Made by a program: the position numbers and the translations under genes. Positions 1-37,090 of a stretch of 37,090 bases of DNA are shown here, piece after piece; positions within the stretch are counted from its first letter, which is position 1; the number at the start of each line of letters is the position of its first letter. Under the pieces are notes generated by a model that saw only the letters and a program-made list of their open reading frames with translations, made no database searches and was not told where the DNA came from. The DNA comes from a virus, in the IMG/VR virus record IMGVR_UViG_3300028045_000042, positions 1 through 37,090 of that record; one strand, written 5' to 3'.

Positions 1-2818
1 AACCTCCTCCTTGATATCCTTGATTAGCCATAGGGCTTTGTCCAGTATATGCATAAGGATTATTTTGATGGTAAGATGTCCAATAAGCATCCCAATCAGT
101 ACCTTGCCCACCTGCTTCAGGTGTAGGCTGTGCTTCAGGTGTAGGTTGTTGACCTTGCTGTCCTTGTCCCATTTGCATAGCTATACTTGGAGGAACTCCC
201 ATTCCTATCATAGCACCTTGTTGTAAATTAGGTAATCCAGGACTTGTTCCACCTGTTAACGCTTGGTGAGGCCCTGGAATACTATTTAATAAAGTATTAT
301 TTCCTCCTGTTAATGCTTGATGTGGTCCAGGAATAGCATTTGATAAATTTTTAAGTCCTTGACCAAATCCTCCTCCTTGTGGTTGAGGTGCAGGTGTTGG
401 TTGTCCTTGTGGTGCTCCTGGTGCTCCTGGTGCTTGTTCTCCTAACCAATTTCCAAATTGTTGTCCTTTATTTCCAAGATTATTTGCTCCATTATTTGCT
501 TGTTCTCCCATAAAATTACCAAACTGTCTTCCTTTATTACCCATCCAACTTCCTGCTTGTCTTTGTGCTCCTTGTGCTTGTGGTCCAAAAGCTCCTTGAT
601 TATTAGCAGCTAAAGCTCCCCAAGGTCCTGTCATAGTGCCTGCTGCGAATGCTGTTGGTATTTGACTAGCAACACCTATTCCTGCTCCTAATCCTGTTCC
701 TGCAGCAGCACCTCCTAATCCAGCAGCAGTACCTCCTGCAGCACCTGCTGCACCTAAACCTGCTCCAGCTAAGCCAAAAGCATGTCTTGGCATTTGTCCT
801 CCATAAGCACGTCTTTGTGGGGGACGCATTCCTAAACTTCCCATCATATCTGGGGTATAGTGCGATCTTGTATTTCTAGGTTGTCCAAAATATCCAGGGG
901 GTACCTGATATTGATAATAATTAGGGTATGATGGAGGTCCTTGATATGCTAAAGAAGAATTATCTTCTTTATTACCTCCTAAAAGATTTTTAAGTAATGG
1001 TTTTGCTAATAAACCTTCTCCACCAAAGATACCAGCAGGGTCTAAAATTCTTTGTAGTAAATTACCTACTCCTCCCATATTTCCTGAATTTCTACCTCCT
1101 CTATTACTTCTAGCTAAGTTATTTACTCCTTGTCCCATATTAATAGCAGCTCCAGTATTTTTTGCAATCTTATCCCAATCTCTATCAGGAGATGATGCCC
1201 AGTTTCCCACGTTATTAAACATGTCTGCATAGCCGTGCTGTGGTAAGTAATTATTCATAGTATTCATATTTTGAGTTTCAAAGTTACTAATATTATTTGA
1301 TATATGGGAAGGTATATTCCCTCCTAATGCATATTTAGATAAAGTACCTCCATATTTATTAGGATTGAATGTTTTAAAAGCATCTTTTCCTGTATAAGGT
1401 TGCCAATGAATTCCTTTAGGATTATACATAGAGTTTAAAGATAAAGGACCTTTTTCTCCTATAAATTTAGCAGGTCTTACAGGTTCACCTGTTGGAGTTC
1501 TAGCCTGTAATTGGTAATCAGGAAAATAGTCTCCTAACATTTTATTATGTTTTGATTGTGCATTTAAACCTTTGTTAGCAAATTGGTCTTTTAAATGTTT
1601 CCATAGTAATGGGTCCATCCCACTTTCACCTTGTACTCCCATTTTATCTACTGGATAATTCTTTCCAGCAAGTTCTGGAAAAAATTCAGACCTAATACTA
1701 GGATTTCTACTCTTAAAAGAAGGGTCTTTAGGATTAGTTATTAATTTATCATCACTATCTTTAAGTAGTTTCCAATCTCCTGGATTAATTAAGTTACCTT
1801 TTTTTCTTTCATTAAGCAGTCCTGCTGTAAATTCTAGTACTTCATCAATGTCATATCTACCACTCTTTATTAAAGTTTCTATAGCAATATCAGAAGCTTC
1901 TCTGTCACTTATAGGCATAGCCATATCCTTATATGCTTTTTTAATCTTATTTACTAAAGCATCTTGTTGCACCATAAATTCTTTTACCTTAAGATTTTTA
2001 GGAGTGTTAAGACTAAATTTACCAGGTTGTTTAATACTACCAAACTCAGCAAGAGCTGCTAAGGACTCACTTAACTCTTTACCTTTTCCACTTTTAAATT
2101 TAAAATCTCCTAAACTAGGAAGACCGTCTTTTTGGTTAATACCTTTACTTATTAAATCATTAATAGCAGAATTTTCATGAGGAAAATAAGAAACTTTTTC
2201 CATATCAATCAAATCCCGCATTTGTTTTTCAGTAGTAAGATCTCCTATATCCCAATTTTTTTCATGTGATAATGCTTTTTCCATCCATTCTGCATTAGAC
2301 ATTTTAGGGTCTGTAAATATTTCTTTAGCTCCTTTTCCCGTAGGGTTCTTTCCCATTCCTGCTATAGGATTTACAGCGTCTAGTAAGAAGTTACCTACCT
2401 TACCTAAGCCTTTTACAGCTGGAGTACCTGGCATTAGTGATGCCCAGAAAGGAACATACTCAGCAGCTCCTGATGCAGGGTAGCCCTGAGGAGGTATTGT
2501 GAAGTTAGGATCTATAGGATTAGCCTCCCAAAAAGCTTTTTGCCTTTCCCCATAAGCTTGATACCGTGCAAACTCTTCTGCGGTAGGGCCCCATTCTTGC
2601 GCATGTTGCAGTTGTTGGGGAGTATAAGAAGCTGCGGCAGCTAATGGGTCTTGAGATTGTATTTGTGCTTGAATAGCAGGGCTATTAATAATCTCTTGCT
2701 CTTGTAAATACTCTTTACTGAGAGATTCATTACTCTGTAAGTTCTCAGGTATAATAATCTTAGGGCCCCTCTCTTCTGAAGGTAACTCTACATCTCTTAT
2801 TTCTAAAGGTCTTATCAT
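1..2818 (-). CDS. Large cargo/ejection-type virion protein, Gly/Gln/Pro-rich (partial, C-terminus outside window)
   Basis: An open frame starts at ATG 2818 and runs without a stop to the window edge, giving 939 residues and no C-terminus. Its ATG overlaps the TGA of the preceding 1305-residue gene (ATGA), which fixes the start. Residues 108-162 match residues 100-154 of the 677-residue protein two genes upstream (42 of 55 identical). Residues 488-502 carry the double-Gly repeat also seen in the 1305-residue protein, with a weaker copy at 671-685. Residues 682-728 form a Gly/Ala-rich hydrophobic stretch. From about 740 on the protein is low-complexity, with two tandem repeats and PTPEA repeats. 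There is no recognisable enzyme domain in the visible part. Its position after the muzzle-like gene is where crAss-like phages keep large cargo proteins, so an ejected virion protein is inferred. Confidence is high for the gene and moderate for the role. Confidence 0.8.
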   Translation of the reverse strand, partial: MIRPLEIRDVELPSEERGPKIIIPENLQSNESLSKEYLQEQEIINSPAIQAQIQSQDPLAAAASYTPQQLQHAQEWGPTAEEFARYQAYGERQKAFWEANPIDPNFTIPPQGYPASGAAEYVPFWASLMPGTPAVKGLGKVGNFLLDAVNPIAGMGKNPTGKGAKEIFTDPKMSNAEWMEKALSHEKNWDIGDLTTEKQMRDLIDMEKVSYFPHENSAINDLISKGINQKDGLPSLGDFKFKSGKGKELSESLAALAEFGSIKQPGKFSLNTPKNLKVKEFMVQQDALVNKIKKAYKDMAMPISDREASDIAIETLIKSGRYDIDEVLEFTAGLLNERKKGNLINPGDWKLLKDSDDKLITNPKDPSFKSRNPSIRSEFFPELAGKNYPVDKMGVQGESGMDPLLWKHLKDQFANKGLNAQSKHNKMLGDYFPDYQLQARTPTGEPVRPAKFIGEKGPLSLNSMYNPKGIHWQPYTGKDAFKTFNPNKYGGTLSKYALGGNIPSHISNNISNFETQNMNTMNNYLPQHGYADMFNNVGNWASSPDRDWDKIAKNTGAAINMGQGVNNLARSNRGGRNSGNMGGVGNLLQRILDPAGIFGGEGLLAKPLLKNLLGGNKEDNSSLAYQGPPSYPNYYQYQVPPGYFGQPRNTRSHYTPDMMGSLGMRPPQRRAYGGQMPRHAFGLAGAGLGAAGAAGGTAAGLGGAAAGTGLGAGIGVASQIPTAFAAGTMTGPWGALAANNQGAFGPQAQGAQRQAGSWMGNKGRQFGNFMGEQANNGANNLGNKGQQFGNWLGEQAPGAPGAPQGQPTPAPQPQGGGFGQGLKNLSNAIPGPHQALTGGNNTLLNSIPGPHQALTGGTSPGLPNLQQGAMIGMGVPPSIAMQMGQGQQGQQPTPEAQPTPEAGGQGTDWDAYWTSYHQNNPYAYTGQSPMANQGYQGGG
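248..544 (-). repeat. Two in-frame tandem repeats in the partial cargo protein
   Basis: Two pairs of coding repeats lie close together. The first pair is 16 residues long, LGNKGQQFGNWLGEQA type, at bases 497-544 and 431-478 (residues 759-774 and 781-796; 12 of 16 identical). The second pair is the exact 11-residue unit IPGPHQALTGG at bases 302-334 and 248-280 (residues 829-839 and 847-857). The DNA copies of the second pair differ at several third codon positions, so the protein unit appears to be under selection rather than freshly duplicated. Confidence 0.8.
643..778 (-). other. Gly/Ala-rich hydrophobic segment in the partial cargo protein
   Basis: About 45 residues (roughly 681-725) consist almost only of Gly, Ala, Leu, Ile, Thr and Val with no charged residue. 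It contains several small-xxx-small spacings typical of helix packing in membranes. This is what one would expect of a membrane-inserting segment in an ejected protein, but a flexible linker is also possible. Confidence 0.5.
1313..1357 (-). repeat. 15-residue double-Gly repeat, copy in partial cargo protein
   Basis: It encodes KYGGTLSKYALGGNI (residues 488-502). It matches the copies at 3679-3723, 5260-5304 and 6361-6405 in the 1305-residue protein. The consensus is basic-Tyr-Gly-Gly-x-Leu-x-basic-Tyr-x-x-Gly-Gly-Glu/Asn-Ile. A weaker copy lies at 764-808. Confidence 0.7.
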
Positions 2819-5800
2819 TGTGCTTCTTCTATTAATTGTCTAATATACTCATTTTGTTTTAAAACGTTTTCTCTTAAATCTATTATTTGTTTACCATATA
2901 ACGGATTCTTTTGCATATCTAATCCTTCTTTAGGTATAGGAACTCCATATGCTTTCTGCATTTGGAAACCATGATAGTCTTCTTCTGTATTAGGAAATAA
3001 ACTTCCAGTACCATTATAGTATTGTAAAGCTAATGCTTCATTGTCTACACTATCTTTGTTAGCCCAAGCTAATTTATCTTTAAGTACATTTATATATCCA
3101 TAAGGGTCAAAGAATTCTAGACCTGAGTCTGCTGCTGTAGAAGATTTTACATGACCTAAATTAATATCATTTTTACCAAGTAAGGTTTCCTGTAAACCAA
3201 CAGCAAGTGCTGTCCAAGGATCAACACCTATTTGATTAGCTTTTTGGATTATATCTTGTACTACTTCTGAGTTATAATTACCTCCCATTAAATCTACATT
3301 AGGATTAATAGTATCTCCAGTAGTCGCTCTTATTACTCTTGGGTCTTCTAATTTAAAAGTATTTGCATAATAATCAGTTTCCCAATCATAATAATCATCT
3401 GCCCAATTAATATCTGTATTATTTTCTAATTCTTTTAGTTCTTTTTCAAGTATTAAGTCTATACCCAAAGTATCATCTTTTTGTCCTCCTACATTTTCCC
3501 ACATACTAGATAGAGTATCTTTCTGCATTTCTATTTCCTCAAGTAATGCTTTATCTTCTAAATCTTGTTGGGCACTTATCATTTGGGCCATTTCCTCAGA
3601 AGTATAATTAGGAGTAGTAATATTTGTATAAGTATTATCTATTGGTGCAGGAGATGGAGGAGTAAGGGGTAAATCTCCTATCTCTCCCCCATTACCATAT
3701 CTATTTAATGTTCCTCCGTACCTATATTCTGGTGTTTGTGCCTGTGTAACACCTAATGCTCCTGCTGTTCCTACTCCTGCTACGCCCCATGCTTTGTTCA
3801 TAGCTTCTTTTAATGAACTTAAATATTTTTCATATGGACCAGCAGTATCAAAAATACTTTTTGCATTTCCTCTTAAGTTTTTAGATGAACTTGCTAAAAG
3901 TTCCCCTATATCGTTGTATTCAATACTCTGTAATTTTTTAACGCTGTCACTATTAAACCATTCGTCAATTTGCGAAGTAGTTAATTTCTTATCTTTAATC
4001 CCTAAGTCATTTCTTATAAGTTTATTAAGCCTGTTAAATCTAACTTGTTGTTCAATAGGAATTTCCAAGTAGGGTGTTTTATCAGTTTCCCACAGCTTTT
4101 GGAGTTTATTTCTTTCAGGTATAGGGGGAGTATGTGTTTTTAATAAGGGGTAAACATCTGCTAAATCATATCCCTGAAATCCTGTCATAGGAGAACCTAT
4201 GTGATCATACTCATGTTCAAGTACTCCTAAGATACTTTTAATTCCTGTATTTTTACTATTTCTATTTATAACTTCTGGGTAAATATCTACAGAAGACTTA
4301 CTCCAAAGTTTATTTATTCCAGTAGGTACTATAGCTCTACCAAAAGGACCTTCTCCTTTTTTAAAATTTAACTTAGCTTCACCTATATTCTTTTTTAGTT
4401 TTTCTACGTTTTTTTTAACTACTGCTGCTGTTTCACCAGTATTAGCCATTCTTCTTTTTAAATACTCATCACTATCTAACCATCTTAATTTACTATCTAT
4501 TATCTCTGTAAACTCAGCATCAAACTCAGGATTCCTCATTCCTTCAGGAAATTCTGTTTTGTTAAGAATATTCTTTGCATAGTCTGCTTGAGGAATAGTA
4601 GGATTAATACTTTTATAAATATTCTTAGCTCCTTTATACCCAGCTTTACCTAATTGATAAGCTAAATTAGGAGCTTCTGTTAGTCCCATTGAAAGTTCCT
4701 CAGCAAGACCTCTAGCAAAAGGCAATACAGTTCTAGCTCCCCAAGTAGCTCCCATAACTGGTACTGCCTGAAGAGCTTGTGCTCCTGTTAATGCTGCCAT
4801 GAATATAGGATCTTCTAATCCATATGAAGCATTTACTCCTCCCCATGCATTTTTATTCCATTGTGCTTGTCTAATAGCATCTTCATCACGCTCTCTTAAA
4901 CCCAACTCTCCTGTAGGATCATTTTTAGCATAGTAGTCTTCGTGGAAATCATATACCTGTTGGTCAGGGGTTTTAAGGTCAGGTGCTATAGGAAGGGTAG
5001 TATTAAAAGAGTTATCTGATACTGTACCTGATGGTTGAGTTCCTCCATGAGCTTCAAGATATTCTTTACGCCTTTTAACCTCAGCTTGTTGAGCAAGTTG
5101 TTGAGCAACAAAAGCTTCTTGTTCTCTCCTTAGGTATTCAGCTTTCTGAGTATTAGTTCCTTCTTCTTGTGGAATATTAATAGGATTAACAGGAGCTTCA
5201 CTACCTACTGTAGATGAATAAGTAGGTAAGTTATATTGTGAGTCTTCATGTGTATGTCCTATTTCTCCCCCATTATGGTAATTACCTAACCATCCTCCGT
5301 ATTTAAAACTATCAGTAACTCTAGTATCCTCTGCATACTTTCCTTTTTTAAAGAAATAGTTTTTGTATTCTTCATAGCTAATTCCTCTAGGAGCTTGTCC
5401 GGGTAAATTCATACTAGCAAAGTTATTACCTCCAGTATATCTTTCATATGCAGCTACATTATTAGGTCTTACATACTCATCTTGTGCTGTACCATCTTCA
5501 ACAGCATATTGAAGATTAATTTTATCAAAATTTAAATCTACATCTTTTTCTTCTATTTTAGAAAGAGAAGATTTATCAGGAGATGGAGGTGCCCAGATAG
5601 CATTACTATTTTGATATTTATCTTTTAAATCTTTAACTATTCCTGGTACTGGATTAATATCATGCCTACCAAGCCGCAGTAATCCAATAGCACCTTCTAA
5701 TGAACCAGTATTCCTAGCATCTTGAGGAATATTAGTTATCTCTCTTGTAAATTCCCCATTAGTAGTATTAGGAAATCCTTCTGAAGGAGGATATACTTTT

Positions 5801-6732
5801 TGAGTGGGGTTTTGGTATTTATCTATTGCCATTATACGTTCAGAGGTTATTTCTTCTGTGTCAAAAGTCTCTATTCCGGGCATCCAACCTGTATCAGAGA
5901 TGGTATCTCCTTCTGCAGACTGCATAACTTCTCTTAACCTTTCCTGTGTCCTATTATTTATATAATCCTTAGTTACTTCACCAGTAGTAAAAACATCCTT
6001 ACCTGTAGGTAAAATAGAATAATCAATTGATCCATACCTAGGTATATATTCTGAATACTGATCTGCATCTCTTAAAATTTGTCCCCTTTCTTCCCTGGGT
6101 TTTCCTTGTATTTCATATCTTATTAAGTTATCATAAGCATATGTATTACCTTTATTTCTCCCTTCCCCTTCAAATTCAGGAGTGGATAAAGGCATGCTCA
6201 TCATATTTTCATTATAAGGATTAGTTTTACTTTTTGAAAAATGAGGATGATTATTCATAAATTTAGCAGCATCTATATAGCTATTATATAATTCTAAACT
6301 ATCATTATACATTTGAGTTCTATAATCAAAATCTGCTTGGTCTTTAGCTACGTATGGTTTTACTTCCCCTCCATTGTCATATCTATTTATCTCTCCACCA
6401 TGTTGAAAATTATATCTAAGACCTGCTTTAAAAAAAGGATTAAAAGTATTTGCTATTTCATTTTCTAAGCCTAGTTTAAGTCTTAATTGATCATTAATAG
6501 GAAAAGTACCTTCTATACCAGCATTCCCTTTCCAATATTTATTCCTAACCTCATTAGATATAGGAGTTATACCATAAAAACCTGCTCCTCCTTTTGGAGT
6601 ATTAAAGCCAGCTCCTCCCATTAAATTACCTTCTCTACGTTGGTTTTGTAGCCACATATATTTTTCAAAAAGAGAAGGTTCTTTTTTTGGTAACTTTAAG
6701 TCAATCTTTTTTTCTTCCTTTTTCTTAGGCAT
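2815..6732 (-). CDS. Multidomain cargo/ejection-type protein with HExxH zincin motif and C-terminal lysozyme-like domain
   Basis: The protein has 1305 residues. Residues 1-30 are Lys/Glu-rich. Residues about 50-109 look beta-rich and end in GLRYNF. Three copies of a 15-residue double-Gly repeat lie at 110-124, 477-491 and 1004-1018. A Q/A/E-rich coiled-coil-like stretch spans about 530-560. Residues 640-690 are hydrophobic. HEYDH at 840-844 fits the zinc-metallopeptidase pattern HExxH; E894 or E944 could be the third ligand. A hydrophobic GVAGVGTAGALG stretch (983-994) precedes the third repeat. Residues about 1153-1290 resemble a soluble-lytic-transglycosylase or glucosaminidase fold, with E1182 in GLQET as the candidate catalytic acid and ALQYYNGTG downstream. 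It starts 4 bases after the 677-residue gene and overlaps the next by ATGA. Inferred role: a virion protein entering or opening the host envelope and acting on host targets during DNA entry. The gene is certain; domain calls are by eye. Confidence 0.85.
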   Translation of the reverse strand: MPKKKEEKKIDLKLPKKEPSLFEKYMWLQNQRREGNLMGGAGFNTPKGGAGFYGITPISNEVRNKYWKGNAGIEGTFPINDQLRLKLGLENEIANTFNPFFKAGLRYNFQHGGEINRYDNGGEVKPYVAKDQADFDYRTQMYNDSLELYNSYIDAAKFMNNHPHFSKSKTNPYNENMMSMPLSTPEFEGEGRNKGNTYAYDNLIRYEIQGKPREERGQILRDADQYSEYIPRYGSIDYSILPTGKDVFTTGEVTKDYINNRTQERLREVMQSAEGDTISDTGWMPGIETFDTEEITSERIMAIDKYQNPTQKVYPPSEGFPNTTNGEFTREITNIPQDARNTGSLEGAIGLLRLGRHDINPVPGIVKDLKDKYQNSNAIWAPPSPDKSSLSKIEEKDVDLNFDKINLQYAVEDGTAQDEYVRPNNVAAYERYTGGNNFASMNLPGQAPRGISYEEYKNYFFKKGKYAEDTRVTDSFKYGGWLGNYHNGGEIGHTHEDSQYNLPTYSSTVGSEAPVNPINIPQEEGTNTQKAEYLRREQEAFVAQQLAQQAEVKRRKEYLEAHGGTQPSGTVSDNSFNTTLPIAPDLKTPDQQVYDFHEDYYAKNDPTGELGLRERDEDAIRQAQWNKNAWGGVNASYGLEDPIFMAALTGAQALQAVPVMGATWGARTVLPFARGLAEELSMGLTEAPNLAYQLGKAGYKGAKNIYKSINPTIPQADYAKNILNKTEFPEGMRNPEFDAEFTEIIDSKLRWLDSDEYLKRRMANTGETAAVVKKNVEKLKKNIGEAKLNFKKGEGPFGRAIVPTGINKLWSKSSVDIYPEVINRNSKNTGIKSILGVLEHEYDHIGSPMTGFQGYDLADVYPLLKTHTPPIPERNKLQKLWETDKTPYLEIPIEQQVRFNRLNKLIRNDLGIKDKKLTTSQIDEWFNSDSVKKLQSIEYNDIGELLASSSKNLRGNAKSIFDTAGPYEKYLSSLKEAMNKAWGVAGVGTAGALGVTQAQTPEYRYGGTLNRYGNGGEIGDLPLTPPSPAPIDNTYTNITTPNYTSEEMAQMISAQQDLEDKALLEEIEMQKDTLSSMWENVGGQKDDTLGIDLILEKELKELENNTDINWADDYYDWETDYYANTFKLEDPRVIRATTGDTINPNVDLMGGNYNSEVVQDIIQKANQIGVDPWTALAVGLQETLLGKNDINLGHVKSSTAADSGLEFFDPYGYINVLKDKLAWANKDSVDNEALALQYYNGTGSLFPNTEEDYHGFQMQKAYGVPIPKEGLDMQKNPLYGKQIIDLRENVLKQNEYIRQLIEEAQ
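3679..3723 (-). repeat. 15-residue double-Gly repeat, copy 3 in the 1305-residue protein
   Basis: It encodes RYGGTLNRYGNGGEI (residues 1004-1018). It lies between the hydrophobic GVAGVGTAGALG stretch and a Pro-rich linker leading to the lysozyme-like domain, so it marks a domain border. Confidence 0.75.
4201..4215 (-). other. HExxH (HEYDH) zinc-binding motif codons
   Basis: These bases encode H840-E-Y-D-H844 of the 1305-residue protein. The motif is preceded by hydrophobic residues (ILGVLE), the usual context of the active-site helix of zincins. HExxH alone occurs by chance at some rate; the helix context and the later PIEQQVRF block (E894) raise the odds that it is real. Confidence 0.6.
5260..5304 (-). 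repeat. 15-residue double-Gly repeat, copy 2 in the 1305-residue protein
   Basis: It encodes KYGGWLGNYHNGGEI (residues 477-491). It is followed by a His/Asp/Ser-rich linker and the Q/A/E-rich coiled-coil stretch. Confidence 0.75.
6361..6405 (-). repeat. 15-residue double-Gly repeat, copy 1 in the 1305-residue protein
   Basis: It encodes QHGGEINRYDNGGEV (residues 110-124), slightly divergent from copies 2 and 3. It directly follows the beta-rich N-terminal segment that ends in GLRYNF. Confidence 0.7.
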
Positions 6733-6736
6733 AATT

Positions 6737-8770
6737 TTATTCTTGTTCAGTATTTAATGCTCCTACTCCTAATACTCCTGTTCCAACAACTCCTAAAGCT
6801 TTAATCTCTGCTTTTTTATCTTTCCAGTTTTGTGGTATATCAAATTCATACCAAGAGTTTCCTTTAGGGTCTGTTATTAATTTTGCTTCTACTCCTAAAG
6901 TTTTCTTAATCATTTTAGGAGCTTTATCATATTTCTTAAGTATAGTCTGATCAGATGAGCCATATACAGGAAGCTCTGAATCCAAATTTGCTTTTGCTTT
7001 TCGTATTCTATTATCTACGTCTGTTCTAATTTTGTCATATTCTGCCTTAGATAATTTCTGCCTACCTCTAGTAGTTCTACTAAAATATTGCGGAGGACTA
7101 ACAGTATCATCTGCTACTACTATTCCTATTTTATTAGGCTCTTTGCTATTTCTGCCTATCCGTATAGTAGTTATCCCATTCTCATGGGTTATTACTCCTT
7201 CAGCAGACCTTAAGCTTTCGCTTAATTGTTCCTTAGTTAGCGGAGCATATCCTTCTATTTTAACCGCAGTTTCTGCTGTAGGGTATCTTACTTTAGATTT
7301 ACCTGCAACAACAGCTTGGACTACACTTTCCTGAAGTAATCTTTCTTGATGATTTTTTCCTAATAATTGTTTTTGCTCCCAATTTTTTAATTCATTAGCA
7401 CTCATTTTATTTATATCAGTTTGACCAACTAACATATCTTCATACGATTTTGGGGACATTATAGTACCATCAGGTAATTCATAATTACCATCTGGCAGTT
7501 TTCGTGCTTGTGATTGTATATCCGCCATATTACTTAGATGGTCCTTATTCATATCTAAACTTTTTAATGCTTGTTCTTTAGTATGTTTTAATCCTCCTGA
7601 TTGATAAAAATCAGACTGAGCCTCCATTACATGAAATACATCCGGCTCATCTTTAGATACAAAACTTCTAGTATGACCTAAATCACTATGGCCTGGAAAA
7701 TGATCATCAGCCCCTCTCCCAAAATTATCTTTATTACTAAATGTAGTAGACTCTAAAGATATCATATCATTAGGAACTCCTGGTGGTGCTGCTTGTACAG
7801 GTCTTCCAAACATATCTAGGTGAGGTTTAGGAAAAGGGACAGTATACCCTAAAGCTTTCATACCATGTAACGCATCTACACCAGTACTTCTTCTTTCTAA
7901 TGGTACTAATTCTCTTGATACAGCATCTTTAAAATCATTATAGTCTATATTCTTTTGCCCAGCAAACTGTTCGTCTAATACTTTATTTATAATATATTTA
8001 TCTGAAGCTGCTGTATTTCCTTTGTTAGCTAAACTCCTAATATTGTTTACGTTTATTTGGCCTGTTTTAGAAATTTGTTTTTCTAATGGGGAGCCCATCA
8101 TAGTAGACCCCAACTGTAGTTGATTTCCTGGAACATTTATTGACCATGGTACTGGATATACATCTGGATGTGTTCCTGTTCCCACAAGGTTATACCCTTG
8201 TGACATAGGATGGGTACTTGATAAGGAACTATGAGGGAATTCTGTTGGCATAAGACCTTTCCACATATTATCTATTTGTTGCCCAACAGGAATCTTAGGT
8301 TTTGCAAAACCACCAACAGGATTTTTTCCCATTCCTCCTATAGGATTTAATGCATCTAATAGGAAGTTAGCTGGTTTTCCTAATCCTCTTATAGCAGGAG
8401 TTCCTGGTAGTAATGATGCCCAAAAGGGAACATAATCTGCTCTTCCTGAAGCTGGATATGCAGAAGGAGGAATGATACCCGTGGCAGCATACCACTCAGC
8501 TTCATCCTGTAATTTTTTTGTATAAGCATCATTTTCAAATTCTTGTGCTTCTGCAAAAACCTCTTCTGGTTGGTAAGCCTGCCCACCTCTCCAGTCTTTA
8601 GTCTCAGCTATCTTTTTATTATTTACAATAGTTTTAAATAATTCTCTTTCATAAATATCTTTAGGAGATGCTTCTCTGGCATAAGTAGATTCTATTTCAG
8701 AACCAAAGTCTGATATTGTAGGTAATTCCCCTAACCAAGATGGCTTTTTATTTTTTGGTGTTTTAGGCAT
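6737..8770 (-). CDS. Cargo-type virion protein with polyvalent-protein-like EAQSD domain
   Basis: The protein has 677 residues with a basic N-terminus. Residues 100-154 (PASG, YVPFWASL, GTPA, NFLLDALNP blocks) are shared with the partial cargo protein at the left edge. Residues 355-395 contain HTRSF and VFHVMEAQSDFYQ, resembling the 'H-R ... EIQSDWHQ' core of a domain found in phage and plasmid polyvalent proteins. Later blocks fit the same domain as I remember it: NHQERLLQESVVQAV and VRYPTAETA (473-500), then ILKKYDKAPKMIKKTLG with a WYEFDIP strand (610-646). The C-terminal 25 residues are hydrophobic and Gly-rich (GVVGTGVLGVGAL), like residues 983-994 of the 1305-residue protein. It lies 25 bases after the muzzle-like gene. 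An ejected effector is inferred; the biochemical activity of the EIQSD-type domain is not known to me. Confidence 0.8.
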   Translation of the reverse strand: MPKTPKNKKPSWLGELPTISDFGSEIESTYAREASPKDIYERELFKTIVNNKKIAETKDWRGGQAYQPEEVFAEAQEFENDAYTKKLQDEAEWYAATGIIPPSAYPASGRADYVPFWASLLPGTPAIRGLGKPANFLLDALNPIGGMGKNPVGGFAKPKIPVGQQIDNMWKGLMPTEFPHSSLSSTHPMSQGYNLVGTGTHPDVYPVPWSINVPGNQLQLGSTMMGSPLEKQISKTGQINVNNIRSLANKGNTAASDKYIINKVLDEQFAGQKNIDYNDFKDAVSRELVPLERRSTGVDALHGMKALGYTVPFPKPHLDMFGRPVQAAPPGVPNDMISLESTTFSNKDNFGRGADDHFPGHSDLGHTRSFVSKDEPDVFHVMEAQSDFYQSGGLKHTKEQALKSLDMNKDHLSNMADIQSQARKLPDGNYELPDGTIMSPKSYEDMLVGQTDINKMSANELKNWEQKQLLGKNHQERLLQESVVQAVVAGKSKVRYPTAETAVKIEGYAPLTKEQLSESLRSAEGVITHENGITTIRIGRNSKEPNKIGIVVADDTVSPPQYFSRTTRGRQKLSKAEYDKIRTDVDNRIRKAKANLDSELPVYGSSDQTILKKYDKAPKMIKKTLGVEAKLITDPKGNSWYEFDIPQNWKDKKAEIKALGVVGTGVLGVGALNTEQE

Positions 8771-8795
8771 ATTATTACAAATCTAATATCTTATA

Positions 8796-11700
8796 TTACA
8801 TTGGCACATCCATGTAATGAGTTATAATATCGTGTATTACTAAACGTTTATCTTCATCATCTATTCTAGTGAATTCTAATTCTATTTGTATATTAGGATT
8901 TCTTAATCTACTATTTGTTCCACTAGTATCTCTAGGTATAGCAGTTCTCCAAGTCCTCATACGTCTTTGAACATTGACATCTGGAGTAAGAATAATTGTT
9001 CCTGTATTTTGATATTCATTAAAATATTTAGCTTGAGTAAGTGTCTCATTAAATACATCTGAACTATTTTCATCTTCTACTTCAGTAAAAAATTCAAGAT
9101 TATTAAATACTTTAGTATGGTCTCCTTTAGGATTTATTATTAAATCTAATTTACAAGGAAAGTAAGTCTCATAAAATGTAGTTCTATCACTATGGTCATG
9201 TATGTATATAGTATCTTCTATAGGTAAATCACTATTTGGTGTAGTACCAATTATAATATCATTCTGAGAAAATATATTTCTACCATCATTTACATAATGT
9301 CTAGGAAAATGATCGTAGAAAGATGAGAAGGCATCTATGTTTTCATTGTAAACAATAGTTTCATTAAAGCTTCTTCCTTTAATTGCCTGAGATTGTCCCT
9401 CTTCTATATTAGAAACATATCTTTCTTTTGGATTACTATGAAAAGTCATAATGATTTCATTAAACTTATTATCATAAGTACCAGTTACTCCTTGAAATAG
9501 TATTGGATTATCAGTATTTAATAAACCATCTGCTACAGTATTATTAAAGAATGATGACATATGTTTAGAATTTGAGAGAATTTCTAGCTTATTAGAAAAT
9601 CTACAAAACTTTCTATGTACAGCATCAAACCAATATATTGCTCCTACACCTTTAATAACTCCCCATTGATGAAAAGCTCCTGTACTATTAGAGATATAAG
9701 TATAGTCTGTTATGTTTCTACCTGTACCCATTTCAAGTTCTGCGCCATCAAGAGACTGAACAACTGCTCTTGGATTTACTGAAAGTTGTCCAAAGCCTTT
9801 ATCTTGCCACCACATAGCACGGTCATTAAGTATGGCTAATTTATTAATAGGACCATATGCACCATCTACATCTTTATAGTTAAGAGGTTTTATAGAGCTC
9901 CAAGAATCAGAAAACTCCCCATTAGTCTTAGGTTGTGAGATATATACTCTAGTATCATACTCTGCTATTAGATTAGCTCCTTCACCAGTAATTAAATATT
10001 TCTGTAAAGTCTTTTCTCTATGATACATAATAGGTATTAAGTAGTCATCTTGTTTTTCTTCTCTTAAATCTATATCACCTCCAGCACCTTGAATAAGGTT
10101 ATTAAGATGAAATCCTACTCTCATGTCTGTATTAATAATACCACAAATAGGATATATTTTACCTATAATAGGAGTGGCTACTTCAGACTCTACTCTTTCT
10201 CCAGTAGCAGGATCTCTTTCAGAATAGGAATAAAGTTTCTTTTCATCAAAGGCATTTATATAAATATCTCCTCCATATACCTCAGAACCTACATCAGAAT
10301 CATCAGGGTTTACTCTAGCATAATGTCCAGTACTAATGTATTCAGTATTTAATATATCATTGTAGGTAGCCCCTCCATATTGTTTATCTAAGAATCTACA
10401 TAAATCTACAATAGCTGTTGCTCCTACTCTAGCTATTCCCCCAAACAAAATTGGTGTACCAAAACTATATGCCCCATATGCCCCATCATTATTAGTTTGA
10501 GATTGATTATTATTAGGACTCCATCCACGAAAACAAGAATTACCAAGAAGCTGAAATAATTTAGTATTAGTATTATGTACTATAATAGTCTGACATCCTG
10601 GAGAAGCTAAAGTACCTTCATTAGTTGGATTAAGAAGAGGAAGTATTAAATATCCTCTATTATCAAAAGTTGTATTTCCAATATCAACTTTAATTTGATT
10701 AGCTCCAATTTTTAAAATGTCAGTAATTTTTCCATCTCCGTAAGCAGCATTAGTAGATGTCCCATTTATAGCAAATTCATGTCTTTGAAATCTATCTACT
10801 ACATTAATATTAGCTAATGATTTAGAATATCTAGATAGATCATTTCCCACTAATGTAGGAGTTACATCAGGAGTTTCTGCATCTTCTGCAGTACATATTT
10901 GAGAATATCCTGCTACGGGTTTAAAATAGTAAGCTTCCCAATCTGCATCTCTATCATCATCTACATAGTCATCTACTTTGGCCCCACTTATAAATTTAAG
11001 GTCTGGAGAATCAAAAGTAGCATATCCCGGAGTTGTTATGTCTGGAGTATTATTATTAAGACCATCATCAACTCTAGTATAATTATATAAAGTATTTCTT
11101 CTGTTATCTGAATCACTAGGAGTAGGGTCAGGTACTGATGCTTCTCTTACTTCATTTAAAGCTCCTTGTGCAATAATAGTTCTATCTTTCTCTCTTCTAG
11201 GGGCTCTAACAATAGAGTATCCTGAAATTTGGTCAGAGATACTAGATACATCTACATCAAACCTTATTCCTAAAGCAGTTCCCATAGTAGCATTTTTTCT
11301 AAAAAGATCTGTAGATAAAGGAATATTAGATATAGGATCTGTTGAAGGCCCTGCTTCACTATGAAATTGTGCAGAATAACTTGTATTGCCAGATACACTA
11401 TAAATGTCTCCATCAGAGGGCATACGTATATCTCCAATCCATTTAACTTCAGAAGGTCTTCCAGTAAGAGAATAAAAGACAATACCAAAACGGTAAATTT
11501 CATCTTTCATATATCCTTTAAAATATCCTTCAATTCTATTGTTTTTATAGTTTTGAAATCCTGGACCAAAGTCTGTTACAATAGTTTCATCAGCTCTTTG
11601 TCTTAAAGGGTAGTTTAATGTACTCTGTATTGGAGAATTAACTATTGGAGTTCTGTCTGGATATAATGGAGTTCCATCTCCTATATTAAATTCTTCATTA

Positions 11701-13352
11701 CTAGGAGCAGCTTCTCCAGATTGGTCAAGTACTAAATTCCTTCCAATAAATCTATATGAGATATTAGGACCTGTTCCTCCAATAAGGGCACTATCTCTTT
11801 GATATCTATATGGATTAGTACGTACATCAGTCCTATCATCATTATGAGGATTAATAACATCTTTCTTTAAATCTACGCCCCAATTTTTTTGACCATACGT
11901 ATATGCAGGAAATATATAAGTCTGAGTAGTATCTGCTCTAAATCTATATGCTCTAGCATCAAAGTCAAGAGAAAAAGCCGCCTGCTTAATATTTCCAAAC
12001 AATAATTGGTTGTCCTTAACCGCCATTGTTTTTACCCTTTCAAAGTCTATGTCATAAGTAAATAAGTCAATTAATTGAACTTTTTGTTTATCTCCTAAAG
12101 AAGATAAAGTAAATTCAAAAGTAGGGTCATTACTTAATAACTGTTCTTCTACAAGGTAAGCGAGATAGTTATCAGGGTCTTTTTCATAAATTGCATAAAC
12201 ATATATTTTATCATATCCCTTTGGGATATTTGGTACAAGGTATCTTAAAGATTTATTACTTCCTACAGTAGTTAGTGGATAATTTATATTTTCAGCATTA
12301 GTATCTACTCCTCCTGAATTAAAATCATCACTAGTTATAGGAATAGCTGCAGAAATAGGAGCAGTTGTAGTAGTAGAGCCTCCAAATTTTTCTAGTTTAT
12401 ATGTAAGATATAATATTCCTGTAGGTAATGCTCCACCATCTTGTTCTTCTAATCCTGCTAAAGCTGGATGTAATTGAGCTTTATTATTTAATAATAATTC
12501 ATCAGGAAATAATGAAAAAGAATTTGGATTAATAACATCTATCTTTCTAGGAGGACTAAAATTATCTGTCCAATATACTAATTGCTTTTCTACATTTTCA
12601 TAATTACCTATAGCTTCTATAGGATGCTCAAGGCTAAAATTTAATTCACCATAATAAGCTAAAGTTAATGTATTAACTTCAATAGGAAATTCTACATCAT
12701 ATTCTAAAATCCATATCTGCCCCATACCTGCTTGGTCTTGCGCAGTAGAAGTATCATTAATAGTAAATAAAATTACTTTATCTCTTATATTAGTAGAACC
12801 TATTATAGTAAAGTTTTTTTGGTCTTTAATGACTTTAAAAATACCATATTCCGCAGGACCAGTTTGCATTAAAGGATGTATAGGACTTTCTATTATTAGT
12901 CTATCACTAGTAGCAGAACGGTGTAAAATAAACTGTTGTTCAGGAGGTAAGTTATTACTATAAGTAGTTACAGCACTTTCTATGTTATCTAAATATTTTT
13001 TAGGAGTATCAAACTCAGATAGAATATCAATTACAAAAGGACTAGCATAAGGAGCATAAAAGACAATTGGACCACTACTAATAGGATTCAACATAATTGT
13101 AACTTGCTCACTATTTAAAGTGCCAGAATCTTCATAAGCTTTTTCAGAGGGAACTATTTCTAGAAATCCATTTAATTCTGGAAAGGAAACTTTTGGAAAG
13201 TTACCTTTAATGTTTTCCATAGCTCCCGTAGATAATCCAGTATCTGTGATAGGGCGTAGGTTTCTAGAATCTTTATATTGGTTTTGAGGATACTTCTGTT
13301 TAGAAGTATCTTGGTTCATTCCTTTTATAAAAGTATTCTTATGCCCTGCCAT
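8796..13352 (-). CDS. Tail stabilisation/muzzle-like protein
   Basis: This 1518-residue protein is the largest complete gene here. Its N-terminus (NTFIKGMNQDTSK, PQNQYKDSRNLRP, then TGLSTGAMENIKGN) matches what I remember of the crAss-like family annotated as tail stabilisation protein, the counterpart of the muzzle at the tail end of crAss001. The body is rich in beta-strand-like segments with many Asp, Asn, Gly and aromatic residues and no transmembrane segment or enzyme motif. It shares one base with the upstream ring-protein gene (TAATG) and is followed by cargo genes, the same order as ring, muzzle and cargo in crAss001. The role would be to close the short tail and hold cargo until release. 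The family call is fairly strong and the detailed role is inferred by homology. Confidence 0.8.
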   Translation of the reverse strand: MAGHKNTFIKGMNQDTSKQKYPQNQYKDSRNLRPITDTGLSTGAMENIKGNFPKVSFPELNGFLEIVPSEKAYEDSGTLNSEQVTIMLNPISSGPIVFYAPYASPFVIDILSEFDTPKKYLDNIESAVTTYSNNLPPEQQFILHRSATSDRLIIESPIHPLMQTGPAEYGIFKVIKDQKNFTIIGSTNIRDKVILFTINDTSTAQDQAGMGQIWILEYDVEFPIEVNTLTLAYYGELNFSLEHPIEAIGNYENVEKQLVYWTDNFSPPRKIDVINPNSFSLFPDELLLNNKAQLHPALAGLEEQDGGALPTGILYLTYKLEKFGGSTTTTAPISAAIPITSDDFNSGGVDTNAENINYPLTTVGSNKSLRYLVPNIPKGYDKIYVYAIYEKDPDNYLAYLVEEQLLSNDPTFEFTLSSLGDKQKVQLIDLFTYDIDFERVKTMAVKDNQLLFGNIKQAAFSLDFDARAYRFRADTTQTYIFPAYTYGQKNWGVDLKKDVINPHNDDRTDVRTNPYRYQRDSALIGGTGPNISYRFIGRNLVLDQSGEAAPSNEEFNIGDGTPLYPDRTPIVNSPIQSTLNYPLRQRADETIVTDFGPGFQNYKNNRIEGYFKGYMKDEIYRFGIVFYSLTGRPSEVKWIGDIRMPSDGDIYSVSGNTSYSAQFHSEAGPSTDPISNIPLSTDLFRKNATMGTALGIRFDVDVSSISDQISGYSIVRAPRREKDRTIIAQGALNEVREASVPDPTPSDSDNRRNTLYNYTRVDDGLNNNTPDITTPGYATFDSPDLKFISGAKVDDYVDDDRDADWEAYYFKPVAGYSQICTAEDAETPDVTPTLVGNDLSRYSKSLANINVVDRFQRHEFAINGTSTNAAYGDGKITDILKIGANQIKVDIGNTTFDNRGYLILPLLNPTNEGTLASPGCQTIIVHNTNTKLFQLLGNSCFRGWSPNNNQSQTNNDGAYGAYSFGTPILFGGIARVGATAIVDLCRFLDKQYGGATYNDILNTEYISTGHYARVNPDDSDVGSEVYGGDIYINAFDEKKLYSYSERDPATGERVESEVATPIIGKIYPICGIINTDMRVGFHLNNLIQGAGGDIDLREEKQDDYLIPIMYHREKTLQKYLITGEGANLIAEYDTRVYISQPKTNGEFSDSWSSIKPLNYKDVDGAYGPINKLAILNDRAMWWQDKGFGQLSVNPRAVVQSLDGAELEMGTGRNITDYTYISNSTGAFHQWGVIKGVGAIYWFDAVHRKFCRFSNKLEILSNSKHMSSFFNNTVADGLLNTDNPILFQGVTGTYDNKFNEIIMTFHSNPKERYVSNIEEGQSQAIKGRSFNETIVYNENIDAFSSFYDHFPRHYVNDGRNIFSQNDIIIGTTPNSDLPIEDTIYIHDHSDRTTFYETYFPCKLDLIINPKGDHTKVFNNLEFFTEVEDENSSDVFNETLTQAKYFNEYQNTGTIILTPDVNVQRRMRTWRTAIPRDTSGTNSRLRNPNIQIELEFTRIDDEDKRLVIHDIITHYMDVPM

Positions 13353-14167
13353 TATGTTATAGAGTTATGAGTATATTGAGCAGACGGGTCTCCCATGTAT
13401 TTAAAGCCTGTAGCATGTTGATGTAAGTTAGGAATTAATCTAACAAAAGCATTTTTCCAAGATTCCATCTGATCTACAGAAGGCATAGCTGCAGCTGTAG
13501 TTGCGGCTCCCATATACCAATCTCTTTGTGTTTGTAAATATTGAAATTTATCTGCAGTCATTTTACCTTGTATCCAAAGTTTTTGTCCTATTTTTTCAGC
13601 TACATATGCTTTAGCCCCTTGTATATATTTAATATCATCAGGAATCATTGGCATACCATCAAGGTCTACAGGAAATGCCATATAACTAAGATCTACATTA
13701 CCTTCTTTAAAGTTAGTAAAAATATAGCAATCATTTACAGAGTATGTAAGAGTAGTGGCACAATTGTCTTTTAAGGCACTTTGAGATTCTATTAAAGGGC
13801 TATCAATAGGTAATGATGTTGTACTATCAGGAATGTTAGCTTCAGCTTTCTCAGCGCCTTTATGAAAATTATCAGTAGTATGCCTCATAGGAGCTTTGCT
13901 TTTACTATCTCTTGCTTGTACTATATATAACATATCATTAGGTAATTTACCTCTATAGTCCTTTATAATAATAGGACAAGGATTACCTATTTCTTCATTA
14001 CCATCAGTATTTCTAGAAATATATTGTGAAGGAGATGCTACTAAATCCATAAATTCCCCTAACCATTCTGCAATGTTTATCCATTCTACTTCATGAGTCC
14101 ATCCATAATCTCTAAAAACCCCTTCTATGATTCTATCTATTTTTACGTATTTTCCGTTTAGTGCCAT
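13352..14167 (-). CDS. Tail/neck ring protein, crAss-like conserved
   Basis: A soluble 271-residue protein. The N-terminal helix (KIDRIIEGVFRDYGW, then EWINIAEWLGEFMDL) looks like the helical start of head-tail adaptor proteins. The middle is beta-rich with a PDDIKYIQGAKAYVAEKIG helix and a KMTADKFQYLQTQRDWYMG helix near the C-terminus. Its stop overlaps the start of the muzzle-like gene by one base, so the two are translationally linked. In crAss001 the gene directly before the muzzle encodes a ring protein of the tail barrel, so the same role is inferred here. The sequence alone does not prove it. Confidence 0.6.
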   Translation of the reverse strand: MALNGKYVKIDRIIEGVFRDYGWTHEVEWINIAEWLGEFMDLVASPSQYISRNTDGNEEIGNPCPIIIKDYRGKLPNDMLYIVQARDSKSKAPMRHTTDNFHKGAEKAEANIPDSTTSLPIDSPLIESQSALKDNCATTLTYSVNDCYIFTNFKEGNVDLSYMAFPVDLDGMPMIPDDIKYIQGAKAYVAEKIGQKLWIQGKMTADKFQYLQTQRDWYMGAATTAAAMPSVDQMESWKNAFVRLIPNLHQHATGFKYMGDPSAQYTHNSIT

Positions 14168-14173
14168 AGTATA

Positions 14174-14359
14174 TTATTTTTTTTCTACTTTTTTCTCAAA
14201 GAATCTCCAAAGGAATCTTACAAACAATCCACCCATACCTCCAACAAAGCCCAATAAAAAGGCTTTAAATAAATCTTCGCTAAATACTAGCACACCCGTT
14301 GTGAATAGTTGCCCTTGTCCCCAAGCAATTAAACATCCTATTTTATCTTGATAATTCAT
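14174..14359 (-). CDS. Small membrane protein (61 aa)
   Basis: The protein has 61 residues, a mostly hydrophobic stretch from about residue 17 to 51 (TTGVLVF, KAFLLGFVGGMGGLFVRFLW) and a Lys/Glu-rich tail (EKKVEKK). This gives one strong transmembrane helix and perhaps a second weak one. It sits between a fibre gene and a ring-protein gene with gaps of 2 and 6 bases, so it is co-transcribed with virion genes. It could be a second holin or antiholin, or a membrane protein used at entry. No family was recognised. Confidence 0.6.
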   Translation of the reverse strand: MNYQDKIGCLIAWGQGQLFTTGVLVFSEDLFKAFLLGFVGGMGGLFVRFLWRFFEKKVEKK

Positions 14360-14361
14360 TT

Positions 14362-15375
14362 TTAAAACACTTTATATAATACAAAATTAGCTGAATAAAT
14401 ATCATCCCCAAGATTTAACACATTCCATTGAACAGTAATATCTAAAGTGTTACTTGCTGTTGTATCTATTGGCTGAACATCTTGGAAAATGTAACCGAAT
14501 ACTTGTCTGTTATTGTCTTTAGTATAAGCAAAATTACCATTAGTGCATATTGTTCCTGTTGCTCCTATTACTGCTATTGTAAAATCTAACTCAAGCTCCC
14601 AACCTTGATTTGTTGCAGTATCTAAATCAAAAACTCCCGTAGAAGCAAGAATAGTTGTTCCTGTTTTTATTTTTATAGTAAATTCACTTCTACCACCGCC
14701 TCCTGTTGCATTTATTATTCCTCCCATCTTGCCATGAAAGGAATCTCCAACAGCAAAAGCGTTTGCAGGAATAGAAAGAGAGCCAACTCCTGTTCCTACA
14801 ATAGACTGTTCTCCTACTGTGTTTATTGTTGCACTATTTGCTGTCTGAGCATAATTTCCTATTGAGCCATTACTTGCTGCCGTTATTCTACCATTAGCAT
14901 CAACAGTTATATTTGTAAGCATATAATCTCCAGGAGTAACAGCAGTATTGATCAAATCTGCTGTAATATCTTGCCCTGTAATGGATAAATCTATGTTAGA
15001 TGAATCTGTTACTGTTGCTGCATCATGCCTTTTAGATGTATTTAATACAATATCAGCATTCTTATCCCCTTCTAAAACTGTTCCAGCAATAGTTCCAAAA
15101 TCTTTATTAAAAGCAGTATTCTTAGAAAATGCAGGCTCTCCACTTAAATTAGTTAATGAAGTAGCTGCATCAGCAACATCTGATAAATTATTTGTAGAAA
15201 GTAAATCACCTGATGCTGGAGGATTAGCTAATTGATTAACTGTTACGCTATCAGTACCATCTGTAATACTACCACTAACATATACATCAACAAACCATCC
15301 TTTAATCCATTTTTTTATAACAGAACCTATATTGCCCTCTGAATCATTATTTGGTACTATATTTCTTGTAGCCAT
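14362..15375 (-). CDS. Tail fibre/receptor-binding-like protein with jelly-roll-like tip
   Basis: The protein has 337 residues. The N-terminus (RNIVPNNDSEGNIGSVIKKW) is of the type that anchors phage fibres and spikes. LSTNNLSDVADAATSLTNL (about residues 79-97) is a common fibre linker. NITVDANGRITAASNG is another fibre motif. The C-terminal 150 residues (IVGTGVGSLSIPANAF, VGDSFHGKMGG, NTLDITVQWN, IYSANFVLYKVF) resemble a trimeric beta-sandwich tip that I recall from fibres of phages and large DNA viruses. It lies 1 base from the preceding gene and 2 from the next. Host-surface binding is inferred. It is one of several fibre-like genes in the window, so which one binds the receptor cannot be told. 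Confidence 0.7.
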   Translation of the reverse strand: MATRNIVPNNDSEGNIGSVIKKWIKGWFVDVYVSGSITDGTDSVTVNQLANPPASGDLLSTNNLSDVADAATSLTNLSGEPAFSKNTAFNKDFGTIAGTVLEGDKNADIVLNTSKRHDAATVTDSSNIDLSITGQDITADLINTAVTPGDYMLTNITVDANGRITAASNGSIGNYAQTANSATINTVGEQSIVGTGVGSLSIPANAFAVGDSFHGKMGGIINATGGGGRSEFTIKIKTGTTILASTGVFDLDTATNQGWELELDFTIAVIGATGTICTNGNFAYTKDNNRQVFGYIFQDVQPIDTTASNTLDITVQWNVLNLGDDIYSANFVLYKVF

Positions 15376-15376
15376 A

Positions 15377-15772
15377 TTATAATACTTTAGGGGTTAATCC
15401 ATCTCCTAATAATCTAAAAAATATGTCATTTACTCCAATATTATTAGGAGTTAAATCTCCTGTAACTAAATCTAATGTAAAAAGATTATCTGTTAGTATA
15501 GAAGGTATTACAGGCAATGGAGTTAAATCTCCATCTGCGCCTATTGCAAAATAACTAGTTTCTTCTACTACAGGAGTTACTTCTGTTACTTCACTAATTT
15601 CAGCTTCTACTATATCAAGAGCTCTTTCAAGCTCTAGTACTTCTTCACTAACAATTTTTAATCTTCCTGACTTTGTACCTACAAAGGTTTCTCCATCAAG
15701 AGATGCATATCTTCTATTAAACTTTGCTAAAGCTTGTTGGTGTATAACTTGTATTTCTTCTTTACTGTACAT
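15377..15772 (-). CDS. Hypothetical structural-region protein with GDLTP repeats
   Basis: The protein has 131 residues. The first 60 are helical and charged (SKEEIQVIHQQALAKFNRRY, then a helix of EVLELERALDIVEAE type). The rest is acidic and contains three related blocks, GDLTPLP, GDLTPNN and GDGLTP. The last block ends in FFRLLGDGLTP. Its start shares one base with the stop of the preceding gene and it ends 1 base before a fibre gene, so it may be an adaptor or chaperone for that fibre. The family is not recognised. Confidence 0.6.
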   Translation of the reverse strand: MYSKEEIQVIHQQALAKFNRRYASLDGETFVGTKSGRLKIVSEEVLELERALDIVEAEISEVTEVTPVVEETSYFAIGADGDLTPLPVIPSILTDNLFTLDLVTGDLTPNNIGVNDIFFRLLGDGLTPKVL

Positions 15773-16281
15773 TACATATAAAAATCTCCGTCAAACTCTT
15801 CATCTTTTATTAAACTAGCTAATTCCCTTTTATTAGTCCTAGAAGGAATAAAGCAATATGCTGACTTATTAATACAATTAGAACGGTAATTACTGAAATA
15901 CCACTTATACTGATAGCCATCAGAATGCTCATTAGTATGATAAACCAATTTTTTTTCTGATTTAGCTTTTTCATTATCTTTCCATAATTCTTTAGTAGCT
16001 TTCCAATTAGGACTTAGATTACCTATTATCTTTCCAGTTTCTTCATCTACTTTATAATGTGCTTTATATTTTTTTATCCTTATTATACCTAATCTAAAAG
16101 GTAAGATATATTCAAAAGCATTTTCAAGCATTTCTTTAGAAATAGCTTTATTAAAATCATTTAATATTACAGAGTATGTACTTGAGGATACTGGATTATC
16201 TACAGATTTTTTATAGAGCTTGTACATTGAAGGTCTTCCATGATCAACAGTAACTTTTCTAGGCCCTCTCTTTTCCATCAT
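15772..16281 (-). CDS. Conserved crAss-like structural-module protein (169 aa)
   Basis: A basic 169-residue protein. The N-terminus (PSMYKLYKKSVDN, then TYSVILNDFNKAISKEM) followed by YILPFRLGIIRIKKYK resembles an uncharacterised small protein found among tail genes of crAss-like phages, with a helical start and a PxRLGxIxIKK strand. No catalytic motif or membrane segment is seen. It overlaps both neighbours by one base, so it is translated together with the gp4-like gene before it. The role is unknown. A DNA-contacting neck component would fit the basic charge, but this is a guess. Confidence 0.6.
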   Translation of the reverse strand: MMEKRGPRKVTVDHGRPSMYKLYKKSVDNPVSSSTYSVILNDFNKAISKEMLENAFEYILPFRLGIIRIKKYKAHYKVDEETGKIIGNLSPNWKATKELWKDNEKAKSEKKLVYHTNEHSDGYQYKWYFSNYRSNCINKSAYCFIPSRTNKRELASLIKDEEFDGDFYM

Positions 16282-16979
16282 TAATGTGTTATTGCATCAG
16301 ATTTAGCATTATTACTAACATCTGCTTGTTGTATCTCTGCTTGTGACTCTATCATTAAGTTACTTTTCAGTATTGACTCTTTCATAGTTGGTATCATCCA
16401 AGATTTAATAGGGAATTCTGAATCATCACTATAGCAAGGTTGGTCAGTAGTACAATCTTTAAAGCCTGCTATTTCTTCAGGGTCTTCAAATACTCCCCTA
16501 AAGGTAAGTGCTTTCATACTACTATATGCAGGATTTTTAGAATAAACATATAAATATCCATCATGTAAAAAAGCATATATCATCTTAGTATTAAAACGCC
16601 CACTAGCTAACCAGGGTACTTGAAGATAGTCTACATAAGAAAATGATTTTTTCTTTTTATTAACAGGACCTACTCTTAATATAGCCTCCTTATGGTGGAG
16701 CTCAATAGTTTTAGGAATTTTTTTCTTAGTTCTTAGAATAGGACAATCTAAATCTATATCACAACAATCAGAAGCATCTACTTCTTCAAGGTCTGCACAT
16801 ACTGTTTGTATTAAGTCACTATCAATAGTTCTATTCTTATTAAACTCATTACGTAACCATAAAGACCTTTGATTCTTAATCCAAAACTTAATCTGTTCTA
16901 TTTCTATATCAGAATCATCTGAAATTTGAGGTCTTACTATAGTTAGTAAGTCATAGGCTATTTCATTTAATGTGGCCAT
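16281..16979 (-). CDS. P22 gp4-like neck/tail accessory protein candidate
   Basis: The protein has 232 residues. The N-terminus (ATLNEIAYDLLTIVRPQISD, then IEIEQIKFWIKNQRSLWLRNE) has the pattern of gp4/tail-tubular-A type adaptors in podoviruses: a helix, an acidic turn with SDDSDI, then a long amphipathic helix. The middle has two CC/C-rich spots (SDCCDIDLDCPIL) and a beta-rich core (WLASGRFNTKMIYAFLHDGYLYVY). The C-terminus is helical and polar. It lies right after the lysis group with a 19-base gap and shares one base with the next gene. A ring of the head-tail connector is inferred. Confidence 0.65.
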   Translation of the reverse strand: MATLNEIAYDLLTIVRPQISDDSDIEIEQIKFWIKNQRSLWLRNEFNKNRTIDSDLIQTVCADLEEVDASDCCDIDLDCPILRTKKKIPKTIELHHKEAILRVGPVNKKKKSFSYVDYLQVPWLASGRFNTKMIYAFLHDGYLYVYSKNPAYSSMKALTFRGVFEDPEEIAGFKDCTTDQPCYSDDSEFPIKSWMIPTMKESILKSNLMIESQAEIQQADVSNNAKSDAITH

Positions 16980-16998
16980 AATCTACAAGTATAAACAA

Positions 16999-17625
16999 TT
17001 ACTGTTTTAGTTTAAAGGATAACTTCTTTGAAAATGTAATGTTGTGTGTTTGGTTTAGTAATCCATATCTATAAGAATACATATACCCTTTAGCTGTACC
17101 TACCCCTATTACAGGGCTTAAGTTAAAGGCTTCCATACTACCACCTACTTCTCCACCAACAAATAAGAAAAGTTTCTTTTTATCAACTACCGTGTTATTT
17201 TCTATAATAACAGTATCAATTCTCCATATATATTTAGGAAATAAAGGAGTGTAGGTGAAGTCCTGTGATATCAGGACCCCCTCTACTTTAGATTTAATCA
17301 CCCCCTTTATTAATGAATCTTTAACTTCAGTATTATATTCAGCATAAGTTTGTACAATAGCAGAATCACCTTCCCATATAGTATCATGTATATATACAGG
17401 TGTAGGTATTGTTACTGTTGTATATATAGGAACACTAGGTAAGAAGACAGTATCTATAGATGTTATTCTTAAAGTATCTGTAGTATAAGATAATGTATCT
17501 GTAGTAGATATTGAATTACCATTATTTTTTTTAGAAGGACTACACTCCTGGAGGAATAGTACATATAACAATAGGCAAGCTATCACTATGTACGTTAGTT
17601 TTATAGATTTTAAATAGTCTAACAT
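16999..17625 (-). CDS. Membrane-anchored protein in lysis group, spanin candidate
   Basis: The protein has 208 residues. Residues 10-27 form a single transmembrane helix (YIVIACLLLYVLFLQ) followed by a Cys (ECSPSKK). The residues before the Cys do not fit a standard lipobox, so lipidation is doubtful. A long Thr/Ser/Asp-rich region with DTL and DTV repeats follows, then a beta-rich C-terminal half ending in KKLSFKLKQ. It directly follows the M15 peptidase with 17 bases between. Holin, endolysin and an envelope-spanning protein form the usual lysis cassette in phages of Gram-negative hosts, so a spanin-like role is likely from context. A sequence match to a spanin family was not recognised. 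Confidence 0.55.
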   Translation of the reverse strand: MLDYLKSIKLTYIVIACLLLYVLFLQECSPSKKNNGNSISTTDTLSYTTDTLRITSIDTVFLPSVPIYTTVTIPTPVYIHDTIWEGDSAIVQTYAEYNTEVKDSLIKGVIKSKVEGVLISQDFTYTPLFPKYIWRIDTVIIENNTVVDKKKLFLFVGGEVGGSMEAFNLSPVIGVGTAKGYMYSYRYGLLNQTHNITFSKKLSFKLKQ

Positions 17626-17642
17626 CCCTTTTAGATTTTATA

Positions 17643-18119
17643 CTATACATCAAAAAAGTAGATCTTTGGATTTTGCGGATTAGAATATACATCCAAATGT
17701 AACCACGAAATAGGAACACCATTTTTCTTATGCTCCAAGCGGATTTTATACGGAAATAATTCTTCATTCTCTTTAATCCAGTTCCTAGCTGCTTCTGCTT
17801 CCATACCTGTTACAGTTATGTCAACAGCTTTACCAGTAACGTGTGCAGAAAGATATAACTTACCTGCAGCAGTTTTTTTACTTACTATATCACATATGTT
17901 AGTACGCAAACCTCTTTGTTGCTGACTACCTCCCCATTTCCATGAGTTAATAGACATGCCTTTGTTTATTCCTTTTCTTAAGATTAGTACTGTTTCTAGT
18001 AATCTTGGGCAAAGAAATTGCCAGCATCTATCTCCATATTTTGCAAAGGTAGTGTTATCTACAAATTCTTCAATACAAAAAAATTCTTTTATTTCCTCTA
18101 TAATCTCTTCATCTGTCAT
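17643..18119 (-). CDS. Endolysin, M15-family peptidase
   Basis: The protein has 158 residues. It shows the M15A zinc peptidase signature SAHVTGKAVD (residues 91-100; family pattern SxHxxGxAxD) and the later WLHLD (139-143). H93, D100 and H141 are the expected zinc ligands and E129 is a candidate general base. The family cuts peptide cross-links of peptidoglycan or carboxypeptidase sites. There is no signal peptide, which fits release through the holin made by the gene just before it (4-base gap). The length is normal for a single-domain M15 endolysin. The N-terminal 60 residues are helical, with GSQQQRGLRTNI ahead of the catalytic core. Confidence 0.85.
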   Translation of the reverse strand: MTDEEIIEEIKEFFCIEEFVDNTTFAKYGDRCWQFLCPRLLETVLILRKGINKGMSINSWKWGGSQQQRGLRTNICDIVSKKTAAGKLYLSAHVTGKAVDITVTGMEAEAARNWIKENEELFPYKIRLEHKKNGVPISWLHLDVYSNPQNPKIYFFDV

Positions 18120-18123
18120 AATA

Positions 18124-18342
18124 CTATTTATTAATAGTAAACATATTAGTCATAAACTTACCTACTACTCCAATAAATAAAGATAAGTAAGATAACCAAT
18201 CCATATCAGCACCAATAGCTGATGCAGTTACCATTGTACTTACTCCTAATAAAGAGTCTCCAAGCTTCTTAGCTAATGCAGGTGTTGGAGACATATATGC
18301 TTGTAAAGGGCTTAATTTTGCTTTAAGTTTTTTATTTTTCAT
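18124..18342 (-). CDS. Holin candidate
   Basis: The protein has 72 residues. A short basic N-terminus (KNKKLKAKLSPLQAYMSPTP) is followed by two hydrophobic helices, about 28-46 (LGDSLLGVSTMVTASAIGA) and 49-68 (WLSYLSLFIGVVGKFMTNMF), separated by a short acidic turn. Size, topology and position directly before the M15 endolysin fit a small phage holin. Related 70-75 residue proteins with an SPTP motif occur in phages of Bacteroidota as I recall. It stops 4 bases before the endolysin start. Confidence 0.75.
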   Translation of the reverse strand: MKNKKLKAKLSPLQAYMSPTPALAKKLGDSLLGVSTMVTASAIGADMDWLSYLSLFIGVVGKFMTNMFTINK

Positions 18343-18365
18343 AATAGTTAGTTTTATTTTTAAGT

Positions 18366-19898
18366 TTAATCTGCGGTATATTCAAATGTTATAAACCCTC
18401 TGTTATATGAAGTAGTAGAATATGCTGCATTAGCAAATTCTCTTAAATCTGTTCTAGATATTTGTATAGTACTAGAGTCTATAAAAGTAACACCTCCGTC
18501 TATTAACCCTGAATAGTCACTTACAGATGCTAATGGTACATATTTAGAATCAGCATCATTTCTTATAATAACGTTAAGAGTTTTTATTGTCTTCCATTCT
18601 GTAGCACTTAATCCGTGAAGAACATTCGCAAAGCGGTTTCCTAACATATTCCAATCACCAATATTTAATGTTAATGTAGTTAAAAGACTAGCAGCTGGTA
18701 TAGCAGAAATTGCAGTAGCAACTGCTGAAGCAGTATCTCCTTTAGTTACATAACCAGAAGATGTGGGTATAAATGTAGCTCCTATTCCTAAATCATCAGG
18801 AATAATAAAAGTTAAAGCCCCATTAATAGTAGCTCCACCAGCAGCTGTTATTGTTGTAGTATTTCCTAAAGTACCATTAAGATTAGTTATTTCATAAATA
18901 GATTTAGAAAAAGCTATTCCTGTAGCTACTGTAGCAGGGTCTGGTAAAGTAATTGTTCGTGCTCCTGCATAAGTAATGTATTTAATACCTCCATCACTTC
19001 CTGCAAATACTGTAGCAGCAGCATTAATTTCTTGTGAATTATATACTGTCCCTTGTAGTATATCTTGTACTCTTGCTGGAGTTACAGCTACAGAAGTATT
19101 AGTCATAGCTATAGACTCTGCTGTAGTGGCTTTACGTATAAGCCCTTCATCAGTTTCTGTAGCTAAAGATACTTTATCTGTAATAAACCAAGAGGTGCCT
19201 CCTGCAGTGGCTAAAATTGTACTTTCTCCATCTGTTCCTAAAACAAGAGATGTAATACCATTAATAGTATCTCCTGCAAAAGGGACAATAGTTATTTTAT
19301 TAGTTTCTGCATTAAGTCCTGAGTCAAATATAACATACTCTATTCTCTCTGGATCACTTAAAGAAGATATCTGAGGTAAATTAAGAGTTGTAGGAGCTGC
19401 AGCAGTATGATCTACTTTAATCCTACCTACCATATCTTCAGTTATATTAAATGGAGTAGAAGCTACTGCAGTTTTCTTATATATTTCTTGTTTAATCTTA
19501 GCTCCTACATATGCAGTAGTAGATAGTAAAGTACTTTCATTTGTAGCTGCAGCAGTAGTAGCAGTAGCTGCTGCATCTAATACAGGAGCTACATCATCTA
19601 ATTTAGATGCTGCAATAGTATCTACGTATTGTTTAGTAGAATAATGCAATGCATTAATAGGGTCAGCATTAGCAGTAAGATATCCAGTCATAGTATCTCC
19701 TGCTTTTAAAACTCTATTTCCTTGTAGAGCTGTTACTTGAGCATCATTAGAGAGAATATATGCAGCTAATGCATCACTTACTACTTGAGTAATATCATCT
19801 CCTGTTGTTTTATATTCTGTACCACCTATACGTAGAATATATTCCTCATTACCTGTCAGAGGAGTAGTTGCTGGTGGAAAGGCGCTTATTAATGTCAT
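18366..19898 (-). CDS. Long fibre protein with T4-fibre-like AGDTMTG/TKQYVD motif
   Basis: The protein has 510 residues from ATG 19898 (MTLISAFPP). A longer frame opens at 19955 but would overlap the preceding gene by 38 bases and adds an unlike, basic stretch, so the internal ATG is preferred; it lies 19 bases after the previous stop. Residues about 80-110 contain AGDTMTGYLTA and HYSTKQYVD, the common repeat of phage tail fibres. The body is rich in Ala, Thr, Gly and beta-strand patterns with AATATTAAA stretches. The C-terminal domain (about 420-510) has LYS-like aromatic spots and ends in GFITFEYTAD. It lies between the collagen-like genes and the holin. A host-binding or decoration fibre is inferred. 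Confidence 0.75.
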   Translation of the reverse strand: MTLISAFPPATTPLTGNEEYILRIGGTEYKTTGDDITQVVSDALAAYILSNDAQVTALQGNRVLKAGDTMTGYLTANADPINALHYSTKQYVDTIAASKLDDVAPVLDAAATATTAAATNESTLLSTTAYVGAKIKQEIYKKTAVASTPFNITEDMVGRIKVDHTAAAPTTLNLPQISSLSDPERIEYVIFDSGLNAETNKITIVPFAGDTINGITSLVLGTDGESTILATAGGTSWFITDKVSLATETDEGLIRKATTAESIAMTNTSVAVTPARVQDILQGTVYNSQEINAAATVFAGSDGGIKYITYAGARTITLPDPATVATGIAFSKSIYEITNLNGTLGNTTTITAAGGATINGALTFIIPDDLGIGATFIPTSSGYVTKGDTASAVATAISAIPAASLLTTLTLNIGDWNMLGNRFANVLHGLSATEWKTIKTLNVIIRNDADSKYVPLASVSDYSGLIDGGVTFIDSSTIQISRTDLREFANAAYSTTSYNRGFITFEYTAD

Positions 19899-19917
19899 GA
19901 GTTCTATTTTTAAATTT

Positions 19918-20376
19918 TTAAGAGTAATTAGTATTTGGGGCTGTAGCAGATACATTAGTATTTCCTAAATTAGGAATGGTTATACCAATTACCCCAGTAC
20001 CAAAAGTAGTTGTAATAGGATCTCCTGCAGTGTCAGTAACTTCTCCTGCTTCTGTAGGTGGATCTATTTGTCCTATGTAAGTAATTCCTTTTGGTTGCCA
20101 ACATAATCCTGTAATATTTGATACATTATTAAAAAGTTTATCTAATTGGGATTCCTTTAAACAATTAACTACACCATCTTCTGCTTCAGAAGTTATAGGA
20201 GTATAACAGCTCATTGCATTCATAGCTCCTGAGAGATATTCTAAATGCATAATATATTTAGTACTTAGTAATTCTCCATAATTATAATGGTTTGTAATTT
20301 TTGTAGTTTGAGCACACATCCACAAAGCTATATCAGTTCTGCGTCTAAGTAGGTCATTACTATTATAATATTCCAT
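19918..20376 (-). CDS. Hypothetical small structural-module protein (152 aa)
   Basis: The protein has 152 residues. The first 90 are helical with several Cys (WMCAQTTK, SCYTP, VVNCLKESQ, GLCWQP). The last 55 are Gly/Thr/Pro-rich and extended, ending in NTNVSATAPNTNYS. The two halves suggest a helical anchor domain and a flexible or beta tail. It shares one base with the collagen-like gene before it and lies 19 bases before the long fibre, so it may link or chaperone fibres. No family was recognised with confidence. Confidence 0.6.
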   Translation of the reverse strand: MEYYNSNDLLRRRTDIALWMCAQTTKITNHYNYGELLSTKYIMHLEYLSGAMNAMSCYTPITSEAEDGVVNCLKESQLDKLFNNVSNITGLCWQPKGITYIGQIDPPTEAGEVTDTAGDPITTTFGTGVIGITIPNLGNTNVSATAPNTNYS

Positions 20377-21143
20377 TACGTAATCATTAAGTGAGAAATA
20401 TTAACATATCTATTTAGTGTAGTCTTTGTACCTTCTCCTCCACCTCCACTAGAATCTACTATTCTAGCAGTAACTAATAGTATTTCTTCTGTAACAGGAA
20501 CATTAGCAGGTATAATAGTTAAATCTGATATTTTCCAAGAGGAATCTCCTCCATTACCATTAACAAAATGTGATGCAGGTGTTTGAGCAACAATTATATC
20601 ATCAGTAGTGCTATCAGATTGGTTTATATTTAATAAAGTTATTCTCACTTTTAAATTTTTACCCTCACTATTACATTGAGTAAGTACTTTAACAGAGGTC
20701 ATAGCTCCTGCTAAAGTAGTTCCTGGGAATATTAAGTGTCCTACAGAAATATCTTTATTAAGAGTAGCTACAGTAAATCCTCTAGTATCATAATTTCTAC
20801 CAAAAGATATATCTGTTCTAATAATACCATCAGGTCCTTTAGGTCCTATTTTTGGAAGAGGTTGTTCTATCCAACTACTGCCATCCCATTCAAACCATAC
20901 TCCTGTAAGAGAGTTTAGCCATTTATCATATTTTGAAGGAAATATAGCTCCTGTGTTACTAGGAAGAGAATTTCCTTGTTCATCTTTACCAGTTACTTGA
21001 AATCCTCTAGTAGGATCAAAAGGAACATATACCCAATTATTACCAGTAATTCCACGGTCACCTCTAGGTCCTCTTGGACCAGGTTTACCATCAATGTTAG
21101 AACAACTAACAGCATTATTGGTATTTGTGTATACTGATCCCAT
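20376..21143 (-). CDS. Collagen-like fibre protein 1
   Basis: The protein has 255 residues. A collagen-type run GKPGPRGPRGDRG starts at about residue 19 and a second short GPKGPDG lies near 100. Between them is a WVYVPFDPTRGFQVTG / VWFEWDGSSWIEQ block, often seen in phage fibre and collar proteins. The C-terminal half is beta-rich (about 110-255). Collagen triplets make stable trimers, so a trimeric fibre with a globular tip is likely. It shares one base with the second collagen-like gene before it (21143-21685) and one base with the next gene. Head or tail fibre cannot be told from sequence. Confidence 0.75.
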   Translation of the reverse strand: MGSVYTNTNNAVSCSNIDGKPGPRGPRGDRGITGNNWVYVPFDPTRGFQVTGKDEQGNSLPSNTGAIFPSKYDKWLNSLTGVWFEWDGSSWIEQPLPKIGPKGPDGIIRTDISFGRNYDTRGFTVATLNKDISVGHLIFPGTTLAGAMTSVKVLTQCNSEGKNLKVRITLLNINQSDSTTDDIIVAQTPASHFVNGNGGDSSWKISDLTIIPANVPVTEEILLVTARIVDSSGGGGEGTKTTLNRYVNISHLMIT

Positions 21144-21685
21144 TAAGCTCTAAGTTCAGTGGCATAAAATTTTACAGCATTTCCTTTTCCTAAAGAACTT
21201 GCACTAGCTTCTACATAACAATTAGTAGCTCCTACAGGGAAACTTCCTAAATTAGATACTTCTTCTATAGAATATGTATCACCAGAACCTGCTGCATTAG
21301 AAATAGTTGGTATAGTATTAGTTCCTATAATAACTCTAGTTCCTGAACTTGTGATATATCCTAAATTAAAAGTAATAAGACTGCCTCCACTAGCACTATA
21401 ATAACTTAAAGCTACTCTCCATGTTTGGGGAGTAAAGTCATTAGTTCCTGGAAATATAAAATGTACTAAAGTTTTAAAAGAATCTGGGTCTGTTAATGAT
21501 ACATAAGCATCATCATTTTCTTGGATATTAACATCTATCTTGCTAGTTCCTGAAGGTCCTTGTAGTCCTTGTTGCGTATTACCAGGGTATCCTTGAGGAC
21601 CTATGACTCCTTGAGGACCTTCTGGACCTACTGGTCCTTGTGGTAAGTTAAAATTATCTGCACAATTTGTATCTTGAGTAGCCAT
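21143..21685 (-). CDS. Collagen-like fibre protein 2
   Basis: The protein has 180 residues. Residues 15-45 are collagen triplets (GPVGPEGPQGVIGPQGYPG, then GLQGPSG). The remaining 130 residues are beta-rich with an LVHFIFPGTN block similar to HLIFPGTT in the next gene. That suggests the two proteins share a C-terminal fold as well as collagen repeats and arose by duplication. It starts 1 base after the Cys-rich gene and shares one base with the other collagen-like gene. A trimeric surface fibre is inferred. Confidence 0.75.
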   Translation of the reverse strand: MATQDTNCADNFNLPQGPVGPEGPQGVIGPQGYPGNTQQGLQGPSGTSKIDVNIQENDDAYVSLTDPDSFKTLVHFIFPGTNDFTPQTWRVALSYYSASGGSLITFNLGYITSSGTRVIIGTNTIPTISNAAGSGDTYSIEEVSNLGSFPVGATNCYVEASASSLGKGNAVKFYATELRA

Positions 21686-21686
21686 G

Positions 21687-22256
21687 TTAACAACATTTAT
21701 TACAATAATTACTAATAATTTTTAGTGTATCTGTAAATTTAACAGAGTCCCCACATCCTCCACAAGCTTTTGCTACTTGTAAATAGGCAGAAGCTTCTAA
21801 AGCTTGTGCTAATTGAGTACCATCACAGTCACATAAATCTACATCACAAAGCATATTATTTACACAACACCTTGCTCTTCCAGAAATAAAAATCTTTTGA
21901 ATATCTGTAACCATACTAACTTCTCCTGGAGTAGTTACTTCATAAGTAACATTCCAAACACCATCAGGTAGATTACTGTCTGTACCTATTCCTAGGTCTT
22001 GTCCTTTAACAATATACTCTACATTTTTATCAAAAGTAGGAAATCCTGAAACAGGAATAAGCATATCTATAGGAACTTCTACTCCACCAGGGGGAGTTAT
22101 TTTTAAAGTAACAATAGTAGCATCTGCAGGTAGGTCATTAAGAACGCCATATCCCCCAGGATTGCTTACCGCATTATAGAGACCAGTGGTTTCTGTAAAG
22201 CGTAATTCTTTGGTATTATCACTTTGTCTTATGTTAAAATCTAGTTGTAATCCCAT
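21687..22256 (-). CDS. Structural protein with Cys-rich C-terminal domain
   Basis: The protein has 189 residues. The first 125 are beta-rich with Ig-like character (ATIVTLKITPPGG, DGVWNVTYEVTTPGE). The last 65 hold ten Cys in the order RCC, LC, LCDC, ACGGC, YC and KCC, around a short helix (QLAQALEASAYLQVAKA). The protein ends directly after the final CC. A Cys-rich tail of this kind could bind metal or form disulfides in the virion. Proteins with an Ig-like front and a CC-helix tail occur in the structural modules of Bacteroidota phages as I recall. It is the first gene after the terminator at 22271-22319. Confidence 0.65.
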   Translation of the reverse strand: MGLQLDFNIRQSDNTKELRFTETTGLYNAVSNPGGYGVLNDLPADATIVTLKITPPGGVEVPIDMLIPVSGFPTFDKNVEYIVKGQDLGIGTDSNLPDGVWNVTYEVTTPGEVSMVTDIQKIFISGRARCCVNNMLCDVDLCDCDGTQLAQALEASAYLQVAKACGGCGDSVKFTDTLKIISNYCNKCC

Positions 22257-22270
22257 AGTAAGGTGTTAAA

Positions 22271-22319
22271 GTTTATAAAAATATATAAAAACCCAGAGAG
22301 AGTGTGTCTCTCTCCGGGT
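22271..22319 (-). terminator. Rho-independent terminator after the second abundant structural gene
   Basis: Read on the minus strand, a 12-base-pair stem (ACCCGGAGAGAG paired with CTCTCTCTGGGT, one G-U pair) with a 5-base loop lies at 22291-22319. It is followed by TTTTTATATATTTTTATA. It starts 20 bases after the stop of the 429-residue gene. The next gene begins 15 bases later, so some read-through must occur or a promoter lies nearby. Confidence 0.85.
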
Positions 22320-22339
22320 ATATTTTATAACACCTAGTA

Positions 22340-23629
22340 TTACAATAATAAACTAAGAGGGGTATCAGATGGAGCACCAGTATCTCTGTGAGACATTTTT
22401 CCAGTGTTATTCACCATAGCAGCTTCAATGTTTTGCCATACTCCGTTAGATGCAGCAGCATCAGTCATATAGTCTATTCCATTTGGAGAATAGATAGTGA
22501 TTTGCTTAGGTGACGCAGGATTAGCTCCTAGGCCAGTTAAGTTACTATCTTCTACCCAACGTACAGTTGTAACGTCATAAGTAATAGCAGAGTCTGCATA
22601 CATAGCAGAGGTAAAGATTACTGGTTCTCCCATACGGAAGTACTCACCTTCAAATCCTCTAGCAAACCATTCAGCTTCTGACGCTTGCTCATAAGTACCA
22701 ATACCTTTGTAAGCATTAGCCTCTCTTTGAGAAACAGTTACATCAAAACCATTAAGGATTAACTCCCAACGTGCTTTTTTGTATTGTTTTTTACCTACTA
22801 AGAAAGATAAAGGTTTAGCAGTCATTAATATTCCAGTATCAGCAGTATCTGCTATAAGAGCTGTAACAACAGTACTAGTTGTAGAAGCATTAGTTGCTTC
22901 TTGAAAAGGATAGTCCAAAGTTAAAGTAACTCCGCTTGCTCCCACAACTTTATATACAGAATCTGTTAATGTAGCAGACACACGTACGTAATCTCCAACA
23001 GCAACATTACTAGCTGCAACATTACCTACTACTGTTTTACTTCCTTTAGTAAAAGTTAAAGTAGTAGCTCCAGTAACAGCAGAACCAGCATTTCTCATTA
23101 AATGTTGAAAGCCAATATAATCTTCTGCTTCTCTTGAGAAGTTCTCAATAGCAGATTTAGTTAGATTATGCGTAACATCATCAGAATTAGGAGTAGAACT
23201 CCCTGACTGATATTGAAAATGCTTAATATAACGTCCATCAGTGTTTGACGTAAGATACTCTTGTATCATTACATCTACCATGTAAAGGTTATTAGCAGTT
23301 AAATCTCCAGCGTCAATAACTCCTCCTGCTCCGTTAAAGCCAATAGAATCTTGTTGCTCTACAGCAACTTCTAATCCTCTTGCTTTAGCTACGGTCACTT
23401 TTGCAGGTGAAATAGCTTCTGAGACAAATTTTGCTTTTCCATTAGGGCCTCCAATAGCTATAATAAAACCAGCATCAGCAGGAACTGCTCCGCTAGTATT
23501 GTATACATTGAAGACTCCTATTTGACCGTCTGCAAGGTCGCTAACACTGTTAGCAGGAGGTGTTGTGCCTGCAGGAAAATTTTTTCCTACTAATACGTAA
23601 TCTACATTTCTTGTGGTTGTAATTCCCAT
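22340..23629 (-). CDS. Abundant structural protein, auxiliary capsid candidate
   Basis: The protein has 429 residues, is soluble and is rich in Ala, Val, Thr and Gly. It has a beta-rich insert (about 185-255: TTLTFTKGSKTVVGNV, VGDYVRVSATL, YKVVGASGVTLTLDYPF) of the bacterial Ig-like or OB type. The rest has mixed helices (EYLTSNTDGRYIKHFQYQ, IENFSREAEDYIGFQHLM) and KKARWELILNGFDVTVSQ. The gene has its own strong terminator, a 57-base leader, and more C-ending codons than most neighbours, like the major capsid gene. These signs suggest a very abundant virion protein. An auxiliary capsid or decoration protein is the best guess; the family was not recognised. Confidence 0.6.
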   Translation of the reverse strand: MGITTTRNVDYVLVGKNFPAGTTPPANSVSDLADGQIGVFNVYNTSGAVPADAGFIIAIGGPNGKAKFVSEAISPAKVTVAKARGLEVAVEQQDSIGFNGAGGVIDAGDLTANNLYMVDVMIQEYLTSNTDGRYIKHFQYQSGSSTPNSDDVTHNLTKSAIENFSREAEDYIGFQHLMRNAGSAVTGATTLTFTKGSKTVVGNVAASNVAVGDYVRVSATLTDSVYKVVGASGVTLTLDYPFQEATNASTTSTVVTALIADTADTGILMTAKPLSFLVGKKQYKKARWELILNGFDVTVSQREANAYKGIGTYEQASEAEWFARGFEGEYFRMGEPVIFTSAMYADSAITYDVTTVRWVEDSNLTGLGANPASPKQITIYSPNGIDYMTDAAASNGVWQNIEAAMVNNTGKMSHRDTGAPSDTPLSLLL

Positions 23630-23686
23630 TTTAATTTAATTTAAGTGAAACAATTGTATTTAATTTAATATTTATTTTTATTTATT

Positions 23687-24409
23687 TTAAGCTACTATAG
23701 CATTATATAAAGAAGTAACTATCCAGGATGCTAAATCATCATCCCACATAAGTTCAGCGTAATCTCCTAAGTCATTAAAGGTAACTGTAGTACCTCCTAC
23801 TAATGCGGAAGGAGTTACAATAGCTGTATCTCCTGCTGCTACTTCTTCTGTATATAATAATTTTAGTACTCTACCATCAGTAGCTGCGCCTAATGTAAAA
23901 GCAGCGCCAGTTATTAATGTAGTTATTTTAAAAGCACCATAATCTGGAGAAATAACTCCTGAAGATCCTGTTCCTCCGCCATAACCTACTCCTCCATTAA
24001 AAGCAACTGTTCCTAAGAAATTATGATTAACTCCCGCACTAAAGCTAACAATATTAGAAGTAGATGTCATAGTATTAACTCCTCCTACATAAAATTGTAA
24101 CACATCATCAGCAGAAGTAGACATATAAGTATCTCCATCTACATCAAAGATTAATTTCCCTGTTGCTAAAGCATCACTATTAAGATCTACATTAGTATCT
24201 TGTAATAATACACCATCAATAGTACATCCTACACCTGTAGTATATTCATTAATAATATCATAAAGACCTGTACCTGGAGTTCCTCCACCGTCAATAGTAT
24301 CTATAAAATCTACTAATTCATTGAATTGTTTGGAGTAGACTTTAAATCTACCGTCACCTATACTTGGTAGGTGGTTTCCATCATTTACTTTATATTTCTC
24401 TAAACTCAT
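23687..24409 (-). CDS. Fibre-like structural protein (240 aa)
   Basis: The protein has 240 residues. The first 50 are helical (FKVYSKQFNELVDFIDTID) and could be a trimer anchor, followed by a Gly-rich linker (GGGTPGTG). The rest is beta-rich with fibre-type blocks (DTYMSTSADDVLQFYVGG, then NHNFLGTVAFNGGVGYGGG). It ends in a C-terminal tip with VTFNDLGDYAELMWDDDLA and SWIVTSLYNAI, a closing pattern often seen in phage fibres and structural tips. It lies between the coiled-coil gene and the abundant structural gene. A head fibre is possible because it sits next to capsid genes. Confidence 0.65.
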   Translation of the reverse strand: MSLEKYKVNDGNHLPSIGDGRFKVYSKQFNELVDFIDTIDGGGTPGTGLYDIINEYTTGVGCTIDGVLLQDTNVDLNSDALATGKLIFDVDGDTYMSTSADDVLQFYVGGVNTMTSTSNIVSFSAGVNHNFLGTVAFNGGVGYGGGTGSSGVISPDYGAFKITTLITGAAFTLGAATDGRVLKLLYTEEVAAGDTAIVTPSALVGGTTVTFNDLGDYAELMWDDDLASWIVTSLYNAIVA

Positions 24410-24433
24410 TTTATTTGGTTTTTAATTAATAAT

Positions 24434-24670
24434 CTAATCCACAACCTCCATATTTTCCTCTACTATTGGTAATAACTGCTTAGAATCTCCTTTTTCTTCA
24501 TTAGTTAATTCTTTTATCCAATGGTTACATTCAATAATTCCACCTTCTATTCTATTTAAATTTGTCTTAGTTTCTTCTAAAGCATTTAAAAACTTATTTT
24601 GTAGTTCTTCTTGTTGCTTTTTTACTTGTAACAAATCTTCTTTTTTCTTATTTACTTTTTCTATATTCAT
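24434..24670 (-). CDS. Small coiled-coil protein (78 aa)
   Basis: The protein has 78 residues, almost all of them one amphipathic helix of Lys, Glu, Gln and Leu (KKKEDLLQVKKQQEELQNKF, then NALEETKTNLNRIEGGI) with an acidic end. It has one Cys at about 49. It starts 9 bases after the neck-protein gene and ends 24 bases before the fibre-like gene. A structural chaperone or a fibre linker would fit. No family was recognised. Confidence 0.6.
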   Translation of the reverse strand: MNIEKVNKKKEDLLQVKKQQEELQNKFLNALEETKTNLNRIEGGIIECNHWIKELTNEEKGDSKQLLPIVEENMEVVD

Positions 24671-24679
24671 AGTTAGTAA

Positions 24680-25402
24680 TTATTCTGCTGCTTTTTGTTC
24701 ATTTACTTTAAGTTGATATAATTGAGGATCTGTAATCCCTGTTGCAATTCTCACTGCTATATCAATAATTTCATCATGCACAGATGGATCAAGCTCACAA
24801 TCTATAGCATTTGTTATGCTCATTTCTCTAGGTATTTTCAAATACCGTACATAATATTTATCTATAGTATAATCTACACTAGTAATAATTTCATGCCTTA
24901 AATGATCATTATTTACTCCTTGTGTAAAATCCCTACTAAAATCTAACCGCCAAGCTACATCTTTACTAGGTTTTTTAAAAGGATTCTTTGCATTAATATT
25001 ATACTCATCATGAGTTACTGGCTTTACTCTAATCCTTGTATTATTAATACAAACATCAGTAGATTTTGCTAGTATATCCTCTCTAAGAGTATATAAAAAT
25101 CCTGTAGGTAAATCAAAGAACTCACCATTAGGAGATACCCCCTCTTGGTTAGAAAGATTATCATCCCCACCAGAGATTGTTACATCTCTAGTGAGTTCTG
25201 ATAAATCTTTTCTTCTTTTCTCAGTTTCTTCTACCCCTTCACCATATTGGTTTCCCTTATAGTTATAACGGTTTTTCACAAACTGAAGTTGTGCTTTATT
25301 TAAAAACGTAGTAATCTCAGAGTCTGTATACCCAGGTGCAGCAAGATTAGTAATCTTATCATATAAGACTAAAAATACTTCTTTCATTTGGGCAACATTC
25401 AT
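24680..25402 (-). CDS. Neck/tail ring protein, crAss-like conserved
   Basis: The protein has 240 residues. The N-terminus (MKEVFLVLYDKITNLAAPGY, then TDSEITTFLNKAQLQFVKNR) matches a conserved crAss-like structural family by memory: a helix, an APGYTD turn and a helix with FLNKAQ. A beta-rich centre with GEFFDLPTGFLYTLRED and RVKPVTHDEYN follows. The C-terminus has VDYTIDKYYVRYLKIPREM and a helix ending at DIAVRIATGI. It starts 2 bases after the preceding gene, so the two are co-translated. A ring at the portal side is inferred from family and place. Confidence 0.65.
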   Translation of the reverse strand: MNVAQMKEVFLVLYDKITNLAAPGYTDSEITTFLNKAQLQFVKNRYNYKGNQYGEGVEETEKRRKDLSELTRDVTISGGDDNLSNQEGVSPNGEFFDLPTGFLYTLREDILAKSTDVCINNTRIRVKPVTHDEYNINAKNPFKKPSKDVAWRLDFSRDFTQGVNNDHLRHEIITSVDYTIDKYYVRYLKIPREMSITNAIDCELDPSVHDEIIDIAVRIATGITDPQLYQLKVNEQKAAE

Positions 25403-25404
25403 GA

Positions 25405-26274
25405 CTACTTAGTGTTTTCTATTCTAGTTTTTATCCTAATAACTTCTTCACTATTAACTGGATCATCCATATAAGCAACTACTGCTTCAAGATTATTACC
25501 TATTGGTATATCTTCTGGAGTAGTAAAAAGCAATCCATTTCTTTTAATAGCTCTTGCTTTAAGAGCATTATTTATAAGAACTTTTTTATCATAATTAGGG
25601 TCTTTAGATAATTTTAAGAAAGTAGTAAGATCTGAATCTACTATTTTCTCTATCTCAGATATAAGAAATTTTTGTTTAGCATTAGGAGCAACTTGTTTTC
25701 CTCCTGGTTTCATAGTATAATAAATACTTAAGAAATCTTTCATCTTTTCTGGAGAATGATCAATCTTACCAAAAAACTTGTAAGCATCTTTCTTATTAGA
25801 AGCCGCTGTAACTCTTTCTTCATCATTATGACCTTCTTCAACAATAGCAAATTTATAAGTTCCCTTTTTAAATTTATCTTCTGCTGAAGGAGCTATAGTC
25901 TCTGTATTAGTTAAAAGTATTTTATAAGTTATATAATCTTTAGCATTATTTAAGTCTAAAGGCTTAACTTCATCTCTTAATTTAACACGAACATCTGTCC
26001 AATAATTATCATCTTTCTTATGAACATTCAAATCTCCTTTATTAAAGGCTAGACCTGAAGCATCACTTTCAAAGAACTCTCTTTCCTCTTCTGTTAGAGG
26101 GTCTACAAAAGAACCCGTTCCCGGATGTTCTTTTACAGTAAAATCCCAATAAGCTTGGTTATGTAGGAATGACGCTGCATGTCCATCTGGTAACCAACCA
26201 CCTTTTCTTCTAATTGGAACTACCATAACTTGTTTGTTTGGTAGTTGAAAAGCTTTTTTTATCTCTTTTTCCAT
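25405..26274 (-). CDS. Conserved capsid-adjacent structural protein (289 aa)
   Basis: A charged, soluble 289-residue protein. The N-terminus (KKAFQLPNKQVMVVPIRRKG, then WLPDGHAASFLHNQAY) resembles the uncharacterised protein encoded just after the major capsid gene in crAss-like phages. The rest alternates helix and strand, with PLTEEEREFFE, KDYITYKILLTNTETIAPS and SIYYTMKPGGKQVAPNAKQK. No enzyme motif is visible. It is the first gene after the capsid terminator, 80 bases from the capsid stop. A head-completion or capsid-binding role is inferred from position only. Confidence 0.65.
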   Translation of the reverse strand: MEKEIKKAFQLPNKQVMVVPIRRKGGWLPDGHAASFLHNQAYWDFTVKEHPGTGSFVDPLTEEEREFFESDASGLAFNKGDLNVHKKDDNYWTDVRVKLRDEVKPLDLNNAKDYITYKILLTNTETIAPSAEDKFKKGTYKFAIVEEGHNDEERVTAASNKKDAYKFFGKIDHSPEKMKDFLSIYYTMKPGGKQVAPNAKQKFLISEIEKIVDSDLTTFLKLSKDPNYDKKVLINNALKARAIKRNGLLFTTPEDIPIGNNLEAVVAYMDDPVNSEEVIRIKTRIENTK

Positions 26275-26311
26275 TTTCCTATTTTTAATTTATTTTATTC
26301 TTCTCCAAAAA

Positions 26312-26348
26312 TATTAAAAAAAGTACCGAAGTTTTACCTCCGGTACTT
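26312..26348 (-). terminator. Rho-independent terminator after the major capsid gene
   Basis: Read on the minus strand, the stem AAGTACCG / CGGTACTT is extended inward by a G-U pair and AG/CT, giving 11 pairs around a 6-base loop at 26321-26348. Seven Ts and AATATTTTT follow. It lies 7 bases after the capsid stop codon. It would cap capsid mRNA and reduce transcription of the genes that follow. Confidence 0.85.
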
Positions 26349-26354
26349 ATTATA

Positions 26355-27839
26355 TTATGCTAAGATACTAGGTATCAAAGTAGCAGTTCTTGATGGGTCC
26401 TTAACCATAGTACCACAAATAGTTGCTCTATGGGCAGTATAGCCATCAGTAGCATTACTCATGATATTTCTTTCTCCACTTCTAGAGAATGGGTGTCTAA
26501 GACCTGGCTCATATCCCCAGATATCTTCTTGACCTTTAACGTATACTTTACGGATATTTGGTTCTCCATCAGTAGTACCTACGTCAAGGATGTCATATCT
26601 GTAAGATTCAGCAACACCACCATCTGGGTGATATACTTTATTACGCTCTCTATCATCATATAGTGAATCAATAGATAAGTTTACTTGGATACCTTGAGGT
26701 CCCATGTACTCAATGAATTGTCCACCATATCCTAATGGTAATTTAACAGAAGACCCGTTAATACCTCCACCAGCTTTATACATTCTATCTTCGTTGTATA
26801 GTGGTGTGAATAATTGAGCATTATCTTGAACAGCTTTGTGGAACTGTACAGCCCCTCTTTCACCTGTTCTTAGTACAAACTCACGTCTATCTCCTGGAAG
26901 TTTACCTTCTGACAAATCTAAAAGAATGTCAATTAAGTAATCAATAGAGAAATTAGAGTAGAAAGATGTATTACTAGCTTCCATTTGTTGACGGATACCA
27001 GCACCTTGTTTCTTAATGTGTCCTGACTTACCAAAGTTTTTGTAAGTACCATCTGAAGCTTTGTTAGCTTTAGCATACATTAACAATCTATTTTTTTCCT
27101 GACGGAATTGATAGTCAAATTGGTAGTCTTCATACTGGGTCCATGTAGAGTGAGTATTACCTTTTTCATCTTTCCACATAGTGGCAAAAGGTCTGTCAAT
27201 CATATTTCCTGGAGCAGAATGCTGCATTCTAATCATTGTAAATGCATTACGCATTTTGAATGGAGAAACAAAGTTCACCAATCCACCTTTCTTAGAAAGA
27301 GTTTGTTCTACCAAAGACCAGTCTTTAGAGAATCTCTTACCTTGAGCAAGCTCATCAAAAGGAACAAATAAATCAGGGTCACCTGTAATAAGTTTACATC
27401 TATATACCCATGCACTTCCTTCAGGAGTAGGGTCAGCAATTACTTGCATAGAATAAACTTCATTTTTCTCACCAACAATCACATTCTCATCTGAGAACCA
27501 TTGCTCTGGGAATACTAATTCAAACTCCGAAAAGTTTTTTCCTGCTTCAGAAGTTCCGTCAACAGCAACTCCAGCAATTCTTGCTTCAGTTAAAGGTACG
27601 TTCTTCTTTGCACTTCCAATCAAGTCCCAAGTGTAGTCATCATCTGTGTCAAGAGTTAATGGACTAAACTGGCCTAAATAAGTGTCAAGATCTAAACCAA
27701 AATTTGTTTGGTATATTCTTGTCATCAATTTAGATGCAGATTGTGGGTTTGATTGATAGATAGCCCCCATATGGTTTTTGGTCGTAAGACCTGTCCAAGC
27801 TTGGGCTTCTGTCATTTGAAATGGACTAATTTGTGGCAT
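26355..27839 (-). CDS. Major capsid protein (HK97-fold, crAss-like)
   Basis: The protein has 494 residues, near the usual 490-510 of crAss-like capsid proteins. The N-terminus (SPFQMTEAQAWTGLTTKNHM, then QSASKLMTRIYQTNFGLDLD) and the blocks EMGxQGIQVN-like MGPQGIQVNLSIDSLYDDRE, AESYRYDILDVGT and PFSRSGERNIMSN fit that family by memory. The scaffold-like gene lies directly before it, a strong terminator follows 7 bases after the stop, and its codons use C at third positions more than most genes here. All are expected of the most abundant virion protein. No delta domain or protease is fused. The start ATG at 27839 is preceded by an A-rich leader without a Shine-Dalgarno site. Confidence 0.88.
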   Translation of the reverse strand: MPQISPFQMTEAQAWTGLTTKNHMGAIYQSNPQSASKLMTRIYQTNFGLDLDTYLGQFSPLTLDTDDDYTWDLIGSAKKNVPLTEARIAGVAVDGTSEAGKNFSEFELVFPEQWFSDENVIVGEKNEVYSMQVIADPTPEGSAWVYRCKLITGDPDLFVPFDELAQGKRFSKDWSLVEQTLSKKGGLVNFVSPFKMRNAFTMIRMQHSAPGNMIDRPFATMWKDEKGNTHSTWTQYEDYQFDYQFRQEKNRLLMYAKANKASDGTYKNFGKSGHIKKQGAGIRQQMEASNTSFYSNFSIDYLIDILLDLSEGKLPGDRREFVLRTGERGAVQFHKAVQDNAQLFTPLYNEDRMYKAGGGINGSSVKLPLGYGGQFIEYMGPQGIQVNLSIDSLYDDRERNKVYHPDGGVAESYRYDILDVGTTDGEPNIRKVYVKGQEDIWGYEPGLRHPFSRSGERNIMSNATDGYTAHRATICGTMVKDPSRTATLIPSILA

Positions 27840-27876
27840 TTTATTGTTATTTAATTGGGTTTATAATTTCTTTTTA

Positions 27877-29016
27877 TTATTTAAACATAGAGTTAATACT
27901 AGACATTAAATCTTCTTCAGCTCCATTTATACTAGGTATTTGTTTAGAACTACCTGTAGTTCTAGAAGGAGATGATTTAAGAGTCTTTGCTAATTCCTTA
28001 GTTGCAGAAGATTTAGCATTTTTATTTAATTTACTCCAATCAGTAAATCCTTTAGTAGTTTGGGCTAAATATGTTACTGCCATATCAAATTTTAAAGGGT
28101 CTTCTTCTCTTAAAGCCATTACATAAGGTATAGGTTGTCCTTGAGCATCTTTTCCTACTACTTGTGTCATGTTTGCAAATAAATCATTTTTAGCTTTTTG
28201 AGTTAAACTCATTCCAGGAATGACTTCTTCTGTATTACTAATAGTATCTTCTATGTATTTAATTCTTTCTGCATGTTGATGCTCAAATTGTTGTTGTTGT
28301 TGAGCATATTGTTGCTTAGTATATTCTTGTTGTTGTTTAAATAATACTTGCATCTCTCCTAACGCATCTTTAGATTCTTCTTGTAATTTACCTGAATCTT
28401 CATATGTATCTATTAAGCTTCTGATTTTCTCAGGCTTAAATCCTTTACTGTATAATAATTCTCCAACAAGTTTTTTCTGTAAGTCTGTATTTTCCTGTAA
28501 TTGATTTTCAGTAATTTTACTGTAATTCAATTCTTGAATTTTAGAATTTTTTAAAGCATCTAAAGGAACTCCTTGTGCAACAGCTTTAGCCATATCAATA
28601 AGTTCTGGTGGGAAACTATTAATAACTTGTTCTTGTACTATTAGTTTCTCTTGTCCCCATGCTTCTATTAAAGCTGCATAAGGATCTTCTGCTTTTTTTA
28701 ATTCATCAATATCCAAATTAGGAAGAAAGCCCTTTTCCTGAAGAAGAGAGGCAAATGGAGTAACAGGAGAAGAATCTTCTCCAGAATCCGGGCCTTTATC
28801 TACAGTTTCTTCTTGTGTGTCTATTACCTCTGCAGAATCTACTGCTTCAGGCTTTAGTTCAGGTGTTGTATCAGTTATTGGTACATCATCTTTTAAAGTT
28901 ACCGGCTCTCCTTCCGGTACTTCTGTAAAATTTCCCATAGCTTCAGAAAGGTCTATTTTTTCACTTCCTTCTGATAGTTGGTTAAAATCTACATTAAATA
29001 AATCATCATTTGCCAT
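27877..29016 (-). CDS. Scaffold-like protein before the major capsid gene
   Basis: An acidic 379-residue protein. The first 100 residues are disordered and Glu/Asp/Thr-rich. Residues about 200-260 form a coiled coil with a Gln run (FKQQQEYTKQQYAQQQQQF). The C-terminal third is helical (PYVMALREEDPLKFDMAVTY, QTTKGFTDWSKLNK) with a Lys/Ser-rich end and an acidic tail (INGAEEDLMSSINSMFK). The place between portal and capsid genes, helical content and acidic N-terminus fit a capsid scaffold. There is no sign of a protease triad. A promoter candidate lies just upstream. Confidence 0.7.
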   Translation of the reverse strand: MANDDLFNVDFNQLSEGSEKIDLSEAMGNFTEVPEGEPVTLKDDVPITDTTPELKPEAVDSAEVIDTQEETVDKGPDSGEDSSPVTPFASLLQEKGFLPNLDIDELKKAEDPYAALIEAWGQEKLIVQEQVINSFPPELIDMAKAVAQGVPLDALKNSKIQELNYSKITENQLQENTDLQKKLVGELLYSKGFKPEKIRSLIDTYEDSGKLQEESKDALGEMQVLFKQQQEYTKQQYAQQQQQFEHQHAERIKYIEDTISNTEEVIPGMSLTQKAKNDLFANMTQVVGKDAQGQPIPYVMALREEDPLKFDMAVTYLAQTTKGFTDWSKLNKNAKSSATKELAKTLKSSPSRTTGSSKQIPSINGAEEDLMSSINSMFK

Positions 29017-29037
29017 TTTTCTATTATTTATTAGTTA

Positions 29038-29069
29038 CAATATTAATTAATTACTCTCATTTCCCCAAA
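29038..29069 (-). promoter_or_regulatory. Bacteroidota-type promoter candidate before the scaffold/capsid genes
   Basis: On the minus strand, TTTG (29066-29069) and TAATATTG (29038-29045) are 20 bases apart. The Bacteroidota primary-sigma consensus is TTTG, 19-21 bases, TAnnTTTG, so this is 7 of 8 in the -7 box. The ATG lies 21 bases further on. AT-rich DNA gives chance matches, so it is only a candidate. Confidence 0.4.
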
Positions 29070-29117
29070 TTCTGTTACGTATTCTAATACAGAAAATTAG
29101 TTTGTAATAGCTAAAAC

Positions 29118-31661
29118 CTATTTTGAGGCTACTTTTGGCTTAGCTCTTATCTTTAGTTTCTCAGTACGTTCTTTAGATTTAAGTTCTTTAGCCTTACTTC
29201 TAAGCTCTTTATCCTTTAGATTCCTAGCTTCTTGCCTATCTCTTTCTTTACTGTTATTTTCAATACCTAGTTTTTGCCTTTCTATATTAAGTTTTTCTCT
29301 CTCTATCTCTGCTTTAAGAGCTAGTTCCTGACGTTTCATTCTTTCTATAGATTCAATTTTTTCTACTTCTACAACATCAGGCATACCATCGTTATCTAAA
29401 TCTTTAGATTGTTTTTCTATATCAAACATACCTTTCAACTGTTCCAGCTCCATATTTTGACTATGCTCTTTATCCATTTTAGTAAGTTCAAATTCTTGAG
29501 CATCTTTAGCCATTTGCATTTGTTGTTGCTGCATTGCTTGTTGTTGTTGTTGCTGTTGTTGCTGAGCTTGTTGGTCTCTTTGCATTTTTTCTTGCTCATA
29601 TCCTTCTAAGTTTCTTCTCATAGATGCTATAGATGGATTCATATATAAATCCATTAATTGAGAGAAATTAAGTTTATCTGATTGAAGACCTGCTTGTCCT
29701 AAAGATTTAAGAGTAGCTAACATCTCTTGGTCAGAAGAAGCGTCAGAGATTACAATACCGTAATCACTTTCATTAAATTGAGCACCATCAAGAGTCATTA
29801 AATTAGTAGACATATCATCTAGCATGTATTGAATTCTTTTATCTGATCTATTTCTATAAGCATATTTAGCAGTTTCTAATAGTGCTGCCATAGCTTGTTT
29901 TTTTACAGTATCATGTATACCAAACCATTTTTCAGTAATATGAGAAGATTGTGATACAGCTCTTTCTACATTACCTACTAACTCACGGTTTTCTATTTGT
30001 CCTTGTCTTTGCTCAGTTACTCCGGCTATTTTTCCTAATTGTGTTTCAATATACTGAAGCATCATAATATGTTGCTGAATATAATTACCTAAATCCATAT
30101 CAAAGACAGGTGAATTATTTTGCATCTGTCCTGCAAGTTTACCTTGTGCAGCTCCTTTTTTAGCTTCTTTAAAACTATCTTTAACTGCCCATCCATGAAT
30201 TTCTGCATAATACATCCATTGGTCTACATTCCATTTATCTGGAACTTGGGCAAGATCTAAACTACCTATTTTACCTTTAGCTTTAGCAAATGCTAATTCT
30301 GTTCTATACATAAAGACATTGTATAGGTATTGATAAGGCTTCATTCTATCCATCAAAGATTTAGCCTTAGATGAATTAATGTTATAAGCTAAGCCTATAT
30401 ACCCTGATCCACATTTAGATAAATTATTCATAGATCTAAATTGTACAGGCCTTGGTTGTATTTTTACATAAATATCTTCACCTATACGGGTACCTTCCCA
30501 CCATTCATTAATCCATATCCATTTTACTTCTTCTCCTAAATCTACTTTTGGTTTATAATCTTCAGGTACTATAGTTTCTAGTTTTTCTCCTGTTGTTTGG
30601 TCATAATAGATAAGTTCTCCAATTTTCTTTTGTGATCTCCATAATACTCTTGTTACACGTATATTACCTTCAGTATCCCAAAATTGCCCATAAGAATTAT
30701 TATGTCCAGGACTATCAGTATCTATAAGACCTTCCATAACCCATGATTGTTCTTTTTCTCCAATATTTATAAATCCGTCATTATTATTAGTAGATATACC
30801 TTCATCAATTTCTTTTATATGAGCATCTGTTAATACATCATAAAAATCATCTATTACCATACCTGGAGCAAAGTATCCATCCTCTACAATAATATCTGCA
30901 TCATCAATATAAGGAGATTCTCCAGAGCGTACTGTATGTAAATTAAGAGGATTAACACGTCTAAGAGTAGGTTCTCCTGCTATTATATCTGTACAATATA
31001 CTTCTTCTCCTGCAATAAGAGCATCTTCAAACCCTCTAGAAAATATTTCTTTTAAATCTAATGTTTTATATAAGTAATTTAAAGTATGAGTAGCCATACG
31101 CTCTCTCATATCTTGGAATTCATACTTTAAGTATTTTCCAAGATCTTGCATTTCTACTTGTATTTTTTGTTGAGATTCTTGTTGTGCAGCTTGTTTTTGT
31201 TGAGGGTCTTGTATTTGTTCTATTTTAACAAGGTCTTCTTGTTGTAGTTGCTGTATTTTACTTTCTACAAACTTTTTAATTTCTTCTTTTTTAGCTTCTT
31301 CTTTATCTCCAATAGCATCATCATTAACTACTCTTGCATGCCAATCAAATCTTCTTTTCCTTTCTTCTCCTACTAATAAATCAATTTTAGGATTAGCAAT
31401 AGGATAGTTTTGCATTGTTGCAGGAAAAGTAGCTTGTTTAATACCCATAGGGTTACAAACTCTTTCTAGATCTGTAGTATCTAAAATATCATTAGCTAGA
31501 TTATAATTTATTAATTTATTTTTATAGGATTCCCTAACTCCATTATAACGAAATATAGCCAGGTCTTCCCCTGCTTCTATACATTGTTTTCCCCATTTTT
31601 CTGTTTTCCTTCCTATAGACAATTTTTGAGGTGGAAAGTATAGTGTAGATTTATTTGGCAT
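29118..31661 (-). CDS. Portal protein (crAss-like)
   Basis: The protein has 847 residues. The N-terminal and central parts carry blocks remembered from crAss-like portals (GIKQATFPATMQNYPIANPK, IDLLVGEERKRRFDW, HTLNYLYKTLDLKEIFSRGF, then EEVYCTDIIAGEPTLRRVNP). Residues 125-170 are a Glu/Lys/Gln-rich coiled coil. After the stem and wing, residues about 690-735 have a Gln run. DLDNDGMPDVVE (754-765 region) is a calcium-loop-like motif, and the last 80 residues are a highly charged helix with a basic end (KLKIRAKPKVASK). The portal forms the DNA gate at one capsid vertex. The gene follows the terminase with an 89-base gap and precedes the scaffold. The long charged tail may reach into the capsid or bind scaffold. 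Confidence 0.88.
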   Translation of the reverse strand: MPNKSTLYFPPQKLSIGRKTEKWGKQCIEAGEDLAIFRYNGVRESYKNKLINYNLANDILDTTDLERVCNPMGIKQATFPATMQNYPIANPKIDLLVGEERKRRFDWHARVVNDDAIGDKEEAKKEEIKKFVESKIQQLQQEDLVKIEQIQDPQQKQAAQQESQQKIQVEMQDLGKYLKYEFQDMRERMATHTLNYLYKTLDLKEIFSRGFEDALIAGEEVYCTDIIAGEPTLRRVNPLNLHTVRSGESPYIDDADIIVEDGYFAPGMVIDDFYDVLTDAHIKEIDEGISTNNNDGFINIGEKEQSWVMEGLIDTDSPGHNNSYGQFWDTEGNIRVTRVLWRSQKKIGELIYYDQTTGEKLETIVPEDYKPKVDLGEEVKWIWINEWWEGTRIGEDIYVKIQPRPVQFRSMNNLSKCGSGYIGLAYNINSSKAKSLMDRMKPYQYLYNVFMYRTELAFAKAKGKIGSLDLAQVPDKWNVDQWMYYAEIHGWAVKDSFKEAKKGAAQGKLAGQMQNNSPVFDMDLGNYIQQHIMMLQYIETQLGKIAGVTEQRQGQIENRELVGNVERAVSQSSHITEKWFGIHDTVKKQAMAALLETAKYAYRNRSDKRIQYMLDDMSTNLMTLDGAQFNESDYGIVISDASSDQEMLATLKSLGQAGLQSDKLNFSQLMDLYMNPSIASMRRNLEGYEQEKMQRDQQAQQQQQQQQQAMQQQQMQMAKDAQEFELTKMDKEHSQNMELEQLKGMFDIEKQSKDLDNDGMPDVVEVEKIESIERMKRQELALKAEIEREKLNIERQKLGIENNSKERDRQEARNLKDKELRSKAKELKSKERTEKLKIRAKPKVASK
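29367..29402 (-). other. DxDxDGxPDxxE calcium-loop-like motif in the portal tail
   Basis: These bases encode D754-L-D-N-D-G-M-P-D-V-V-E765. The spacing matches the EF-hand or thrombospondin-type-3 calcium loop (DxDxDGxxDxxE). It lies between the Gln run and the charged C-terminal helix of the portal. Binding of calcium is inferred from the pattern only. Confidence 0.55.
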
Positions 31662-31750
31662 AACTTTTAGCTATTAGTCAATTTACAATAATAATTAATA
31701 TAAAGTACATTATCTCTTATCAGTTTTAGTATTATCTATTTGTATAGCTA

Positions 31751-34015
31751 TTATTGGCTTAAGACAGAATCTTCCATAAATCCTAGTAAATTATTAGCAG
31801 TTCTGTAACCTCTACTCCAAAAATCATCTTCTTCTAAGCCACTGGAAGTAGCTTCAAATTCTGGTAATCTTTGTTCTCTATCAGCTCTTAGTATCATAAG
31901 CATTCCCATAGCAGACACTCTATCCGCATTAATATCTGCATTCCAAGCAATAGCTTCTTTAATATATCCTATACTACGTATTTTATGTAGATTTAATAAT
32001 ACTTCTTCTTTTTCTTCTCCTTCTTCTAAATGATATTGTTGGTAAGCAGTTTGTACCATCCAAGTAGCTTGTAGTCTTCTTCCCCAAGCATTTAACTTCT
32101 TTGATGAGTTACATCCTTTACTTTTATTTCCTATTTTAGAAATAGTGCCCATATCCATATCTTTAATAATTTCTGGAGTATCACATAGTAGATGTAAGCA
32201 ATTTTTATTTTTTAAATATGCATATAAACCTTTTTTATCATTCTCATAGTTAGCTTGTGCATTATAAAACATAAGTAATCTACGTGAAGTTTCATAACAA
32301 TCTTCTGCAGAAAATGTTCTTCCTGTATACTCAGCAACTATTCTATCTGTAAGAGTATTCATTACAAAGATAGAATATAAAGAATTAGTACCAGAATCAT
32401 CATCATCTATAGGGTCAATACCTGCTATGTATAATCCTGATGGAATACTATCATTTGCATTTTTATACGGCATTTCAAATATTTCAATAGCCCCTTCTTT
32501 ATCTTTATTGTCTTTAAATGGAAAATCTCTTACAGGCATAAGATTATCATCATTTTTCCATTCTACTCCTCCATCCCCATTAAGAGCTATTCTTCCTACC
32601 CAATGGGGAGAAATGAATTTAGCTAAGCTAGGCATTATATCACTCAAATAATCTTTAAGGTCTGCAGTAGGAAATACAGAACCTTCTTTCCGCATAATAG
32701 CTTCTTGCGGAGTAATAGGTCTTTCAGCTTTTTCTTGTATTAAAGTATTGGGGTCTGAAGCTGCTCTTTTAATTCTTACTCTATTATTAAGAAGTTCCAT
32801 CATAGCTTTCACTACATCAGAGTTTCCGTCTTTATCATAGCACCCTGCTCTGTTTAAATATTCAGGAAAAAAGAATCCACATGTATTTTTACCATCCTGG
32901 TTTTTATCAAAAATATTAGATATAGCAAGTATATTATAACCTCCAGGATAATAAAATAGCTCTTCTGCACCAGCAAAGTTAGCGCCCTCTGTACCACCAG
33001 TACCATAAGCTATCATAGTACCAAAAGCAAAATTACCATCTTCCACTGATGGACGGGCTATACCCCAAGCTTTAAGAATACAAGGGAACTTACCCATCTC
33101 CTCCCAGATAATGTAAGCCCCCCTTTTACCCCTTGCTTTGTCTGCATCATTTTTAAGTGTTACTCCCATAACCTCATTCTTAGTACCAAGTTCTGCATTA
33201 GAATCAGGGTCTTTATATCCCATTTTCCAATGCATCTCATTCCAAGAATCCTTCAAATCTCTAATGCGTGACCAAGGTGTATTCTTACCACAGTGATCTA
33301 CCATGTCAATGTATTTATTAAGTACCCCATCTTTAGTAAGATATTCTCTTTCATCTGCTATAGCAAAAGCTTTAATACCTTTATTAGCCTCTTGTGTAGC
33401 TCCAAGTACAAAATGTTTTGCAAGTCCAGCTCCTCCTTTAAAAGAAAATCCTTTACCTCTAGACTTAAGTACAGAACCATGTTGTCCTTCTTCTCTACAA
33501 TTTTCTAAGTAATGGAAGTATAAATAGTCTCCATCATATAAATTAGGAAAGTCTTCTACCCTTTCTGCTCTTTTACTACCTACTGTTATTTTGGTAAGAT
33601 ATATCCTTCCATAGTTGAGGTAGTAGTAAAAGTCCCCTGTAATCCATTCTCCGTCACTGTCACGTACCAGACCCTCTCTGCATCTTCTTGCTTCTTCTTT
33701 CCAGTGTTTGACATATGCAGATTGGGGGTGTGAGTTTGGGTATAAGTCTGTATAAGTTCCGTGTTTTTTGAAGTGTATACAGGGCTGTCTAAAGTAGTCC
33801 ATGTCTTCAAGTATGTGGGGATTGGTAATGTCCACGATGATTCTTCCATCATCTCTTTTAGGCATATCTTTGGCATAAGGTCTATTTTCTTTAGTTAATA
33901 CCTTAATAAATTCTATAGTATCATGAAACTCTACAAACTCATTCCTGATTTCTTTATCTAAATCTTCCCAATCTTTAACAGATAATTGAGTTTGTATTTT
34001 ATTAAATAGATACAT
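31751..34015 (-). CDS. terL: Terminase large subunit (ATPase-nuclease)
   Basis: The protein has 754 residues and is the motor that packages DNA into the procapsid. The ATPase part shows KSRGKGFSFKGG (184-195) in the Walker A place. Its Lys is shifted relative to classical GKS/T, as I recall for crAss-like terminases. YIIWEEMGKF (301-310) is the Walker B with the catalytic Glu, and AYGTGGTEG (336-344) is a possible coupling motif. The RNase-H-like nuclease shows AGIDPIDDDD (531-540; D534), HLLCDTPE (608-615) and WNADINADRVSAM (691-703; D694 and D698). Its start shares one base with the stop of the preceding 184-residue gene, and the portal gene follows. The length fits crAss-like large terminases. 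Confidence 0.9.
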   Translation of the reverse strand: MYLFNKIQTQLSVKDWEDLDKEIRNEFVEFHDTIEFIKVLTKENRPYAKDMPKRDDGRIIVDITNPHILEDMDYFRQPCIHFKKHGTYTDLYPNSHPQSAYVKHWKEEARRCREGLVRDSDGEWITGDFYYYLNYGRIYLTKITVGSKRAERVEDFPNLYDGDYLYFHYLENCREEGQHGSVLKSRGKGFSFKGGAGLAKHFVLGATQEANKGIKAFAIADEREYLTKDGVLNKYIDMVDHCGKNTPWSRIRDLKDSWNEMHWKMGYKDPDSNAELGTKNEVMGVTLKNDADKARGKRGAYIIWEEMGKFPCILKAWGIARPSVEDGNFAFGTMIAYGTGGTEGANFAGAEELFYYPGGYNILAISNIFDKNQDGKNTCGFFFPEYLNRAGCYDKDGNSDVVKAMMELLNNRVRIKRAASDPNTLIQEKAERPITPQEAIMRKEGSVFPTADLKDYLSDIMPSLAKFISPHWVGRIALNGDGGVEWKNDDNLMPVRDFPFKDNKDKEGAIEIFEMPYKNANDSIPSGLYIAGIDPIDDDDSGTNSLYSIFVMNTLTDRIVAEYTGRTFSAEDCYETSRRLLMFYNAQANYENDKKGLYAYLKNKNCLHLLCDTPEIIKDMDMGTISKIGNKSKGCNSSKKLNAWGRRLQATWMVQTAYQQYHLEEGEEKEEVLLNLHKIRSIGYIKEAIAWNADINADRVSAMGMLMILRADREQRLPEFEATSSGLEEDDFWSRGYRTANNLLGFMEDSVLSQ

Positions 34016-34569
34016 TAAACACCATCTTCAAACATTGCTTTTCCTTTACCTCCTCTAACAGTATCATCCTTTTTTTGAATCTGTTTCTTCACCTGTTCTT
34101 GCAATTCAAACATAGCTTCAGTTACTTTATGTAAAGAACCTAAAGAATCTATAATTTTTTTTACATCATGTATAGGCTTACCTCTGTCATCCATAGCTTG
34201 CATATCTACAGTACGTAAGAATTTTCTTACAGACTGTATAGCATATTGAGCATCTTCTAATAATAAAGTAGCTTCTGTTTCTTGCATACTATCATAAAAA
34301 CTACAAGCTTCATCAAATACATCATCAGGCTCCCATTTATCAGGAATTCCTATTATAACGGATTTAATAAGTTTTAGTTTCTCTTCAGGGTCTAACATGG
34401 TGGAGAAGTCTGACTTATAATCTACGTAAAAGTAAAGTGCAGCCATTTCTGATATAGCCACTTTTTTCCCTTTAGTTTTATCTCTTTTCCATAGGGCAGC
34501 AAAAGGCTTTAGCATTAATGCTGTAGGAGAAAAGGTAGCTTGGTCATTTTTTATTTCAAACAGCTCCAT
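34015..34569 (-). CDS. Helical protein beside terminase; small-terminase candidate
   Basis: A mostly helical 184-residue protein. Notable blocks are LMLKPFAALWKRDKTKGKK, ISEMAALYFYVDYKSDF, a central helix (EATLLLEDAQYAIQSVRKF), and a C-terminal helix (TEAMFELQEQVKKQIQKKDD) with a basic, Gly-rich end. It overlaps the preceding gene by 14 bases and shares one base with terL, so it is tightly coupled to terminase. Small terminase subunits are often helical and sit here, but no helix-turn-helix is obvious. The role is inferred from place. Confidence 0.55.
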   Translation of the reverse strand: MELFEIKNDQATFSPTALMLKPFAALWKRDKTKGKKVAISEMAALYFYVDYKSDFSTMLDPEEKLKLIKSVIIGIPDKWEPDDVFDEACSFYDSMQETEATLLLEDAQYAIQSVRKFLRTVDMQAMDDRGKPIHDVKKIIDSLGSLHKVTEAMFELQEQVKKQIQKKDDTVRGGKGKAMFEDGV

Positions 34570-34834
34570 CTTTTTTATCTTTCTTAATGTGAAAGGTAGT
34601 ATATGTATCTCCTACTTTCCATTTGTTAATCATAAGCTCATCTATGTGACGGATACTCCCATAAGTACCATGGCTACGTAATTTAGCTTGCAATAAGTCA
34701 AAATTATTTTGATCTAGCTCTATTTTAAGAGGGTGATTCTCTGTAAATAGATTATTAGGGTGGTCAGTAATGACATCAGCAATGTCATTAGCTAACCTCT
34801 CTAATGTAGTAAATTCATCTACTTCAAGTATCAT
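34556..34834 (-). CDS. Hypothetical protein (92 aa)
   Basis: The protein has 92 residues, with mixed helix and strand (LERLANDIADVITDHP, then LKIELDQNNFDLLQAKLRS) and a Lys-rich end (HIKKDKKDGAV). It has no membrane segment or known motif. Its start shares one base with the stop of the GroES-like gene and its end overlaps the next gene by 14 bases. It ends in TGA, one of the few TGA stops here. The family is not recognised. Confidence 0.6.
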   Translation of the reverse strand: MILEVDEFTTLERLANDIADVITDHPNNLFTENHPLKIELDQNNFDLLQAKLRSHGTYGSIRHIDELMINKWKVGDTYTTFHIKKDKKDGAV

Positions 34835-35235
34835 TAATTAGGATATTTATGTTTTTTACTAAATTTCTCTAATTGATTAGCAGTGATATCTGTACGTATA
34901 GCACCATGAGAGTCTCCTTCATCCTTACCTATCTTAGGCATAGTTAGAAATGTAGCATCTACCATATGCTCTTTAATAATACCATAAGTAGTATCATTAA
35001 GGGTAATTAACCTTCCAGCACCTCCCATTAAAACATAATTTCCTACTTTAATATCTGTTACATCATCTCCTACTGCTAATACTTTACAGCATTGATTTAG
35101 CTTTGCTTCTGCATTAGCTAGTGAAGCAGGATCTAATTGAATACTAGTTCTGCTAACATAATCTTTCCATTCAATTAGTATATTAGATTTTTTCATACTA
35201 ATACCTAATTTATTTTCCTCTTTCTTCTTATCCAT
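34834..35235 (-). CDS. GroES-like (Cpn10) co-chaperonin candidate
   Basis: The protein has 133 residues. The core CKVLAVGDDVTDIKVGNYV (50-68), then LMGGAGRLI and TTYGIIKEHMVDATF (82-96), follows the GroES pattern 'VLAVG...DIKVGD.V.F......Y.IV.E.DI.A'. The preceding NILIEWKDYVSRTSIQLDPA would be the first strand and mobile loop. A 35-residue charged C-terminal tail has no GroES counterpart. Phages encode GroES-like proteins (T4 gp31 is the known case) to fold their capsid protein with host GroEL. Its place three genes before the terminase, within the capsid operon, fits. An alternative start is M14. It shares one base with each neighbour. The match was made by eye. Confidence 0.6.
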   Translation of the reverse strand: MDKKKEENKLGISMKKSNILIEWKDYVSRTSIQLDPASLANAEAKLNQCCKVLAVGDDVTDIKVGNYVLMGGAGRLITLNDTTYGIIKEHMVDATFLTMPKIGKDEGDSHGAIRTDITANQLEKFSKKHKYPN

Positions 35236-35504
35236 TACTTTTTCTTTTTAACGTTTTTAGGACCATTATTTGCTTTTGCCTTTGTTTTTGGCTTAGTAGT
35301 TTTTTTAGCTACTACTTTTTTCTTAGCAGGTGCTTTAGGTTTTTTCTTTTCTCCAGTTTCAAAAACAGCTGTTCTATCTAAAAAAGGCTCTCCTTTATCA
35401 TTTATAAAATCATAAGCTTTTCCTACTTCAGCTTTAGTTATAGTTTCATTTCCTACGGTAAATTTTGTACCAGTAGTAGTTCTGGTTGCTTCTTTATAAT
35501 TCAT
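35235..35504 (-). CDS. Small protein with Lys-rich histone-H1-like tail
   Basis: The protein has 89 residues. The first 50 (NYKEATRTTTGTKFTVGNET, then KAEVGKAYDFINDKGEPFLD) look like a small folded domain. The last 38 are almost only Lys, Pro, Ala and Thr (KKKPKAPAKKKVVAKK, ending KNVKKKK), like histone H1 or AlgP tails. That suggests binding of DNA or RNA. It follows the 126-residue gene with a 1-base gap and shares one base with the GroES-like gene. A DNA-condensing or packaging-linked role is inferred only from charge. Confidence 0.6.
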   Translation of the reverse strand: MNYKEATRTTTGTKFTVGNETITKAEVGKAYDFINDKGEPFLDRTAVFETGEKKKPKAPAKKKVVAKKTTKPKTKAKANNGPKNVKKKK

Positions 35505-35505
35505 A

Positions 35506-35886
35506 TTATTTGGATTTAATTGTTTTTAAATATTTACTTTGTGTATTTTTATCTATAGCATACCACGGAGTAGGAGTTTTACCTTCTTTAATCTCTGCTT
35601 GTACTCTTAATGCATTAGTAGTATTCATAGGTCCCCAAGAAGATTTCCATATTAAAGGAGCTTCTTTTTTAGCTTTATCTATAGAGTTCATATATTTTCT
35701 ACGTACCTGATATTCATCATGAGTCTCAAAGCTATGTCTACCCGGTGATGTACTTTCAAATAATCTAAGTGTAATATCTTTAACTCCTTCTGAAGTAGCA
35801 TTAAGTTTTACTTCATAGTATTGTAATCCACTTTCTTCGTGAATATGTACTTTCTTTGGTACTGTACCTGTATTACTCTCGCTCAT
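35506..35886 (-). CDS. Hypothetical protein (126 aa)
   Basis: The protein has 126 residues and is soluble, with strands at the front (KKVHIHEESGLQYYEVKLNA, then VKDITLRLFES) and helices later (EYQVRRKYMNSIDKAKKEAP, ALRVQAEIKEG). It ends in a Lys-rich stretch. Its start overlaps the end of the HU/IHF-like gene by 14 bases. No known family was recognised. Its place in the early structural operon suggests a head or packaging role. Confidence 0.6.
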   Translation of the reverse strand: MSESNTGTVPKKVHIHEESGLQYYEVKLNATSEGVKDITLRLFESTSPGRHSFETHDEYQVRRKYMNSIDKAKKEAPLIWKSSWGPMNTTNALRVQAEIKEGKTPTPWYAIDKNTQSKYLKTIKSK

Positions 35887-36100
35887 CTGCTTTTCTTTTG
35901 TATTCTTCTAATTTATATTTACGTACTGCGAACTTCCCAAAGTGTGTTACCTGTACACTTTTAAAAGTCTCTGGCTTATTTTTTACTCCTTCTAACATTG
36001 TTTTTTTAATTAGCATAAATTGTGATACTGCTATTTCTTCTACTTGCTTTACAGTTAAATTATTTTTTTCAGCTATTGCTTTATAAATATTTTTAAGCAT
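35873..36100 (-). CDS. HU/IHF-like DNA-binding protein, armless form
   Basis: The protein has 75 residues. Two helices (LKNIYKAIAEKNNLTVKQVE, then EIAVSQFMLIKKTMLEGV) precede a beta hairpin VTHFGKFAVRKYK (51-63) that matches the GFGTFEVRERK strand of HU/IHF. The usual beta arm with the Pro that enters the DNA minor groove is absent. The protein ends 12 residues later in a charged tail. Short IHF-like proteins of this kind are conserved in crAss-like phages. It overlaps the preceding gene by 8 bases and the next by 14. A nucleoid-type or packaging role is likely. Confidence 0.75.
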   Translation of the reverse strand: MLKNIYKAIAEKNNLTVKQVEEIAVSQFMLIKKTMLEGVKNKPETFKSVQVTHFGKFAVRKYKLEEYKRKADERE

Positions 36101-36455
36101 CTATTTTAAAACTAAAGGCTAATAAAAATTCTTTTTTAGGCTCTACTATATACGCTTTTGAAATTTTATTTTCTTTTATAATATTCTTCTTGCGTAACCC
36201 AGAAAGATTATTATTCATACTAGCTTCAGAAAGACTAAGCTTATTACGTATCTTAAGTTTAGTATCATAATCAAAGATTATTTTCCATCTATGCTCTTCA
36301 GCAATATCTTTGAAGTTATGATTGTAATAAAGCAATTCAGCTAATACATCTAGTTCCTTACCTCTTAAATGTATTATTGGATTTAGTAGTTCTAAATACT
36401 GTCTAAAAAACTTTGATTCTGTTGTAGGGGGTAATGGTATAATCTTCTTCTCCAT
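36093..36455 (-). CDS. Winged-helix-like protein, possible regulator
   Basis: The protein has 120 residues. A first helical part (FFRQYLELLNPIIHLRGKEL, then DVLAELLYYNHNFKD) precedes a helix-turn-helix-like KLSLSEASMNNNLSGLRKK (about 72-90) and a wing-like end (NIIKENKISKAYIVEPKKEF). The pattern 'LRxKELDVLAELL ... LS.....L..LRKKxII' is similar to proteins in Bacteroidota phages as I recall, in which transcription control is suspected. It is the first gene after the promoter candidate at 36475-36505 and could bind the inverted repeat there. Confidence 0.65.
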   Translation of the reverse strand: MEKKIIPLPPTTESKFFRQYLELLNPIIHLRGKELDVLAELLYYNHNFKDIAEEHRWKIIFDYDTKLKIRNKLSLSEASMNNNLSGLRKKNIIKENKISKAYIVEPKKEFLLAFSFKIDA

Positions 36456-36464
36456 TTATAATTC

Positions 36465-36480
36465 CATTTGTTAGCAAATG
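36465..36480. promoter_or_regulatory. Inverted repeat overlapping the promoter; possible operator
   Basis: CATTTG-TTAG-CAAATG is a perfect 6-base inverted repeat with a 4-base centre. It covers most of the -7 box of the promoter candidate and ends 9 bases before the start codon of the winged-helix-like gene. A dimeric repressor site or a small mRNA hairpin are both possible. Short palindromes are common in AT-rich DNA. Confidence 0.4.
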
Positions 36481-36505
36481 TAATAATTAATTTACTAACA
36501 CCAAA
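36475..36505 (-). promoter_or_regulatory. Bacteroidota-type promoter for the structural gene cluster
   Basis: On the minus strand, TTTG (36502-36505) is followed after 19 bases by TACATTTG (36475-36482). This fits the Bacteroidota primary-sigma consensus TTTG, 19-21 bases, TAnnTTTG in every fixed base. The 79-base gap between the LamG-like and winged-helix-like genes is one of the few non-coding gaps in the window. Transcription would start near 36468, leaving a leader of about 12 bases. Confidence 0.55.
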
Positions 36506-36534
36506 TATTAGATTATAAATTTACTTTTTGCTTA

Positions 36535-37090
36535 TCATGGATAAATTGCATATTTATTATTAAGGTCATTACGTACAGCAGTAATTTCACTAGCTGTTAA
36601 TATTCCATCATACATTCTGAATTCAGCTAATTGAAAATCTTTAGGTGCACCGCCACCTCTTTGTCCAATAATTGCAGGTCCTCCCATATTAGGATTACCT
36701 GGATTAGGATTGGTATTCATTAATAATGCACCATTTAAATTAAACGCATGAGATGTACCAATTTCTTCTACCCAATCAATTAAATGGCTATTTAGTATAT
36801 CAGGAGCAGCAGGTCCAAAATCTGTATCTCCTGAACCATGAACTATGTCTACTCTAGGAACAGAAGGGGCAACTTGTAACCAATGTATAGAACTTAAACT
36901 TAATGGGGCTCCTGCTGTATTAGTTCCCATTTTTGATACCATAAATGCTGTATATGGAACACTAAGTCTTCCGTTAAGAGGAAATGCTAAGTTATCGTTA
37001 ATACCATCAAATTGTATATACGGCATATTATTTGCCCCAAATCCACTATCTCTATATATAGGTTGCCTTAAAAATGCAGCTTGAACAAAA
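36535..37090 (-). CDS. LamG/concanavalin-like lectin domain protein (partial, N-terminus outside window)
   Basis: The frame is open from the right edge to TGA at 36535, giving 184 visible residues. Although an ATG lies at 37026, the 21 codons before it are open and continue the fold (QAAFLRQPIYRDSGFGANN), so the gene begins outside. YIQFDGINDNLAFPL is the typical first LamG strand. IIGQRGGGAPKDFQLAEFRM with YDGILTASEITAVRNDLN is the typical last strand plus C-terminal helix. The fold binds carbohydrates or acts as a fibre tip. It precedes the structural cluster and is separated from it by a promoter. A host-surface-binding protein is inferred. Confidence 0.75.
   Translation of the reverse strand, partial: FVQAAFLRQPIYRDSGFGANNMPYIQFDGINDNLAFPLNGRLSVPYTAFMVSKMGTNTAGAPLSLSSIHWLQVAPSVPRVDIVHGSGDTDFGPAAPDILNSHLIDWVEEIGTSHAFNLNGALLMNTNPNPGNPNMGGPAIIGQRGGGAPKDFQLAEFRMYDGILTASEITAVRNDLNNKYAIYP

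Follow-up and report, generated by a model that had tools for sequence, protein, structure and literature searches.

Crassviruses are kin of the commonest human-gut viruses, and their particles hold long passenger proteins. The sequence analysed here, referred to as the window, is the whole 37,090-nucleotide stretch of the IMG/VR virus record IMGVR_UViG_3300028045_000042, and represents part of the genome of a divergent crassvirus. Its block of Crassvirales markers comprises the muzzle, major capsid, portal, terminase and ring proteins, with Pfam matches to crAss_MUZ (E 3.4e-158), Crass_capsid (E 3.1e-150) and the Ring 1, 2 and 3/4 families; portal and terminase were recognised by PHROGs. Three genes follow the muzzle gene on the minus strand. 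The proteins of the second and third are filed as cargo protein 1 (C1) type by position and by a recurrent glycine-glycine motif, hereafter the joint. This assignment is provisional, because PF25725 (crAss_CARG1) was not found in the visible window sequence, the last protein being cut by the window edge. It is gene position that suggests that the window cargo proteins are carried in the virion. Correcting an earlier reading, the third protein starts at about 2818 and runs past the left window edge, with its C-terminus outside the view. The proteins encoded at 6737-8770 and 2-2818 (minus strand) also share a paralogous N-terminal domain, 43% identical over 129 residues, that includes a hydrophobic stretch. 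The features of this region, with joint scores from a profile not trained on the window, are as follows.

8796..13352, minus strand: muzzle gene (crAss_MUZ, E 3.4e-158), which places the window in Crassvirales
6737..8770, minus strand: first post-muzzle gene, 677 residues, without joint (ORF and profile score)
2815..6732, minus strand: second post-muzzle gene, a 1305-residue putative C1-type cargo protein with three joints (ORF list and gene order)
6406..6582, minus strand: N-terminal module, apparently beta-rich from its sequence alternation, ending directly at joint 1
6361..6405, minus strand: joint copy 1, QHGGEINRYDNGGEV, score 18.2
5260..5304, minus strand: joint copy 2, KYGGWLGNYHNGGEI, score 23.1
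4201..4215, minus strand: HEYDH, a zincin-like HExxH signature (signature only, no Pfam family matched) in a module ending before joint 3
3679..3723, minus strand: joint copy 3, RYGGTLNRYGNGGEI, score 25.0, preceded by a hydrophobic stretch
2911..3300, minus strand: C-terminal domain, earlier called lysozyme-like, without Pfam or PDB sequence match
2..2818, minus strand: third post-muzzle gene, a putative C1-type cargo protein with 939 residues visible, cut by the window edge
1313..1357, minus strand: joint copy 4, KYGGTLSKYALGGNI, score 18.9
764..808, minus strand: joint copy 5, a single unit (half copy), AYGGQMPRHAFGLAG, score 18.0

The initial annotation described a 15-residue double-glycine repeat in the two cargo proteins. 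All five copies that it listed translate as claimed on the minus strand, and its strict pattern has exactly four matches in the six frames of the window, all within the two cargo ORFs. With the window-free profile, the three copies of the 1305-residue protein exceed the best of 500 shuffled copies (17.8), and the two copies of the 2..2818 protein exceed the best shuffle for that protein (17.7). The fifth copy, which had been described as weaker, is genuine, because its window-free score of 18.0 lies above this shuffled maximum. The motif is thereby confirmed as real and more than chance. The 677-residue first cargo ORF has no joint, its best profile score being -1.7.

Apart from its joints, the 1305-residue protein has no convincing blastp homologue, with scraps only against the post-muzzle proteins of relatives, and Pfam and PDB searches assigned it to no family. 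Neither it nor the third ORF found a match among 50,697 phage records, and in IMG/VR the sole match was one near-identical contig, found by the 1305-residue protein. The lysozyme-like identity proposed for 2911..3300 was not confirmed by Pfam and PDB sequence searches, which gave no match, and the 6406..6582 module is absent elsewhere in the set of related loci (numbered L here) except in the near-identical contig L001. This 7765-base contig, from another metagenome, represents a near-identical population with 99-100% protein identity, and joint 1 is kept in it. The window's own modules had no detectable homologues in the searches made, so their borders are putative. Residues 654-931 of the 2..2818 protein align piecewise to the cargo protein of L017 (best piece E 1e-5) through AYGGELPQHGFG and TNWDNYWNSYWQSNPHAY, with copy 5 aligned to the former, and joint 3 has a counterpart of like sequence and context at L017 residues 499-514. 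Beyond the aligned part, the C-terminus of L017 is CARG1-like by eye only, and the window protein is cut just before the equivalent place. As a separate observation, post-muzzle proteins contain more zincin-like HExxH signatures than shuffled sequences do (10 versus 0.1 for the loose form), with sites at 4201-4215 (minus strand) in the window, at residue 347 of L017, in L074, L067 and L090, and in L004 (phi14:2 gp081, two sites). In C1-type proteins such a site usually sits between two GG joints, and the module bearing it is possibly a phage-carried peptidase module; YHEAFH is also present in RNA-polymerase-size proteins.

For a wider comparison, about 80 related crassvirus loci were gathered by muzzle alignment, and reference phages were taken from an annotated collection. 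The loci are fragments, some of them from closely related contigs; ORFs were called between successive stop codons, and the ranking of genes downstream of the muzzle is approximate. Across them the motif reads [FYM]-A-[Y]-G-G-x-[LMI]-x-x-Y...GG and is nearly confined to one or two post-muzzle genes. Its doubled form occurs 73 times in post-muzzle ORFs versus 4.2 in shuffled sequences, with no enrichment upstream (3 versus 4.5) or in muzzles (6 versus 4.5), these counts not being dereplicated. A 15-column profile, counted after dereplication at 60% identity, recorded 196 instances in 73 of 160 proteins. Above a score of 15, there were 146 matches in 147,066 post-muzzle residues versus 2 in the muzzle and upstream proteins, which total 217,808 residues. 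As the sequences behind this first profile were themselves post-muzzle proteins, the analysis was run again with no locus shared between training and testing, and gave 0.63 strong matches per 1000 residues post-muzzle versus 0.0055 elsewhere. The restriction to genes after the muzzle gene, which the initial annotation had set as a check, is thus borne out, and so is the rarity of the motif in unrelated proteins, neither T7 nor Bacteroides phage B124-14 having a match above 15.

Within the post-muzzle region, joint density falls from 3.56 per 1000 residues in the first gene to 1.41 in the second and 0.18 in the third; the joint-bearing genes are the second and third in the window and mostly the first and second in relatives. 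Third and later post-muzzle genes, gp46-like and RNA-polymerase-like where identified, carry the motif at background rate, and the idea of a generic tag for all cargo does not hold. The human-gut Suoliviridae are nearly devoid of the motif (0 to 1 matches in cr50, cr52, cr53, cr56 and cr118), so C1 function across the order cannot depend on it. By its sequence distribution, the motif belongs to Steigviridae and environmental lineages. A blind scan of 2.9 million IMG/VR contigs with a DNA pattern for [FY]AYGGNM placed 8 of 9 matches in C1-type genes; such genes were identified by a CARG1 domain, by lying downstream of the muzzle gene or by preceding a gp46-like gene. The strict window-form DNA pattern was found in eight contigs, in all cases out of frame, and these were set aside as chance. 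In cellular genomes, [FY]AYGGNM gave 60 scattered matches, none with CARG1, and on reading 0 of 60 had the doubled form. The open-licence full texts that were searched yielded no description of the motif.

On sequence grounds, the joint-bearing proteins are of the C1 type, for which gp45 of phiCrAss001 is the reference. The gp45 copies lie at residues ~207-212, 261-266, 331-335, 389-394, 425-437 and 559-564, and recurrent GG joints are a C1 feature that the window proteins share by profile. In the phiCrAss001 virion, gp45 extends from the portal to the tail barrel; residues 425-552 sit on the portal wing as a compact domain, and residues 214-245 form a helical segment in the tail barrel (PMC10172136). 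The published structure resolves only small parts of C1, whose N-terminus is presumed to leave first at ejection (PMC10172136). PF25725 spans gp45 residues 424-555 and also matches environmental relatives, and in gp45 this domain, observed docked to the portal, has one of the copies as its N-terminal edge. An iterative search detected CARG1-type domains in 62 post-muzzle ORFs, in an alignment that opens with the motif (GGxLTxYxxGGxHE). After dereplication, 53 proteins had the portal-docking domain PF25725, and 51 of these carry the motif. In 19 of 44 proteins a joint is also found close to the C-terminus of CARG1 (7.1 expected). The AlphaFold model of the L094 domain matched the 126-residue gp45 structure chain (7qog chain M) with E 2.3e-6 and a TM score of 0.71 on the target, and has the gp45 fold. 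Its leading motif was predicted with intermediate confidence (block mean 73), and a stand-alone copy fell in blocks of about 50 or below. Two further observations concern the build of these proteins. In L027, L028, L029, L033, L055, L070, L085, L090 and L004, two neighbouring genes each encode part of CARG1: the domain breaks near profile position 80, its first part closing one protein and its helical part opening the next. A GKFTxYCGGxVTxxCI mini-module occurs in phiCrAss001 gp45 and in the C1 of DAC15 (L015, L168); it is tandemly duplicated in DAC15, with GG joints flanking each copy.

C1-type proteins hold small recurring modules, among them b (IHIKPxxRGKFT...FARNAxxW), c (IKRADGSYSxRGLWDNI) and e (KLPxEILKARVEAHMSPE), whose order varies: CARG1-e-c-b in L053 and c-e-b-CARG1 in L044. 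Across five families, 19 of 23 modules have GG directly before and after them, as against 0.64 expected and a best of 4 in 2000 random placements; the limits of 5 residues before and 9 after were fixed once examples had been seen, which makes the P value somewhat flattering, although the margin is large. Module b is bracketed in 11 of 11 cases. In the AlphaFold model of L053, which matches no solved fold, YANGG and YGNGG lie in stretches below 50 and YREGG is intermediate, with helical modules between them; module b reaches a pLDDT of 95-96. The proposed location at domain borders is upheld by this bracketing and by the low-confidence gaps between helical modules in L053, and the same gaps, together with the stand-alone L094 copy at a pLDDT of about 50 or below, place the motif outside folded modules. 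The 15-mer is a joint between modules of C1-type cargo proteins. Beside these counts, a longer mini-module, IKRADGSYSxRGLWDNIRANxGSGKxPT, was seen shuffled among the cargo proteins of L044, L043, L053, L080, L032 and L084. The family phrog_16028, a recurring phage virion-protein module, takes in the L084 version of module c and a stretch of L029 related to it; unlike the joint, this family is a module, and it has no known function.

Close homologues keep the joint core better than its flanks (0.91 versus 0.45 in L027/L033, 0.61 versus 0.31 in L056/L061 and 0.86 versus 0.42 in L050/L057). Over all 208 homologous pairs, which are non-independent, the values are 0.37 and 0.28; that the gap is so modest probably reflects misalignment of distant pairs. 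Conservation lies on both sides of the GG. Copies are more alike within a genome (0.230) than between genomes (0.152; permutation maximum 0.175), and flanking segments have no such effect (0.063 versus 0.062); the most extreme cases are L091, which carries eight copies of the type GG[NDKHY]LPxYQSS, one of them imperfect, and L017, whose copies are of the GG[DNE][LI]P type. At shared residues, identical codons occur at 0.536 versus 0.508 predicted from codon usage, and the choice of Gly codons at joints equals that elsewhere. Likeness within genomes without much codon excess indicates constraint at the protein level and not recent DNA copying.

The reading that we favour, with a probability of roughly 0.6, is that the motif is a flexible inter-module joint of crassvirus C1 (gp45-type) proteins and their window equivalents, serving to thread cargo through a channel. 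C1-type proteins are strings of small, independently folding modules in an order that differs by phage. Between the modules stands an aromatic-x-GG-x-aliphatic joint, in many cases doubled to YGGxLxxYxxGG, and GG would provide a flexible turn at each joint. The chain would lie extended from capsid through portal to tail with single modules docked, and at ejection it would be pulled through the narrow channel module by module. Our analysis establishes the restriction to these genes, the inter-module position and the protein-level constraint; portal docking and the tail location are established for phiCrAss001 gp45 (PMC10172136), and the threading role of the joint, with any clip, is what we infer. 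The hinge suggested by the initial annotation finds support in the position of joints in low-confidence gaps between modules, with the reservation that the published structure shows the leading CARG1 copy to be ordered rather than flexible (PMC10172136). The joint probably does more than bend, because a mere linker needs neither conserved aromatic and aliphatic residues nor a genome-specific consensus. These conserved residues suggest that it may also pack on, or clip to, a virion surface.

A tentative alternative, which we hold to be possible if less probable, makes such a clip the main function: the joint would be a short linear motif that binds a putative recurring site of the tail-ring proteins or the 12-fold portal, anchoring one cargo chain at many points along the channel. 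Both resolved docked segments of gp45 start beside joints (AYGGPL at ~207-212 before 214-245, and AFGGWLNTQGG opening 425-552), but this agreement comes from a single protein and was spotted only in hindsight, the joint at ~207-212 is itself outside the resolved segment, and stand-alone copies are predicted to be disordered. The genome-specific likeness of copies without clear codon excess would be expected if a partner in the same virion read them. A docking code, in which a genome-specific motif of up to eight copies per genome pins the chain at successive portal and tail rings for stepwise release at ejection, seems to us rather unlikely. The docking tag of the initial annotation accordingly keeps some ground, from the copy that edges the portal-wing domain of gp45 and from the hint of a partner in the genome-specific consensus, and loses its generic scope.

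The motif might instead be a processing site, with a virion protease cleaving the cargo protein at GG to release its modules. GG is frequent at cleavage sites, the motif sits between modules, and several C1-type proteins, the 1305-residue one of the window included, bear a zincin-like HExxH; yet HExxH is missing from most joint-bearing proteins and conservation flanks GG on both sides. Moreover, gp45 425-552 was modelled in the virion with GG427-428 and GG434-435 included (PMC10172136). The cleavage site that had also been proposed is thus disfavoured for one copy, and we regard cleavage as improbable in general. Equally little credence goes to joints without a function of their own, as the mere ends of co-copied modules or as DNA seeds for shuffling. 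Shuffled module order between phages is what such hitch-hiking would produce, but one consensus joins unrelated modules, including the orphan ones of the window, and close homologues hold on to the joints above their flanks. The ordinary Gly codons and near-expected shared codons give no sign of DNA-level conservation, and on this codon evidence recombination seeds and recent duplication are rejected as DNA-level causes.

The flexible joint has its nearest known setting in C1 itself (gp45 of phiCrAss001, PF25725, PDB 7qog), with which it shares the gene position after the muzzle in related phages, the opening of the CARG1 domain with a joint (GGxLTxYxxGGxHE...) and, in many phages, another joint after it. 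The window proteins differ in having no CARG1 in their visible part, orphan modules, and joints more regular than those of gp45. The internal core proteins of podoviruses, T7 gp14, gp15 and gp16, are likewise carried in the virion and ejected ahead of the DNA (analogy drawn in PMC10172136), but T7 is without the joint motif. The finding touches the question of how megadaltons of protein are packed in the crassvirus head and tail and then fed through a narrow channel. With a sequence rule for module borders, domains can be delimited for expression and structural studies, and C1-type proteins can be identified even when homology searches fail, as they do for the window. The joint also offers a specific element to mutate.
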